Shown one piece after another: positions 1 to 64,000 of a DNA stretch of 64,000 nt. The stretch is from contig NC_011891.1 of NCBI RefSeq assembly GCF_000022145.1, forward strand, positions 310,001 through 374,000, given 5' to 3'. Within the stretch, counting starts at the first letter, position 1; each line of letters opens with the position of its first letter. The notes beneath the pieces were generated by a model that saw only the letters and a list, made by a program, of their open reading frames with translations, ran no database searches and had not been told where the DNA came from. The translations under genes and the position numbers were made by a program. Source of the stretch: Anaeromyxobacter dehalogenans 2CP-1 (GTDB taxonomy: Bacteria > Myxococcota > Myxococcia > Myxococcales > Anaeromyxobacteraceae).

Positions 1-108
1 CTGCTCGCGGCGGCCGCCTGGGCAGGCTACATGCGCCTGCCGAAGTTCGGGCTGTACCGCGTGCTGGAGGCCCTGGGCCGCACGCCCGCCGCGAACGTGG
101 CGCCGTGA
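1..108 (+). CDS. C-terminal fragment of an unknown protein
   Basis: The first 36 codons of the window are open in frame 1 and end with TGA at 106-108, giving the last 35 residues of a gene that begins upstream. The visible tail is Ala-rich (ending RTPAANVAP) with no recognisable motif, so no function can be given. It is followed by a run of strong hairpins before plsC. Confidence 0.5.
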   Translation: MLAAAAWAGYMRLPKFGLYRVLEALGRTPAANVAP

Positions 109-117
109 GCCATCTCA

Positions 118-244
118 CGGGGCTGCGCCCCGCCCCACGGAGCGGAGCTCCGCGGGGCCCCACCTTGCTGCGCGGGTCCCGTGACCTCGCGCGCCCGCCT
201 TCGCGGGCTCGCACGAGGTCCCCGCGGGCGCGGCTGCGCCGCGC
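118..244. repeat. cluster of four hairpins between genes
   Basis: Four inverted repeats lie in the gap between the first gene and plsC. They are 118-132 (CGGGGC/GCCCCG, 3-nt loop), 133-157 (CCCC-A-CGGAGC / GCTCCG-C-GGGG), 183-220 (GACCTCG outer arms at 183-189 and 214-220 around GCCCGC/GCGGGC at 193-208), and 228-244 (GCGCGGC/GCCGCGC). None has a T-tract. They may act as terminator or mRNA-end structures for the upstream gene; this function is inferred. Confidence 0.55.
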
Positions 245-326
245 GCTGCCTCACCTGTGCCGCGCTCGTGTCGCCGCCCAGCACACCCTTGCGGGATGGC
301 CGGTCCGGGGCGAGGATGCGCCCGCG

Positions 327-1061
327 ATGCTGGCCGTCTTCTCCTTCGTCTACTGGATCTTCTTCGTCCTCACGCTCCCGTTCCTGTTCGCGGTGGCGCT
401 CGTCGTGTTCGTGCTCACCGCGCCGTTCGACCCGCGCCGGGTGGCGCTCCAGCTCTGGTCGTGCGCCTGGGCGTCGTTCTACGTCGTGGTGAACCCGCTC
501 TGGCGCTCGCGCGTCGTCGGCCGCGAGAAGCTGCCGTGGAACGGCGCCGCGGTGCTGGTCGCGAACCACCTCTCCATGCTCGACATCCTGGTGCTGTACG
601 GCGTCTTCCGGCCGTTCAAGTGGGTGTCGAAGGCGGAGCTGTTCCGCGTGCCGTTCGTGGGCTGGAACATGTGGCTGAACGACTGCGTGCCGGTCTGGCG
701 CGGCGACCGCGAGTCGGTGCGGAAGATGATGGCCCACTGCCGCGCCCACCTCGCGCGCGGCGCGCCGGTGATGATCTTCCCCGAGGGCACGCGCTCGCCG
801 GACGGGCGGCTGCAGGCGTTCAAGGACGGCGCGTTCCGGCTGGCCGTGGACGCGAACGTCCCGGTCATCCCCATCGCCGTGAGCGGCACCTCCGAGGCGC
901 TGCCCAAGCACGGGATGGTGCTCCGCCAGCGCATGCGCGCCGAGGTGCACGTGCTCGATCCCATCCACCCCTCCGCGTTCGACGGCCCGGCCGCGCTCCG
1001 CGAGGCGGTCCGGGACGCCATCGCCGCGGCGCTGCCGCCGGAGCACCGGCCTGGCGCGTAG
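327..1061 (+). CDS. plsC: 1-acyl-sn-glycerol-3-phosphate acyltransferase
   Basis: A 244-residue member of the PlsC/LPLAT acyltransferase family, which transfers an acyl chain to lysophosphatidic acid to make phosphatidic acid at the inner membrane. It shows the catalytic HX4D motif (NHLSMLD, His81/Asp86) and the substrate-binding FPEGTRS block at 151-157. The N-terminus (about residues 4-33) is a hydrophobic membrane segment. The frame stays open upstream to 105, but ATG 327 is chosen because GAGGA at 312-316 sits at Shine-Dalgarno distance and the membrane segment begins there. The gene stands alone, so its acyl specificity cannot be read from context. Confidence 0.88.
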   Translation: MLAVFSFVYWIFFVLTLPFLFAVALVVFVLTAPFDPRRVALQLWSCAWASFYVVVNPLWRSRVVGREKLPWNGAAVLVANHLSMLDILVLYGVFRPFKWVSKAELFRVPFVGWNMWLNDCVPVWRGDRESVRKMMAHCRAHLARGAPVMIFPEGTRSPDGRLQAFKDGAFRLAVDANVPVIPIAVSGTSEALPKHGMVLRQRMRAEVHVLDPIHPSAFDGPAALREAVRDAIAAALPPEHRPGA

Positions 1062-1147
1062 GTCCCGCGCAGGTCCTGGACGACGCCGCCCGGCCCGCAC
1101 CCCGCGCAGGCGCTGCCCGCGCGCGATCCCCGCTGCATGTTGCCGGG

Positions 1148-1675
1148 ATGATCACGCACACGTACGAGGTGGCCGGCGGGGTGGGCGCGCGCACGCCCGG
1201 CGCGATCGGGCCCGACGAGCTCGACGGGCGCGCGGACTGGGTCGAGATCCCGGCGCGCGGCGAGGGCGAGCTGATGGAGCGGCTCGAGGCGCGGCTCGGC
1301 TCCGAGGCGCGGACGCGCAAGGTGCTGCTGGCGGTGCTCGCCCCGGTGCGCGGCGCGCTCGAGGGCCCTGCGCTCGCGGCGATCCTCGCGCACCTGCCGC
1401 ACCGCTTCGCGCGCGAGCTCCGCGAGGCGGAGTGGAACCTCGACGCCCCGGTGCGCGAGGCGGCCACCGGCGCCGAGTACCTGGCAGAGGTCTCTCGGCT
1501 GCTGCAGCGCCCGCCCCGGCACGCGGCCGCGTACGTGCTCGCGGTGCTCGCGGCGGCGCACGAGGTGATGGGCCCGGCCGCCCGCGAGGTGGCGGGCCAG
1601 CTCCCGCCCGATCTCGCCGACCTGTGGCGCGGGGTCAGGGAGCCGGGCTCTGCGATCGCGGAAGCCGAGCCGTGA
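1148..1675 (+). CDS. DUF2267-like protein
   Basis: A 175-residue soluble protein with two similar helical blocks (about 48-95 and 110-165). Each carries a leucine-rich pattern such as LPHRFARELREAEW or QLPPDLADLWR, typical of DUF2267 proteins, whose molecular role is unknown. ATG 1148 follows GTTGCCGGG with only a weak ribosome site. The 3' end overlaps the convergent histidine kinase gene by about 41 bases. The family assignment rests on pattern recognition only. Confidence 0.55.
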   Translation: MITHTYEVAGGVGARTPGAIGPDELDGRADWVEIPARGEGELMERLEARLGSEARTRKVLLAVLAPVRGALEGPALAAILAHLPHRFARELREAEWNLDAPVREAATGAEYLAEVSRLLQRPPRHAAAYVLAVLAAAHEVMGPAAREVAGQLPPDLADLWRGVREPGSAIAEAEP

Positions 1676-2861
1676 TCACCGTCTCGCCGTCGGAGGCGAT
1701 CGAGATCTCCCCCCCGTGGCCGCGCACGATCTCGCGCGAGATGTAGAGCCCGAGCCCCAGGCCCGAGCCCTTGCGGCTCTTCTCGTCCGGCGGGCGCGAG
1801 AACGGCTCGAACAGGTGCTCGAGCACCTCGGGCGGCACCGGCGGTCCGGTGTTGCGCACCCGGAGCACGCACGCGTCCGGCTCGCCCGAGAGCTCCACCC
1901 GCACCGGCGAGGCGGGGTCGCCGTGGTCCACCGCGTTCGAGACCAGGTTCGAGATCACCTGCTCCAGGCGATCCGGGTCCCAGCTGCCCGACACGTCGCC
2001 CCGGACCTCGACCGTGATCTCGCGCCCCGGGTTCACCGCGCCGAGCTCGTCCACCGGGCGGCGCGCGATCTCGTCGAGCCGCGCCGGGCGGCGGTCGATG
2101 GGCATGCCGTTGCCGAGCCGGGTGCGGGTGTACGAGAGCAGGTCGGCGATGATCCGCGCCATGCGCCCCGCCGAGCTGCGCATCCGCTCGATGGCGCGCG
2201 CCTGCCAGCCCTCCAGGCCGCCGCGCTTCTGCAGGAGCGCGGCGGACATGTGCACGGCGCCGAGCGGGTTGCGCAGGTCGTGCCCGACGATGCCGAGGAT
2301 GTAGTCCACCGCCCGCCGGCGCGAGTCCACCTCCGCGAGCGCGCGCCGCGCGGCCTCCTCGGCCGACTCGTGCGCGCGGCGCAGCCGCCCGCGCTCCAGC
2401 GCCAGCCCGGCGCGGTCCGCGGCCACGCGGAGCAGCGCCAGCGCCTCGGGATCGAACCCGCCCTCGCCGCGCGTGCCCATCACCAGCACGGCGCCGCCGC
2501 CCGCCGGCGCCGCCGCGCCGGCGCGCGCGCCGGCCGGGAGCGGCCAGCCGGGATCGCCGCGCACCCAGGGTGCACCCGCGGCGAGCCCGGCGCCGCCGTC
2601 GGCGGGCGGGGGCGGGCGGCCGTCGCCGCCGACCTCGGCCGCGATCGCGAGCCGGCCCTCGTCGCCCGGCACGAGCAGCACCGCCGCGTGGACCGCGGGG
2701 ACCGCGTCGGCGAGCGCCGAGAGGATCCGGCGGAGCGCGTGCTCCTCGGGCTCGATCGCGAGCAGCCGGTCGAGGGCGCGCAGCAGGTCCACCCGGCCCT
2801 GGGCCTGCGCCGCCTGGCCCGCCTCTTGACCGGGCGCGTCGTGCGGGGCCATGAGGGGCAT
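1635..2861 (-). CDS. GAF-domain sensor histidine kinase
   Basis: A 408-residue cytoplasmic two-component sensor without membrane segments. Residues about 25-160 form a GAF-like sensor fold (with a Pro/Gly-rich insert around 80-122). The dimerisation and phosphoacceptor motif GHDLRNPLGA places the catalytic His at 194. The C-terminal ATPase domain has an N-box (SNLVSNAVDHG) and a GSGLGLGLY G-box near residue 365. No response regulator gene is adjacent, so it is an orphan kinase whose partner is unknown. ATG 2861 or the nearby ATG 2849-2852 could be the start; no strong ribosome site decides between them. Confidence 0.82.
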   Translation of the reverse strand: MPLMAPHDAPGQEAGQAAQAQGRVDLLRALDRLLAIEPEEHALRRILSALADAVPAVHAAVLLVPGDEGRLAIAAEVGGDGRPPPPADGGAGLAAGAPWVRGDPGWPLPAGARAGAAAPAGGGAVLVMGTRGEGGFDPEALALLRVAADRAGLALERGRLRRAHESAEEAARRALAEVDSRRRAVDYILGIVGHDLRNPLGAVHMSAALLQKRGGLEGWQARAIERMRSSAGRMARIIADLLSYTRTRLGNGMPIDRRPARLDEIARRPVDELGAVNPGREITVEVRGDVSGSWDPDRLEQVISNLVSNAVDHGDPASPVRVELSGEPDACVLRVRNTGPPVPPEVLEHLFEPFSRPPDEKSRKGSGLGLGLYISREIVRGHGGEISIASDGETVITARLPRSQSPAP

Positions 2862-3067
2862 CCTGGGGGCGGTTCGCCCGGCGCGGAACCCCCCGGCACA
2901 GGCCGATCGGGGCAGCGCCGCCGGCGCCCAGCGTGCCGTGGCGCGGAGGCCTCGACGCGGCCGGCCGGCGGCGGGCCCGCGCTTTACCGCGCAGGTCCGG
3001 GCGGCTATCGTGGCGGACCCCGGGGCGGCCGGGGGCCCCGCCGCGGCCCGCCCCGACCGTTCCGCAC

Positions 3068-4596
<1,529 letters not shown>

Positions 4597-4600
<4 letters not shown>

Positions 4601-5109
4601 AGACCTACGTGGCGCTGCTCGACGGGGGCAAGCGCGAGGTGACGCTCGGGGTGACGCGGCTCGCCACCGGGCAGTACGAGGTGCGCATCGGCGACGAGGT
4701 GCACCGCGTGGACGCGTACCCGCACGACTACGGGACGCTGTCGCTGCTGGTGGACACCCGCAGCTACTCGGCCATGCTCGACGAGCGCGGGGCGAAGGTG
4801 CACGTGCAGGTGGACGGCTCGGTGTTCCCGCTCGAGCTGCTCGACGAGCGGAAGCTGCGCATGCGCCGGGCCTCGCCGCGCGCGAGCGTGGAGGGCCGGC
4901 GGGCGGTGACCGCGCCCATGCCGGGGCGGGTGGTGAAGGTGCTGGTGGCGCCGGGCGACGCGGTGCGGGCCGGCCAGCCGCTGGTGGTCGTCGAGGCGAT
5001 GAAGATGGAGAACGAGATGAGGAGCCCGAAGGACGGCAAGGTGGTCGAGGTTCGCGTCGTCGAGGGCCAGGCGGTCGAGGGCAGCGCGTTGCTCTGCGCG
5101 GTGGAGTAG
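4597..5109 (+). CDS. biotin carboxyl carrier protein
   Basis: A 170-residue biotinyl-lipoyl carrier. The C-terminal domain (about 100-170) contains the biotinylation motif VVEAMKMENEM with the target Lys at 136, preceded by APMPGRVVKVLV. The N-terminal 95 residues resemble the linker domain seen in carriers of propionyl-CoA or pyruvate-type carboxylases. Its ATG overlaps the TGA of the biotin carboxylase gene (ATGA), indicating translational coupling. It should shuttle the carboxyl group to a carboxyltransferase encoded elsewhere. Confidence 0.9.
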
Positions 5110-5181
5110 CGGCGCCGCGCCTCCCACTCCCAACCGGCGCCCCCCGTGACGGGCGCGCCGTGCTCCACCCACGGTGAACAC

Positions 5182-6831
5182 ATGGCGGACGAGAAGAAGC
5201 AGCGGTGGCTCGAGGGCACCTACGCGAAGGCGGTGAAGAAGGGGCCCGAGCGGCGCCCGCGCTTCGAGACGAGCAGCGGCATCCGCGAGGAGCCGGTGTA
5301 CGGCGCGGCCGACGTGCGCCCCGGCCTCGACGAGCGGCTGGGCCTGCCCGGCGAGTACCCGTTCACCCGCGGCGTGCAGCCCACCATGTACCGCGGCCGC
5401 TTCTGGACCATGCGGCAGTACGCCGGGTTCGGCACCGCCGAGGAGTCGAACAAGCGCTACCGCTACCTGCTCGAGTCCGGCCAGACCGGCCTCTCGGTCG
5501 CGTTCGACCTGCCCACGCAGATGGGCCGCGACTCCGACCACCCCCGCGCCCGCGGCGAGGTGGGCAAGGTGGGCGTGGCCATCGACTCGATCCGCGACAT
5601 GGAGGTGCTGTTCGACCGGATCCCGCTCGGCGAGGTCTCCACCTCGATGACCATCAACGCGACCGCCGGGATGCTGCTCGCGATGTACCAGGCGGTGGGC
5701 GAGAAGCAGGGGGCCGCGCCGGCGGTGCTGCAGGGCACCATCCAGAACGACATCCTGAAGGAGTACGCGGCGCGCGGGACGTACATCTACCCGCCGGAGC
5801 CGTCGCTGCGGATCATCACCGACATCTTCGCCTACACCGCGAAGGTGATGCCGCGCTGGAACCCCATCTCCATCTCCGGCTACCACATCCGCGAGGCCGG
5901 CTCGACCGCGGTGCAGGAGGTGGCCTTCACGCTCGCCGACGGCATCCAGTACGTGGACGCGGCGGTGAAGGCGGGCCTCGACGTGGACGCGTTCGCGGGC
6001 CGGCTCTCCTTCTTCTTCAACGCGCACAACGACCTGCTGGAGGAGGTGGCGAAGTTCCGCGCCGCGCGCCGGCTCTGGGCGCGCATCATGAAGGAGCGGT
6101 TCAAGGCGAAGGACCCGCGCTCGATGATGCTGCGGTTCCACACCCAGACCGCCGGCTCCATGCTCACCGCGCAGCAGCCGGACAACAACATCGTGCGCGT
6201 CACCCTCCAGGCGCTGGCGGCGGTGCTGGGCGGCACGCAGTCGCTGCACACCAACTCGCGCGACGAGGCGCTCGGGCTGCCCACCGAGGACTCGGTGCGC
6301 ATCGCGCTCCGCACGCAGCAGATCATCGCGAACGAGTCGGGCGTCGCCGACGTCATCGACCCGCTCGGCGGCAGCTGGGCCATCGAGGCCATGACCGACG
6401 AGATCGAGGGGCGCGCCCAGGAGTACATCCGGAAGATCGACGAGCTGGGCGGCATGGTCCACGCGATCTCGAAGGGCTACGTGCAGCGCGAGATCCAGGA
6501 GGCCGCCTACGCCTGGCAGCGCCAGGTCGAGGCGAAGGACCAGGTGGTCGTCGGCGTGAACGCGTTCAGGTCGGACGATCCGCCGGTGCCGGTGATGAAG
6601 GTCGATCCGGCGCTGGAGGCGCAGCAGGTGGAGCGGCTGAAGGCGCTCCGCGCCGCCCGCAGCGCCTCGGCCGCGCGCGGCGCGCTCGACGCGGTGCGGG
6701 CCGGCGCCCGCGGGACCGACAACCTCATGCCGCTCATCCTCGCCGCCGTGAAGGCCGAGTGCACGCTCGGGGAGATCTCCGACGCGCTGCGCGAGGTCTA
6801 CGGCGAGTACCGGGAGACGGTGGTACTCTAG
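5182..6831 (+). CDS. methylmalonyl-CoA mutase, catalytic (large) subunit
   Basis: A 549-residue protein matching the catalytic TIM-barrel part of methylmalonyl-CoA mutase (blocks [55 protein letters not shown] and DPLGGSW). It lacks the C-terminal B12-binding domain of the fused enzyme, so it is the split MutA/HcmA type that needs a separate roughly 140-residue cobalamin subunit. The reaction interconverts methylmalonyl-CoA and succinyl-CoA. ATG 5182 is chosen because homologues of this type begin near MADEKKQ; an earlier ATG at 5146 would add 12 residues. It lies 72 bases after the biotin carrier gene, fitting a propionyl-CoA to succinyl-CoA route. Confidence 0.9.
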
Positions 6832-6837
6832 CGCGCG

Positions 6838-8640
6838 GTGAGCGACGCACCCCCGAAGCCCCCCGGCGAGACGCCTCCCCCGCGGCCCCGGCCGGCGCCC
6901 CCGGCCGGCCCGCCGCGCCTGGAGCGCGTGCCGGACGGCTACCGCCCGCCGGCGATGCCGCGCGCGGTCGCCCCGGCCGCCGCGCGGCCGCCGCCCCCGC
7001 CGCCGCCCGCGCCGACCTACGGCCTGGCGGCGCGCGAGGTCGGCGCCGACGCGGCCATCGCGGCCGGGCTCGCGCACCAGGGCGCGCTCGCCGCCGACTC
7101 CGCGCTGCGCCTGTACGGGCTCGCCGCCGCCACGCGCGCGAGCGGCCGGCTCACGCTCGCCCCCGCGGGCCGCTCCTACGCGCTCGTGTTCCGCCGCGGC
7201 GCGGTGGAGCACGCCGCGTCCTCCGACCCCACCGACGATCTCGGTCGCTTCCTGCTGCGCAAGGGCGTGCTCCGGCCCGAGCAGCTCGTGCAGGCCGAGG
7301 CGGCCCGCGGCGCCGCCGGCGGCGACCTCGCCGCGGCGCTGGTGGGGGCGCGCCTCGTCCCGCCCGGCGACGTGGCCGCGCTGCTCGCCGAGCACGGGCT
7401 CGCGCTGGTGGCCCGGGCGCTCGCGGTCGAGGACGGCACCTGGGCCTGGGAGCCGGGGGTCGCGCCGCCGCCCTCCGGGTTCCCGCTGGGCCCGCCGTTC
7501 GCGGCGCTCTGCGCCGCGGTCCGCGCGCTCGAGCTCGCCACGGTGAAGCGCCGGCTCGGCGATCGCGAGGAGCGCGCCGCCTCGCGGATGGCCGGTCGGG
7601 TCCGGATCGAGGACCTGCGCCTCACGCCGCAGGAGGCGCGCGCCGCGGCGCTGCTCGACGGTGAGCGGAGCCCGGCCGAGATCGCGGCGGCGAGCCCCGC
7701 CGACGCGGCGGCGGTGCTGCGGCTGTCGCTCCTGCTCGGGGAGCTCGACCTGCTCGCCTTCGGCGCCAGGAGAGCCCGCTCGCCCGCCCCCGCGCCCGCG
7801 AGCGTGCCCACGCCCACGCCCACCCCCCCGCCCGCGTCGACGCCCGTGTCCCGCGCCGCGACCGCGGTGCCCGCGGCGGCCGCGCCCCGCCCCCCGGCGG
7901 CGCCTCATCCGCCGGCGACGGCCGCCGCGGTCGCGCGCCCGCCCTCGGCCCCGGTGCGCCGCGCCACCGCGCTCGAGCCGGCCGCGCTGAAGGCCACGCT
8001 CGTCTCGCTGGAGGGGTCCGATCACTTCCAGGTGCTGGGCGTGAAGCGCGACGCGCCCGCCGCGCAGGTGAAGGTCGCCTACTTCCAGCTCGCGAAGCTG
8101 TACCACCCCGACGCCATCCCCTCCGACGCACCGGCGGACGTGCGGAAGCTCTGCGCCGACCTGTTCGCGCGGGTGAGCGCCGCCTGGGCCGAGCTCGGCG
8201 ACGAGGCCCGCCGCGCGCAGTACCTCGAGGAGCTGCGGGGCGGCGGGGCGCCCGAGGTGGACGTGATGGGCATCCTCCAGGCCGAGAACCTGTTCCAGGC
8301 CGGGACCCAGCTCGTGAAGGCGCGCCGCTACGACGAGGCGCACGCGAGGTTCCTGGAGGCGCTCCAGCTCAACCCGGAGGAGCCGGAGTTCGGCATCTGG
8401 AGGGCCTGGTGCGACTTCCTCCGGGCAGAAGACAAGAAGCGCCAGCAGGCGCAGAGCGCCGCCGCCATCGAGGCGGGCCTCAAGAAGAACCCCCGCTGCG
8501 CGCCGGGCTACCTGTTCCTCGGTCAGATGGCGAAGGTGCTCGGCGACCTCGCGCTCGCCGAGCGCCACCTGCGCCGCGGGCTCGCCGCCGCGCCGGACAA
8601 CGCGGACCTCGCCCGCGAGCTGAAGTACCTCCGCAAGTAG
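6838..8640 (+). CDS. DUF4388 / DnaJ / TPR fusion protein
   Basis: A 600-residue protein starting at GTG, six bases after the mutase stop. A proline-rich leader (1-60) precedes a DUF4388-like region (about 75-300, with LAPAGRSYALVFRRGAVEHA). A second Ala/Pro-rich linker (about 305-380) leads into a J-domain (about 395-465) whose HPD triad is at 423-425 (LYHPDAIP). TPR-like helices follow to the C-terminus (NLFQAGTQLVKARRYDEAHARFLEAL and beyond). J-domains stimulate Hsp70 ATPases, and DUF4388 is common in myxobacterial signalling proteins. The specific client or pathway is unknown. Confidence 0.78.
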   Translation: MSDAPPKPPGETPPPRPRPAPPAGPPRLERVPDGYRPPAMPRAVAPAAARPPPPPPPAPTYGLAAREVGADAAIAAGLAHQGALAADSALRLYGLAAATRASGRLTLAPAGRSYALVFRRGAVEHAASSDPTDDLGRFLLRKGVLRPEQLVQAEAARGAAGGDLAAALVGARLVPPGDVAALLAEHGLALVARALAVEDGTWAWEPGVAPPPSGFPLGPPFAALCAAVRALELATVKRRLGDREERAASRMAGRVRIEDLRLTPQEARAAALLDGERSPAEIAAASPADAAAVLRLSLLLGELDLLAFGARRARSPAPAPASVPTPTPTPPPASTPVSRAATAVPAAAAPRPPAAPHPPATAAAVARPPSAPVRRATALEPAALKATLVSLEGSDHFQVLGVKRDAPAAQVKVAYFQLAKLYHPDAIPSDAPADVRKLCADLFARVSAAWAELGDEARRAQYLEELRGGGAPEVDVMGILQAENLFQAGTQLVKARRYDEAHARFLEALQLNPEEPEFGIWRAWCDFLRAEDKKRQQAQSAAAIEAGLKKNPRCAPGYLFLGQMAKVLGDLALAERHLRRGLAAAPDNADLARELKYLRK

Positions 8641-8652
8641 GACCCGACGACC

Positions 8653-9186
8653 ATGCCCGCACCCACGAACCCGAAGAAGCGCGCCCTCATGCCGTCCTCC
8701 CCGCTGCGCCGCGCGCTGCGCGCCGCCGGTCACCACCTCTCGCCGGTGGTCCAGGTCGGCAAGGAAGGGCTCACCGAGGCGGTCCTCCGCCAGCTGGACG
8801 AGGCGCTCCTCGCGCACGAGCTGGTCAAGATGAAGGTCGGGACCGAGAGCCCCGAGGACCGGCTCGAGATCGCGGACCGGCTGCTCGCGGAGGACGTCCA
8901 GGTCGCGCAGGTGCTGGGCCGGACCGTGCTCGCGTACCGCCGCCACCCGGAGCGGCCCCGCTACGAGCCGGCGCCCGCGGGCGCGCGGGCGGAGCGCCCG
9001 GAGGCGAAGCGCGCGGCCGCGAAGGGAAGGCGCGCCCCGGCGAAGGAGAAGCGCGCGCCGGCGCGGGGGCAGCGTGCGCCGGCGAGGGAGCGGCGCGCGC
9101 CGGCGAGGGGGCAGCGCGCCCCGGCGAAGGGTCAGCGCCCCGCCGGGCGCCGGCCGGCCCCGCGCGCGAAGCGCACCAAGCGCTAG
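8653..9186 (+). CDS. yhbY: YhbY-type CRM-domain RNA-binding protein
   Basis: A 177-residue protein. Residues about 14-98 match the CRS1/YhbY RNA-binding fold (RALRAAGHHLSPVVQVGKEG, then the VKMKV and GRTVLAYRR elements), which binds pre-50S ribosomal particles in other bacteria. The remaining 75 residues are an unusual basic tail built of RAPARGQ- and RAPAKG-type repeats ending in RAKRTKR. The canonical family is only about 97 residues long, so the tail is lineage-specific. It starts 12 bases after the DnaJ gene. Confidence 0.82.
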   Translation: MPAPTNPKKRALMPSSPLRRALRAAGHHLSPVVQVGKEGLTEAVLRQLDEALLAHELVKMKVGTESPEDRLEIADRLLAEDVQVAQVLGRTVLAYRRHPERPRYEPAPAGARAERPEAKRAAAKGRRAPAKEKRAPARGQRAPARERRAPARGQRAPAKGQRPAGRRPAPRAKRTKR

Positions 9187-9209
9187 CGGACGATCCGCGC
9201 GCCGCGCGG

Positions 9210-9521
9210 CTAGTGCAGCGCGCCGTCGCGCTCGGGCTGGTACGCCGGCGCGGGCGCGTCGTCCTCGTCCACGCGGCGGCGCAGCGCCTCCAGCTCCTCG
9301 GGCTCGGCGATGCCCTTGTCGAGCAGCAGGCTCTCCGCGATCTCCGTCTGCGTGACCGCGTGGCCCACGTCGGCCTCGGCGGCGTCCACGCGCTCGGCGA
9401 GGTCCTTCACCCGCGCGGTCAGGCCCGCCAGCTCGCCGACGAGCGCCTGCTCCAGGCGGCGGAACCGGATCCACGATGCGACGGCGAGGAGGAGGGCTGC
9501 GGCCGCGAGGAGCGCGAACAT
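9210..9521 (-). CDS. small membrane-anchored coiled-coil protein
   Basis: A 103-residue protein with one N-terminal transmembrane segment (about 2-17) followed by RFRR and a heptad-like helix (about 22-85, LEQALVGELAGLTARVKDLAERVD). This suggests a single-pass protein with a cytoplasmic coiled coil. No family is recognised. It converges with yhbY, ending 24 bases from it. Confidence 0.6.
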   Translation of the reverse strand: MFALLAAAALLLAVASWIRFRRLEQALVGELAGLTARVKDLAERVDAAEADVGHAVTQTEIAESLLLDKGIAEPEELEALRRRVDEDDAPAPAYQPERDGALH

Positions 9522-9650
9522 GGCGGCGCATGCTACGAGCCCCCGGGGGACGGGACAAGACGCCCGTGCGTGTTACGGCCGCGGTAGCGGGTCGCTGCTT
9601 GTCCAGTGGACGAAGGTCGGACATGCTCCCCGGTGGTGCGCCGGGTCAAC

Positions 9651-10250
9651 ATGACACGTGCCGTGAAGCGGCTGATCCGCGACCTGGCGCTCCGGGTGCC
9701 CGAGCTCGGCCACGTGCGCGCCTCGCGCGTGCTGGTGGTGGCCGGCGAGGCCCGGCGCAGCTCGCGGGCGACCATCCGGCCGGCGCACTTCGGCGCGACG
9801 CGCCGCCGCGCCGGAGAGGGCGGGGCGGTGAAGCCCCTGGTGCGCGTGAAGGGCCGGAAGATCCTGTATGTGGTGACGCTGCGGCCGCTGTGGTTCCTGG
9901 CCTCCACGCCCGAGGAGCGGATCGGCACGATCGTCCACGAGCTGTACCACGCGTCGAACCGCTTCGACGGCACCCTGCACCGCGGCCGCCGGCACTCGCG
10001 CTTCCCGCGCGCCCGGTACAACCGCAAGGTCCGGGCGCTGCTCCGCGCCTATCTGGCGCGCGCGCCCGAGGAGGTGGTCGCGCCGTTTGCCCACCAAGGA
10101 GTGGTGCGCGCGCGGATGTGGCTGGAGCGGCCCGGGTCGTTCCGCGACGGCGAGTACTCCGGGCGCCGGCTCTACACCGAGAAGCAGCTCTTCTACGGGC
10201 TGGTGCGCATGCGCTCCGGCGCGCGCCGCCGCGGTCCGTCGGCCGCCTAG
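9651..10250 (+). CDS. putative zinc metallopeptidase-like protein (HExxH)
   Basis: A 199-residue basic protein with an HExxH zinc motif in IVHELYHASNRFDG (His96, Glu97, His100). A later histidine-rich stretch (LHRGRRHSRF) could supply a third ligand. The fold and motif resemble small stand-alone metallopeptidase-like proteins, some of phage type, but the family is not certain and the substrate is unknown. ATG 9651 is used because residues upstream look non-coding; the ribosome site is weak. Its stop overlaps the convergent fumarase-like gene by four bases. Confidence 0.6.
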   Translation: MTRAVKRLIRDLALRVPELGHVRASRVLVVAGEARRSSRATIRPAHFGATRRRAGEGGAVKPLVRVKGRKILYVVTLRPLWFLASTPEERIGTIVHELYHASNRFDGTLHRGRRHSRFPRARYNRKVRALLRAYLARAPEEVVAPFAHQGVVRARMWLERPGSFRDGEYSGRRLYTEKQLFYGLVRMRSGARRRGPSAA

Positions 10251-10822
10251 CCGGGCGCGGGCGTCGTCTCCGGCGCCTCCGCGCCGGGCGCGTGCAGCGT
10301 CTCCCCGTGCGCGTCCATGGTCACCACCGCCGGGAAGTCGTCCACCTCGGCCAGCCAGATGGCCTCGGTGACGCCCAGCGCGTCGAGCCGCGCCACGTCC
10401 AGCACCCGGGTCACGTGGCGCGCCAGCGACACCGCCAGGCCGCCCGCCGCGTGCAGGTACACCGCGCCGTGCGCGCGGAGCGCCTCGAGCGTGCGCGGGC
10501 CCATGCCGCCCTTCCCGAGCACGCCCCGCAGCCCGTAGCGCGCGATCACCTCCGCCTCCCACGGCTCCTGGCGCCCCGACGCGCTCGGCCCGGCCGCCAC
10601 GAAGCGCCAGCCGCCGCCCGGCGCGCGCGCGACCACCGGGCCGCAGTGGTAGAGGACGGCGCCCTCGGTCCAGCGCCGCACCTGCGGGTCGTCGTGCGTC
10701 GCGAGGTAGCGGTGCGCCGCCTCGCGCCCGGTGACGATCCGGCCGCGGAGCAGCACCTCGTCGCCCGCGGCGAGCCCGCGCACGTCCTCCGGCAGGGCCG
10801 GCAGCGTGAGCGTCTTCGGCAT
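10247..10822 (-). CDS. fumarase / tartrate dehydratase beta-type subunit
   Basis: A 191-residue protein matching the C-terminal (beta) domain of class I, iron-sulfur fumarases and L(+)-tartrate dehydratases. It has GDEVLLRGRIVTGREAAH, the active-site block AGPSASGRQEPWEAEVI, the GKGGMG loop, and LGVTEAIWLAEVDDFPAVV near the end. In split enzymes this domain pairs with an alpha subunit that carries the 4Fe-4S cluster. No alpha subunit is adjacent, so the partner must be encoded elsewhere. ATG 10822 is preceded by GGGAG at good distance. Upstream in-frame codons are ignored. Confidence 0.82.
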   Translation of the reverse strand: MPKTLTLPALPEDVRGLAAGDEVLLRGRIVTGREAAHRYLATHDDPQVRRWTEGAVLYHCGPVVARAPGGGWRFVAAGPSASGRQEPWEAEVIARYGLRGVLGKGGMGPRTLEALRAHGAVYLHAAGGLAVSLARHVTRVLDVARLDALGVTEAIWLAEVDDFPAVVTMDAHGETLHAPGAEAPETTPAPG

Positions 10823-11022
10823 CCGGGCTCCCTTCACGGTCGGTCCGACGTCCGGGCCGGGGCGGCTTCCATAACGGCCGGCGGCGCGCCAGGCCCTTGC
10901 CGTCCGGCGCGGCGGGGCGGTATCTCCAAGCGGGGCATCGCCGCGCCGCACCCCTTCCTTCAACGTGGCGACGCCGGCGGCGCGGGGCGAGGGTGCCCCG
11001 TCGCACCGCACGAGAGGGTCGC

Positions 11023-11961
11023 TTGAGACGCGAGATCCGCCTGCCGCTCACCGCCTCCGGTCGCCTCGATCGGGCGCTCGCCGACGCCCTCGGCCTGGGC
11101 CGCGCCGCGGTGAAGCGCGCCTTCGCGCTGGGGGAGGTCCGCGTGCGGGGTCGCCGCGCCCGCGCCTCGGACCCGGCCGCGCCGGGCGCGCTGGTGGAGC
11201 TCGACGTGGAGCTGCCCGCCGGGCCCCCCGAGCCCGAGCCGGACGCGCCGCTCTCGGTGCTCCTGGAGCGGCCGCGCTACCTCGTCGTCGAGAAGCCGGC
11301 CGGCGTGGCGGTCCACCCGCTCGCGCCCGGCGAGGGCGGCACGCTCGCGAACGCGGTGGCGGCGCGCCATCCCGAATGCGCCGAGGCGTCGCCGGAGCCG
11401 CGCGAGGGCGGGGCGGTGCAGCGGCTCGATCTCGAGACGAGCGGCTGCGTCCTGTTCGCGCGGGACCCGGAGGCCTGGGAGGCGCTGCACGCGCAGCTCG
11501 GCGCCCACACGGTGGACAAGGTCTACCTGGCGCTGGCGGTGGGGCGGCTGCCCGCCGGCGGCGTCTGCTCCGTCCCGCTCGCGCAGCGCGGCGGCCGGGT
11601 GGTGCCGGCGCCCGACGTCGAGGCGGAGGAGCGGCTCCAGGCGCGCGGCCTGCGCCCGCGCCCGGCCGAGACCCACTACGAGCCGGAGCGGCGCTTCGCG
11701 GACCACACGCTGCTGCGCGTCCGCATCGTCACCGGGGTGATGCACCAGATCCGCGCCCATCTGGCGCTGCTCGGCCACCCGGTGGCGGGCGACGCGCTGT
11801 ACGGGGGGGCCGCGGCCGCGCTGCCCGGCCTCGAGCGGCAGTTCCTGCACGCCTGGCGGCTCGCGTTCGACGATCCGGACGGCGCCGGGCGGGTGGCGGT
11901 GGAGAGCCCGCTGCCGCCGGAGCTGGAGGCGGTGCTGGCGCGGCTGCCGGCCGCCCGCTGA
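11023..11961 (+). CDS. RluA/RluD-family pseudouridine synthase
   Basis: A 312-residue RNA pseudouridine synthase. An S4-like RNA-binding domain (about 9-65, GRLDRALADALGLGRAAVKRAF) precedes the catalytic domain, with the active-site Asp136 in QRLDLETSG and the later motif VMHQIRAHLALLGHPVAGD. The start is TTG 11023, with GAGAGGG at Shine-Dalgarno distance; it reads directly into the S4 domain. Many members modify 23S rRNA, but the exact target cannot be told from sequence. A terminator-like hairpin lies downstream, shared with the convergent exbD. Confidence 0.85.
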   Translation: MRREIRLPLTASGRLDRALADALGLGRAAVKRAFALGEVRVRGRRARASDPAAPGALVELDVELPAGPPEPEPDAPLSVLLERPRYLVVEKPAGVAVHPLAPGEGGTLANAVAARHPECAEASPEPREGGAVQRLDLETSGCVLFARDPEAWEALHAQLGAHTVDKVYLALAVGRLPAGGVCSVPLAQRGGRVVPAPDVEAEERLQARGLRPRPAETHYEPERRFADHTLLRVRIVTGVMHQIRAHLALLGHPVAGDALYGGAAAALPGLERQFLHAWRLAFDDPDGAGRVAVESPLPPELEAVLARLPAAR

Positions 11962-12017
11962 ACGACCGCTCGCGACCCGCCGTCACCGCGGTGCTCGCGG
12001 GCTCGGACGAAAACGAA

Positions 12018-12042
12018 GAGGGCCGGCGCTCGGCCGGCCCTC
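12018..12042 (-). terminator. terminator hairpin downstream of exbD
   Basis: A perfect 10-bp stem (GAGGGCCGGC / GCCGGCCCTC, 5-nt loop) lies between two convergent genes. On the minus strand it is followed by TTCGTTTTCGTC, a U-rich tract fitting an intrinsic terminator for the tonB-exb operon. It could also stop transcription of the pseudouridine synthase gene. Confidence 0.72.
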
Positions 12043-12068
12043 CCACCAAACCGTACGTCCGGGATCGG

Positions 12069-12515
12069 CTACTGCTGCTCGCCCGCCGCGCCGCCGCCGA
12101 GCGGCGGATCGGTCATCATCCCGATGGTGTTCACGCCCGCCCCGTGGGCGGCGTCGAGCACCTTGACGGCCTGCTCGTAGCGGACGGAGTCCTCGGCGTT
12201 GAAGAACATCACCTTCGACGGGCGCCCGTCGTAGGCGACGTGCAGCCGCTGCATCGCGTCGTTGATCGTCATCTCCTGCTTGTTCAGGAGGACGTTGCCG
12301 TTGCCGAGCGCGGTGAGGACCGTCTGGTCCGGCGGCACCGAGTCGGGCGGGACCGGCTGCATCTCCGGCTGGTACTCCGGGACGCGGATGAACTTCTGCT
12401 TCTCCGCGAGCGGCGTGAGCACCATGAAGATGATCAGGAGCACGAGCACCACGTCGATGAGTGGCGTGACGTTGATGTCGGTGACGGGTCGCTTGGACCC
12501 GAGCCCCATCGCCAT
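12069..12515 (-). CDS. exbD: ExbD/TolR-family biopolymer transport protein
   Basis: A 148-residue inner-membrane protein with a single N-terminal membrane helix carrying the conserved Asp (INVTPLIDVVLVLLI, Asp21) that conducts protons in the ExbB-ExbD motor. A periplasmic domain follows. It is the last gene of the tonB-exbB-exbD-exbD run and lies 2 bases after the first exbD. The periplasmic domain is divergent from its neighbour, so the two are not recent duplicates. A terminator hairpin follows. Confidence 0.88.
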   Translation of the reverse strand: MAMGLGSKRPVTDINVTPLIDVVLVLLIIFMVLTPLAEKQKFIRVPEYQPEMQPVPPDSVPPDQTVLTALGNGNVLLNKQEMTINDAMQRLHVAYDGRPSKVMFFNAEDSVRYEQAVKVLDAAHGAGVNTIGMMTDPPLGGGAAGEQQ

Positions 12516-12517
12516 GG

Positions 12518-12937
12518 CTACTTCTCCTTGTCCTTGATCTGGGACGCGGCGAGGGAGACGCCCATGATGTGCGTCTTCGAGATCTCGAAGATCATCTCGC
12601 GGATGGTCTTGTAGGTCACGTCGCGGTCGCCCTTCACCAGCACCGGCGCGCCCGGCTGCATCTGCATCGCGATGGTGAGCATCTGGGAGAGGTCCGCCTT
12701 CTGGACCTCCTCCTTGTCGATCCAGATCTTCCCGTCCTTCGTCACCGACACGAGGATCGGGTCACCGCCCTGCTTCAGCGCGGAGACGTGCTTCGCGTCC
12801 GGGAGGACGACCGGCTTGCCGCGCTGGAGCATCGGGGTGATGACCATGAAGATGATGAGGAGCACCAACACGACGTCGACGAGCGGCGTCACGTTGATCT
12901 CGCTCTTCACCCCCTTGCCGCCAACGTCCATGGACAT
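12518..12937 (-). CDS. exbD: ExbD/TolR-family biopolymer transport protein (first copy)
   Basis: A 139-residue ExbD/TolR protein with the same topology as its downstream neighbour: a cytoplasmic start, one membrane helix with Asp21 (EINVTPLVDVVLVLL), and a periplasmic domain ending near ASQIKDKEK. Two ExbD-type subunits next to one ExbB are common in myxobacterial Ton-like motors. It follows exbB by about 36 bases, which include a run of ten G residues at 12963-12972. Confidence 0.88.
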   Translation of the reverse strand: MSMDVGGKGVKSEINVTPLVDVVLVLLIIFMVITPMLQRGKPVVLPDAKHVSALKQGGDPILVSVTKDGKIWIDKEEVQKADLSQMLTIAMQMQPGAPVLVKGDRDVTYKTIREMIFEISKTHIMGVSLAASQIKDKEK

Positions 12938-12973
12938 CGGTCAGGTCTCCTTCGCGGGCCGCGGGGGGGGGGA

Positions 12974-13732
12974 CTACTTCACCTCGCTGCGGCCTTCCTT
13001 CATGAAGAAGTCCATCAGCTCGGTGGCCGAGTCGGTGATGTCCACCTGCATGTCCTCGACGCGGTTGGTGAGGTAGTTGAACATCATCACCGCGGGGATG
13101 GCGACGAGGAGGCCGAACGCGGTCGTCACGAGCGCCTCGGCGATGCCGGCCGACACCGAGCCGAGACCGCCGGAGCCGGTGGCGGCCATCGCCTGGAAGG
13201 CCGTGATGATGCCGGCCACGGTGCCGAGGAGGCCGACGAACGGGGCGGTCGAGCCGACGGTGGCGAGCGCGCCCAGGCCGCGGCGCAGGTCGTTCACGGT
13301 GCGGAGCGAGCTGCGCTCCACCGCGCGGTTCACCGCGGCGATCACGTCGAAGTTGCCGACGTCGCGCGGGCCGTGGGTCTTCAGCGCCTCGACGCCGTGG
13401 CTGTACTCCTCGATGGCGAGACCGAGCACCTTGGGCAGGTGGCCGCGCTTCAGCTTGCGGGAGAGCTCGACCGCCTCGCCGAACTTCGCGGCCGGGAGCA
13501 GGTCGCGCAGCGCGGCGGCGAACTGCCGCGAGGCCTTCTGCGCGCGGGCGAAGGTGACGAGGCGCTCGGCCATCACGCCGAGCGAGTAGATGCTCATCAC
13601 CGCCAGGACGCCCGCGATGAACTTCGCGAACGGGCCCATCGTCTTCCACATGTGCAGGAGGTCGAACGAGACCTCGGGGGTGGCCTGGGCCGCGGCCAGC
13701 TGCTGGAGCGTCTGGATCACCTGAAGCGACAT
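12974..13732 (-). CDS. exbB: MotA/TolQ/ExbB proton channel family protein
   Basis: A 252-residue inner-membrane protein with three predicted helices (about 31-52, 150-175 and 190-220). The family signature is GALATVGSTAPFVGLLGTVAGIITAFQ, followed by GIAEALVTTAFGLLVAIPA. With ExbD it forms the proton-driven motor that energises TonB. It lies between tonB and two exbD genes. The ATG is supported by AAGGAG just upstream on the minus strand. Confidence 0.9.
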   Translation of the reverse strand: MSLQVIQTLQQLAAAQATPEVSFDLLHMWKTMGPFAKFIAGVLAVMSIYSLGVMAERLVTFARAQKASRQFAAALRDLLPAAKFGEAVELSRKLKRGHLPKVLGLAIEEYSHGVEALKTHGPRDVGNFDVIAAVNRAVERSSLRTVNDLRRGLGALATVGSTAPFVGLLGTVAGIITAFQAMAATGSGGLGSVSAGIAEALVTTAFGLLVAIPAVMMFNYLTNRVEDMQVDITDSATELMDFFMKEGRSEVK

Positions 13733-13784
13733 GAAACTCTCCTTGGAGGCAGAATGACTTGGGACGGAAGAGGCGTGCTGCGGA

Positions 13785-14531
13785 TCAGCCGGCGGTGAAC
13801 CGGAGCGGGAGGATGACCCAGATGGCGGTGGGGCGGCCCTGCGCGTCGGCGCCGGGGACCCACTTGCAGGTCTGCACCGCGTTCCAGATGGCGTCGGCGA
13901 TCCGCTTGTCGGGGACGTTCGTCATCGCCTCGAAGCGGGAGGGCGCGCCGTCCCGGCCGATCGCGAACTTCACGGTGATCGGGCCGGAGATGTAGCCCAG
14001 CAGCTCGCGGGGGAGGCGGACCGACTGCTGGACGCAGTTCGGCTGCGCCATCTGCGGCTTCTTGTAGCCCGCGGTCGCGTAGGCCGGCGCGTCCTCGATC
14101 TGGTTCTGCTGCGGGGCGGCGCCCACGACGCCGCCGACCACGCCCTCGCCCGCCGCGGCGTCGCCGTAGTCGTACTCCGGCTCGGGCGGCTCGTTCGGAT
14201 CGGGCGGCTTCATCTCCGCCTGCACGTCCTTCGGCTGCAGGAGCGCGGTGGGCGGGGGCGGCTTGGGGAGATCGGTCCGCGGCTTCTCGTCCGGCGGCCG
14301 CTTCCGCGCGGCCGGCGGCGGAGGCGCCGGCGGCGGCGGCGGAGGCGGCGGGACCGCCTTGACGAACTTCACGTCCACGACCGGCTCGTCGATGACCTTC
14401 GCCTTGATGGCGGCCGACGCCGTGATGATCGCGAACACGAGAAGGACTTGGAAGAGGGTCGACCCGAAGACGTAGCCGGCCCGCTTCGCAGCGTTCTTCC
14501 CGCCCTCTTGCTTGGTGACCTCGTCGAACAC
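13785..14531 (-). CDS. tonB: TonB-family energy transducer
   Basis: About 248 residues: a short cytoplasmic start, one membrane helix (about 19-41), a Pro-rich periplasmic spacer with eight consecutive prolines, and a C-terminal TonB domain (about 175-248, PITVKFAIGRDGAPSRFEAM and WVILPLRF). The frame is open to a TTG at 14600, but a TTGACA/TACGTA promoter (14583-14611) brackets that codon, so the downstream GTG at 14531 (start VFDEVTKQEGG) is preferred. It transmits proton-motive energy to TonB-dependent receptors; the Oar-like gene opposite is the obvious partner. Confidence 0.82.
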   Translation of the reverse strand: MFDEVTKQEGGKNAAKRAGYVFGSTLFQVLLVFAIITASAAIKAKVIDEPVVDVKFVKAVPPPPPPPPAPPPPAARKRPPDEKPRTDLPKPPPPTALLQPKDVQAEMKPPDPNEPPEPEYDYGDAAAGEGVVGGVVGAAPQQNQIEDAPAYATAGYKKPQMAQPNCVQQSVRLPRELLGYISGPITVKFAIGRDGAPSRFEAMTNVPDKRIADAIWNAVQTCKWVPGADAQGRPTAIWVILPLRFTAG

Positions 14532-14582
14532 GTTCCGCTCGCTGGTATTGACGGGAGAATCGGCTGGGAAAAGAAGCACCGC

Positions 14583-14611
14583 TACGTAGTCGTCCTCCAA
14601 GCCCTTGTCAA
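14583..14611 (-). promoter_or_regulatory. candidate promoter for tonB-exb operon
   Basis: On the minus strand TTGACA (14606-14611) is followed after 17 bases by TACGTA (14583-14588), giving a sigma-70-type promoter about 45 bases upstream of the GTG chosen for tonB. Its position makes the more distal TTG at 14600 unusable on this transcript. Confidence 0.5.
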
Positions 14612-15044
14612 TGCTTGTCCATCGCCGCCTCGCGAGGGGGGATGGCGGTGGCCGCCGGGCGACGCGGTAGATCTAAAGGATGGGGTTCGACGGTCGGTAC
14701 GAGATTGCGCCGCACGGATCCCAATCCTGCCCGCTTCCGCGCCACCCGGTTGCGTCTTTCCGAGGCAACGCGCGAATTGACGCAGGTCGTCGCGATATCG
14801 CTCCCCGCGAAGTCGATCCCCCGTCCCCGGCCTGCGAAAAGTCCCGTGTCCGTGGGGTGTTGCGCCCCCGTCGGGGCGCGCACGACACGGCCTTATAACA
14901 GCCGCCGCTTGCTTGACATTCCTCACAGCGGAAGCCTAGAACCATCAACCAATTGACCCGTCGGTCGGTCATCCGAGCGGAGTCCCTCCGCACGGAGGTC
15001 AGGACCGTCAGGTGCGGCTGAGTGCTCTCTCCCTGGAGGAAGTC
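14612..15044. promoter_or_regulatory. divergent intergenic region, tonB operon / Oar-like receptor
   Basis: About 430 bases without a gene separate the tonB operon from the receptor, with distinctly lower G+C than the surroundings. The left edge holds the tonB promoter. The right part holds a candidate promoter (14913-14942) and a leader of about 95 bases with a small inverted repeat (CTCCG/CGGAG near 14988-14998). Nothing else is recognised. Confidence 0.45.
14913..14942 (+). promoter_or_regulatory. candidate sigma-70-type promoter for Oar-like receptor
   Basis: TTGACA at 14913-14918 is followed after 18 bases by TAGAAC at 14937-14942, about 100 bases upstream of the receptor ATG. The -10 box TAGAAC recurs at two other promoter candidates in this window (26311 and 51665), supporting it as a local consensus. 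Confidence 0.55.
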
Positions 15045-18000
15045 ATGAGGAAGAAGTTGCTGCGCCTCCTGCGGATCGCGCCGCTCGCGCTGTTGTTCGC
15101 GGGAGTCGCGTTCGCCCAAACGACCGGCACGATCATCGGTGTGGTGACCGATGCGTCGACCGGTAAGCCCGTCGCAGGTGCCGTCATCGTCGCGCGGAGC
15201 CCGAATCTCCAGGGTGAGCAGACGGCGGTCACCGACGCGAACGGCAACTACCGCATCACCCTGCTTCCCCCTGGCGCGTACTCCCTGGCGGTCCAGCTCG
15301 AGGGCTTCAAGCCCGCCGAGCGCGCGGACATCACGATGCGCACGGACAAGACGATCCGCGCGAACATCGCGGTCGTCCCCGAGGCCGTGCAGATGGAGGA
15401 GCAGGTCGTCCGGACGGGCGCCGCTCCCGTGGTGAACATCGGCGCCGCCGAGAGCGGCGCGGTGGTCTCCCGCGAGTTCATGGCGAACATCCCGGTCGGC
15501 CGCTCGGTCGAGAACGTGGCCACGGTGGTCCCGACGGCGCAGACCGACAGCTACGGCGTCAGCTTCGCCGGCGCCCAGTCCCCCGAGAACTCCTACATCG
15601 TGGACGGTCTCAACGTGACCGACCCGGTGTACGGCACGTTCGCCGGCAACCCGAACTCGCAGACGCTCACGCCGACCCTGCAGAACAACTTCGTGCAGGA
15701 GATCGACGTCAAGACCGGCGGCTTCCAGCCCGAGTACGGCCGCACCACCGGCGGCGTGCTGAACGTCGTCACCCGCAGCGGCTCGAACGAGTACCACGGG
15801 TCGGTGTTCACCGACTTCACCCCCCGCATGCTCATCGACCCGACCGGCAAGACCGCCGGCACCAACGGTGAGGCGATCGGCTGGCGCCGCAAGCCGGACG
15901 AGGGCGCCTACGACCTCGACTTCGGCTTCGAGGTCGGCGGCCCGATCATGAAGGACAAGCTGTGGTTCTACGCCGGCTTCGCGCCGATCGTGACCCGCAC
16001 CTACACCGAGCGCTTCCTGCAGCTGAACCGGATGGAGCAGGATCCCACGTCGCACGCGTGGAGCCCGGCCCTCAACGAGTCCACCGGCCTCATCGAGCAG
16101 GACCGGGTGCCGGGGACGGAGCAGGTCTACCGCTCCGGCCGCACCACCTACCAGTACGTCGGCAAGCTGACCTACCTGCTCGACGAGAACAACAACCTGA
16201 CGCTGTCCGCGGTCGGCATGCCGACCAGCGCGACCAGCATCTCGATGGCCGGTGGCCCCAGCCGCCGCACCTTCGACGAGACCGGCAACACGTTCGACGG
16301 CAGCCTGCGCTACGCCGGCAAGTTCCTCGACAAGCGGCTCATCGTCGAGGCGCAGGCGGGCTGGCACTACAACAAGAGCGCCCCGAAGGACAAGACGCAG
16401 GCCGGCGTCGATCAGCTCAACACGCCGACCCTGCAGTTCCGCTTCCGGACGCCGGTCACGAACTTCGAGGCGCTGCCCGAGTGCGTCGGCCGTGCGCCGT
16501 CGACCGATCCCACGACGCCCCTCGATCAGGGCTACTCCGCGACCGACGTCTGCGGCGTCAACCTCTACAACACGGGCGGCCTCGGCTACCTGAGCGACGC
16601 CGTCTCCAACCGCCTCGCCACCCGCGTGAGCGCGTCCTACCTGTCCGAGCTCCTCGGCTCGCACAACACCAAGGTCGGCGTGGACTTCGAGCGGTCCACG
16701 TTCGCGCAGGACAAGCGCTACGCCGGCGGGTACTACTACGCCACCACCGGCAACGGCCTCATCTACGCGCGCCGCGGCTACGGCTACGTCTCCACCGCCA
16801 ACGGCCGCATCCCTGCCACGACCCCGGGCACGAACGTGATCCCGTCCGAGGTGAACTTCGCCACCCGGATCCAGAACACCGCCGGCACGAACAGCACGTC
16901 CGTCTACGCGCAGGACAGCTGGCAGCTGCCGCAGAACGTGACCCTGAACTACGGCATCCGCTGGGAGGGGCAGTCGCTGAACAACGTCAGCAACCCCGAG
17001 TCCAACGGCTTCACGATCAACAACAGCTGGGCGCCCCGCGTCCAGGCGATCTGGGACTTCACCGGCAGCGGCCGCGGCAAGGTGGCCGGTAGCTGGGGCC
17101 GGTTCTTCTACGCCATGCCCCTCGATCTCGGCGACCGCACCTTCGGTGCGGAGCGCTCGCTGATCTTCTACATGCCCACCAGCGCGATCGGCACCGCGCC
17201 CGGCTGCGCGATCCCCGGCGGCGCGTCCGAGGCCGGCATGGCCGACCCGACGAACCAGTCGCTCGTGACGTACGACACGCGGCAGCTGAACCCGTCCAAC
17301 TGCGGCGTGACGAACTCGGGCGGCGGCACCGGTCCGGACCGGAGCTATCTGTTCCGCACCTCCGGCACCTCGGCCTCGCCGGTGTCCCCGGACATCTCCC
17401 AGGCGTACGTGGATCAGTTCGGCGGCCAGATCGAGTACGAGGTGCTGTCCGACCTGTCCGTCGGCCTCGAGTACGCCGGCCGCCGCCAGGGCGACATCAT
17501 CGAGGACATGTCGCCGAACGACGGTGAGGGCTACTACATCGGCAACCCGACCAAGGGCGGCGAGTTCGTGGGCTCCGACGGCGTGACGTACAACCCGTCG
17601 GCTCCGACCGCGACCGACACGGCCACCGGCCGGCTCATGGTCATCCCGTTCCCGAAGCCGGAGCGCAGCTACGACGGCGTCACGCTGTCCGTCCGCAAGA
17701 ACTTCTCGCGCGGGTGGCAGGCGTCGGCGTCTTACACGTACTCGGTGCTCCGCGGCAACTACGCGGGTCCGTACCGCCCCGAGGACGACCAGCTCGACCC
17801 GGGCATCACGTCCCAGTACGACATCCCGTCGATCATGACGAACCAGAAGGGCTACCTGTACGGAGACCGTCCGCACCAGGTGAAGCTCTTCGGGTCGTAC
17901 ACCTGGGCCGCCTCGCCGCGCTTCAGCCTCACCGGCGGCGCCGCGTACACGGGCCAGTCCGGCAATCCGATCAGCGCGCTGGCCGGCTACAACGACATCT

Positions 18001-18413
18001 ACGACGTCTCCCAGACGTTCGTGGTGCCCCGCGGCATGGCGGGCCGGTCGCCCTGGACCAACAAGGTGGACCTCCGCGGCGCGCTCGAGTACGTCATCAA
18101 GCCGCCGTACGCGCTGAAGTTCACGGTGGACGTGTTCAACGTGCTCAACAGCGAGGAGACCATCCTCATCGACCAGGACTACACGTACGACATGACGCAG
18201 CCGATCAGCGGCGCGAAGTGCTCGAGCCAGTCCGCGGTCGGCAAGGCCAACCCGGTGCAGGCGCTCCAGTCGGCCTGCCCCGACCTCAAGTACCTCAAGA
18301 CGATCGACGGCCGGAACGTGACCGTCAATCCGAACTGGGGTCGCCCGGCCTCCGGCACGGCGTCCTTCATGGCGCCGCTGTCGCTGCGCCTCGGCCTGTC
18401 GCTCAGCTTCTAG
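15045..18413 (+). CDS. Oar-like TonB-dependent receptor
   Basis: A 1122-residue outer-membrane protein. Residues 1-24 are a signal peptide (LLFAGVAFAQ). A carboxypeptidase-regulatory-like domain follows at about 26-105 (GTIIGVVTDASTGKPVAGAVI), then a plug domain (about 115-230, SYIVDGLNVTDPVYGT) and a large beta-barrel ending in aromatic Phe (LGLSLSF). This order is that of the myxobacterial Oar family; in Myxococcus xanthus an Oar protein with TonB/Exb partners is needed for protease PopC export. ATG 15045 is preceded by GGAGGA. Base composition is slightly lower in G+C than neighbours. The cargo is unknown. Confidence 0.88.
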   Translation: MRKKLLRLLRIAPLALLFAGVAFAQTTGTIIGVVTDASTGKPVAGAVIVARSPNLQGEQTAVTDANGNYRITLLPPGAYSLAVQLEGFKPAERADITMRTDKTIRANIAVVPEAVQMEEQVVRTGAAPVVNIGAAESGAVVSREFMANIPVGRSVENVATVVPTAQTDSYGVSFAGAQSPENSYIVDGLNVTDPVYGTFAGNPNSQTLTPTLQNNFVQEIDVKTGGFQPEYGRTTGGVLNVVTRSGSNEYHGSVFTDFTPRMLIDPTGKTAGTNGEAIGWRRKPDEGAYDLDFGFEVGGPIMKDKLWFYAGFAPIVTRTYTERFLQLNRMEQDPTSHAWSPALNESTGLIEQDRVPGTEQVYRSGRTTYQYVGKLTYLLDENNNLTLSAVGMPTSATSISMAGGPSRRTFDETGNTFDGSLRYAGKFLDKRLIVEAQAGWHYNKSAPKDKTQAGVDQLNTPTLQFRFRTPVTNFEALPECVGRAPSTDPTTPLDQGYSATDVCGVNLYNTGGLGYLSDAVSNRLATRVSASYLSELLGSHNTKVGVDFERSTFAQDKRYAGGYYYATTGNGLIYARRGYGYVSTANGRIPATTPGTNVIPSEVNFATRIQNTAGTNSTSVYAQDSWQLPQNVTLNYGIRWEGQSLNNVSNPESNGFTINNSWAPRVQAIWDFTGSGRGKVAGSWGRFFYAMPLDLGDRTFGAERSLIFYMPTSAIGTAPGCAIPGGASEAGMADPTNQSLVTYDTRQLNPSNCGVTNSGGGTGPDRSYLFRTSGTSASPVSPDISQAYVDQFGGQIEYEVLSDLSVGLEYAGRRQGDIIEDMSPNDGEGYYIGNPTKGGEFVGSDGVTYNPSAPTATDTATGRLMVIPFPKPERSYDGVTLSVRKNFSRGWQASASYTYSVLRGNYAGPYRPEDDQLDPGITSQYDIPSIMTNQKGYLYGDRPHQVKLFGSYTWAASPRFSLTGGAAYTGQSGNPISALAGYNDIYDVSQTFVVPRGMAGRSPWTNKVDLRGALEYVIKPPYALKFTVDVFNVLNSEETILIDQDYTYDMTQPISGAKCSSQSAVGKANPVQALQSACPDLKYLKTIDGRNVTVNPNWGRPASGTASFMAPLSLRLGLSLSF

Positions 18414-18435
18414 CGTGAGCCAAGGAGAGACCAAC

Positions 18436-19227
18436 ATGAAGACGCTGACCAAGCTCGCGTTGACGCTGATCGCGGTCGCCGGCCTGCAGGCCTGCGATCC
18501 GTACGAGGACGAGAACAAGGGGACGCCCTCCGTCACGAACGTCATCGCCACCGACGGTGGCGCGGCGTTCGAGGGCACGAACACGGGCACGAGCTGGACG
18601 GTCGCAACCACGTCCGGCACCGTGGTGTTCGTGAAGGCGAACCCGGGCAAGCTGCTCGACGGCGCCTCGATCCAGGTGACGCCCGAGGACTGCACGCCGG
18701 CAGGCGGCTGGCTGTCCGTCAACGGCGCCGGCCCGGGCAACTGGATGTCCTGCTACTACCCGCAGTCCCCGGCGTCGTTCGAGGGCGCCTCGGTCGTGCT
18801 GTACCCCGGCCCCTCGATCTCGGCAACGGAGTCGTGGTTCAACCTGACGGAGCTCGCCGCGGGCATCTTCAACCTGAAGGGGACGGTCTCGGACAAGCAG
18901 GGGCACCCGCTCGACATCGACGTGAACGTGCTCGTGAACGACTTCGCGGCTGCGCAGTCCGACACCGCGGGCACCGAGATCACGGTCGACTTCAGCGACG
19001 CGGGCGACAACATGACCGACGTGCAGCTCTGGGAGGCGCCGGACAACAGCGGCGCGCCCGGCAACTGGACGGCGGTCGCCACGACGTCGCCGTACGTCAA
19101 GACCGGCGTCACGGTGGGCGCCACCTGGTGGTACAAGGTGAGCGCCGACACGAACGGCTTCCCCACCACGGCCGCCAGCTTCGAGACCGAGCCGGTGAGC
19201 GTCACCACCGAGCCGCCCGCTCCGTAG
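18436..19227 (+). CDS. putative lipoprotein downstream of Oar-like receptor
   Basis: A 263-residue lipoprotein with a signal peptide and lipobox LQAC (Cys20), a mature part rich in Thr/Gly/Val suggesting beta-sandwich folds, and no recognised catalytic motif. ATG 18436 has a strong AAGGAGA ribosome site. It lies 22 bases after the receptor stop and before a strong terminator, so the two genes form one transcript and the lipoprotein is probably a surface or periplasmic partner of the receptor (inference). Confidence 0.75.
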   Translation: MKTLTKLALTLIAVAGLQACDPYEDENKGTPSVTNVIATDGGAAFEGTNTGTSWTVATTSGTVVFVKANPGKLLDGASIQVTPEDCTPAGGWLSVNGAGPGNWMSCYYPQSPASFEGASVVLYPGPSISATESWFNLTELAAGIFNLKGTVSDKQGHPLDIDVNVLVNDFAAAQSDTAGTEITVDFSDAGDNMTDVQLWEAPDNSGAPGNWTAVATTSPYVKTGVTVGATWWYKVSADTNGFPTTAASFETEPVSVTTEPPAP

Positions 19228-19251
19228 CCTCGTCGAAAGCCTGAAGCACCC

Positions 19252-19284
19252 GGGGAGCCGGCATCCGTGCCGGCTCCCCTTTTT
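19252..19284 (+). terminator. intrinsic terminator of the receptor-lipoprotein operon
   Basis: A perfect 12-bp stem (GGGGAGCCGGCA / TGCCGGCTCCCC) with a TCCG tetraloop is followed by five T residues at 19280-19284, 24 bases after the lipoprotein stop. Confidence 0.93.
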
Positions 19285-19382
19285 CGTGCCCGCGCTGCGG
19301 CCTTCCGGCGACGGCCCCGCGCCACCACGGCCCCGCGCGCACGGCGCTCGCGCCGACGCGCGTTCCCGGCCCCGCAAACGAC

Positions 19383-19416
19383 GAGGCCCCGGCCCGCGAA
19401 CGCGGACCAGGGCCCC
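19383..19416 (-). terminator. candidate terminator downstream of tsf
   Basis: On the minus strand a 16-pair hairpin with three G-U wobbles (arms 19401-19416 and 19383-19398, 2-nt turn before fraying) is followed by GTCGTTT. It lies 26 bases past the tsf stop. Confidence 0.5.
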
Positions 19417-19442
19417 GGGATGCAGACGCCGGATGGCGGGAG

Positions 19443-20102
19443 CTACTTCTGCAGGCCGGCCGCCTTGGCGACCTCCTCGGCCAGGTTCTCCTGCTTCTTC
19501 TCCAGGCCCTCGCCCAGCACGAAGCGGGCGAAGCGGCGGATCTGGATGTTCTCGCCGATCTTCGCGACCGCGTCGGTGAGGACGTCCTGGATCTTCTTCT
19601 TGTCGTCCTTCACCCAGGCCTGCTCCATCAGGCAGAACTCCGAGTAGAACTTCTCCACCTTGCCGGTGGCGATCTTCTCGAGGATGGCCTCGGGCTTCTT
19701 CTGCTCGCGGGCCTGTGCCTTCGCGATCTCCAGCTCCTTGGCGACCACGTCGGCCGGGACCTCCTCGCGGCGGACCCAGCGCGGCGAGGCGGCCGCGACC
19801 TGCATGGCGATCTCCTTCACCAGGCCCTGGAAGCCCTCGGTGCGCGCCACGAAGTCGGTCTCGCAGTTCACCTCCACCAGGACGCCGATCTTGCCGCCCA
19901 TGTGGATGTAGCTGGCGACGGCGCCCTCGGTCGCGGCGCGGCCGGTCTTCTTGGCCGCGGCGGAGAGCCCCTTCTTGCGGAGGACCTCCTCGGCCTTGGC
20001 GAGATCGCCGCCGGCCTCGGTGAGGGCCTTCTTGCAGTCCATCATCCCGGCCCCGGTCTTCTCCCGGAGCTCCTGCACCATCTTCGCGCTGATCTCGGCC
20101 AC
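19443..20102 (-). CDS. tsf: translation elongation factor Ts
   Basis: A 219-residue EF-Ts, the guanine nucleotide exchange factor for EF-Tu. It has the N-terminal UBA-like module (MVQELREKTGAGMMDCKKAL) and the core motifs TEGAVASYIH and VEVNCETDFVAR. It is shorter than the E. coli protein (283 residues), as in many non-enteric bacteria with a reduced C-terminal region. It follows rpsB in the usual order, but a strong terminator-like hairpin sits between the two genes. Confidence 0.95.
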   Translation of the reverse strand: MAEISAKMVQELREKTGAGMMDCKKALTEAGGDLAKAEEVLRKKGLSAAAKKTGRAATEGAVASYIHMGGKIGVLVEVNCETDFVARTEGFQGLVKEIAMQVAAASPRWVRREEVPADVVAKELEIAKAQAREQKKPEAILEKIATGKVEKFYSEFCLMEQAWVKDDKKKIQDVLTDAVAKIGENIQIRRFARFVLGEGLEKKQENLAEEVAKAAGLQK

Positions 20103-20143
20103 GAACCTTCTCCTGTCTGTGCTCCGTCTGTGCGGAAAACGAT

Positions 20144-20170
20144 GGGGGCGGGCCTGGTGGGCCCGCCCCC
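20144..20170 (-). terminator. terminator/attenuator between rpsB and tsf
   Basis: A perfect 11-bp stem (GGGGGCGGGCC / GGCCCGCCCCC, 5-nt loop) is followed on the minus strand by ATCGTTTTCC. It lies 41 bases after the rpsB stop and 41 bases before the tsf ATG, so it may reduce read-through into tsf. Confidence 0.75.
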
Positions 20171-20211
20171 GGAAACGAGCTCACCCCGCGCGGCGCGCGG
20201 GGCGGGGGCGG

Positions 20212-21243
20212 CTACTCCTTCGCGGGAGCGGCCTCGGGCGCGGCGGCCGGGGCGACCTCGCCCTTGCGCACCACCTCGACGTTCGCGCTGGCGGCGGCGC
20301 GGTCCTCGCGAGGCTCGCGGCGCTCGCGGGGCCCGCCGCGGCGGTCGCGGCGATCGCGGCGATCCTTGTGGCCGCGCTCGCTGGCCGCGTCGCGGTCCTC
20401 CTGCTCGCGGCGCTCGTCGTGGCCGCCGTGCTCGGCGACCCAGGCCGAGTAGCGCCCCTTGCCCTCGATGCAGGCCTCGGCGACCTTGCCGGTGAACAGG
20501 CGGATCGAGCGGATCGCGTCGTCGTTGCCCGGGATCACGTAGTCGATGCCCTCGGGATCGCAGTTCGTGTCCACCACCGCGACCACCGGGATGCCGAGGC
20601 GGTTCGCCTCGTGCACCGCGATGTGCTCCTTCTTCGTGTCGATCACGAAGAGCGCGGACGGCAGGCGGGACAGCTCCTTGATGCCGCCCAGGTTCTTCTC
20701 CAGCTTCTCGCGCTCGCGCTCGAGCTGGGCGACCTCCTTCTTCGGGAGCCGCTCGTAGGTGCCGTCGGCCGCCATCTTCTCGATGGTCTTGAGGCGGTCG
20801 ATGCCCTGCTTCACGGTCTTGAAGTTGGTCAGCGTGCCGCCCAGCCAGCGGTTCGTGACGAAGAACTGGCCGGAGCGGGAGGCCTCCTCGCGGATCGCGT
20901 CCTGCGCCTGCTTCTTCGTGCCCACGAACAGCACCGAGCCTCCCTTCGCGACCGAGTCGGACACGAAGCGGAGCGCGTTGCGGGCCAGGCCGACCGTCTT
21001 CTGCAGGTCGATGATGTAGATGCCGTTGCGCGCGCCGAAGATGAACGGCTTCATCTTCGGGTTCCAGCGCTTGGTCTGGTGGCCGAAGTGGACGCCGGCC
21101 TCCAGCAGCGCCTTCATCGTGATGGCGGTGCCGCCCTGGCTGAGCGCGGCGGCCATCGTGTCGGGTGCGGGGGCGGCCGCCTCGGGGGCGGCCGGGGGCG
21201 GCACGGCGGCCGCGGGCTGCTGCTGCGTCTCCTGCGTTTCCAT
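20212..21243 (-). CDS. rpsB: 30S ribosomal protein S2
   Basis: A 343-residue S2 with the core family blocks [33 protein letters not shown] and [14 protein letters not shown]. Two extensions are unusual: about 40 N-terminal residues rich in Ala/Pro/Gln, and a C-terminal tail from about 280 of Arg/Asp/Glu-rich repeats ([20 protein letters not shown]). Bacterial S2 is usually about 240 residues. The ATG at 21243 has GGAGAAG upstream. A promoter candidate lies about 175 bases further upstream, leaving a long leader. Confidence 0.95.
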
Positions 21244-21417
21244 GGTCTTCTCCGGTTGTTCCGCCACCCCGCCTGGAGCGGCGCGCCGTACGCCCGCCGG
21301 ACGCCGTGCGGGCCGTCTCGACGGAGCACCGGAGCGCGCCGATGCGGAGGGGTGTGTGAATTTGCTGCGTTTCGCCCTCGCGGGCGCCCGCCGCCAACCC
21401 AGGCGACGGGGAGCGGT

Positions 21418-21446
21418 CATCTAACACAGCGCGGGGCCCGATTCAA
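21418..21446 (-). promoter_or_regulatory. candidate promoter of rpsB
   Basis: On the minus strand TTGAAT (21441-21446) and TAGATG (21418-21423) are separated by 17 bases, about 175 bases before the rpsB start. The transcript would carry a leader of about 165 bases, long enough for S2 autoregulation, although no known rpsB leader fold was recognised. Confidence 0.5.
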
Positions 21447-21517
21447 GCTCGGCACGGTCCATGCCGGGCGGGCGCGCGCTGCGGAAAAGCCCGGGGAGGA
21501 CGGAGGCTTGCGGGCGG

Positions 21518-22567
21518 TCACCGCCGCGGCGGCGGGCCGGCGGGCCGCTTCCACCAGGTGAGCTCGATCCGCGCGCCGTCGTAGCCGCGCCAGGCGATCG
21601 GGCGGGGCGGCCGGCCGGGGCACGGATGGCGGGCGATCCGGGCGCCGAACGCGATCGCGGCGCCGCCGCAGTCCGGGCAGGCGAAGCGCGCCGCCAGGTC
21701 GGCCCGCTCCGCCTCGGTGAACGGCGCGTCCGGCCCGCCGGCGGCCCCGGGCGCGCCGGCGAGGGCGGGCGCGCGAAGCGCCGGGCCGAGCAGGCCGCGC
21801 GCGCGGTAGGCCTCCAGCTCGGCGATCTCCGCCGCCTCCCCGCCGAGCGCCCGGTCGGCGTCGGCGCGGGCGCCGGCCGCACAGGCCGGGCAGGCCGGGA
21901 AGCCGAGCGAGCGCACCGGGACGATGGCCACCGCGCCGTCCGGCTCCGCCCGCTCCCACTCCTCCCGCGCGTCGATCTCCACCGCCGGCACGCCGGCCGC
22001 GGCGAGCGCCGCCTCCTTCTCCACGTCCACGGCGTGCGTGACCAGGACCTCCAGGGCGAGCGCCGCCCGCCCGGCGCGCAGCACCAGCACGTCGGCGCGC
22101 AGCGGGCCGACCGCGCCCTCCGCGGCCGCGGCGTCCCCCTCCGCGGCGAGGTCGCGCGGCGCGAGGCGGCGGCAGGACGGGCAGCGCGCCAGCACGGTCA
22201 CGGTGCGGCGGCGCCCGAACGCGTCGGCGCAGAGCGCCAGCAGCCGCTCCTTCGCGTCCAGGTGGAGCGCGGTCTCCGGCGCCGTGAGCGGGCAGGCGGA
22301 GCCGGGCGCGTGCGCGAAGTGGCGCGCCCGGACGCGCCCGAGGTGCGGGACGAGCGGCTCGCCGCAGCCGAGGCAGGTGAACGGCGCGAGCCGGCGGCGA
22401 TCGGCGGGGTCGAGCCGGCCGGCGTTCACCTTCCGGCCGTCGCGATCGAGCGCCCAGGCCAGCAGCACGTCCCCCCGCGCGCCGGCGCGCACCGGCGCGC
22501 GCACCTTCCCCGCCGCGGCCGGATGGCCGGGGCGCGGGCGCGGGGAGGCGGGACGGCGGCGGGGCAT
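21518..22567 (-). CDS. CoiA-like competence-associated nuclease family protein
   Basis: A 349-residue protein resembling the CoiA family. An N-terminal zinc-ribbon-like segment (TCLGCGEPLVPHLGRVRARHFAHAPG) is followed by a nuclease-like core (ADVLVLRAGRAALALEVLVTH with Asp/Glu in PD-(D/E)xK positions). Two further Cys pairs follow (CPACAAG and CPDCGG). CoiA is needed for transformation in some Gram-positives, but related proteins occur widely with unproven roles. ATG 22567 is an internal start chosen where the Arg-rich leader begins. It diverges from the peroxiredoxin gene. Confidence 0.62.
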   Translation of the reverse strand: MPRRRPASPRPRPGHPAAAGKVRAPVRAGARGDVLLAWALDRDGRKVNAGRLDPADRRRLAPFTCLGCGEPLVPHLGRVRARHFAHAPGSACPLTAPETALHLDAKERLLALCADAFGRRRTVTVLARCPSCRRLAPRDLAAEGDAAAAEGAVGPLRADVLVLRAGRAALALEVLVTHAVDVEKEAALAAAGVPAVEIDAREEWERAEPDGAVAIVPVRSLGFPACPACAAGARADADRALGGEAAEIAELEAYRARGLLGPALRAPALAGAPGAAGGPDAPFTEAERADLAARFACPDCGGAAIAFGARIARHPCPGRPPRPIAWRGYDGARIELTWWKRPAGPPPRR

Positions 22568-22692
22568 GGACGGGAATCTAGCCGAGATCCTGCCGCGCCT
22601 CCCCTCCCGGGCTCCTGCGTGCGGCGCGCGCGCGCGGTAGGGATGGCGCGGCGGCGCGCTCCGCGCCGGACGATTCACGGAGGGAGAAGGCC

Positions 22693-23148
22693 ATGGCACT
22701 CGAGGTCGGTCGGAAGGCGCCGGACTTCGCGCTGCCCGACGAGGACGGGAACGTGGTGAAGCTCTCGTCGTTCAAGGGCAAGCGCGTGGTGGTGTTCTTC
22801 TACCCGAAGGCCAACACGTCGGGTTGAACGCAGGAGGCCAGCGACTTCCGGGACGAAGTCGACGCGTTCACGAAGCAGAAGGTCGCGGTGGTGGGCATCT
22901 CGAAGGACGCGCCCGCCGCGCAGAAGAAGTGGAAGGAGAAGCTCGGGCTGCCGTTCCCGCTCCTCTCCGACGCCGACACGGCCGTGCAGCAGGCCTGGGG
23001 CGTCTGGAAGGAGAAGAACATGTACGGCAAGAAGGTCATGGGGACCGAGCGGACCACCGTCGTGATCGGGCCGGACGGCAAGGTCGAGAAGGTGTTCCCG
23101 AAGGTCAAGGTGGACGGGCACGTGGCCAGCGTGCTCGAGAGCCTGTAG
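22693..23148 (+). CDS. bcp: selenocysteine-containing peroxiredoxin (Bcp/PrxQ type)
   Basis: A 151-residue thiol-peroxidase-like protein read through an in-frame TGA at 22825-22827. The frame before it (APDFALPDEDG, VVVFFYPKANTSG) and after it (TQEASDFRDEVDAF, VVGISKDAPAAQKKW, TTVVIGPDGKV) matches Bcp/PrxQ exactly, and the TGA is codon 45, where the peroxidatic cysteine belongs. It is therefore read as selenocysteine. A hairpin at 22842-22861 suits a bacterial SECIS. The resolving position 50 is Ser, so it works without the usual intramolecular Cys. ATG 22693 has AGGGAGAAGG upstream. Standard gene finders would report only the part after 22888. Confidence 0.88.
22825..22861 (+). promoter_or_regulatory. 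UGA (Sec) codon and SECIS-like hairpin
   Basis: TGA at 22825-22827 is followed, 21 bases before its apical loop, by a 7-bp stem CGACTTC (22842-22848) / GAAGTCG (22855-22861) with loop CGGGAC. A short stem with G early in the loop, 16-37 bases after UGA, is the expected form of a bacterial SECIS bound by SelB. Confidence 0.72.
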
Positions 23149-23210
23149 ATTCCGCGCGCCCGCGCCGCCTCCTTCCGTGCGCGGGAGGGAGGCGCCCGCG
23201 GGCGCACGCC

Positions 23211-24524
23211 ATGACCCGGAAGCCCCACCCCCAGCGCCCGCCGCGCAACGACCTCGTGGACGCCCTGGTGCTCGAGGTGCACGGCCTCGTGCACGACCAG
23301 GGCTGGCTCGCCGACCGGGCGCTGGAGCGCGTGCTCCGGCGCGAGCGCGCGCTGTGGGCGAACGAGCGCCGCGCCGTCGCGGAGGCGGTCTACGGGATCC
23401 TGCGCGCGCAGGGGCAGCTCGACTTCCTGCTGGGCGGCAGCCCGCCGCTCGCCACCCGCTACGCCGCCTGGCTGGTGCGGGCGGCCGGGGTGGCGCCGGC
23501 CCAGGCCGCGGCGCGGCTCGGCGCGTCGCCGCGCGCGCTCGCCGGGCTGGCCGAGGCGGACGCGCGCGTCGCCGCCATCCCGGATCCGCTGGACCGCTTC
23601 GCGGTGGAGGCGTCGCTGCCGCGCTGGATCGCCGAGCGGCTCGTGTCGGAGCTGGGCGAGGCGGAGGCGCGCTCGCTCGCGGCGGTGCTGAACCGCCGGG
23701 CGCCGCTCACCGTCCGCGCGAACGCGCTCGCCGGCGATCGCGACGCGCTCCGGGCGGCGCTCGCCGCCGAGGGCGTGCCGGCGGAGCCGACCCGGTTCTC
23801 GCCCTGGGGGCTCACGCTCGACGGCCACCAGAACGCGTTCGCGCTGGAGGCGTTCCGCACCGGCGGGTTCGAGATCCAGGACGAGGGCAGCCAGCTCATC
23901 GCGCTCGCCTGCGGCGCGCGCCCGGGCCAGGTGGTGGTGGACGCCTGCGCCGGCGCCGGCGGCAAGTCGCTCGCGCTCGCCGCCGAGATGCACAACAAGG
24001 GCTCGCTCCACGCGCTCGACAGCGACGCGGGCCGGCTCGAGGACGCGCGCCGCCGCGCCCGCCGCGCCCACGTGCACAACCTCCGCACCCGCGTCGTCCC
24101 GGCCGGCCCCGAGGCGGAGGCGGCCGTGGCCGACCTCGCCGGCAAGGCGGACGTGGTGCTGGTGGACGCGCCCTGCAGCGGCCTCGGCACGCTGCGCCGC
24201 AAGCCCGACGCGCGCTGGCGGCTCCAGCCCGGCGACCCGGAGCGCTTCGCCGCGATCCAGCGGGAGCTGCTGGGCCGGTTCTCGCGCCTGGCGCGGCCCG
24301 GCGGGCGCGTGGTCTACGCCACCTGCGCCATGGGCCGGACCGAGAACGACGAGGTCGCCGACTACGCCGAGCGCGAGCTCGGCCTCGCGCCCGCGCCGCT
24401 GGCGCCGTTCCTGGGCGCGGAGCGGGCCCGCGCGCTCGGCGCCGGAGAGAGCCGCTGCGCGCTCTACCCGCACCGCCACGGGACGGACGGCTTCTTCTTC
24501 GCGGCGTTTGCGAAGCGCGCGTAG
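23211..24524 (+). CDS. rsmB: RsmB-type rRNA (cytosine-C5)-methyltransferase
   Basis: A 437-residue protein with an N-terminal NusB-like RNA-binding region (about 15-145) and a SAM-dependent m5C methyltransferase domain. Motifs are VVDACAGAGGKSLALA (SAM loop), DAPCSGLGTLRRKPD (Cys322) and VYATCAMGRTEND with the catalytic Cys372. This arrangement fits RsmB, which methylates C967 of 16S rRNA in E. coli. The second motif reads TCA rather than the common TCS. It begins the rsmB-mutM-rnhB cluster, 15 bases before mutM. Confidence 0.88.
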   Translation: MTRKPHPQRPPRNDLVDALVLEVHGLVHDQGWLADRALERVLRRERALWANERRAVAEAVYGILRAQGQLDFLLGGSPPLATRYAAWLVRAAGVAPAQAAARLGASPRALAGLAEADARVAAIPDPLDRFAVEASLPRWIAERLVSELGEAEARSLAAVLNRRAPLTVRANALAGDRDALRAALAAEGVPAEPTRFSPWGLTLDGHQNAFALEAFRTGGFEIQDEGSQLIALACGARPGQVVVDACAGAGGKSLALAAEMHNKGSLHALDSDAGRLEDARRRARRAHVHNLRTRVVPAGPEAEAAVADLAGKADVVLVDAPCSGLGTLRRKPDARWRLQPGDPERFAAIQRELLGRFSRLARPGGRVVYATCAMGRTENDEVADYAERELGLAPAPLAPFLGAERARALGAGESRCALYPHRHGTDGFFFAAFAKRA

Positions 24525-24539
24525 CCGGGGACCTCGCGC

Positions 24540-25382
24540 ATGCCGGAGCTCCCCGAGGTCGAGATCGCGGCGCGGAACCTCCGCCGCTGGGCGGAGGGCC
24601 GCCGCGTCGAGGAGGTCGGCTGGGATCCCCGGGCGCGCCGGATCTTCCGCCCGGCGACGCCCGCCGCGTTCGCCCGCGCGCTGGAGGGCGCCCGGTTCGC
24701 CGGGATCCGGCGCATCGGCAAGCACCTGCTCGTCGCGCTCGAGCGCGGCGGCGCGCCGGTCGGGCTGCTCGCGCACCTCGGCATGACCGGCAAGTGGGTG
24801 CTCCGCGGCGCCGAAGAGCCGGCGCCGCGCCACGCGCGGGCCTGGCTGCGCCTGGACGGCGGCGGGGTGCTGCACTTCCAGGACTCGCGCCTGTTCGGGC
24901 GGCTGCGGACCGTGCCCGGCGCGCGCTTCGAGGACGTGCCGGAGGTCGCGGCGCTCGGCCCGGATCCGCTGGAGCACGGCATCGACCCGGCCGCGCTGGC
25001 CGGCGCGCTCGCGAAGAGCCGGCTGCCGGTGAAGGTCAAGCTCCTCGACCAGCGGCTCCTGCCCGGCGTCGGGAACATCCACGCCAGCGAGGCCTGCTTC
25101 CGGGCGCGCGTCGATCCGCGCCGGCCGTCGCGGGCGCTGTCGCGCGCCGAGGCGAAGGCGCTCGCCGCGGCCATCCTGGCCTCCTTCCGCATGACGCTCG
25201 ACGCGGAGGACGGGCCGGAGATCACCTACGTCGAGGAGCCCGGGGCGGAGAACCCGTTCCTCGTGTACGCGCGCGAGGGCGAGCCCTGCCCGCGCTGCCG
25301 GAAGGGCGGCCGGACCTCGCCCATCGCGCGGGTGGTGCAGGCGCAGCGCTCCACCTTCTTCTGCCCCCGCTGCCAGCGGTAG
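24540..25382 (+). CDS. mutM: formamidopyrimidine-DNA glycosylase
   Basis: A 280-residue Fpg/MutM repair glycosylase/AP lyase that removes 8-oxoguanine. The catalytic N-terminus MPELPEVE (Pro2, Glu3) is intact. The helix-two-turn-helix block [17 protein letters not shown] and the C-terminal zinc finger (CPRCRKGG and FFCPRCQR) are all present, followed immediately by the stop. It lies 15 bases after rsmB and 10 bases before rnhB. Confidence 0.95.
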
Positions 25383-25392
25383 ACTGCGGGCG

Positions 25393-26244
25393 ATGCGCCC
25401 CGAGGATCTCCCCCGCCTGTCCGTCGCCGAGCTGCGCGCCCGGCTGCTCGACCGCGGCGAGGCGCTGGGCGACGCGTGCGAGGCGGCGCTCGAGGCGGAT
25501 CCGCGCGCCGGCGCGCGCGAGGTGCTGCGCCTCGTGCGCAAGCGACGCCGCGAGAACCGGGCCGAGGGCCAGCGGCTCCGCCACCTGCTCCGCTACGAGG
25601 CGGAGCTGTGGGAGCGGGGGCTCGTGCGCGTGGCCGGCGTCGACGAGGCCGGGATGGCCCCGCTGGCCGGGCCGGTGGTGGCGGGCGCCTGCGTGCTCCC
25701 CCTCGACTACCGGCCGCGCGGCATCGACGACTCGAAGCAGCTCGACCGCGCCGAGCGCGAGCGGCTGGCCGAGGACATCAAGCGGAACGCCGTCTGCTGG
25801 GCGGTGGCGCGGGCCGACGTGGAGGAGATCGATCGCCTGAACATCTACTGGGCGGGCATGCTCGCGCTGCGCCGCGCGGTGGACGGGCTGTCGGCGCGGC
25901 CGGAGCACCTGCTGGTGGACGCGCGCAAGCTGCCCGACCTCCCGTTCCCGCAGACGCCCATCGTGCACGGCGACGCGCTGTCGCTCACCATCGCCGCCGC
26001 CAGCATCCTCGCGAAGACCGCGCGCGACGCGCTCATGGCGGAGCTGGACCTCGTCCACCCCGGGTATGGGTTCGCGCGGCACAAGGGCTACCCCACCGCC
26101 GAGCACTTCGAGGCGCTCGGCCGGCTGGGCGCCTGCCCCATCCACCGGCGGTCGTTCACGCCGGTGCGCGTGGCGCTCGGCCTCGAGCCGGCCCAGGGCG
26201 ACCTGTTCGCGCTGGCGGACGCGGCGGTCGCGGACGACGAGTGA
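25393..26244 (+). CDS. rnhB: ribonuclease HII with altered GRG motif
   Basis: A 283-residue RNase HII, which cleaves RNA in RNA-DNA hybrids and starts removal of misincorporated ribonucleotides. The catalytic Asp84/Glu85 are in [14 protein letters not shown], with a third Asp in LVDARKLPD and the late block [15 protein letters not shown]. Two oddities: the GRG motif that normally follows (DEAGRGP) reads GMA, and there is an 80-residue Arg/Leu-rich N-terminal extension not found in typical enzymes of about 200 residues. ATG 25393 sits 10 bases after mutM. Confidence 0.88.
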
Positions 26245-26287
26245 CCGCGGCGGGTGCGCGGCCGGCGGCGCGCGGCCGGAACTGTAT

Positions 26288-26316
26288 TTGACGCAACCGC
26301 GGGTAATCGCTAGAAC
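26288..26316 (+). promoter_or_regulatory. candidate promoter of pcnB
   Basis: TTGACG (26288-26293), 17 bases, then TAGAAC (26311-26316), about 90 bases before the pcnB ATG, in a locally A/T-rich patch between rnhB and pcnB. Confidence 0.6.
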
Positions 26317-26406
26317 CAGCCCCGAGGACGAGCCCGACGGTGCAGGCGCGCTTCCCTCCTACCCGGGATTTCCCCCGGCGAGGGCGCCCCCCGATCCGGC
26401 GAACGC

Positions 26407-28077
26407 ATGCACGAGCCATCCACGAAGAACGACCTTTTCCGTCCGGCGTACCCCGCAGAAGACCTCGAAGAGAACCGAGACCGCCGCCCGCCACCGGGCC
26501 TGGCGCTCGATCCCCCCGAAGCCCCGCCGCCGGAGCACCCGCCCGAGATCCCCGTCGATCGCCTGGACGGCGACGCGCTGAAGGTGATCGCCCGGCTGCG
26601 GCACATGCACCACCAGGCGTACCTGGTGGGCGGCTGCGTCCGCGATCTGCTGCTCGGCGCCACCCCCAAGGACTTCGACGTCGCGACCGACGCCCACCCC
26701 GGCGAGGTCCGCGCCATCTTCCGCAACTGCCGCCTCATCGGCCGCCGCTTCCGCCTGGCGCACGTGTACTTCCGCGCCGGCAAGGTCATCGAGGTCGCCA
26801 CCTTCCGGAAGAACCCGACCGACGTCGCCGAGGACGTGGGCGAGGGCGAGGGCGACCTGCTCATCACCCGCGACAACGTGTTCGGCACCGCCGAGGAGGA
26901 CTCGGTCCGCCGCGACTTCACGGTGAACGGGCTGTTCTACGACGTCGCCACCGGCGAGGTGATCGACTACGTGGGCGGGCGCGCCGACCTCGAGGCGCAC
27001 CGGATCTCCACCATCGGCGATCCGGAGATCCGGATGCGCGAGGACCCGGTGCGCGCGCTGCGCGCGGTGCGGTTCGCGGCGCGGCTCGGGTTCACCATCG
27101 CGCCGGACACGTTCGAGGCGATGCGGCGGACCTCGGGCGAGCTTGCCCGCTGCGCGCCGGCCCGGGTGCTGGAGGAGACGTTCAAGCTGCTCCGCTGCGG
27201 GGGGTCGGCCCGCGCGTTCGAGCTGCTGCGCGCCTGCGGCGCCCTGCCGGTGATCCTGCCCGCGCTCGGCGCGGCGCTGGAGACCTGGGACGACGGGCGG
27301 CGCCGCGCGTTCTTCGCGCACCTCGCCGCGCTCGACCGGCTGGTCCGCTCCGGCGCGGAGGTCTCCGAGGCGGTGCTGCTCGGCGCGCTGCTCATGCACC
27401 TCGGCGCCGACGCGCCGCGCGCCGGCCGTGCGGACGCTGCGCGCGGGGACGAGGACGCCGGCGCTCCGCGCTGGGACGAGGCCGACGCGTTCCTCGCCTC
27501 GCTGGTGCAGACCGCCCGCCTCCCGCGCAAGGTGGCCGAGCGCATCCGGCTGGCGCTGCACGCGCAGCGGCAGCTCGAGGAGCCGGGCAAGCGCCGGCGC
27601 CGCCGCGGGCGCGGCCCCGCCGGCCAGACCTACTTCCAGGACGCGCTGCAGCTGCTCGAGATCCGCGTGCGCGCCACCGGCCGCGGGGCCGAGGTGCTGG
27701 AGCGGTGGTCGGCCGAGGCGCCGCACCCCCACGCGCCGTCGGAGCGCCCGGGCCGGGCCGGCCCGCGCGACGACCGCCACGAGCGCCGCGACCGCCGCGA
27801 GGGCTCCGCGACGCACGGCGCCGACCGCGACGAGGGCGCCGTGCGCGAGGTGGTGATCCCGACCGAGGCGGCCGAGGCCGCGGACGAGGCGGATCCGGAG
27901 GTCCGCGAGGTCGACTCCTCGGCCGCCGGCGAGGGCGGGGAGGGCGAGGCGTCGCAGGGCGGACGCCGCCGGCGCCGCCGCCGGGGCGGGAAGCGCCGCC
28001 GCCGCCGCGGGGCGGGCGCGTCGGGGCCGGACGGGGGCGCGCAGGTGCCGCCCGCCGAGGCTGGCGGGCAGGGGTGA
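26407..28077 (+). CDS. pcnB: poly(A) polymerase / CCA-type nucleotidyltransferase
   Basis: A 556-residue class II nucleotidyltransferase. The core shows the helical-turn motif [20 protein letters not shown] (Gly75-Gly76 and catalytic Asp89/Asp91) and the [12 protein letters not shown] and [19 protein letters not shown] blocks. The 50-residue N-terminal leader is Pro-rich. The C-terminus from about 440 is low-complexity, with Arg/Glu repeats and two RRRRRR-type clusters, as in PcnB rather than CCA-adding enzymes. PcnB adds 3' poly(A) tails that promote RNA decay. Distinguishing it from a tRNA CCA-adding enzyme by sequence alone is not certain. Confidence 0.82.
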
Positions 28078-28110
28078 GCGCGCGCGGGAATCCTCCGCAA
28101 CACCGCCGCC

Positions 28111-28139
28111 TTGACCGACCCCACCGCACCCGGTACAAC
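28111..28139 (+). promoter_or_regulatory. candidate promoter of pyrH, possibly leaderless
   Basis: TTGACC (28111-28116), 17 bases, then TACAAC (28134-28139). The expected start site (about 28146) lies 3 bases before the pyrH ATG at 28149, and no Shine-Dalgarno is present, so the mRNA may be leaderless. Confidence 0.6.
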
Positions 28140-28148
28140 CCGCCGACC

Positions 28149-28904
28149 ATGGCGAGCGAGAAAGCCTCCAACGCGAAGGCCCGTTACCAGCGCATCCTGC
28201 TCAAGCTCTCGGGCGAGGCGCTCATGGGGGACGGCAAGTACGGCATCTCGCCGAAGACCCTCACCTCCATCGCCCACGACGTGAAGGACGTGGTGGACCT
28301 CGGGGTCGAGGTCGCGCTCACCATCGGCGGCGGCAACATCTTCCGCGGCGTGTCGGGCGCGACCGAGGGGATGGACCGCTCCTCGGCCGACTACATGGGC
28401 ATGCTCGCGACCGTCATCAACTCGATGGCGCTGCAGGACGCGCTCGAGAAGATCGGCGTGCCCACCCGCGTGCAGTCCGCGATCGAGATGCACCAGGTCG
28501 CCGAGCCGTACATCCGCCGCCGCGCCATCCGCCACCTGGAGAAGGGGCGGGTGGTGATCTTCGCCGCCGGCACCGGCAACCCGTACTTCACCACCGACAC
28601 CGCCGCCTCGCTCCGCGCCATGGAGATCCACGCGGACGTGCTGCTCAAGGCGACCAAGGTGGACGGCGTCTACACCGACGACCCGAAGAAGAACCCGGCG
28701 GCGACCAAGTTCAAGCAGCTCAGCTACATCGACGTGCTGAAGAAGAACCTCAAGGTGATGGACTCCACCGCCATCAGCCTCTGCATGGACAACGACCTCC
28801 CCATCGTCGTGTTCGACCTCACCCAGCGCGGGAACGTGCGCAAGGTGGTGCTCGGCGAGGAGATCGGCACCACCGTCGGGCGCCCCAGCGCCAGGAACGC
28901 GTAG
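28149..28904 (+). CDS. pyrH: UMP kinase
   Basis: A 251-residue amino-acid-kinase-fold UMP kinase that phosphorylates UMP to UDP. It has [13 protein letters not shown], the GGGNIFRG loop and [17 protein letters not shown]-type blocks (here [15 protein letters not shown]), and DPKKNP. It comes before frr, the conserved pyrH-frr order. ATG 28149 is used; no other in-frame start fits and the sequence upstream holds a promoter rather than a ribosome site. Confidence 0.95.
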
Positions 28905-28923
28905 CCTCGGCAAGGAGACGGCC

Positions 28924-29490
28924 ATGGGCACCATCGCAGACGACATCCTCGACGACCTGCACGGGCGCATCCTCAAGACGCTCGACCAGCTCCGGACCGA
29001 GCTCGCCGCGGTCCGCACCGGGCGCGCCTCGCTCCACCTGCTCGACAACGTCCGGGTGGACTACTACGGCACGCCCACCCCGCTGAACCAGGTGGCGACG
29101 CTGTCCGTGCCCGAGGCGCGGCTCATCGTGGTGAAGCCCTGGGAGAAGTCGATGATCCCGCCGATCGAGAAGGCGATCCGCGACGGGAACCTCGGCCTCA
29201 ACCCCATGAGCGACAAGGACCTCGTCCGCGTCCCGATCCCCGCGCTCACCGAGGAGCGCCGCAAGGAGATCGTGAAGCAGGTGAAGCACAAGGGCGAGGA
29301 GCACAAGATCGCCGTCCGCAACGTGCGCCGCGAGGCGAAGGAGCTGATCGAGGTCGCGGAGAAGGACGGCGACATCTCGGGCGACGACGCCGAGAAGGCG
29401 CTCGAGAAGATGCAGAAGGAGACCGACGACGGCGTGAAGAAGATCGACGAGATCGTCGCCGCCAAGGAGAAGGACGTCCTCCAGGTCTGA
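28924..29490 (+). CDS. frr: ribosome recycling factor
   Basis: A 188-residue RRF that splits post-termination ribosomes with EF-G. Characteristic blocks are VRTGRASLHLLDNVRVDYYGTPTPLNQVAT, DLVRVPIPALTEERRKEIVK and the C-terminal helical DDGVKKIDEI. The ATG has AAGGAGA upstream and lies 19 bases after pyrH. Confidence 0.96.
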   Translation: MGTIADDILDDLHGRILKTLDQLRTELAAVRTGRASLHLLDNVRVDYYGTPTPLNQVATLSVPEARLIVVKPWEKSMIPPIEKAIRDGNLGLNPMSDKDLVRVPIPALTEERRKEIVKQVKHKGEEHKIAVRNVRREAKELIEVAEKDGDISGDDAEKALEKMQKETDDGVKKIDEIVAAKEKDVLQV

Positions 29491-29705
29491 TGGGCGGCGC
29501 CGTGGCCCGCTCCCCCGCCGCGCTGCTCCTGCTCCTCGGCCCGCTGCTCGCGCTCGGCTTCGCCGCCGGCGCGGTCCGCGCGCTGGCCGCCCGCCCCGAC
29601 CTCCCGCCCCGTCGCCGGCGGGCGCTCTCCGCCGCCTGGGTGCTCCTGCTCCTCGCCGGCACGCCGCTCTGGCTCGTGGCCGCGGCGCTGCTCGGCATCT
29701 GGTGA
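29490..29705 (+). CDS. small two-helix membrane protein
   Basis: A 71-residue protein with two hydrophobic helices (about 9-30 and 47-69) around a short basic loop (PPRRRRAL), and no family recognised. Its ATG overlaps the last base of the frr TGA, so it is translationally coupled to frr. Confidence 0.55.
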   Translation: MGGAVARSPAALLLLLGPLLALGFAAGAVRALAARPDLPPRRRRALSAAWVLLLLAGTPLWLVAAALLGIW

Positions 29706-29724
29706 GCGGGGGCGGCCGGGTCGG

Positions 29725-30153
29725 CTAGAAGATCATCCCGGCCAGCGCGATCGCCCACAGCGCGTGGCCCATCCCGCCGAACATGGCGAGCCGCCGCGCC
29801 GGCGCGGTCGCGGCCGCGAGCTCGCCCGAGGCGACCGCCGCCTCCACCCGGCGCCACGCCGGCATGGAGGCGAACCCGACGACGAGCAGGCGCGCCAGGG
29901 TGGCGGCGAAGCCGACCAGGATGCCGGTGCGCGGGTGGCCGCCGTCGACGCCGATGAGCAGCACGCCGGTCACCAGCACGGCGACGCCGGCGTACAGGTC
30001 CAGCTTGAGCGCCGGGCGGGCGCGGGCCGCGAGCTGCTCCACGAACGGGCGGCCCAGGGCGACCGTGCGCTTCACGTCGCCCGGGACCCACAGCGCGGCG
30101 CCGATCCAGGTGGCGGCGGACAGGATGTGCAGGAAGACCAGCAGCTCTCTCAC
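29725..30153 (-). CDS. four-helix membrane protein (CopD-like)
   Basis: A 142-residue integral membrane protein with four predicted helices. The start VFLHILSAATWIGAALW contains the His and Trp pattern seen in CopD/DUF2269-type proteins, which are often linked to copper or heme. The function is unproven. The frame ends 20 bases from the convergent small membrane protein. Confidence 0.58.
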   Translation of the reverse strand: MRELLVFLHILSAATWIGAALWVPGDVKRTVALGRPFVEQLAARARPALKLDLYAGVAVLVTGVLLIGVDGGHPRTGILVGFAATLARLLVVGFASMPAWRRVEAAVASGELAAATAPARRLAMFGGMGHALWAIALAGMIF

Positions 30154-30261
30154 GATGGCGTTCTCCTCGCTGGCGCTGAACCTAGCGCGGGAGGGCGCCG
30201 CCGGCCGGTCCCAACCGGGACGTCGTCACCCTGCGTCGTCAACTGTCCGTGAAACAGCGAC

Positions 30262-30301
30262 GGCCCGCACCCGCCCCGCGAGCGGGGGGGGGGCGCGGGC
30301 C
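30262..30301 (-). terminator. candidate terminator of the outer-membrane-like gene
   Basis: An imperfect hairpin with outer arms GGCCCGC/GCGGGCC and inner CCCCG/CGGGG contains a run of ten G residues (30284-30293). On the minus strand CGTCGCTGTTT follows. It is the only structure seen between this gene and the CopD-like gene. Confidence 0.35.
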
Positions 30302-30329
30302 GCCGGGCGCCGCGGAGGCGCCGGGACCG

Positions 30330-30833
30330 CTAGTCCCAGTAGCCGCCGACGCGGCCTTCCACGATGGTGAAGGTCTTGTCGTGGGTCACGCCGGCCGCGT
30401 CCGGGACCTCGACGATGCGCGCGAGCACGCCCGCCTCGACGAACGCGCCCAGGCCCATGACCCCGAGGCGCACGCCCAGCGCGCCGCCGTAGCCGATCTT
30501 GACCGGCTCCTCCACCAGCGAGTTCACGGTCATGATGCCGCGCAGGTAGACCGGGAACAGCGGCGGCGAGACCACCAGCATCGGGCGCAGGTCGATGTCG
30601 AACTTGGAGTCCTCGACGTCGCCGAGGTTCGCGACCGCGCCGAGCTCGAGCTTCAGCATGTCCGCGAAGCCGTAACCGGCGGTGAGCATCACGTTGGTCG
30701 GGATCCGCTCGGTGGGCGACGGATCGATCCGGGCGCCGCTGCCGACCGACAGCTCGAGCAGGCCGCCGGCGCGGGCGGCCGCCGGGGCGCCGAGGAGCGC
30801 GAGCGCGAGGACGGACCAGGCGAACTTCGTCAT
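30330..30833 (-). CDS. small outer-membrane-like beta protein
   Basis: A 167-residue secreted protein with a clear signal peptide (LALALLGAPAAARAGG), followed by alternating hydrophobic strands (GYGFADMLKLELGAVANL, GYGGALGVRLGVMGLGAFVEA) and a C-terminal GGYWD. It resembles small 8-stranded outer-membrane barrels, but no family is assigned. The start has AGGAGG just upstream on the minus strand. Confidence 0.6.
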   Translation of the reverse strand: MTKFAWSVLALALLGAPAAARAGGLLELSVGSGARIDPSPTERIPTNVMLTAGYGFADMLKLELGAVANLGDVEDSKFDIDLRPMLVVSPPLFPVYLRGIMTVNSLVEEPVKIGYGGALGVRLGVMGLGAFVEAGVLARIVEVPDAAGVTHDKTFTIVEGRVGGYWD

Positions 30834-30967
30834 GAAGCCTCCTTCCGCGGCCGCGACGGCGGCCGATCGGGCGGCCGAGTGTATGCCGGGCCCGGCGCGC
30901 GACGAAGCGTCGCGCGCGGTGACGATGCGGGGGGAGGTGGGTGCGGCGCCGCCGCGGTGCGCGCGCG

Positions 30968-32677
30968 TCAGTAGCGGTAGCCCTGGGCGATGGGGAAGCG
31001 GCGCCCCTCGCCGAACGCCTTCTCGCTCACCTTCAGCACCGGCGCCGCCTGCCGGCGCTTGTACTCGCTCTGCACCACCATGCGCAGCACGCGCCGCACG
31101 ATGGCCTCGTCGTGCCCGCGCGCCACGATGGCCTCGAGCGGCCGGCGCTCCTCCACGTACGCCTGCAGGATGTCGTCGAGCACGTCGTACGGCGGCAGCG
31201 AGTCCTGGTCGAGCTGGCCCGGCTTCAGCTCGGCCGAGGGCGGCTTGGTGAAGGTGCGCTCCGGCACGAGCGTCCGGCCGGCGCGCGCGTTCGCGGCGCG
31301 GGCCACCCGGTACACCAGCGTCTTCGGCACGTCGCCGATGGCGGCGAGGCCGCCGGCCATGTCGCCGTAGAGCGTGCAGTAGCCGACCGCGATCTCGCTC
31401 TTGTTGCCGGTGGTGAGCACCAGCGCGCCGGTGTCGTTCGAGATCGCCATCAGGATCTGGCCGCGGACGCGGGCCTGGACGTTCTGGTCGGCGAGGTCGC
31501 AGAGCGGCGGCGCCCCGTCGGCGGCGAGCGCCGCGAGGAAGGCGGCGTGCATCGGCTCGATGCCGATCTCGCGGAAGCGGACGCCGAGGTTGCGGGCCAG
31601 CTCGGCCGCGTCCTCGCGCGAGTGGCCGGAGCTGTAGCGGGAGGGCATCGCCACCCCGAGGACGTTCTCGGCGCCGAGCGCCTCGGCGGCGATGCAGGCG
31701 GTGAGCGCCGAGTCGATGCCGCCGGAGAGGCCCACCACCGCCTGCCGGAACCCGCACTTGCGCACGTAGTCGCGGACGCCCATCACCAGCGCCCGGAGCA
31801 CCTCGTCCGCCTGCGCATCCGCGGGCGGGGGCGGGGGCGGCGGCAGCGGGCGGCCGTCGAGGCCCAGCGCGAGCGGCGCGCCGCCCTCGAGATCGCAGAC
31901 CAGCACCGCCTCCTCGAACAGCGGCGCCCGTGCCAGCACCGCGCCGTCGCGCGCGAGGAGCATCGACCCGCCGTCGAACAGCAGGGCGTCGTTCCCGCCC
32001 ACCTGGTTCACGTAGGCGATGGGCGCCCCGTGGTCCCGCGCGCTGGCGGACAGCATGCGCTCGCGGAGCGGCGCCTTGCCCATGGCGTAGGGCGAGGCGG
32101 AGACGTTCACCACCAGCCCGGCCCCGGCGCGCACCAGGTCGGCGATGGGATCGCGCGCGTAGCGCGGGCGCTCCCAGAAGCGCTGGTCGTTCCAGATGTC
32201 CTCGCAGACCGACAGCCCGAGCGGCACGCCCAGCCCCTCGGGCGCGGCGGCGGTGGTGGAGGCGCCGGCCGGGAGGAAGTAGCGGGTCTCGTCGAAGACG
32301 TCGTAGGTGGGCAGGAGCGACTTCCGCCCCACCGCCACCACCCGGCCGTCCGAGATCAGCGCGGCGGCGTTGTAGACGCCCGGCGGCGGCGCGCCGTCGG
32401 GCGCCTCCGGGAATCCCACCACCAGCGCGATGCCCTTCGACCAGGCGGCCGGGCGGGCGAGCTCCTCCAGCGCCTGCCGGGCGCGCTCGAGGAAGTCGGG
32501 CAGGTCGAGCAGGTCTCGCGGCGGGTAGCCGCACACCGTCAGCTCGGGGAAGACGGCGAGGGCGGCGCCGGCCTCCCGGGCGACCTCGGCGGCGGCCCGC
32601 ACCCTGGCGGCGTTGCCGGCGAAGTCCCCCACCGTCGTGTTCACCTGCGCGAGCGCGATGCGTCCGGAACGGGCCAT
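30968..32677 (-). CDS. nadE: glutamine-dependent NAD+ synthetase
   Basis: A 569-residue two-domain enzyme that amidates deamido-NAD+ with glutamine-derived ammonia. The N-terminal nitrilase-like glutaminase has the Glu45 (FPELTVCGYPPRDLL), Lys119 (GRKSLLP) and Cys158 (LSVCEDIW) triad. The C-terminal synthetase has the ATP loop GLSGGIDSAL and the downstream motifs TTGNKSE and YGDMAGGLAAIGDV. ATG 32677 lies 28 bases from the divergent GGDEF-like gene. Confidence 0.93.
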   Translation of the reverse strand: MARSGRIALAQVNTTVGDFAGNAARVRAAAEVAREAGAALAVFPELTVCGYPPRDLLDLPDFLERARQALEELARPAAWSKGIALVVGFPEAPDGAPPPGVYNAAALISDGRVVAVGRKSLLPTYDVFDETRYFLPAGASTTAAAPEGLGVPLGLSVCEDIWNDQRFWERPRYARDPIADLVRAGAGLVVNVSASPYAMGKAPLRERMLSASARDHGAPIAYVNQVGGNDALLFDGGSMLLARDGAVLARAPLFEEAVLVCDLEGGAPLALGLDGRPLPPPPPPPADAQADEVLRALVMGVRDYVRKCGFRQAVVGLSGGIDSALTACIAAEALGAENVLGVAMPSRYSSGHSREDAAELARNLGVRFREIGIEPMHAAFLAALAADGAPPLCDLADQNVQARVRGQILMAISNDTGALVLTTGNKSEIAVGYCTLYGDMAGGLAAIGDVPKTLVYRVARAANARAGRTLVPERTFTKPPSAELKPGQLDQDSLPPYDVLDDILQAYVEERRPLEAIVARGHDEAIVRRVLRMVVQSEYKRRQAAPVLKVSEKAFGEGRRFPIAQGYRY

Positions 32678-32705
32678 GGGAGAGGATGCTACATTAGGAG
32701 CCATC

Positions 32706-33611
32706 GTGCCGCGCCGCATCCTGGTCGCCGAGGCCTCCGCGCCGCTCCTCGCGCCGCTGCGCCGGCCGCTCCGCGCGGCCGGCGTGGAGCTGGACGCGAT
32801 CTCGCCCGCGGCGGCGTCGGGGCGGCTCGGCCCGGCGTCGCACGTGGCCGCCATCGTGCCCGGCGGTGCGGGCGGCGCCGAGGCGGTGCGCGCGGTCCGG
32901 GCGGCCGATCCGCTGCTGCCGGTCATCGCGCTGTTCGCCGACGAGGCCGAGGCCGCCGCGGCGGCCCAGGGCGAGGCGCTCGGCGCCGACGGCGCGCTGG
33001 TCGCGCCGGTGGGGCCGGCGGCGGTGGTGGGGGCGTGCCGGCTGGCGGAGCGGCTCCGGGCGGCCACCGCCCGGGCGGTGGAGGCGGACGCGCGCCGCCT
33101 CGCGGCGGAGGCCCCGCGCCACGCGGCCGACCTCGAGTTCCTGAAGCGCCTCCTGCCGCTCGAGGTGAAGCGCTCGCGCCGGTACGGCTACCCGGTGTCG
33201 GTGGCGCTCGTGGCGGTGGACCGGTTCGCCGAGGTGGCCGGGCGGCTCGGCCCGCACGGCCGCGCCGCGCTCATGGCCGAGGTGCTCGGGCTGCTGGCCG
33301 CGTCGGTGCGCGACATCGACCTCGCGGCGCCGTTCACCGGCGAGCGGTTCGTGGTGCTCATGCCGCACACGCGCGCCGAGGGCGCGCTGCAGGTGGCCCG
33401 GCGGCTCTGCGCGCGCATCCGCGAGCGCGGCGCGGGCGAGGGGATCACCGTCAGCGCCGGCGTGGCCGGGCACGACGGCGACGGGACGGTGTCGTTCGGC
33501 GGGCTGGTGAAGCGCGCCGCCGAGGCGCTCACGCGGGCGCGCGCCGCGGGCGGCGACCGGGCCGAGCCGGCGGAGCCGCCGCGCCGCCGCGACCGCATCG
33601 TCTTGGGGTGA
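32706..33611 (+). CDS. receiver-like / degenerate GGDEF regulator
   Basis: A 301-residue protein starting at GTG, with AGGAG four bases upstream. Residues 1-120 follow a response-receiver-like alpha/beta pattern, and 145-275 a GGDEF-like fold (VSVALVAVDRFAEV, ITVSAGVAG). The nucleotide-binding signature reads FTGERF in place of GG(D/E)EF, so diguanylate cyclase activity is unlikely; it may bind a nucleotide or act as a scaffold. It runs into the next gene with a 4-base gap. Confidence 0.6.
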   Translation: MPRRILVAEASAPLLAPLRRPLRAAGVELDAISPAAASGRLGPASHVAAIVPGGAGGAEAVRAVRAADPLLPVIALFADEAEAAAAAQGEALGADGALVAPVGPAAVVGACRLAERLRAATARAVEADARRLAAEAPRHAADLEFLKRLLPLEVKRSRRYGYPVSVALVAVDRFAEVAGRLGPHGRAALMAEVLGLLAASVRDIDLAAPFTGERFVVLMPHTRAEGALQVARRLCARIRERGAGEGITVSAGVAGHDGDGTVSFGGLVKRAAEALTRARAAGGDRAEPAEPPRRRDRIVLG

Positions 33612-33615
33612 CCGC

Positions 33616-34680
33616 ATGCGCCGCTCCCTCGCCGCCGCCGCGCCCGCCCTCGTCGTCGCGACCGCGCTGGTCGCCGCGGGCGGGCTCGCCGCGTGCCGCC
33701 GCGCCGCCCCGGCGCTCCCCGAGGTCCGCCTGCACGCCTCGCCCGACCTGCCGGCCGAGGTGGTGCGCGACCTCGCCGCCCGCTTCGCGGTGGCGCGGGT
33801 GGTGCTCGTGCCCCGCGCCGAGGAGGCGGAGGTGGCCTGGGCCTCGGATCCCGCGGCCCTCCTCGCGCTCGCGCCCCGGCTCGTGCCCGGCAGCGCCGCG
33901 CCGGAGCCGGCCACGGCGCAGTTCGCCGACCCTCAGGGCCGCTTCGCCCCGGTGGCGGCGCGCGCGCGGGTGCTGCTCGTCGCGCGCGACGCGCGGCTCC
34001 CGGTGGACCCCACCAACCTGCGCGACCTCGCCGATCCGCGCCTGCGGGGCCGCGTCGCGCTCGCGCACCCGGCGCGCGGCGCCGGCCCGGCGACCTGCGC
34101 GGCCCTCTCGCTCGTGTACGGCGAGGCGAGCCTGGGGCGCTTCCTGCGGCTGGTCGCGGCGAACGCGCCGGTGGTGGTGGGCTCGGACGCGGAGGTGCGC
34201 GCGGCGGTGGCGGCGGGGCGCGCCGCGGTGGGCCTCGCGGGCTCGGTGGACGGCGCCGCCGGCGCGGCGAGCGCGGCCGCGCTGCGCGTCGTCTACCCGG
34301 ACCAGGCCGGGCGCGGCGCGGTGGTGCTGCCCACGGCGGCGGCGGCGCTCGCGCCGGCGGCGGGCGGCGCACCCTCGCCCGCGGCGGTGCGGCTGGTGGC
34401 CTGGCTGGCCGGCGCGGACGCGGAGCGGATCCTGGTCGCGCGCGCGCCCGGGCTCCTGCCGCTGCGCCCGGAGGTCCCCGTGCCGGTCGGCGTCGAGCCC
34501 GCCGGCAACCTGCGCGCGCTCCCGCTCGACTGGGATGGGCTCGCCGCGGAGGCTGCCCGGCTCGCGCCGCTGCTCGAGCGCTGGCCGGACGCGTTCGCTG
34601 GCGCGGGGACCGGACGCGGGGCGGCGAGGGAAGCGGCGGCTCCCGAGGGACGGCCGGGGCGCCTCGAACACGCACCGTGA
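33616..34680 (+). CDS. periplasmic-binding-protein-like lipoprotein
   Basis: A 354-residue protein with a signal peptide and lipobox LAAC (Cys27). The mature part follows the type II solute-binding fold of iron/molybdate-type ABC transporters (LHASPDLPAEVVRDLAARF at the start, then VDPTNLRDLADPRLRGRVALAHP). No permease or ATPase gene is adjacent, so it is an orphan and the ligand is unknown. It overlaps the same transcript as the degenerate GGDEF protein, suggesting a sensing rather than import role (inference). Confidence 0.62.
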   Translation: MRRSLAAAAPALVVATALVAAGGLAACRRAAPALPEVRLHASPDLPAEVVRDLAARFAVARVVLVPRAEEAEVAWASDPAALLALAPRLVPGSAAPEPATAQFADPQGRFAPVAARARVLLVARDARLPVDPTNLRDLADPRLRGRVALAHPARGAGPATCAALSLVYGEASLGRFLRLVAANAPVVVGSDAEVRAAVAAGRAAVGLAGSVDGAAGAASAAALRVVYPDQAGRGAVVLPTAAAALAPAAGGAPSPAAVRLVAWLAGADAERILVARAPGLLPLRPEVPVPVGVEPAGNLRALPLDWDGLAAEAARLAPLLERWPDAFAGAGTGRGAAREAAAPEGRPGRLEHAP

Positions 34681-35035
34681 ATGCGCTCGCCGCGTCTGCC
34701 CGGACCCACGGTCGCGGTCGCCCCCGGGTCGCCCGCACACCCTTCACCGAGCGGCTGCGGCGACGGTTCACGCCCCATTAGGGGTCTCGCGGTTCGGCCC
34801 TCCAGGGTTATCTCAGCCGCCCCGGGTGGGATGAAAGCGGGAAATCACCGCGGGGAACGCCTGCTTACCTAGCAGTCCCGTTTGGGGGCTAGAAACCATA
34901 GGGGGCGTTATTATCGTCGGGATCGCCAGCAACGGGCGACCAAGCAGGGGCGTGCGAAGGCCCCTCTGGCTCGGCCGACCGGGTGGATGCTGGGTGACAG
35001 GCCCCACAGCGGGCACTTCCGGGGAAGGAATCACG
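34681..35035 (+). promoter_or_regulatory. 355-base gap upstream of LuxR-type gene
   Basis: No gene is seen. The central part (about 34800-34925) is much lower in G+C than its surroundings and contains several small inverted repeats, such as CTGCT-TACCT-AGCAG (34859-34873), before the ribosome site GGGGAAGG (35021-35028). This resembles a long structured leader or a complex promoter. No known riboswitch signature was recognised. Confidence 0.4.
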
Positions 35036-35380
35036 ATGGCTCAGATCGATATCGAGATCCTCACGCCGTTCGCCGCCAAGTTCATGGAGGGCACCAGCCT
35101 CACGCCGGCCGAGCGCGCCGAGGTGCTCCGGATCGCGCAGGGGTTCGCGTGCAAGGACTCGGCGGCCGCGGCCGGCGTCTCGCCCGAGACGATCCGCGCG
35201 CGCCGCAAGCGCATCTACCGCAAGCTCGACGTCCCCGGCTCCGGCGAGCTGCTCGCGAGCCTGCTCTCGCTGTCGCTGAAGATGCTGGCGAAGGGCGAGC
35301 GGATCGAGCCGCGCCCGGTGGCGCCGGCGCAGCCGCAGCAGGCCGCCGCGACGACCAGCAGCGCCGTGATGGCGCGCTAG
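35036..35380 (+). CDS. LuxR-type HTH DNA-binding protein
   Basis: A 114-residue protein with a LuxR/GerE-type helix-turn-helix (about 21-75, LTPAERAEVLRIAQGFACKDSAAAAGVSPETIRARRKRIYRKL) and no receiver or ligand domain. The C-terminus is Gln/Ala-rich. ATG 35036 is preceded by GGGGAAGG. It is probably a small transcription factor; its unusually long upstream region suggests controlled expression. Confidence 0.72.
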   Translation: MAQIDIEILTPFAAKFMEGTSLTPAERAEVLRIAQGFACKDSAAAAGVSPETIRARRKRIYRKLDVPGSGELLASLLSLSLKMLAKGERIEPRPVAPAQPQQAAATTSSAVMAR

Positions 35381-35511
35381 CCGCGGCGCTCCTGACCCGG
35401 ACGTCTCCCGCGTCTGGCGGGCCGCCGCATCGTGGCGGCCCGCCGGGCGCGCCTCACGCCTCGACGACGGCCCGCCTCCGCGGCGCGGCCCCGCGAGCCC
35501 CCCTGCAGCGC

Positions 35512-37509
35512 TCACCCCGCCAGCCAGCGCGTCACGCGCGCGGCGACCTGCGCCGGCGTGAAGCCGTACTCCTCGGCGAGCGCCTTCTCCGGCGCGCTCG
35601 AGCCGAAGCGCTCGATCCCGAGCACCAGGCCGTCGCGGCCGGCGAGCTGCCACCACTCGGTGCCGCGCGCCGCCTCCACCACCGCCACCCGCTGGCCGGG
35701 CGGCACCACCTCGTCGCGCCAGGCCTTCGGCTGCGCGAGGAAGCACTCCAGGCACGGGATCGACGCGAGCCGGCCCACCACGCCCTGCTTCGCGAGCGCC
35801 TCGAGCGCGGCCTGCGCGAGCGGCACCTCCGAGCCGGTGGCGACGAGCGTGAACGTGGCGCCCGCGGGCGCGTCCACCAGGTAGCCGCCGCGGAGGATCG
35901 CCTCCGGATCGAGCGGCACCGAGCGCTTCACCGGCGCGAGCTTCTGGCGGGTGAGGACGAGCGCGGTGGGACCGTCGCGGCGCTGCAGCGCGTGCGCCCA
36001 GGCGGCGGCGGTCTCCTCCGGATCGGCCGGGCGGCAGACGTGCAGGTTCGGGATGGCCCGCAGCGCGGTGAGGTGCTCGATGGGCTGGTGCGTGGGGCCG
36101 TCCTCGCCCAGGAAGATCGAGTCGTGCGTCCACACGTAGACGGCCTGGAGCTTCGAGAGCGCGGCGAGCCGGACCGGCGGGCGCATGTAGTCGGCGAACT
36201 GCAGGAACGTGCCGACGAACGGGACGAACAGGCCGTCGTACGCGAGGCCGTTCGCGATCGCCCCCATGGCGTGCTCGCGGATGCCGAAGTGGAGGTTGCG
36301 GCCGGCGAAGCTGCCCGGCGCCACCGAGCCTGCGCCCTTGATCTCGGTGAGGTTCGACTCGGCCAGGTCGGCCGACCCGCCCACCAGGCAGGGCACGAGC
36401 GGCGCGATCTTCTGCAGGATGGCCTGCGAGACCTTGCGGGTCGCGTCGGGCGCGGGCAGCTCGGCGCGGGCGCGGTCGAGGATCCGCTCCGGCACCCAGC
36501 GCTCCACGTGCGCGTCGAGCAGCGCCGCCTGCTCCGGGTTGGCGGCGCGCCAGGCCTGCTCGGCCGCGCGCCAGGCCTGCTTCTGCGCGGCCTTCTCGGC
36601 GCGGACCTCGGCCCAGTAGGCGCGGACGTCGTCCGGGACGAGGAACCGCGGCTCGAGCGGCCAGCCCAGCGCCTTCTTGGTGGCCTCGAGCTCCGCCTCG
36701 CCCAGCGGCGCGCCGTGCACGCTCGACTTGCCGGCCTTCGCGGGGGAGCCGAAGCCGATGGTGGTGTGCACGCGGATGAGGCTGGGGCGGCCCAGCTCGG
36801 CCTTCGCCGCCTGGAGGGCGCGATCGATGCCGTCGTGGTCGCGGCCGTCCACCGACTGGACGTGCCAGCCGTAGGCCTCGAAGCGCCGGGTCACGTCCTC
36901 GCCGGAGAAGGTGATGCTGGTCTTGCCGTCGATGGTGATGCCGTTGTCGTCGTACAGGTAGACGAGCCGGCCGAGCTTGTGGTGGCCGGCGAAGCTGGCC
37001 GCCTCCGCCGAGACGCCCTCCATCAGGTCGCCGTCGGAGACGATCGCGTAGACGAACGCGTCCGAGACCGGGTTGCCGGGCCCGAGCTTCGCCGCGAGCA
37101 TGGCGTGGCCGAGCGCGAAGCCCACGCCGTTCGCGAAGCCCTGGCCGAGCGGGCCGCTCGTGATCTCGACGCCGGGCAGGAAGCCGTACTCGGGGTGCCC
37201 GGGCGTGCGCGAGTGGAGCTGGCGGAAGTGCTTCAGGTCCTCGAGCGCGCAGTCGAAGCCCGCCAGGTGGAGCAGCGAGTACAGCAGCATCGAGCCGTGG
37301 CCGGCCGAGAGGAGGAACCGGTCGCGGCCCAGCCAGCGCGGCTCCGCGGGGTCGAAGCGCAGGTGGCGCGTCCAGAGGACGAAGGCCATGTCCGCGGCGC
37401 CCATGGGCATGCCGGGGTGGCCGCTGTTCGCCTGCTGCACGCCGTCGGCGGCGAGCATGCGGATGGTGTTCACGGCCTTCTCGACGAGCTCGGGGCGAGC
37501 GTTCGGCAC
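35512..37509 (-). CDS. tkt: transketolase
   Basis: A 665-residue thiamine-diphosphate enzyme of the pentose phosphate pathway. It has the N-terminal [24 protein letters not shown] block, the TPP-binding region [20 protein letters not shown] and DDNGITIDG, and the C-terminal pyrimidine-domain motif [20 protein letters not shown]. The GTG at 37509 with GGAG at suitable distance gives [12 protein letters not shown], the normal start for the family. An upstream in-frame stretch adds 15 residues without homology. It is the last gene of the malQ-to-tkt minus-strand run. Confidence 0.93.
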
Positions 37510-37600
37510 GGGGACTCCTCGCGGGGGTGGGAAGAGGTGCGGAACATCGCCCACCGCACCGTCGAGATCAAGGGGGGCGTCAGCCCGAGCGCCGGCGACG

Positions 37601-38197
37601 TCAGCCCCGCCCGCCGCCGCCCCGCCCCCAGCGCGCCCCGAGGGCGCGGAGCACCCGGGCGCCCAGCTCGAGCGGTCCCGGCCCGCCGCCGAGCCCCTCC
37701 GCCTCGAGCCGCCGCCGCTCGCGCTCGCCCACCTCGCGCGCCAGGGCCTCGGCGAGCGCGCGGCGGGAGCCCGCCTCCCCGGCCTCCTCCCGGGCGAGCG
37801 CCTCCCGCCGGGCGGCCGCCGCGCGCGCCTCGACCTCGGCCTGGCGCGCCCGCTCCACCCGAAGCCGCTCGTCCGCGGCGCGCTGCTCCGGGGTGTCGAG
37901 CGCGGCGCCGCAGCCCGCGCACTCGACCGCGAGCGCGTGGCCGTCCATGCCGCAGCGCAGGCAGCGCGTGAACGGCAGGCGGTCGCCGGGGTCGAGGAGC
38001 TGGAGCGCCGGCTCGGGCTCGGCGCCGAAGCGCTCCAGCCGAGCCCCGGTCGCGGGCGTCTCCGCCGGCGCGACGCCGGGGCGCTGCACCGCGCCGAAGC
38101 GGGCGGCGCGGTCGGCGGTCCCGGGCGCCGGGTCGGGCGCGGGGGCGCCGTCGCGCGGGCGCTCGAGGTGGAGGAAGCGGCGGAGGCGGGAGGCCAT
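37601..38197 (-). CDS. zinc-ribbon, Ala/Arg-rich protein
   Basis: A 198-residue protein with one four-Cys cluster ([19 protein letters not shown]), flanked by charged Arg/Glu/Ala-rich helices likely to form a coiled coil (about 110-170). No family is recognised. It lies 15 bases downstream of the Ycf46-like AAA gene on the same strand, so it may be a partner of that ATPase (inference). Confidence 0.55.
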
Positions 38198-38212
38198 GCG
38201 GGCGCGCTCCGG

Positions 38213-39751
<1,539 letters not shown>

Positions 39752-39790
39752 GCGCGCGAGTGTAGCAGCCGCCGCGCGGCCGCGCGTCGC

Positions 39791-40231
39791 TCAGGGGGCC
39801 TCGAGCCAGGCCAGCGCGGCGGAGCCCGCGCCGAGGTCCACCGCGGCGATCGTCCCGGGCCGCACCTCCAGGCCGCGCCCGGCGGCGAGCGCCACCGCCT
39901 CGGCGACCTCCGGGTTGTGCCCCACCAGCGCCGCGCCGTCGCCGGCCGCGCGCGCGAGCGCCAGGAGCTCCGCGCCGCCGCACGCGCCGGCGGCGAGCCG
40001 CGGATCCACCTCCAGCGGCGCGCCGGTGGCCGCCGCGAGCAGCTCGGCGGTCTCGCGGGCGCGCGCGTAGGGCGAGGCGATCACGCCGCGGATCGCGAGC
40101 CGGCCGCGCAGCCGCGCCACCAGCGCCGCGAACCCGTCGCGCCCGTCGGGCGTCAGCCGGCGGTCCGCGTCGTCGCCGGCCCGTGCCTCCGCCTTGGCGT
40201 GGCGGACCAGGTAGACGCGGATGGGCGGCAT
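39791..40231 (-). CDS. SixA-like histidine phosphatase
   Basis: A 146-residue phosphohistidine phosphatase-like protein with YLVRHAKAEA (phosphoacceptor His11), ASPYARARETAELL and LVGHNPE. SixA proteins remove phosphate from phosphohistidine on signalling proteins, while other members act on small phosphoesters, so the substrate is uncertain. It begins 14 bases after treY on the same strand, with GGAG as ribosome site. Confidence 0.72.
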   Translation of the reverse strand: MPPIRVYLVRHAKAEARAGDDADRRLTPDGRDGFAALVARLRGRLAIRGVIASPYARARETAELLAAATGAPLEVDPRLAAGACGGAELLALARAAGDGAALVGHNPEVAEAVALAAGRGLEVRPGTIAAVDLGAGSAALAWLEAP

Positions 40232-40245
40232 GGGGGCTCCTGGAT

Positions 40246-43200
40246 TCACTCCGAGGCGAGCAGCGCGACCGGGAAGTCCGCGAAGAGCTCGGCGAGCGCC
40301 GGCGCCTCCCCGCGGTGGACGGTGCCGGTTACCACGTCCACCCACCGGGCCGCGAGCCCGCCGAGGGGGAGCCGCCCCTCCCAGCGCGGCGCACCGCCGC
40401 CCTGATCCTGCAGCCGGACCACCAGGCGCGGCACCGCGCACGCCACCGCCCGGCCGCCGAGCGTGCGGGCGAAGGCGACCACGTGCCCGGCCTGCGGCCC
40501 CTCCGCAGCGAGCGGGCGGTGGTCGCCCTCGAGGAGCAGGGCGCGCTCGCGCCGGCGCAGCCGGAGCCCCTCCGCGAGCAGGAGCAGCTTCGCCTCGCCG
40601 CCGGCGAGGGCGTCGGGCGCCGAGAGGCGCCGCGCCAGCGCGCGGCGCGCCTCCGGCCCGCGGGCGAGCTCGGCCTGGATGGCCTCGAGCGCGCGCGCCC
40701 GGTGCGCCCAGTCCACCGGCCGCCGGTTGTCGGGATCCACGAGCGAGAGGTCCCACAGCTCGGTGCCCTGGTACACGTCGGGGATCCCGGGCGCGGCCAG
40801 CTTCAGCGCCACCTGCGCGAGCGAGGAGATCCGTCCGGCCCGCGCCGCGCGCTCGGCCAGCGCGCCGAGGTCGCGCAGAAACGTGCGGGAGGCCAGCGCG
40901 CCCGCCACGAAGGCGCGCACGCCGCCCTCGTAGTCCTCGTCCGGATGCGTCCAGCTGGTGTGGATCTTCGCCTCGCGGAGCGCCTTCTCCATGTAGGCCT
41001 GGATCCGCTCCACGTACTCGGCGTGCGCGGGCGTGCCCGGGGTGAGGCCGCCGTCGGGGAACGTGCCGAGGAGCGTCTGGTACAGCAGGTACTCGTCGCG
41101 CCGGTCCGGCGCGGTGCGGCCCTCGAGCCGGCGCACGTGGGCGCGGTTCACGCGGCCCCACCGCGAGACCGCGGCCCGCAGCTCGCCCGGGATCTCGGAC
41201 AGCGCCGAGATGCGCGCCCGCACGTCCTCGCTGCGCTTGGTGTCGTGGGTGGAGCTGGCGGAGAGGGACCCGGGGAAGCGCGCGCGGCGCTCGGCCAGGA
41301 GCGCGTGCAGCGCGTCCGCCGACGTGCCGAACCGGCCCGGGTCCGAGCCCACCTCGTTCAGCGAGACGAGCCGGACGTAGCAGTAGAACGCGGTGTCCTC
41401 CACCGCCTTGGCCGTCACCGGCCCGGTGACCTGCTGCAGCTTCAGGGCGAACTCCAGCCAGGCGCCGCGCGCCGCCTCGGGCAGGCCGTCCGGGTAGCGC
41501 TGCAGGAACACGTCCCGGAGGAAGTCGTAGATCGACGGGTCGACCAGCGGGCTGCGCCGGCGGGCGCGCGCGATGGTGGCCTCCACGTAGGCCCGGTCGC
41601 GCGCGTCCACCTCGCCGCGGCGCGTGACGTAGGTGCGGTAGACCGGGAACAGCGCCACGTACTCGACCAGCGCGCGGGTGAGCTCGTTCAGGGTGAAGTC
41701 GCGGGTGCGCCGGTCGGTCTCGCTGATGCGCGAGAGCCGGTGCGCCAGCATGTTGATCTCGCTCGCCATCGACGACGACATCACCTGCCGCTTCTTCTCC
41801 TCCACCGTGCGACGGTAGTCCTGACGGCCGCCGGCCACGCGCGCGTAGAGCGCGTCCAGGGCGCGCTCCGCGGCGGGATCGACGAACAGCCCGTTCACCG
41901 CGGCCAGGAGCTCGTAGCCGGTGGTGCCGTCCACGTCCCAGCCCTCCGGCAGCCGCTCCCCCGCGGCCAGCACCTTCTCGGCCACCACGTAGAGCGGCCG
42001 CGCCGGGAGCCGCCCCGCCTCCAGCTCCGCGAAGAGCCGCTCCAGCAGGAGCGCCTCGGCGCCGTTCTCGAGCGCCGTCCCCCGCGCCTGGGCCAGGGCG
42101 CGGGCGCGCTCGGCGAGGTAGCACGCCTGCAGCCGCCGGAAGTAGGCGGCCGGCGCGTAGAGGCCGTCGGGGTGGTCGATGCGCAGGCCGGTGGCGGCGC
42201 CGTCTCGCAGCAGCGCCAGCACCCGCCGGTGCGCCTCGGCGAAGACCCGCGGCTCCTCCATGCGCAGCGCCGCGAGCGCGTTCACGTCGAAGAAGCGCCG
42301 GTAGTTGATCTCCTCGCCCGCCACCCGCCAGAACGCGAGGCGGTAGGCCTGCGCGTCGAGCAGCCGCTGCAGCAGGTCGAAGCTGCGCGGATCGCCGGGC
42401 GTGCCGTTGAACGCGGCCACGTTCTCGTCCACGAACGCCCGCACCGCCGGGCTCGCATCGCACAGCGCCGCGAGCCGGCGCTTCGCGACCTCCTTCTCCC
42501 TCGCGCGCTCCGCCACCGCCTCGGGCCGGGTCTCGCTGCGCGGCGCCAGCTTTTCGAGCGAGGCGCAGATCGACTCCAGCTCCTGGAGGCTCGGGTCCTC
42601 CGGGCCGAGCGCCTCGCGCAGCCGCTCGATGCCGTGGCGCAGCACGAGCGGCACCGAGCGCGGCGCCACCGGGAACACGTGGTCGAAGTAGCGGATGGCG
42701 AGCGCGCCGCCCTCGCGCGCCAGGCGCAGCTCGCCGCGCTCCAGCACCCGGCCGAACTGGTCGCCCAGCACCGGCACCAGCACCTTGTTCGCGAGCTCGG
42801 ACTTGAGCGGCGTCCAGTCCACGTCGAACGCCGGGGCGTGCACCGAGGACGGGCCGTTCTCGAGCAGGTCCATCCACCAGGCGTTCCAGGGGCCGATGCC
42901 CATGTGGTTGGGCACGTAGTCGAGCAGGATGCCCATTCCGCGCGCGCGGCAGGCCGCGGCGAGCCGCGCGTAGCCCTCCTCCCCGCCCAGCTCCGGGTCG
43001 AGCCGGGCGTGGTCCACCACGTCGTATCCGTGCGTCGAGCCCGGCGCCGACGCGAGCACCGGCGACAGGTACAGGTCGGAGACGCCGAGCGCGTCGAGGT
43101 ACGGCACCAGCGCGGCGGCGGCGTCGAACCCGAAGCCGGCGTGGAGCTGCAGCCGGTAGGTCGAGGCCGGCCGGGGCGTCACGCCCTCGCCGCGGGCCAG

Positions 43201-43269
43201 CGCCTCGGCGAGCGCACCCAGGAGCTCCTCGACCTTCGCCGCGTTCGCGCCGTTCTCCGCCGCCCCCAA
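40246..43269 (-). CDS. treY: malto-oligosyltrehalose synthase
   Basis: A 1007-residue GH13 enzyme that converts the reducing end of maltooligosaccharides into a trehalose unit. Long TreY-typical blocks include [27 protein letters not shown] near the start, [23 protein letters not shown] in the middle and the family-specific [18 protein letters not shown]. TreZ, which would release trehalose, is not in the window. It lies 37 bases after malQ in the same direction. Confidence 0.93.
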
Positions 43270-43306
43270 CCCGCCCCCCTTCGCCGCGCCCGGCGGCCCG
43301 CGCCGC

Positions 43307-44866
43307 CTAGCCCGGCGGCGCCCGCCCGGCCCGGACCGCGAGCTCGCGCAGCCGGGTCCGCGTCGCGGCGTCGGCCGCGAGCGCGCCCAGGTCCATCGGG
43401 ATCCGGAACGTCCAGTTCTCGCCGGTGACCGTGCCGGGCACGTTCACGCGGTCGCGCATGCCGAGCGCGTCCTGGAACGGCACGAGCGCGAGGTCGGAGG
43501 CGGCGCCGTACACGAGCGCGAGCAGCGCGTCGCGCACGCCGTCGTCCCAGCGCTCGGGCGCCCGGGCGCGCAGCGGCTCGAGCGCCGGGAGCGCCAGGAG
43601 CTGCGCGCGCTCCTCCCTCGCGAGCCCCTCGTACCAGTCCGCCACCGACTCGCTGTCGTGCGTGCCGGTGGTCGCGACCGACACCGGCGGCCAGCGCGCC
43701 GGATCGCGGAACGCGTTCCCGCCCGCCTCCCAGTTCTTCTCCCAGCGCTGCACCCGGTAGCCGGGGATGCGCAGCCGCTCCAGCGACGCGCGCACGAAGT
43801 CGGGGACGACGCCGAGGTCCTCGGCCACCACCCGCGCCCCCTCGGAGAAGATGCCGAGCACGCGCTCGCCGTTCGCGATCTGCGCGCCCTCCTCGGAGGG
43901 CACGAACGCCGGCGGGGCGCCGTCGTTCGGGAAGTAGTAGGTCCGGTACAGGCCCACCACGTGGTCCACGCGGTAGAGGTCGAACAGGTCCGCCATCCGG
44001 CGCGCGCGCGCGGTGAGCCAGGGGTAGCCCTCGCGGTCCATCACGTCCCAGCGGTAGACCGGCAGGCCCCAGTCCTGCCCGGTGGCGCTGAACGCGTCGG
44101 GGGGCACGCCGACGCGCGCGTCGAGCCGGAAGTCGCCGCGGCGGGCCCACACGTCGGCGGAGTCCGGCGCGACCATGAACGGCAGGTCGCCGCCCAGCTC
44201 GACGCCGGCGCCGTTCGCGGCCGCGCGTGCGCGGCGCCACTGCTCCTCGGCCTGCCACTGCACCCAGGCCTGGAACAGGATCTCGCGGGCGTGCCGGGCG
44301 CGGGCGGTGGCGAGCGCGGCGGGATCGCGGTCGCGCAGCGGCGCCGGCCAGTCGGTCCAGGCGCGCCCGCCCGCCTCGTCGTGCAGCGCCACGAACAGCG
44401 CGTAGTCGTCGAGCCAGCCCGCCTCCTGGCGCGCGAACGCCTCCAGCGCCCGGGCGCGCTCGGTGCGGCGGTTCCACTCCTCGCGCTCGAAGCGGGCGAA
44501 CGCGATCTCCAGCGCGCGGCGCTTCAGCCGGCGCACCTCGTCCCACTGCACCGCGGGGGCGGCGCGCACCGCGGCGAGCCGGGCGCGCTCGTCGGGCGAG
44601 AGCGCGTCGAGGCCGCCGGCGGCCTGGAAGTCGGGCAGCGCCGAGGGCGCGAGGTACACCGGGTCGAGCGCGAACGCGGAGATCGCGCCGTACGGGCTGT
44701 TCTGCCCGCGCGAGGCCTCGTTCACCGGCAGGAGCAGGGCCAGCGAGAAGCCCGCGTCCGCGCACCAGCGCGCGAACGGGACGAGGTCGGGGATCTCGCC
44801 CACGCCCCAGTCTGCCTGGGAGCGGAGCGAGAAGAGGGGGAGGAGGACGCCTGCCTGGCGGGCCAT
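43307..44866 (-). CDS. malQ: 4-alpha-glucanotransferase (amylomaltase)
   Basis: A 519-residue GH77 amylomaltase that transfers glucan segments between maltooligosaccharides. Recognisable parts are the start GVLLPLFSLRSQADWGVGEIPDL, YRVDHVVGLYRTYYFPND with the nucleophile region, EDLGVVPDFVRASL and TTGTHDSESVADWY. A promoter candidate directly abuts the ATG. The following treY suggests shared malto-oligosaccharide processing. Confidence 0.93.
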   Translation of the reverse strand: MARQAGVLLPLFSLRSQADWGVGEIPDLVPFARWCADAGFSLALLLPVNEASRGQNSPYGAISAFALDPVYLAPSALPDFQAAGGLDALSPDERARLAAVRAAPAVQWDEVRRLKRRALEIAFARFEREEWNRRTERARALEAFARQEAGWLDDYALFVALHDEAGGRAWTDWPAPLRDRDPAALATARARHAREILFQAWVQWQAEEQWRRARAAANGAGVELGGDLPFMVAPDSADVWARRGDFRLDARVGVPPDAFSATGQDWGLPVYRWDVMDREGYPWLTARARRMADLFDLYRVDHVVGLYRTYYFPNDGAPPAFVPSEEGAQIANGERVLGIFSEGARVVAEDLGVVPDFVRASLERLRIPGYRVQRWEKNWEAGGNAFRDPARWPPVSVATTGTHDSESVADWYEGLAREERAQLLALPALEPLRARAPERWDDGVRDALLALVYGAASDLALVPFQDALGMRDRVNVPGTVTGENWTFRIPMDLGALAADAATRTRLRELAVRAGRAPPG

Positions 44867-44873
44867 GGGTGGA

Positions 44874-44902
44874 GTAGTGTGGCGGTTGCCCCGCCCTCAC
44901 AA
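44874..44902 (-). promoter_or_regulatory. candidate promoter of malQ, leaderless
   Basis: On the minus strand TTGTGA (44897-44902), 17 bases, then CACTAC (44874-44879), with the malQ ATG 7 bases downstream and no Shine-Dalgarno between. The transcript would start at or next to the ATG. Confidence 0.45.
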
Positions 44903-44944
44903 GTTTTCGGCGCGCGGGGGCCAAGGGCAGCGGATATCATCGCA

Positions 44945-44989
44945 GCGCCCAACCGGCACCGCCCAACCGGCACCGCCCAACCGGCACCG
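44945..44989. repeat. three tandem copies of a 14-bp unit
   Basis: Three tandem copies of CCGCCCAACCGGCA (the first differing in one base) at 44945-44958, 44959-44972 and 44973-44986, just upstream of gluQ and downstream of the malQ promoter. They may be a protein-binding or phase-variable site; this is inference. Confidence 0.85.
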
Positions 44990-45005
44990 ACCTCCCGGGG
45001 CACCC

Positions 45006-45977
45006 GTGTCCAGCCGCGGCCGCTTCGCTCCCTCCCCCACCGGACCCCTGCACCTCGGCAACGCGCGCACCGCGCTCCTGTCGTGGCTCGCCGCGCGCAC
45101 CGCCGGGGCGGCCTACGTCATGCGGGTGGAGGACCTGGACGGCCCGCGCGTGCGGCCCGGCCTGGAGGCGCGGATCCTGGAGGAGCTGCGCTGGCTCGGC
45201 CTGGACTGGGACGAGGGGCCGGACGTGGGCGGGCCGCTCGGTCCCTACCGCCAGTCGGAGCGCCTGCCGCGGTACGGCGCCGCGCTGGAGCGGCTCCGCG
45301 CCGCAGGGCTCGCCTACCCGTGCTTCTGCTCGCGCGCCGAGATCGCGGCGGCCTCGCAGGCGCCGCACGGCGCCTCGGACGAGGGGCCGCGGTACCCGGG
45401 CACCTGTCGCGAGCTCTCCCCCGCAGAGGTGGCCAGGCGCGCCGCGACGCGCCGGCCGGCCTGGCGGCTGCGCGTCGCGGCGGGCCCGGTCGCCTTCGAG
45501 GACGGCGTCCACGGCCCGGTGGCGCACGACGTCGCGGCGGAGGTGGGCGACTTCGTGATCGCGCGGGCCGACGGCGTGCCGGCGTACCAGCTCGCGGTGG
45601 TGGTCGACGACGCGGCCATGCAGGTGGGGGAGGTGGTCCGCGGCGACGACCTCCTGCCGTCCACCGCGCGCCAGCTCCTGCTGTACCGCGCGCTGGGCGT
45701 CGCCCCGCCGCGCTTCGCGCACGTGCCGCTCGTGGTCGGCCCCGACGGCGCGCGGCTCGCGAAGCGGCACGGCGCGCTCTCGCTGGGCGAGCTCCGGGCG
45801 CGCGGCGCGGACCCGCGCGCGGTGGTCGCGCTGCTCGCCGGGCTCTCCGGCCTGGCGGCCGCCGACCCGCACGCCGCGTGTACCCCTCGGGAGCTGGTCG
45901 GCCGCTTCTCGATGGCGCGGCTGCCGCGCGAACCCGCCGTCCTCTCCCCGGAACGGATCGCGGCGCTCCTCCCGTGA
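45006..45977 (+). CDS. gluQ: glutamyl-Q tRNA(Asp) synthetase
   Basis: A 323-residue paralogue of glutamyl-tRNA synthetase lacking the anticodon-binding domain. It adds glutamate to queuosine of tRNA(Asp). It shows the HIGH-type motif HLGNA, zinc-type cysteines (YPCFCSRAE, YPGTCRE) and a KMSKR-like RLAKRHGALSL. The start is GTG 45006, giving SSRGRFAPSPTGPLHLGNAR; the ribosome site is weak. It is followed at once by miaE, so the two encode tRNA-modification steps. Confidence 0.88.
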   Translation: MSSRGRFAPSPTGPLHLGNARTALLSWLAARTAGAAYVMRVEDLDGPRVRPGLEARILEELRWLGLDWDEGPDVGGPLGPYRQSERLPRYGAALERLRAAGLAYPCFCSRAEIAAASQAPHGASDEGPRYPGTCRELSPAEVARRAATRRPAWRLRVAAGPVAFEDGVHGPVAHDVAAEVGDFVIARADGVPAYQLAVVVDDAAMQVGEVVRGDDLLPSTARQLLLYRALGVAPPRFAHVPLVVGPDGARLAKRHGALSLGELRARGADPRAVVALLAGLSGLAAADPHAACTPRELVGRFSMARLPREPAVLSPERIAALLP

Positions 45978-46567
45978 TCGCGTACACTGCGCGCGTGCGC
46001 CTGCTCCGCTCTCCCACCGACCCGCGCTGGATCGACGTCGCGCTCGCGGAGCTGGATCGCACGCTGCAGGACCACGCGCACTGCGAGAAGAAGGCCGCGG
46101 CCAGCGCGCTCAAGCTGGTGGCGGACCACCCCGAGCGCGCCGGGATGGTGCGGGCGCTCGCGAAGCTCGCGCAGGAGGAGCTGCAGCACTTCCTGGGGGT
46201 GCTGGCCGAGCTGGGCCGGCGAGGCACGGCGCTGCCGCCCGACGACGGCGATCCGTACGCGCAGGCGCTGCTGCGCCACGTGCGCGGCGGGCCACGGCCC
46301 GAGGACCGGCTGGTGGACCGCCTGCTGGTCGCCGCGCTCATCGAGGCGCGCAGCTGCGAGCGCCTGTGGCTGCTCGCCGGCGCGCTGCCCGAGGCGCGGC
46401 TGCGGGAGCTCTACGCCCGGCTGGCGCAGTCGGAGGCCGGCCATGAGCGGCTGTTCGTGGACCTGGCGCGCGAGGTGGACGCCGCGGCGGACGCGCGGCT
46501 CGAGGTGCTCGCCGAGGAGGAGGCGCGGGTGGTGGCGGCCCTGCCGCTGCTGCCCCGCATCCACTGA
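45974..46567 (+). CDS. miaE: tRNA 2-methylthio-N6-isopentenyladenosine hydroxylase
   Basis: A 197-residue diiron enzyme that hydroxylates ms2i6A37 of tRNAs. Ferritin-like helices carry metal-ligand patterns: CEKKAAAS, LAQEELQHF, LIEARSCERL and SEAGHERLFVDL. The GTG at 45974 overlaps the gluQ TGA (GTGA); a GTG at 45995, seven codons later, follows a TACACT box by 6 bases and is an alternative leaderless start. The last base of its TGA also starts the next gene. Confidence 0.87.
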   Translation: MIAYTARVRLLRSPTDPRWIDVALAELDRTLQDHAHCEKKAAASALKLVADHPERAGMVRALAKLAQEELQHFLGVLAELGRRGTALPPDDGDPYAQALLRHVRGGPRPEDRLVDRLLVAALIEARSCERLWLLAGALPEARLRELYARLAQSEAGHERLFVDLAREVDAAADARLEVLAEEEARVVAALPLLPRIH

Positions 46568-48690
46568 TGGCACCCGACGCGTCAGCGCCGCCCGCGGCCC
46601 CCGGCCCCGGTGACGCGCCGCGCCCCGGGCGCAGGGCGCCGTGGGGTGGCGTCGCCGCGGCCGCGGCGGTGCTCCTCCTCGGCGGCGCGGTGCTCCAGCA
46701 GCACGAGGTCGCAGAGGGGCGGGGCCGGCGGCGCGCGGTGCTCGAGCGCGCGGACCTCGCCGCGCGCGCCATCGAGGACGACCTGTCGCGCAGCCTCGCC
46801 GCGGCCCACGCGCTCGCCGCGCTGGTGCGCCACGCCGACGTCGACCGGTTCGAGCAGATCGCCGACGAGCTGCTCTCGCACTACGGCGGCATCAGCAGCC
46901 TGCAGCTCGCGCCCGGCGGCGTGCTCACCCGCATCCACCCGCTCGCCGGAAACGAGGCGGCGCTGGGCCTCGACCTGCTCGCGGATCCCGAGCATCGCGA
47001 CTCGGCCGAGCGCACGCTGGAGTCGCGCCAGCTCACCGCCGAGGGGCCGTTCGAGCTGCGCCAGGGTGGGCAGGGGGTGGTGGGGCGGATCGCGGTGTTC
47101 CGCACCGCGCCCGGCGGCGGCGAGGCGTTCTGGGGCTTCGTGGCGGTGGCGGTGCGGCTGCCCGAGGTGGTGAGCCGGACGCGGGTGGCGGCCCTGTCGG
47201 CGGGCGGGCTCGACTGGGCGCTCCGGCGCGACGGCGCCGCGCGGCCGTTCGCGTCCTCGGGCGGCGCGCTCCCGCGCGACGCGGTCGCGGTCAAGGTCCG
47301 GCTGCCGGGCGAGGCCTGGGAGCTGGACGTGGCGCCGCGCGAGGGCTGGGTGCGCTGGGGCGGGCTGGTCATGCCGGCGGCGCTGCTCCTGCTGGTGGCG
47401 GCGGCGAGCGGGCTGCTCGCGCACCGGCTCCTGCGGCTGCCGGAGGAGCTCCGGCGCGCGGTGGACGAGCGGACCGCGGCGCTGGCGCTCGCGAACCGGC
47501 GGCTCGCGGCCGAGCTGGTGGAGCGGCAGCGCGCCGAGGAGGCGCGGCAGGCGGCGGAGGCGCAGGCGCGGCACGGGCAGAAGATGGAGGCGGTGGGGCT
47601 GCTCGCCGGCGGGATCGCGCACGACTTCAACAACCTGCTCACCGGGATCCTCGGCTACGCCGAGCTGCTGGGCGAGGCCGGCACCGCCGCGGACGAGGCG
47701 GCCGCCGGGATCCGCCAGGCCGCGCGCCGGGGCGCCGCGCTGACCCGGCAGCTGCTCGGGTTCGCGCGCCGGGGCAAGTACCAGCAGGTGCCGGTGAACG
47801 TCCACGCGCTGGTGCGCGAGGTGTCCGCGCTGCTCGAGCGCACGCTCGACAAGCGCATCGCCATCCGGCACCGGCTCGCCGCCGGCAGCGCGGTGGTGCG
47901 CGGCGACCCCGACCAGCTCCAGCAGGTCGTGCTCAACCTGGCGGTGAACGCGCGGGACGCGATGCCCTCCGGCGGCACGCTGACGTTCGAGGTCGCCGAG
48001 GTGGAGCTCGACGCGGAGGGCACGCGCGCACGGCCCGGCCTCGCGCCCGGCCCGCACGTGGCGGTCACGGTGGCGGACACCGGCGTGGGCATCCCCGCGG
48101 TGGTGCGCGACCGCGTCTTCGATCCGTTCTTCACCACCAAGCCCGCCGGGCAAGGCACGGGGATGGGCCTCGCCATGGTGTACGGCATCGTCCAGAACCA
48201 CGGCGGCTGGGTCGGGTTCGAGAGCGAGGAGGGGAAGGGGGCGCGGTTCACCGTGCTCCTGCCCGAGGCGCCGGCGCCCGAGCGCGACGAGGCGGTGCCG
48301 GCGGGCGCGCCCGAGCACGGCGCCGGGCGCGTCCTGGTGGCGGACGACGAGCGCGGCGTGCGGGAGACCACCGCGCGGCTCCTGCGCCGCCTCGGCTACG
48401 ACGCGCTCCCCGCCGCCTCGATGGAGGAGGCGCTCGAGGTGCAGGGGCGCGGCGCGCTCGACCTCGCGCTGGTGGATCTCGCCATGCCGGCCGGCGACGG
48501 CCCCGAGACGCTGCGCGCCCTGCGCCGCGCCCAGCCCGAGCTCCCCGCCGTGCTCATGACCGGCTACGGGCTCGACGCGCGGGTGCGCGAGGCGCTCGAG
48601 GGCGGGTTCCGCGGAATCCTGCACAAGCCGTTCAGCCTGGAGGAGCTCGCCGCCGAGGTGGCGCGCGCCGTTCGTCGGCGCGGCGCCTGA
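46567..48690 (+). CDS. CHASE-type hybrid sensor histidine kinase
   Basis: A 707-residue membrane sensor. A membrane helix (about 27-43) is followed by a periplasmic CHASE-like sensor domain (about 50-255) and a second helix (about 268-290). A coiled coil leads to the phosphoacceptor GGIAHDFNNLL with His352. An ATPase domain (NLAVNARDAMPSGG, TGMGLAMVYGIVQNHGG) and a C-terminal receiver with phospho-Asp637 (LVDLAMPAGDGPE) and the Lys in HKPFS complete it. It is translationally coupled to miaE, though the functional connection is unclear. Confidence 0.85.
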   Translation: MAPDASAPPAAPGPGDAPRPGRRAPWGGVAAAAAVLLLGGAVLQQHEVAEGRGRRRAVLERADLAARAIEDDLSRSLAAAHALAALVRHADVDRFEQIADELLSHYGGISSLQLAPGGVLTRIHPLAGNEAALGLDLLADPEHRDSAERTLESRQLTAEGPFELRQGGQGVVGRIAVFRTAPGGGEAFWGFVAVAVRLPEVVSRTRVAALSAGGLDWALRRDGAARPFASSGGALPRDAVAVKVRLPGEAWELDVAPREGWVRWGGLVMPAALLLLVAAASGLLAHRLLRLPEELRRAVDERTAALALANRRLAAELVERQRAEEARQAAEAQARHGQKMEAVGLLAGGIAHDFNNLLTGILGYAELLGEAGTAADEAAAGIRQAARRGAALTRQLLGFARRGKYQQVPVNVHALVREVSALLERTLDKRIAIRHRLAAGSAVVRGDPDQLQQVVLNLAVNARDAMPSGGTLTFEVAEVELDAEGTRARPGLAPGPHVAVTVADTGVGIPAVVRDRVFDPFFTTKPAGQGTGMGLAMVYGIVQNHGGWVGFESEEGKGARFTVLLPEAPAPERDEAVPAGAPEHGAGRVLVADDERGVRETTARLLRRLGYDALPAASMEEALEVQGRGALDLALVDLAMPAGDGPETLRALRRAQPELPAVLMTGYGLDARVREALEGGFRGILHKPFSLEELAAEVARAVRRRGA

Positions 48691-48774
48691 TGCCGGCCCG
48701 CGGGGGCACGCCGGCGGCGACCCCCGAAGCGAGCGTCGCCGGGCGGGCATCCCAGGAGCGGCGGCTGCGCTGCG

Positions 48775-48796
48775 GTCCGCCGTCCGTCCGGCGGAC
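48775..48796. terminator. hairpin between convergent genes
   Basis: An 8-bp inverted repeat (GTCCGCCG / CGGCGGAC, 6-nt loop) lies in the 182-base gap between the hybrid kinase and the M16 peptidase genes. There is no T-tract; it may terminate both transcripts. Confidence 0.45.
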
Positions 48797-48872
48797 GCCG
48801 ATCTGCGGGCATTCCGGCGCGAGCGGTCGCGGAACGAACGTTTCGCCCCCTCCGCTCCCCCGCCCGCGAAAA

Positions 48873-48890
48873 TTACTCTGGGTCGGGGAC
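48873..48890 (+). repeat. repeat copy A (core ACTCTGGGTCGGGG)
   Basis: Reads TTACTCTGGGTCGGGGAC. It occupies the last codons and stop of the M16 peptidase gene, whose final residues DPE are encoded within it on the opposite strand. It is 18 bases long and matches copy D at 17 positions; copies B and C are described elsewhere. Confidence 0.7.
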
Positions 48891-51587
48891 GGGGGTGCCG
48901 TCGGGGTCCACCACCACCGGCCGCGGGACCCCGGCCTTCTCGAGCTGGGGCAGCACGGCCTTCCGGTCGCCGACCAGGACGACCGTGAGCCCGCCGAAGG
49001 CGTACGGCCCTGTCCTCGCCTCGGCGGCGGCGCGGGCGGGCTCGACCGAGGCGAGCGCCTCGGCCTCGCGCCGGAGCGCGTCGGGCGGGCGGCCCTCCAG
49101 GACCGCCGCGGCGAGCGCGTCGGCGAGCCCGGCGGTGGTCTGGATCTCCTCCACCGTCCGGTGCCGCGCCGTCTCGCGTGCCTTCGCGGTCTCGGCCGCG
49201 TCCACGCCCGCGGCGGCGAGCCCGTCCAGCTCGCGCCGCAGCTCCACGAGCGCCGCGCCCGTCACCTCGGTCTGCACCGCCGCGCCGGCGGTGAACAGCC
49301 CCTGCCCGCCCTCGGTCTCGAACGCGCTCCGCGCGCCGTAGGTGTAGCCGTGCTTCTCGCGCAGGTTCTGGTTCAGGCGCGAGGTGAAGCTCCCGCCGAG
49401 CACCACGTTCACGAGCTCGCGGAGCGCGCGCGCCGGCTCGGCCGCGGGGGCCACCGGGCGCGCCAGGAGGATGCGGGTCTGCGGGGCGCCGGGTCGATCC
49501 ACCAGCAGGACGCGCCCGCCCGGCGAGGTGGTCAGCGGGGCCGGCGCCGCCGCGGGCGCCGGGCCGGTGCCGCGCCAGGCGCCGAGCCGCGGCGCGAGCA
49601 GGCGCCGGAGCGCCGCCGGATCGACGTCGCCCGCCACCACCAGCGTCGCGCCGCGCGGGTCGAGCAGCCGCGGCGCGAGCCGGCGCACGTCGTCGAGCGT
49701 GACGGTGCGCACCGTGGCGGCCCAGCCGTCCACCGGCCGGCCGCGCGGGTCGCCCCTGCCGAAGATCGCCGCCGCGGCCACCACCGGCGCCACCTTGCGC
49801 GGGTCGTCGGGCCGGGCCTCCAGGCGCGCCAGCGCCAGCGCCGCCTCGCGCTCGAAGTCGGCGCGCGCCAGGTTCGGGCGGAGCACCGCGTCCGCGAACA
49901 GGTCGAGCGCGGGGGCGAGGTGGGCGGAGAGCCCGCTCACCGACACCTGGAGCGAGGCGGGGCGCGCCTCGGCCTCGACGCTCGCGCCGAGCGCGCGGAT
50001 GGCGTCGGCGTACTCCGCGGCGCTGCGCCCGCCCGCGCCGGACGTGAGCAGCTCGGCGAGGATGGGCGCGAGCCCGGCCTTCTCGGCCGGGACCGCGGCG
50101 GCGCCGCCGGGCAGGACCAGGTGCGCCGCGAACAGCCCGGTGCCCGGGCGCGGCGCGACCCGCACCTCGAGGCCGTTCGCGAGCCGGAACACCTCCGGCG
50201 CGGGCGGATCGAACGGGCGGGCGGCGAGCGGCGGCGGCGGGGCGTCGGGGATCTCCGCCTTCGCGGAGCCGGCGCGGGCGGGGAGGACGCGCAGGTCGAG
50301 CCGGCCCTCGCCCAGGCCGCGGGCGGCCACGCGCAGGCCGGCGGCGGTGGCGGAGGTGATGCGGGCGAGGTCGCGGGCGAAGCCGTCCGGCTCGCCGTAG
50401 TAGGCGAGGTACTCGTTCAGCTTGTCGGCGCGGTGCACGAGGTGCTCTCGCTCCTCGCGCCGGCGGCGCTCCGCCTGCGCGCGCACGCGGGCGAGCTCGC
50501 GCGCCTCGGGCCCCTTCGCCTGCAGCGCCGCGAGCACCGCCAGCGCCTCGCGCTTCACCCGCTCCAGGTCGGCGCCGGGCGTGCCGGTCACCTCCACGCG
50601 GAACAGCGAGCCGAGCCGCCCGGGGTCGAGGTACGCGGTCACCGACTCGGCGAGCCGCAGCTCCTGCACGAGCCGACGGTCGAGGCGCGACGACGGCCCC
50701 TCCGCCAGCACGTCGGCGAGGAGCTCCAGCTCCGCCGAGCCCTCGGCGTAGGCGGCGGGCGCGTGCCACGCGAGGATGAGCTTCGGCAGCTCCACCCGGT
50801 CGGACAGGATCCGGCGCACCTCGCGCTCGAGCCGCACCGGCGCCGCGCGCGCGGGCGCGGGCGGCGCGCGCAGCGGGACGGCGCCGAACAGCTGCTCCAC
50901 GAGCGGGCGCACCTCGTCCGGCCGGAAGTCGCCCGCCACCACCAGCGTCGCGTTCGCGGGCACGTACCAGGTCCGGAAGAAGCCCTTCACGTCCTCGAGC
51001 GTGGCCGCCTCGAGGTCCGCGTGGCTGCCGATCACCGGGTGGTGGTACGGGTGGCCCTCCGGGTACATGACCTCGGGGACGACCAGCTCGGCGGCGCCGT
51101 AGGGCGTGTTCTCGTAGCTCTGCCGCCGCTCGTTGCGCACCACCCCGCGCTGCAGGTCGAGCTTCTCCTGGGTCATCGCGTCGGCGAGCGCCTGCAGCCG
51201 GTCCGCGTCCAGCCAGAGCAGCGTGGGGAGGAGCTGCGAGGGCCCGACGCTGTAGTAGTTGGTCCGGTCCGACGAGGTGGACGCGTTGTTGGAGCCGCCC
51301 CCCGACTCCATGATCACGTCGAAGCGGTTCCCGGGGACGCGGTTCGTCCCCATGAACATGAGGTGCTCGAACAGGTGCGCGAACCCGGTGCGCCCGGGCG
51401 CCTCGTCCTTCGAGCCCACCTGGAACCAGGTGTCCACCGCCACCTGCGGCAGCCGGTGGTCGGGCGCGAGCACCACGGTCAGGCCGTTCGGCAGCGAGAA
51501 GCTGGTGAGCTCGAGCGGCGGCGCGGCGGGGGCGGCGGCGAGGGCGAGGGCGGCGAGCGGGACGAGCGGGACGAGCGGCGCGAGCAT
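48873..51587 (-). CDS. M16 family zinc metallopeptidase
   Basis: A 904-residue secreted peptidase of the pitrilysin/insulinase family, with a signal peptide (LVPLAALALAAAPAAP). The N-terminal half carries the inverted zinc motif HLFEHLMF with a downstream Glu in RNERRQSYEN, and a second M16-like half lacks the motif, as in two-domain single-chain enzymes. ATG 51587 has GGAGGAA upstream. The role is probably degradation of peptides in the periplasm. Its last codons lie in repeat copy A. Confidence 0.88.
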   Translation of the reverse strand: MLAPLVPLVPLAALALAAAPAAPPLELTSFSLPNGLTVVLAPDHRLPQVAVDTWFQVGSKDEAPGRTGFAHLFEHLMFMGTNRVPGNRFDVIMESGGGSNNASTSSDRTNYYSVGPSQLLPTLLWLDADRLQALADAMTQEKLDLQRGVVRNERRQSYENTPYGAAELVVPEVMYPEGHPYHHPVIGSHADLEAATLEDVKGFFRTWYVPANATLVVAGDFRPDEVRPLVEQLFGAVPLRAPPAPARAAPVRLEREVRRILSDRVELPKLILAWHAPAAYAEGSAELELLADVLAEGPSSRLDRRLVQELRLAESVTAYLDPGRLGSLFRVEVTGTPGADLERVKREALAVLAALQAKGPEARELARVRAQAERRRREEREHLVHRADKLNEYLAYYGEPDGFARDLARITSATAAGLRVAARGLGEGRLDLRVLPARAGSAKAEIPDAPPPPLAARPFDPPAPEVFRLANGLEVRVAPRPGTGLFAAHLVLPGGAAAVPAEKAGLAPILAELLTSGAGGRSAAEYADAIRALGASVEAEARPASLQVSVSGLSAHLAPALDLFADAVLRPNLARADFEREAALALARLEARPDDPRKVAPVVAAAAIFGRGDPRGRPVDGWAATVRTVTLDDVRRLAPRLLDPRGATLVVAGDVDPAALRRLLAPRLGAWRGTGPAPAAAPAPLTTSPGGRVLLVDRPGAPQTRILLARPVAPAAEPARALRELVNVVLGGSFTSRLNQNLREKHGYTYGARSAFETEGGQGLFTAGAAVQTEVTGAALVELRRELDGLAAAGVDAAETAKARETARHRTVEEIQTTAGLADALAAAVLEGRPPDALRREAEALASVEPARAAAEARTGPYAFGGLTVVLVGDRKAVLPQLEKAGVPRPVVVDPDGTPVPDPE

Positions 51588-51664
51588 GCGGGTTCCTCCG
51601 GAGCGGGCAGGAAAGCACGCCTGCGGCACGGCGTCACGCAGCGCGAACGGCCGCGCCGGGGTGG

Positions 51665-51670
51665 TAGAAC
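51665..51670 (+). promoter_or_regulatory. -10 box TAGAAC abutting a GTG start
   Basis: TAGAAC lies 6 bases upstream of the GTG at 51677, the spacing expected if transcription begins on the start codon. No good -35 element is seen 17 bases upstream and no ribosome site is present. Confidence 0.35.
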
Positions 51671-51676
51671 GGGGCC

Positions 51677-51775
51677 GTGCGCCAGAAGCTCGCGCTCCTC
51701 GCCGCGCTCGCCGTCGGGGTGATCCTCCTCGCCGCGGCGGCGCTGTTCGCGCTGGCCCGGAGCCTCGCGCCGTGA
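51677..51775 (+). CDS. 32-residue membrane peptide
   Basis: GTG-initiated open reading frame encoding MRQKLALLAALAVGVILLAA and 12 more residues: a short basic start and one membrane helix. Its TGA overlaps the GTG of the ferric-reductase-like gene (GTGA), so it is translationally coupled to it. It is too short for routine gene calling. It may be a small subunit of the reductase (inference). Confidence 0.45.
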   Translation: MRQKLALLAALAVGVILLAAAALFALARSLAP

Positions 51776-53106
51776 GGGCGGTCCGCCTCCAGGACCTGAC
51801 CCGGGTCGGCCTCTGGATCGCGCTCTACGTGCTGCTCGCGCTGTACCCGCTGCTCTGGCTCGCCGCGGTGCCGGCGCCCGGCGGCGGCGGCGATCTCCGG
51901 CAGGAGCTCGCCGCGGCGCTCGGGTACCTCGGCCTGTCCATCATGGCGATGCAGTTCCTGCTCACGGCGCGCTTCCAGTGGCTGGCGCCGCCGTTCGGGA
52001 CCGACGTCGTCTACGCGTTCCACCGCCACGTGACCGCGGTCGCGCTCCTGTTCCTGCTGCTCCACCCGCTCGTCCTGCTCGGGCCGGGGCTGGGCGGCAT
52101 GGCGGAGTGGCTCGTGCCCTGGCGCGCCCCGGGCCCGGTCGCCGCCGGGGTCTGGTCGCTGTACGCGCTCCTCGTCCTCGCGGTGACGTCCTACGGCCGG
52201 CGGCGCCTGCGCCTGCCGTACGAGGCCTGGCGCGCGCTGCACGGCGTCGCCGCGACGGCGGCGGTGCTGCTCGGCCTGTGGCACGCGGCCGCGGCCCGGC
52301 GGCTCCTCGCCGGCCCCGTCACCCGGGTGATGTGGATCGCCTGGACGCTGGCCTGGGTGGCGCTGCTGCTGCGCGTGCGGATCGCGAAGCCGCTCGCGCT
52401 CCGCGCCCGGCCCTACCGCGTCCGCGAGGTCCGGCCCGAGCGCGGCGACGCCGTGACGCTGGTGCTCGATCCCGAGGGCCACGAGGGCTTCCGCTTCCGC
52501 GCCGGCCAGTTCGCCTGGCTCACGCTGGGCGCCTCGCCGTTCGCGGCGCGCGAGCACCCGTTCTCGATCTCCGGCAGCTCGCAGCGCGCGCCGAGGGTGG
52601 AGCTCACCGTGAAGGCGCTCGGCGACTTCACCCGGCGCGTCCAGGCCACGCGGCCCGGCGCGCGCGCCTGGGTGGACGGGCCCTACGGCACGATGAGCGT
52701 GGACGCGTTCCCGGACGCGGACGGGTACCTGTTCGTCGCGGGCGGAATCGGCATCGCGCCCTGCCTGTCGATGCTGCGCACGCTCGCGGATCGCGGCGAT
52801 CGCCGCCCGCACCAGCTCGTGTTCGGCACCGGCCGCTGGGAGCGGACCCCGTTTCGCGAGGCGCTCGCCGAGCTCGCCACCCGGCTCGACCTCACCGTGG
52901 TGCACGTGCTCGAGCACCCGCCGGATGGCTGGACGGGCGAGGTGGGCGTGGTGGGCGAGGACGTGCTGCGCCGCCACCTGCCGCGCGGGCACCGCGGCTG
53001 CCTCGTGTGCGGGCCGCCGGCGATGATGGACGCGGTGGAGACGGCGCTGGTGCGGCTCGGCGTCCCGCTCCGCGACATCCACTCCGAGCGGTTCGACCTG
53101 GTGTGA
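51772..53106 (+). CDS. ferric reductase-like transmembrane flavocytochrome
   Basis: A 444-residue protein in the FRE/NOX-like group. Five or six membrane helices carry heme-ligand histidines (FHRHVTAVALLFLLLHPLVLL and LHGVAATAAVLLGLWHAA). A cytoplasmic FAD domain (REHPFSISGSS) and NAD domain (GGIGIAPCLSML, CLVCGPPAMMDAVE) follow. It transfers electrons from NADH through FAD and hemes across the membrane; the acceptor is not known. The GTG overlaps the preceding small ORF stop, and a hairpin follows the gene. Confidence 0.83.
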   Translation: MRAVRLQDLTRVGLWIALYVLLALYPLLWLAAVPAPGGGGDLRQELAAALGYLGLSIMAMQFLLTARFQWLAPPFGTDVVYAFHRHVTAVALLFLLLHPLVLLGPGLGGMAEWLVPWRAPGPVAAGVWSLYALLVLAVTSYGRRRLRLPYEAWRALHGVAATAAVLLGLWHAAAARRLLAGPVTRVMWIAWTLAWVALLLRVRIAKPLALRARPYRVREVRPERGDAVTLVLDPEGHEGFRFRAGQFAWLTLGASPFAAREHPFSISGSSQRAPRVELTVKALGDFTRRVQATRPGARAWVDGPYGTMSVDAFPDADGYLFVAGGIGIAPCLSMLRTLADRGDRRPHQLVFGTGRWERTPFREALAELATRLDLTVVHVLEHPPDGWTGEVGVVGEDVLRRHLPRGHRGCLVCGPPAMMDAVETALVRLGVPLRDIHSERFDLV

Positions 53107-53120
53107 CGCAGGGTGATGAA

Positions 53121-53158
53121 GGGCCCGCCGCCCGGGGGGGACGGACGGCGGCGGGCCC
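53121..53158. terminator. hairpin terminator between convergent genes
   Basis: A perfect 12-bp stem GGGCCCGCCGCC (53121-53132) / GGCGGCGGGCCC (53147-53158) with a 14-nt loop lies between the flavocytochrome and cupredoxin genes. It has no strong T-tract. Confidence 0.6.
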
Positions 53159-53200
53159 ACGGCCAGGCGATCCGCCCGGCGACCGCGACGGCGACTGCGA

Positions 53201-53641
53201 CTACTCGACCACCAGGTTGCCGGCGATCATGTCCATGCCGCACGCGAACCGGTACGTGCCCGGCGCCTTCGGCTTCACCGTCACCGTCACCGCCTGGTCG
53301 AGCGGCAGCGGCTGGTTCACGCCGAAGTCCTTCATCACGATCTCGGTGGCGCAGGTGCGCTGCACCTTGCGCGTCACCACCAGCTTCACGGTCTCGCCGG
53401 TCTTGGCCTTCACCTCGGCGGGCGTGAAGCCGTCGGACGTCACCGTGACCGGGATGGTCCGGACGCCCTTCTTCACCGCGCCCGCGACGGCGGTGGCCGC
53501 GGCCGGCACCGCCTTCGCGCCGTGCTCGGCGTGCGCCTTGTGGGCCGGGCAGTTCTCGCACCCGCCCTCCTCGCCGGCGGAGGCGAGCGCGGGGGCGGCG
53601 AGGGCGAGCAGGGCGGCGGGGGCGAGCTTCCACAGGTTCAT
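53201..53641 (-). CDS. cupredoxin-domain secreted protein
   Basis: A 146-residue protein with a signal peptide (ALLALAAPALASA), a Cys-rich mature start (GCENCPAHKAHAEH) and a cupredoxin fold (about 60-146). TCATEIVMKDFG and YRFACGMDMIAGNL give candidate Cys/Met copper ligands. It may bind copper or act as a periplasmic electron carrier; it faces the flavocytochrome gene, but a shared function is not shown. The ribosome site AGGAGAA supports the start. Confidence 0.72.
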   Translation of the reverse strand: MNLWKLAPAALLALAAPALASAGEEGGCENCPAHKAHAEHGAKAVPAAATAVAGAVKKGVRTIPVTVTSDGFTPAEVKAKTGETVKLVVTRKVQRTCATEIVMKDFGVNQPLPLDQAVTVTVKPKAPGTYRFACGMDMIAGNLVVE

Positions 53642-53886
53642 GCGGTTCTCCTGACAGGGTTCGGCCGATCACCACAGCATGGGGCGTGCCGGCCCGCGAA
53701 CGCGGCGAAGTGCCCGGGATCCGACGGTGGTGGCCGGGCGCGAGGTGCCGCCGTCCGCTACACTGTGACCGGGGCGGTCACGGCCGCCGCGCCCCGCGGC
53801 CACCCAGGGCGCCCGGAAGTCCGCCTGGACGCCGCCGGTTCGGATCCTGCAAAGCCGTCGAGGCGACGCCCGAGAGACCTCCCGCG

Positions 53887-55359
53887 ATGATGCACGCCAC
53901 CGGTACCGCCAAGCGGCTCGCCCTCGGGCTCGGGGCGCTCGTGCTGTTGCTGGCGATCGCGTCCGCGGCGGCGATCATCGGCTCCGCCCGCATCCACCGC
54001 GGCATCGCCGAGACCATGCGGCGCGAGGAGGGCGTGCGCCTCTCCCTCGAGCTGGCGAGCGCGGTGCGCGACCAGTACGCGCACCAGGCGCACACCATCA
54101 TCATCGGCGACGGCAGCCACCTCGGCTTCTACGCCGAGTCGCGCGACACGGTGCTGCGGCTCACCCGCGCGCTCCGGCAGGCGGCCGACCGCCCCGAGGA
54201 GCGCTCGCTCGTCGATCGCATCGAGGCGGAGAGCGGCCGCCTCGACCGCATCTTCCGCGACTCGATCGTGCCCGCGGTGCTCCGCGGCGAGCGCCAGAGC
54301 GTGCAGGAGGAGCACGGGCGGGCGCAGCTCGTGGTGACGCACATCCAGGACCTCACCCAGGAGCTGGTCTCGCGCTTCGAGGCGCAGATCGCGCAGGCGC
54401 GCGCCGGCGCCGACCAGGCCGAGCGGCGCACGCTCGCGGTGCTGGTCGCGATCCTGGTGGCGGCGCCGCTCGTGGCCGCGGCGGTGAGCCTCGCCATCGG
54501 ACGGTCCATCGCGGTGCCGGTGGCGCAGCTCCAGGCGGGCGCGGCCCGGATCGCGGAGGGCGACCTCGACACGCGCATCGAGGTGCGCGGCGCGCCGGAG
54601 CTGGTGTCGCTGGCGCGGCGCTGGAACGAGATGACCGCGGCGGTGCGCGACCACCAGGAGCAGCTCGTCCGCTCGGAGAAGCTGGCCGGCATCGGCCGCC
54701 TCGCCGCCGGGGTGGCCCACGAGATCAACAACCCGCTCGGCGTGATCCTCGGCTACGCGAAGCTCCTGCGGAAGAAGGCCGACGGCGCGCTCGCCGAGGA
54801 CCTGGCGGTGGTGGAGGAGGAGGCGCTCCGCGCCAAGCACATCGTGGACGGGCTGCTCGACCTCTCCCGGCCGCTCCCCCCGCCCTCGGAGCAGGTGGAC
54901 CTGCGCGCGCTCGCGGAGGACGTGGTGGCGCGGCTGCGCGAGGCGCGGCTGCTGGAGGGCGTGTCGGCGGAGGTGGAGGGCGAGGCGAGCGCGCCCGGCC
55001 ACGCCGAGAAGCTGCGACAGGTGCTCGTGAACCTGGTGCGGAACGCCGGTGAGGCCTCCGGGCCGGGCGGGCGCGTGGCGGTGCGGCTGCGCGAGCGGGA
55101 CGGCGTGGCGGAGCTCACCGTGCGGGACTCCGGCCCGGGCATCCCCGCCGCGGCCCGCGGGAAGATGTTCGAGCCGTTCTTCACCACCAAGCCGCGCGGC
55201 ACGGGCCTGGGGCTCGCGGTGTCGCGCGCCATCGCGCGCGCCCACGGCGGCGAGCTGGCGGTCGCGGCGGCGGCGGAGGGCGGCGCCTGCTTCGCGCTCA
55301 CGCTGCCCACGGCGCCCGCGGCGGCCCGGCGGCGGGCCGCGGGAGGAGCGAAGCCATGA
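53887..55359 (+). CDS. membrane sensor histidine kinase (NtrB-like partner)
   Basis: A 490-residue kinase with two membrane helices (about 11-33 and 180-202) around a periplasmic sensor, a HAMP domain (about 203-255, RSIAVPVAQLQAGAARIAEGDL), the phosphoacceptor GVAHEINNPLGVIL with His278, and an ATPase domain (NLVRNAGEASGPGG, GTGLGLAVSRAIARAHGG). The ATG at 53887 is followed by a second ATG; the first is used. It overlaps the NtrC-type regulator by ATGA. Confidence 0.87.
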   Translation: MMHATGTAKRLALGLGALVLLLAIASAAAIIGSARIHRGIAETMRREEGVRLSLELASAVRDQYAHQAHTIIIGDGSHLGFYAESRDTVLRLTRALRQAADRPEERSLVDRIEAESGRLDRIFRDSIVPAVLRGERQSVQEEHGRAQLVVTHIQDLTQELVSRFEAQIAQARAGADQAERRTLAVLVAILVAAPLVAAAVSLAIGRSIAVPVAQLQAGAARIAEGDLDTRIEVRGAPELVSLARRWNEMTAAVRDHQEQLVRSEKLAGIGRLAAGVAHEINNPLGVILGYAKLLRKKADGALAEDLAVVEEEALRAKHIVDGLLDLSRPLPPPSEQVDLRALAEDVVARLREARLLEGVSAEVEGEASAPGHAEKLRQVLVNLVRNAGEASGPGGRVAVRLRERDGVAELTVRDSGPGIPAAARGKMFEPFFTTKPRGTGLGLAVSRAIARAHGGELAVAAAAEGGACFALTLPTAPAAARRRAAGGAKP

Positions 55360-56753
55360 CGGGCGGGCCGGTGCGCGTGCTGGTGGCGGACGACAAGGAG
55401 AACATGCGCAAGCTGCTCGCGAAGATCCTCGCGGACGGCTACGCGGTGGAGGAGGCCGAGGACGGCGCCCGCGCGCTCTCCCTCGTCGCCACGCGTCCGT
55501 ACGACGTGGTCGTCACCGACATCCGCATGCCGGGCGCGGACGGGTTCGAGCTGCTCGGCGCGGTGAAGGCGCGCGCGCCCGACACCGAGGTGGTGATGAT
55601 GACCGGCTACGCCACCATCGCCGACGCGGTGCGGGCCATGCGCATGGGCGCGTTCGACTACCTCGAGAAGCCGTTCGACCCCGACGCGGCGCTGGCCGTG
55701 GTGGCGCGCGCGGCCGAGCACAAGCGCCTCGCCGACGCCGCCCGGCGCGACGACGCCTCCGGCGGCGAGCCGTCCTCCTTCCACAACCTGGTGGGCCGCA
55801 GCGCGCGCATGCGCGCCGTCTACGGGCTCCTCGACAAGGCGGCCGGGCTCGACATCACCGTCCTGCTGCTGGGCGAGACCGGCACCGGCAAGGAGCTGGC
55901 GGCCCGCGCCATCCACTACCACTCGGCCCGGCGCGAGCGGCGCTTCGTGCCGGTGAACTGCGGGGCGCTCCCGGCGGAGCTGGTGGAGAGCGAGCTGTTC
56001 GGGCACGCGCGCGGCGCGTTCACCGGCGCCGCCGCGGCGAAGGCCGGCCTGTTCGAGGAGGCGCAGGGCGGGTCGCTGTTCCTCGACGAGGTGGGCGAGC
56101 TGCCGCTCCCGGCCCAGGTGAAGCTGAACCGCGCGCTGCAGGAGCGGGAGATCCGGCGGGTGGGCGACACGCAGCCGCTCAAGGTGGACGTGCGCGTCAT
56201 CGCCGCCACGCACCGCGATCTCCGCGAGGAGGTGCGGGCCGGCCGCTTCCGCGAGGACCTGTTCTACCGGCTGCACGTGTTCCCGGTGACGCTCCCGCCG
56301 CTCCGCGAGCGGGCCGAGGACGTGCCGCTGCTCGCGCAGCACTTCCTCGCGAAGCACGCGCGCGCGCTCCGGCGCGAGCTGGCCGGCGGGTTCGACCCGG
56401 AGGCGCTCCGGCGCCTGGCGGGCTATCCGTGGCCCGGCAACGTGCGCGAGCTCGAGAACGCGGTCGAGCGGGCGGTGGCGGTCTCGTCGGGCGACCGCGT
56501 CCGCGTCGCCGACCTCCCGGCCGAGGTGGCCGGCGCGGCGCCGGCCGGGCCGGAGCCGGCGGATCTCGCGAAGCTCCCGTACAAGGAGGCGGTGGCGGAG
56601 GCGCGCGACCGCACCTCGCGCGAGTACCTGGTGGCGCTGCTGGCCGAGTTCGGCGGCAACGTGACCCGCGCCGCCGAGCGCGCCGGCATGGAGCGCGAGA
56701 GCCTCCACCGGCTGCTGCGCCGGTACGGGCTCCGCTCCGACGACTTCAAGTAG
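55356..56753 (+). CDS. sigma-54-dependent response regulator (NtrC family)
   Basis: A 465-residue regulator: receiver domain (1-120) with phospho-Asp55 ([13 protein letters not shown]), AAA+ domain with Walker A GETGTGKE (173-180) and the sigma-54 contact motif GAFTGA (220-225), and a Fis-type HTH (about 425-465, [21 protein letters not shown]). It activates sigma-54 RNA polymerase when phosphorylated by the kinase encoded just upstream. Target promoters are not known. Confidence 0.93.
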
Positions 56754-56834
56754 GCGGTCCGCGCCCGGAGCCGCGCGCGCCGGCGCCGGTGGACGGCGCG
56801 GTCTCGGCGCGGCATACCGGAGGCGGAGGTGGCG

Positions 56835-57314
56835 ATGGAGATCCTGCTCTACGCGCTCGGCGCCGCCGCGCTCGTCGCCGGGGTGGCCGGCGTGGTCCTG
56901 CCGGTGCTGCCGGGATCGCTGCTGCTCGTGGCGGGCGCCGTGCTGGTGGCGTGGGCCGGGGACTTCCAGCGCGTGGGCTGGGGCACCGTGGCCGTCGCGG
57001 CGGTGCTCTCGGTCGCGATCTGGGCGGTGGACTGGCTCGCGAGCGTGCTCGGCGCGAAGGCGTTCGGCGCGTCCGGCTGGGCCGTGGCGGGCGCGGGCGT
57101 GGGGCTGCTGGTGGGGTTCTTCCTCGGGCTGCCCGGGATCGTGCTCGGGCCCGCGGTGGGCGCGATCGCGTTCGAGTACGCGCGGAACCCCGACGTGAAG
57201 CGGGCGCTCAAGGCGGGCGTGGGCGCGTTCCTCGGGTTCGTGCTGGGGAGCGCCGTGAAGGTGGCGCTCGCGTTCGCCGTGGTCGGCGCGGTGGCGCTGG
57301 CGCTGATCTGGTAG
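56835..57314 (+). CDS. DUF456 membrane protein
   Basis: A 159-residue integral membrane protein with five or six short hydrophobic helices and Gly-rich loops, in which the motif LPGSLLLVAGAVLVAW is typical of DUF456. Function is unknown. The ATG has GGAGG five bases upstream. An upstream GTG at 56829 is an alternative start. Confidence 0.72.
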   Translation: MEILLYALGAAALVAGVAGVVLPVLPGSLLLVAGAVLVAWAGDFQRVGWGTVAVAAVLSVAIWAVDWLASVLGAKAFGASGWAVAGAGVGLLVGFFLGLPGIVLGPAVGAIAFEYARNPDVKRALKAGVGAFLGFVLGSAVKVALAFAVVGAVALALIW

Positions 57315-57332
57315 GCGGCGCCGGTCCGGCCG

Positions 57333-58028
57333 CTACGGCCGGGGCGCGCCGAGCCGGCCGGCCCGCGACGCGTCCGAGGTGCGCGCGCACACCGGGCCCG
57401 CCGCGGCCGACGCATTGCCGGCGGCGTCGCGGGCGCGGACGGACCAGCAGTGCTCCCGCCCCGGCACGAGCCCCGCCTCCACCGCGTCCGTCGCGGCGGC
57501 GCCCGCGCGCGCCACCACGTGCCCGTCGCGCAGGAGCTCGTAGCCCGCGACCGCCACGTCGTCGTGCGACGGCGACCAGGAGACCATCGCGCTCTCCGTT
57601 CCCAGGGCGCTCGCGCCGGGCGCGCCGGGAGGGGTGGGCGCGACCAGGTCCGGCGTCCGCACGCACGCCGCCGGCGACGCCGGCGAGCGGTTCCCGGCGG
57701 CGTCCACCGCGCGAACGGCGTAGCAGTAGGCGCGGGCGGGGCCCACCTGGCGGTCGTCGAGCGGCGGCGCCTCCGCGTGGAGCACGCGGTCGCCCACCAG
57801 CACCTCGTACGCGGCGCCATCCGTCGCGCCGGCGCCCGGCTTCCAGCGCAGCACCACGTGACGGTCGGTGACGGCGCGTGCGTCGAGGTCGCGGGGCGGG
57901 TCGGGCGCGCGCGGCGCGGCGGCGGGCGCCACCGAGGCCGGCGATGGGCCGGGCCGCGGCGCGGCGCGCTCGCAGGCGAGCGCGGCGGCGAGCACGGACG
58001 CGAGGACGGCGACACGCGAGCCGAACAT
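57333..58028 (-). CDS. fibronectin type III domain lipoprotein
   Basis: A 231-residue lipoprotein with lipobox LALAC (Cys19), an Ala/Pro spacer and two FN3-like domains (about 42-125 and 130-220; PPRDLDARAVTDRHVVLRW and PPGAPGASALGTESAMVSW). Extra Cys residues in each domain could form disulfides. ATG 58028 has GGGGAGG upstream. It is likely a surface or periplasmic binding protein with no known ligand. Confidence 0.72.
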   Translation of the reverse strand: MFGSRVAVLASVLAAALACERAAPRPGPSPASVAPAAAPRAPDPPRDLDARAVTDRHVVLRWKPGAGATDGAAYEVLVGDRVLHAEAPPLDDRQVGPARAYCYAVRAVDAAGNRSPASPAACVRTPDLVAPTPPGAPGASALGTESAMVSWSPSHDDVAVAGYELLRDGHVVARAGAAATDAVEAGLVPGREHCWSVRARDAAGNASAAAGPVCARTSDASRAGRLGAPRP

Positions 58029-58234
58029 TGCCTCCCCCCAGTGCGGCGCCCCGGAGCCGGGAGCACCGCTGCGCGGCGAGGCCACCGCGCACCGGCCGGC
58101 AGGTTAGCACGCCACCTTCGGACCGCCCTGACACAGGGGCGGGGGACGGGGTCGTTCCGACGGGTGCGACCCGATGTGCCCCTCCGACGCCTGGCCGGGC
58201 AGGCCTCCCCCGGCTCGGCTACCATCTCCGGCCC

Positions 58235-59383
58235 ATGCGGCGCCGGCCACGCCTCGCGGATCCTCGTGCGGTCGCGCTCGCCGTGGTGGGCGGCCTGGTC
58301 GCGCTCGCGCCCGGGGCCCGCGCCGCCGCCCCGGCACCCGACGCGCCGCTGGGCGCCTGGACGCCCGGACCGCTGCGAGGGCTCTCGCTCGACATGCCGC
58401 TCGACGACGCGCGGGGCGCTCCTTCACCTTTCGTGGACGTGCGCTGGCTCGCGGCGAACGCCTGGTCCGTGCCCACCGTGCTCGAGCGCGGCGGCGACCG
58501 CGTGGTCGTCCGGCTCGACGCCCAGACCGACGTGCTGCAGGCGGCGGTCGCGATCCCGTGGCCGCGCGCCTGGGCCGGCGCGCTCCGGGAGCGCCTCGCC
58601 ACGCGCGTCGAGGCGCGCCTGCTGCGGACCTGGGGTGGCTGGACCGATCGGCCGATCGAGGCGTGGCACGGTGCCATCGGGAGCTGGAACTTCCAGCGCG
58701 AGGTCTGGGCGCGTGACGCGGTGGACGTGCGGCTCGGGCGGGAGGACGGACGCGGCATCGGCGTCGCGGGGCCGCGCACCGCGCTCGGCGACGTGGCGGT
58801 GCGGACGGCGCTCCGCATCGCGGGCGACGGCGCCGGCGGCCCGGGGCGGCTGGCCCTCGCGCTGCGCCTCGACGTGAAGCTCCCCACCGGCGCGCCGTCG
58901 CGGCTGGGCGGCTCGGGGTCGCCGGACGCCGGGGTCGGCGTGGCGGCGACCTGGACGCCGGTGCGCTGGCTCACCGGGCACGGCATGGCCTCGCTCCGCG
59001 CGCTCGGCCCGCTCCCCCGCGGCGCCGGGCTGCGGCTGCGCCCGCTGCAGGCCGGGATCGAGGCGTCGCTCGTGGCGCGGCTGGGGGAAGGGGTCGCCGT
59101 CGTCGTGGAGGACCGGCTCCTCGCACCCGCGTTCGGCAGCCACGGCTGGACGCTCTCCCCCGAGGTGGAGCGGCCGCAGGCGAGCGCCTGGTACGCGCTG
59201 TTCCGCGCGCACAACCAGGTCTCGGCGGGGCTGCGGGTCGGCGAGCTGACGGTGTACGTGTCCGAGGACTTCACGCCGGGCACGCAGCACGCGCGCGACG
59301 CGCGCGGCGGCGGGCAGCGCTGGTTCTACGACTCGAACGCGCCGGACCTGGCGCTCGGGGTGGCCTGGACGCGCCGCCTATGA
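58235..59383 (+). CDS. DUF3187-like outer-membrane protein
   Basis: A 382-residue secreted protein with an N-terminal signal (VALAVVGGLVALAPGARAA) and alternating strand patterns. The block GWTDRPIEAWHGAIGSWNFQ matches the DUF3187 family pattern (predicted outer-membrane barrel). No ribosome site precedes the ATG; a TACCAT box lies 9 bases upstream. Its stop meets the convergent MocA-like gene within 6 bases. Confidence 0.6.
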   Translation: MRRRPRLADPRAVALAVVGGLVALAPGARAAAPAPDAPLGAWTPGPLRGLSLDMPLDDARGAPSPFVDVRWLAANAWSVPTVLERGGDRVVVRLDAQTDVLQAAVAIPWPRAWAGALRERLATRVEARLLRTWGGWTDRPIEAWHGAIGSWNFQREVWARDAVDVRLGREDGRGIGVAGPRTALGDVAVRTALRIAGDGAGGPGRLALALRLDVKLPTGAPSRLGGSGSPDAGVGVAATWTPVRWLTGHGMASLRALGPLPRGAGLRLRPLQAGIEASLVARLGEGVAVVVEDRLLAPAFGSHGWTLSPEVERPQASAWYALFRAHNQVSAGLRVGELTVYVSEDFTPGTQHARDARGGGQRWFYDSNAPDLALGVAWTRRL

Positions 59384-60001
59384 GCCGGCGCCGCCCATGA
59401 GGCGGGCGCGCCGCCAGTCCTCCGGCGTGTCCACGTGGCAGCCGCCGTGCGCGAGCGGCACCGGCGCGACCCGGGCCGGATCGCGGGACAGGAGCCGCTC
59501 CGCGCCCTCGTCGCCGTCGAGCGCGCGCAGCTCGGGGAACAGCGCGGCGGAGAACAGCGCGGGCACGAGCAGCGCGCCGCCGTCCGTCGAGGCGGCCACC
59601 GGCCGCCCGCTGACACGGAGCGCGCCCGCGAGCGCCGCCACGTGGGCGGCGTCCACGCCGGGCTGATCGCAGGCGAGGATCACCGCGCCCGCGAGCGATG
59701 GCGCGCACTCGCCGAGCCGGGCCAGGCCGCGCCGCAGCGACCCCGAGACGCCGGCCGCGTGGTCGCGGTTCAGGACGGTCGCGACCGGCAGCCCGGCGAG
59801 CGCGGCGCGGACCTCCTCCGCGCACGCGCCCACCACCACCACCACCGGCCACAGCCCGGCCTCGACCGCCGCGCGCGCGGCCCGGTGCACGAGCGGCTCG
59901 CCGCGCCAGAGGAGCAGCTGCTTCGGCTCGCCCATGCGGACCGAGGGCCCCGCGGCGAGGACCAGCCCGCCGAATCCGAGCGTCTCGGCGGTCTCGGTCA
60001 C
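59378..60001 (-). CDS. MocA/MobA-like nucleotidyltransferase
   Basis: A 207-residue NTP transferase with LVLAAGPSVRMGEPKQLLLW at the N-terminus (nucleotide loop and Lys) and LACDQPGVD for the metal site. It is of the MocA type, which makes molybdenum cytosine dinucleotide for xanthine-dehydrogenase-like enzymes; MobA is an alternative. No Mo enzyme gene is adjacent. It starts at GTG 60001. Confidence 0.78.
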   Translation of the reverse strand: MTETAETLGFGGLVLAAGPSVRMGEPKQLLLWRGEPLVHRAARAAVEAGLWPVVVVVGACAEEVRAALAGLPVATVLNRDHAAGVSGSLRRGLARLGECAPSLAGAVILACDQPGVDAAHVAALAGALRVSGRPVAASTDGGALLVPALFSAALFPELRALDGDEGAERLLSRDPARVAPVPLAHGGCHVDTPEDWRRARLMGGAGS

Positions 60002-60247
60002 GGGTGATCCGGCGCCGGGGATCGAGGGGGCGCGGCGGGGGGGAGGCCGGGGAGCGGGCGCGGGGCGTGGCGCTGGGACGAGGACATGGTGCGGCGCGAT
60101 CTCTTGTCGTCGCCGAGGCCGCGCGGCCGGTCGAATCGACGCCGGCCCCACCTGGGAAGGTCGTCCCCGCGGCGCGTGCGCCCGCCCGCGCGTGCGCCCG
60201 GTGGGGCGGGATGCTAGCGTCGGCGCATCCACCGCCGGAGCGATCGC
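60002..60247. other. 246-base gap with no gene
   Basis: GC-rich divergent gap with no conserved promoter match apart from a TAGCGT box near 60211 and the ribosome site GGAGCGATC before the DUF1028 gene. No other structure was recognised. Confidence 0.4.
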
Positions 60248-61231
60248 ATGTCCCACCCGCCCGCCTGCCGCCTCGTCCTCGCGCTCGCCTGCGCGCTCGC
60301 CGCCGGCGCCGCCCGCGGGGGCACGCCGCGCGAGCCCGTCGCCACGTTCTCCATCGCCGGGCGCGACCCGACGACCGGCGAGCTCGGGGTGGCGGTGGCC
60401 TCGCGCTTCTTCGCGGTGGGTACGGTGGTGCCGTGGGCCCGGGCCGGCGTCGGCGCGGTGGCCACGCAGGCCTTCTGCAACACGAGCTATGGCCCGCGCG
60501 GCCTCGACCTGCTCGCGAAGGGCGCCACGCCCGCCGAGGCGCTCGAGATCCTGCTGCGGTCGGATCCGGAGCGCGACCTGCGGCAGGTCGGCATCGTCTC
60601 GGCCGGCGGCGCCTCCGTGACGTACACCGGCAAGGGCACGAACGCGTGGGCGGGCGGGCGGAGCGGACCCGACTACGCGATCCAGGGAAACATCCTGACC
60701 GGCGAGGCGGTGGTGGCGGCGATGGAGCGCGCGTTCGTCGCGGGGAAGGGGTCGCTCGCCGATCGGCTGTACGCCGCGCTCGCGGCCGGCGACGCGGCCG
60801 GGGGCGACTCGCGCGGGCGGCAGTCGGCGGCCCTGCTGGTGGTGAAGGAGGGCGCCGGGTACGGCGGGTTCGACGATCGCGAGATCGACGTGCGGGTGGA
60901 CGACCACCCGCGGCCGTTCGAGGAGCTGAAGCGGCTGCTCGACTACGCGCAGATGAACGCGGCGTGGAACGAGGGGTGGACCGCGTTCCGGCGCAAGCAG
61001 TTCCCGGCGGCGCTCGCCGCGCAGGAGCGCGCCGCCGCCCGGGCGCCCGGGAACGGGGAGGTGCTCTACGACCTCGCGGTCATCCGGCTCGCCGCGGGGC
61101 AGCGGCCCGGGGCGCTGGAGGCGCTGCGCCGGGCGCTCGAGGCGAACCCGAAGCTCGCCGCGCAGGCGCGCACCGACGCGGACCTGGCCGCCCTCCGCGG
61201 CGACGCGGGGTTCGAGAAGCTGGTCCGGTAG
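60248..61231 (+). CDS. DUF1028 protein with C-terminal TPR-like region
   Basis: A 327-residue secreted protein with signal peptide ([14 protein letters not shown]), a DUF1028 domain (about 28-225) of the Ntn-hydrolase-like fold ([43 protein letters not shown]), and helical repeats to the C-terminus (about 250-327). The Ntn fold suggests an amidohydrolase, but the substrate is unknown. Its last base overlaps the next gene. Confidence 0.82.
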
Positions 61232-62415
61232 TGAGCGCCGCCACGCGCCGCGCGGTCGCCGGCGCGCTCGCCCTCGCCGCCGCGATGGGCATCGGACGGT
61301 TCGCGTACACGGCGCTGCTGCCCGGGGTGCAGCACGGGCTCGGGTTCGACGACGCCGCCGGCGGGGCCATCGCCTCGGCCAACCTGGTCGGCTACCTCGC
61401 GGGCGTGCTCTGGGCGCGGCGCCTGGCCGGGAGCCCGCGGCGGGGCGCGGCGCTGCGGCTCGGGCCCGCGGCGACCGCGGTGCTCACCGCGGCGGTGACC
61501 GGGGTCGGCTCGGAGGCGGGGTGGGCCGCGGTGCGCTTCGGCTCCGGCGTCGCGAGCGGGCTCGTGTTCGTGCTCGCATCCGCGGCGGCGCTGGAGGTCC
61601 CGCCCGACCATCTCCCCCGACCTCTCCCCCGACCCGGAGTACTTTACGGCGGGGTGGGCGTCGGGATCGCGCTGGCGGCGGTGGTCGCGGCGCTGGCGCC
61701 ACCCGGCGGGGGCTGGCGCGTGCCGTGGTGGGCGCTGGGAGGCGCGGCGGCTGCCCTGGCGGCGCCGGCGTGGAGCGTCCTCTCCGGCCCCCTCGCGAAC
61801 GACTCTGGGTCGGGGGGAGGCGTCGCGGCGGGAAGGGGCCGCGCGCCGGTCGGCTTCGGCCGGCTCGCGACCGCGTACTTCCTCGAGGGGCTGGGCTACA
61901 TCGTGAGCGGCACGTTCGCCGTGGCGGCGGTCCGGCGAACCCCTGGGCTGGAGGGCCTGGCGCCGTGGACGTGGGCGTTGGCGGGCCTCGCGGCCGCGCC
62001 TTCTGCGCTCCTCTGGGCCGCGCTCGGGCGCCGGGTCGGGGTCCGGTCGGCGCTGATCACCGCGCACCTCGTCCAGGCGGCGGGCATGGCGCTCCCATCG
62101 CTGTCCTCCGCAGCGTGGGCCGCGCTCGCCGGCGCGGCGCTGTTCGGAGGAACGTTCATCGGGATCACCACGCTGACCGTGGCGGCCGCGCGCGAGATCC
62201 GCCCGCAGGCGCTGGGGCGCGCGGTGGGAACGCTCACCGCCATCTACGGGGTCGGGCAGATCGTCGGTCCGCTGGCAGCCGGAGCCGTCGCGCAGCGCTT
62301 GGGGGACCCGAGGCCCGCCGTCCTCGGCGCGTCCGCCGCCGTCGCCATCGGGGCCCTCGTCCTCCTCATCCCCTCGCGTGCATCGCTGGCGTCGAGAACG
62401 GAACCGAACGCGTGA
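61231..62415 (+). CDS. YbfB/YjiJ-type MFS transporter with repeat-encoded loops
   Basis: A 394-residue MFS protein resembling YbfB/YjiJ transporters (AAMGIGRFAYTALLPG at the start, AYFLEGLGYIVSGTFAV in the middle). About 11 membrane helices are predicted. Two loops, DHLPRPLPRPGVLYGG near 131 and ANDSGSGGGVAAG near 193, are encoded by copies C and B of the 18-base repeat, which are inverted to one another. The reading frame stays open through both. GTG 61231 overlaps the DUF1028 stop. The substrate is unknown. Confidence 0.8.
   Translation: MSAATRRAVAGALALAAAMGIGRFAYTALLPGVQHGLGFDDAAGGAIASANLVGYLAGVLWARRLAGSPRRGAALRLGPAATAVLTAAVTGVGSEAGWAAVRFGSGVASGLVFVLASAAALEVPPDHLPRPLPRPGVLYGGVGVGIALAAVVAALAPPGGGWRVPWWALGGAAAALAAPAWSVLSGPLANDSGSGGGVAAGRGRAPVGFGRLATAYFLEGLGYIVSGTFAVAAVRRTPGLEGLAPWTWALAGLAAAPSALLWAALGRRVGVRSALITAHLVQAAGMALPSLSSAAWAALAGAALFGGTFIGITTLTVAAAREIRPQALGRAVGTLTAIYGVGQIVGPLAAGAVAQRLGDPRPAVLGASAAVAIGALVLLIPSRASLASRTEPNA
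61624..61641 (-). repeat. repeat copy C (inverted), inside MFS gene
   Basis: On the minus strand reads TACTCCGGGTCGGGGGAG. It follows a short tandem of CTCCCCCGAC (on the plus strand) and encodes part of the LPRPLPRPG loop in the MFS protein. Confidence 0.7.
61802..61819 (+). repeat. repeat copy B, inside MFS gene
   Basis: Reads ACTCTGGGTCGGGGGGAG, inverted relative to copy C 160 bases upstream, and encodes the NDSGSGGG loop of the MFS protein. Confidence 0.7.
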
Positions 62416-62433
62416 GCGCGACGACGGCGCGCG

Positions 62434-63327
62434 CTACCCGGGCGCGCAGCGCACGCCATGTGCCACACGCAGCCAGTACGTGCCGTTCGGGAACACCACG
62501 TCGCGTAGCCCGGCGCGCAACGCCTTCAAGGCCTCGCGGTACTCGTTCAGGAACGACCTGAGCCGCCCGAGCGCCTCGATGCGCTTCCACTTGTCGCGCG
62601 CGCCCACCCGCGGCCGGACGCCGCGGCGCGGCGCCACCGATGCCGGGCGGGCGGTCGGCTTCTGCGCGAGCACCCGGCGCACTCCGAGGAAGCTCCGGCC
62701 CTCCGCCCGCATGCGCTCTGCGGCGAGCTGCTCGCGATCGGCGAGCGCCTGGGCGAGGCACTCCCGGAACTGCTGCACGTCGTCGAAGCCGGGAGGAAGC
62801 GTGAGCTGGAGCTCGACGGACTCCGGCATGCTGCCGCCGGGGCGGAAGAAGTGCTCGGGCCGGCGCGCGACGAACTTCTCGCCACCGATCCGTTCGGGCG
62901 ACGACCAGAGCCCGGGCCACTCCGATGCCGTCGGCACCAGCCCCGCGGCCACCGGGTTTGCGAGCGCGTATGCAAGCCGATCGATCACGTCTTCCGGCGT
63001 CGCGAGCGTCACGGCGCTGTAGCTCCCCGACGCCCAGAACGCCTCCCATCGGCCCAGCGCCGCGTTCAGCGACCGCGCCACGAGCGAGTCGAGGTACTGC
63101 TCGAACGCGGGCAAGCGCGCGCCGGGGTCGGTCACCACCAGGTGAAAGTGGTTCGAGAGCACGCAGAACCCGTGCAGGAGCAGCCCGTACCGGCGGAGGG
63201 CGACGCCGAGCACGTACAGGAACGTCTCGTTCACCATCTCCGAGGGCCGGAGGAGCAGCTCACGCTGCGCGCAGCGGCGCGTGACGTGGTAGGTGACTCC
63301 GGAGAGAATCTGGCGCGGTGCGGTCAT
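62434..63327 (-). CDS. REP-associated-type tyrosine transposase (RAYT)
   Basis: A 297-residue Y1/HUH-type transposase of the IS200-like superfamily. The HUH motif is HFHLVV (His60, His62) and the catalytic tyrosine is probably Tyr120 in RLAYALANPVAAGLV. The start MTAPRQILSGVTYHVTRRC is also family-typical. The C-terminal 120 residues are a basic tail. No flanking IS ends were found; instead an 18-base repeat (copy D) lies 104 bases upstream of its start and copies B and C are nearby, which fits a RAYT acting on REP-like repeats. It is probably domesticated or host-encoded. Confidence 0.82.
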   Translation of the reverse strand: MTAPRQILSGVTYHVTRRCAQRELLLRPSEMVNETFLYVLGVALRRYGLLLHGFCVLSNHFHLVVTDPGARLPAFEQYLDSLVARSLNAALGRWEAFWASGSYSAVTLATPEDVIDRLAYALANPVAAGLVPTASEWPGLWSSPERIGGEKFVARRPEHFFRPGGSMPESVELQLTLPPGFDDVQQFRECLAQALADREQLAAERMRAEGRSFLGVRRVLAQKPTARPASVAPRRGVRPRVGARDKWKRIEALGRLRSFLNEYREALKALRAGLRDVVFPNGTYWLRVAHGVRCAPG

Positions 63328-63430
63328 GCCTCGCGCCTCAGGCACACGCCGTGCCGACGGATGAGGCGCCCGATCCGCCTGCTTGCATCGAGGCGACGGT
63401 CCGAAACGCGGACGCACCGGCCGAAACGCA

Positions 63431-63448
63431 TTACTCTGGGTCGGGGAG
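63431..63448 (+). repeat. repeat copy D upstream of tautomerase
   Basis: Reads TTACTCTGGGTCGGGGAG, located between the RAYT start and the tautomerase, ending 14 bases before the tautomerase ATG. Confidence 0.75.
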
Positions 63449-63462
63449 GGGAGGAGGCACGG

Positions 63463-63666
63463 ATGCCATACGTGAACATCAAGATCACCCGCGAGGGCGC
63501 GACCGCGGAGCAGAAGGCCACCCTCATCCGCAAGGTGACCGAGCTGCTCCGCGACGAGCTCGGGAAGAACCCGTCCACCACGGTCGTGGTCATCGACGAG
63601 GTGGACACGGACAACTGGGGCATCGGCGGGGAGTCGGTCACGGTCCGCCGCAAGCGCGGGAGCTGA
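63463..63666 (+). CDS. 4-oxalocrotonate tautomerase-like protein
   Basis: A 67-residue tautomerase-superfamily protein. After Met removal the catalytic Pro1 of PYVNIKITREG is exposed, and the family pattern VTELLRDELGKNPSTTVVVIDEV follows. Typical monomers are about 62-70 residues and form hexamers. The ribosome site GAGGAGG follows repeat copy D directly. The substrate is unknown. Confidence 0.85.
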   Translation: MPYVNIKITREGATAEQKATLIRKVTELLRDELGKNPSTTVVVIDEVDTDNWGIGGESVTVRRKRGS

Positions 63667-63712
63667 CGCGCGCTGCGGCCCCCCCGCCGGCGGCGACGCG
63701 AGGAATCGAGCC

Positions 63713-64000
63713 ATGCAACCCTGGGAGACGGTCGAACGCGCCCGCGCGCCGGACGGCACCGCGCTCGCGCTCGCGCGCCGCGGGGACGAGTGGGTGATCC
63801 GCGCCGCGGGCCACGTGCTCATGTCCTCGCGCGCCCACGGCTCCGAGGAGGCGCTCGCCGCGCTGGCCCTCGAGCGCTGCGCCCGCCCGCGCGCGGTGCT
63901 GCTCGGCGGCGTGGGTCTCGGCTTCACCCTGCGTGCATTGCTCGACCGCCTGCCGCCCGACGCGAAGGTGGTCGTGGCCGAGCTGGTCCCGGAGCTCGCC
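63713..64000 (+). CDS. spermidine-synthase-like protein (5' part)
   Basis: The first 96 residues of a gene running off the window. The start MQPWETVERARAPDGTALAL and the SAM-binding loop VLLGGVGLGFTLRALL are typical of the spermidine synthase (polyamine aminopropyltransferase) superfamily in myxobacteria. Whether it makes polyamines cannot be said from this part. It starts 46 bases after the tautomerase. Confidence 0.72.
   Translation, partial: MQPWETVERARAPDGTALALARRGDEWVIRAAGHVLMSSRAHGSEEALAALALERCARPRAVLLGGVGLGFTLRALLDRLPPDAKVVVAELVPELA

Follow-up and report, generated by a model that had tools for sequence, protein, structure and literature searches.

The window, the whole stretch of 64,000 nucleotides that was analysed, corresponds to positions 310001-374000 of the 5,029,329-base (5.03-Mb) single-contig genome of an Anaeromyxobacter. 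It carries a Y1 transposase gene of the HUH class, a transporter gene and four copies (A to D) of a short repeat. The features, in coordinates of the window, are the following:

62434-63327, minus strand: Y1 HUH transposase gene, 297 aa; ORF confirmed, and identified by motifs, profiles and fold
63433-63442, minus strand: copy D, the left-end (LE) core GACCCAGAGT of the transposase element, at the motif position common to paralogues and homologues
63443-63450, minus strand: predicted 8-nt locus-specific tag CCCTCCCC outside the LE core, deduced from array boundaries at other ends
63399-63413, minus strand: small hairpin inside the left end, GTCCG-cgttt-CGGAC, with a 5-bp stem, from a hairpin scan
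61231-62415, plus strand: MFS_4 transporter gene (Pfam PF06779, E 5e-63), host of copies B and C
61627-61640, minus strand: copy B (ACTCCGGGTCGGGG), one-mismatch core copy within the MFS_4 gene
61802-61815, plus strand: copy C (ACTCTGGGTCGGGG), exact core match within the MFS_4 gene, in frame
48875-48888, plus strand: copy A (ACTCTGGGTCGGGG), exact core match, solitary in its own genome

The transposase has the HUH motif SNHFH (H60 and H62), the catalytic tyrosine motif YALANP (Y120; YxLxNP) and a C-terminal extension of ~150 aa; residues H60, H62, Y120, N124 and P125 are invariant across 21 homologues. The match to NCBIfam NF047646 (REP_Tyr_transpos) scored 43.8 bits, below the cut-off of 80, and the Pfam Y1_Tnp match (E 0.0014) was also below cut-off. 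Judged by sequence, the protein appears as a divergent relative of the RAYTs and not as an NF047646 equivalog. The PHROGs search gave no match for it, and only chance matches were obtained in a PDB sequence search. The best fold match of its AlphaFold model (mean pLDDT 81) was 4er8, the E. coli TnpA-REP bound to a hairpin (Foldseek E 4.9e-5), with a Z of 13.8 and an rmsd of 2.7 over 152 residues; IS608 and ISDra2 were clearly lower (Z 8-9). By sequence and fold together, the protein is a RAYT-class HUH transposase, as an earlier note on this DNA had proposed. Its motif and long tail loosely match TnpAY1 subclass 2.1 or 2.3. The dN/dS values between this gene and its orthologues in the relatives G001 and G006 are 0.18-0.27, which indicates that the gene has been kept functional.

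The repeat core ACTCTGGGTCGGGG has three exact matches in the window, compared with none in 100 shuffles of the window, and 12 in the whole genome, compared with none for the reversed control. The genome-wide count is hence well above chance, a point that the earlier note had left to be checked. With one mismatch allowed, AAYKACTCTGGGT gave 40 matches genome-wide against 2 in the control, and with close variants included the genome holds about 40-44 copies, grouped in 16 clusters. Two mismatches in the core gave 64 matches against 44 in the control, so looser matching is uninformative. Two sub-families of the repeat are present genome-wide: TACTCTGGGTC in gene-proximal copies (e.g., 63433) and GACTCTGGGTC in most of the dispersed ones (e.g., 61802).

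Copy D, registered as an exact core match at 63433 (plus strand), starts 106 bases upstream of the transposase start codon. Copies B and C were found at 618-794 bases from the 3′ end of the gene, and copy A lies ~14 kb away; the layout reported earlier (D near the 5′ end, B and C within 800 bases of the 3′ end, A at 14 kb) was thus confirmed. Copies B and C form an outward-facing pair (61627-61815) that is in frame in an intact MFS_4 gene, with part of the protein repeat-encoded, and this pair is conserved in G001 and G006. At the site of copy A, two relatives have a second, inverted repeat group too. A small ORF (63463-63666), 4-oxalocrotonate tautomerase-like by eye, lies 17 bp downstream of copy D, and given this proximity the left end may also affect the expression of that ORF.

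The genome also holds three full-length close paralogues of the transposase (59-64% identity) and one truncated copy. Repeat clusters contain 4/4 of these full-length genes, the window's own included, and in 4/4 a copy that points away from the gene lies ~105-125 nt 5′ of the ATG; an upstream core at this distance is also found in nearly all homologues within the family. Among the 12 clusters away from any transposase gene, six lie within 50 kb of one, where 0.95 would be expected (P 0.00025). No repeat copies were detected near the more distant Y1 genes scanned at 559, 1092 and 1225 kb, nor, in a search for exact matches only, near the Y1 gene at 4583 kb. We then have the distribution across 24 genomes of the family, with the transposase gene present in 17 and absent from 7. 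Exact counts of ACTCTSGGTCGGG were 0-38 in the 17 gene-bearing genomes, including G011 and G018, which have the gene and no exact match, and 0, 0, 0, 0, 0, 1 and 0 in the 7 genomes lacking it. Other genomes of the order have 0-1 copies. Since the counts follow gene presence across the 24 genomes, repeat and gene travel together. The earlier note had proposed to examine whether the repeat's number tracks the transposase, and had held that equal abundance in relatives lacking the gene would speak against a link. With the number following the gene across the family, the proposed association stands.

In G003, which has 11 full gene copies of roughly 80-95% pairwise nucleotide identity, the homology between copies begins ~116 nt 5′ of the ATG, at CCCGACCGAGAG, and in most of them the inverse sequence, CTCTCGGTCGGG, is located ~1.13 kb from the ATG. 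The end layout recurs in further genera of the family, with cores GACCCAGAG, GACCGAGAG or GTCCCAG, and 30 elements with both LE and right-end (RE) cores were found across the family. We conclude that the repeat is the terminal inverted repeat (TIR) of the transposase's own ~1.25-kb single-gene element, and not, as had been suggested, an undescribed type of REP substrate. For the element in the window, the left end is clear; no equally clear right end was found, the nearest inverted copy lying 1.7 kb from the ATG, past the end of another gene.

The outer 8-mers of LE and RE in the family elements show no direct similarity above chance (86 vs 87.9 when permuted), so the elements have no 8-bp target-site duplication. 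Some inverted similarity was observed between these 8-mers (P 0.004 for the outer five positions). A hairpin that starts roughly 15-30 nt from the core is significant in 53% of LE sites, compared with 5% of random windows; the values are 14% for right ends and 13% for dispersed copies, over the same 5% background. No palindrome is present in the core by itself, in agreement with the earlier note, but a hairpin usually sits just inside the gene-proximal copies. The search for GTAG that the earlier note had recommended revealed no GT[AG]G-plus-hairpin unit among the repeat copies displayed. Where two neighbouring copies lie within 400 bp and have opposite orientations, they always face outward and never inward (G000, G001 and G006), and the internal sequences of the outward pairs, when compared between loci, match among orthologues only. 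At the distance where an end motif would be expected, none could be recognised in Planctomycetota homologues (41-45% identity). In G005, at 2631 and 2634 kb (L099), two transposase copies are truncated near codon 132 and have a common downstream sequence, RHS/YD-repeat-like by eye; it adjoins a full copy and is likely a larger segmental duplication.

An arrangement with TIRs at a set distance from the gene and in small clustered families was described as TIRYT/TIRtron by Di Nocera et al. 2013 (PMC3733652). The TIRYTs were placed in TnpAY1 class 2, largely in subclass 2.1, by Quentin et al. 2018 (PMC6006769); this subclass occurs in ~15% of the surveyed strains and no REP-like sequences were found near its transposases. 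The element studied here likewise encodes a RAYT-like HUH transposase that is longer than classical RAYTs, the sequences on either side of its gene, at a set distance, are terminal inverted repeats and not REPs, and the TIRs form a repeat family in dimers and clusters. It belongs to the described TIRYT/TIRtron kind and is not a new REP type. The end motif is CCCGACCSAGAG here, whereas it is GGGGWSAS there, although the latter is given for some TIRs only and so is not strictly defining (PMC3733652). In a distant relative (L205), GGGGTCAG was found. The accessible sections of PMC3733652 make no mention of Anaeromyxobacter and leave open how TIRYTs and their TIRs interact functionally.

Many adjacent same-strand copies of the repeat are nested tandem duplications, and the outer boundary of these duplications is exactly 8 nt outside the core GACCSAGAG. 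Across the family, at least 8 outside nucleotides are common to 35 of the 95 adjacent same-strand pairs, and exactly 8 to 21 of the 95, in ten genomes; among control copies, from different loci or non-adjacent, 2.5% share at least 8 nt and 1.2% exactly 8. Agreement reaches 9 nt in 7 pairs and 10 nt in 3, which matches chance extension. The 60 of 95 pairs that share fewer than 8 nt may have mutated, been independently placed or been made otherwise. The boundary also holds for the core variants GACCCAGAG, GACCGAGAG and GTCCSAG. The 8-nt tags are locus-specific (GAGGCCCC, GGGATCCA, GACGCCCA, GCGAGCCC, TTCGCCCC, GGTGCCCC and GGGACCCC), and because they differ between loci the rule is one of distance and not of sequence. 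The inner boundary is variable, from ~10 to ~430 nt. The shortest units end inside the core, as in the GGGGTC iterations beside many copies, and a 437-bp unit carries 105 codons from the start of the gene; it matches the full copy beside it at 96.6% identity and joins that copy exactly at the tag.

At 4.62 Mb, the arrays of G000 and G001 have different numbers and lengths of units, in a region where the genes have a dS of 0.08; this difference between orthologous loci indicates that units were gained or lost recently. Assembly artefacts are unlikely, since G000, G001, G002 and G005 are single-contig assemblies. The sites of dispersed copies are common to the three closest genomes, and no clean new single-copy insertion was found among them. 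At 2157 kb an outward pair is present in G000 and G006 and absent from G001, with gain and loss indistinguishable without an outgroup. Between the flanking genes, G001 (L126) has an acetyl-CoA synthetase-like gene, which G006 (L105) also has, beside the outward pair; it is absent there in G000 (L044), which has the outward pair instead, a possible repeat-associated deletion.

The fixed 8-nt boundary of the nested arrays is absent from the earlier note's account. Nested arrays of this kind are not described in the accessible parts of PMC3733652 or PMC6006769, and our literature search found no description of this Anaeromyxobacter repeat family or of the array rule. The array anatomy, with its nesting and its outer boundary fixed at 8 nt, is thus what is new here, and the boundary looks like the footprint of the enzyme's cutting position.

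We propose, with a probability of about 60%, that the TIR-bounded element builds its arrays by a nick 8 nt outside the core, inward synthesis and re-ligation. The transposase would recognise GACCSAGAG, probably along with the hairpin that lies just within the left end, and would nick the strand 8 nt outside it, whatever sequence lies there. A polymerase would extend the freed 3′ end inward over a variable stretch while the old strand is displaced, and the transposase, still linked to the displaced 5′ end, would rejoin it to the 3′ end just made. One unit would be added per round, composed of the 8-nt local tag, the core and the variable stretch, so that nested arrays would arise. A nick at this position, followed by variable inward extension and rejoining, would be expected to leave the outer boundary fixed and the inner one variable. 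Repeat copies would also be dispersed in the form of short outward-facing pairs and of arrays. The data show the link between repeat and gene, the multi-copy elements bounded by TIRs, the 8-nt boundary and the lack of a target-site duplication. What we infer is that a nick occurs, which strand it falls on, that synthesis and re-ligation follow, and that the dispersed copies are moved by the same enzyme. For copy D, which has no array at its site, the nick is predicted at 63450/63451. HUH enzymes form just such a 5′-phosphotyrosine and rejoin it to a free 3′-OH, which was demonstrated for TnpA-REP in PMC8266576. A wider proposal, that TIRYT-type HUH transposases make fixed-distance (8 nt), sequence-independent nicks at both inverted ends, on opposite strands, with reiterative extension and re-ligation, is a tentative one to which we give somewhat less than even odds.

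Arrays could also be made without the transposase, by ordinary slippage during replication or by template switching in GC-rich DNA, the enzyme having merely spread the core. Runs of G/C occur in the units, GC-rich DNA often has tandem duplications, and some junctions have 1-3 nt of common sequence. Slippage, however, does not predict an exact 8-nt boundary in ten genomes with different local 8-mers, and the counts beyond 8 drop as chance would give (21, 7, 3). When viral contigs were scanned for GGTCAGAG pairs, one was found with a Y1 gene nearby and 145 without; the latter, taken as a negative control, show no peak at 8 (2/145). We consider a slippage origin unlikely. The tag-unit-tag order of the arrays would also fit an 8-bp target-site duplication, produced if truncated elements had repeatedly inserted beside an existing end. 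This is very unlikely, because complete elements have no direct LE/RE 8-mer match and the unit interiors are locus-specific and include host DNA, which makes the units local copies and not incoming elements. No Y1 transposase is known to create target duplications.

The RAYT-like fold and sequence of the transposase, the hairpin adjoining the LE copies and the resemblance of the outward-facing pairs to REPINs are all consistent with a classical RAYT/REP system, in which the repeat would be a REP-like hairpin unit moved via single-stranded hairpin recognition and the arrays would be BIME-like. Yet the GT[AG]G foot is absent, hairpins at dispersed copies are little above background (13% vs 5%), the ~40 copies are local instead of hundreds genome-wide, and the repeats form the inverted ends of an element that carries a gene, so that we regard such a system as quite improbable. 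As for a regulatory or protein-binding site unrelated to transposition and upstream of the transposase by chance, copies do occur ~105 nt upstream of start codons and near other genes as well; but in G003 the element boundaries coincide with the repeat, which is found at both ends, and repeat numbers follow the transposase gene across genomes. We find that explanation scarcely credible.

Returning to the TIR-bounded element that is nicked 8 nt outside its core, several known systems can be compared with it. The REPtrons (RAYT-REP-BIME) of E. coli, Stenotrophomonas and Marinomonas (PMC8266576) have the same fold and a linked short-repeat family, and the same HUH-Y chemistry is expected here. 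In those REP-type relatives, cleavage was mapped at guide-chosen CT or CA dinucleotides, with the help of GTAG (PMC8266576). Here, in contrast, there are no GT[AG]G-hairpin REPs, and the apparent cut is set by distance and not by a CT or CA dinucleotide, with no sequence preference visible. Like REPINs (PMC3116915), the short repeats occur in inverted pairs, here always outward-facing; unlike them, the pairs have 86-205 bp spacers with no sequence common to loci, they are few, and their ends are TIR cores. Classical REP/BIME elements reach high genome-wide numbers, whereas the about 40-44 copies here are concentrated near transposase genes. The IS200/IS605 elements IS608 and ISDra2 share the Y1 HUH fold (Z 8-9) and a hairpin inside the left end, but here the ends are inverted rather than strand-specific, the protein (297 aa) has a large C-terminal extension, the G003 copies are ~80-95% identical, far below 99%, and no TnpB was seen. 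Unlike the DDE-type IS, the element leaves no target-site duplication, the direct LE8/RE8 similarity being equal to the permuted one.

A distant Pseudoalteromonas relative, found via a Skermanella transposase, has a right-end array of seven units that all begin with TTTCAAAG; read by eye, these units start 8 nt before GGTCAGAG or a degenerate form of it. The array boundary, again read by eye, is at 11 nt in Skermanella mucosa and at 9 nt in one viral contig. The GGTCAGAG-pair pattern had no match in 195 Myxococcota genomes. On these few cases, TIRYTs of other lineages may follow the 8-nt rule too, perhaps at slightly different distances. A relative on a Rhodospirillum rubrum plasmid (L206) has a 19-bp inverted repeat, TTAAAAGGGGTCAGACCCC, on both sides; the core of this repeat is palindromic in its own right, a possible link between TIR-type ends and REP-type hairpins.

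The 8-nt boundary provides a concrete, sequence-derived prediction of the cutting position of such enzymes, for which a culturable Anaeromyxobacter would supply a natural array assay. It would offer a simple route by which a transposon end could seed a local repeat family without full transposition. If the proposal for TIRYT-type enzymes is true, their HUH mode would differ from that of IS608 and TnpA-REP, in which hairpins and guides choose the cleavage site, and nested local amplification would be a readable genomic record of enzyme activity in several phyla.
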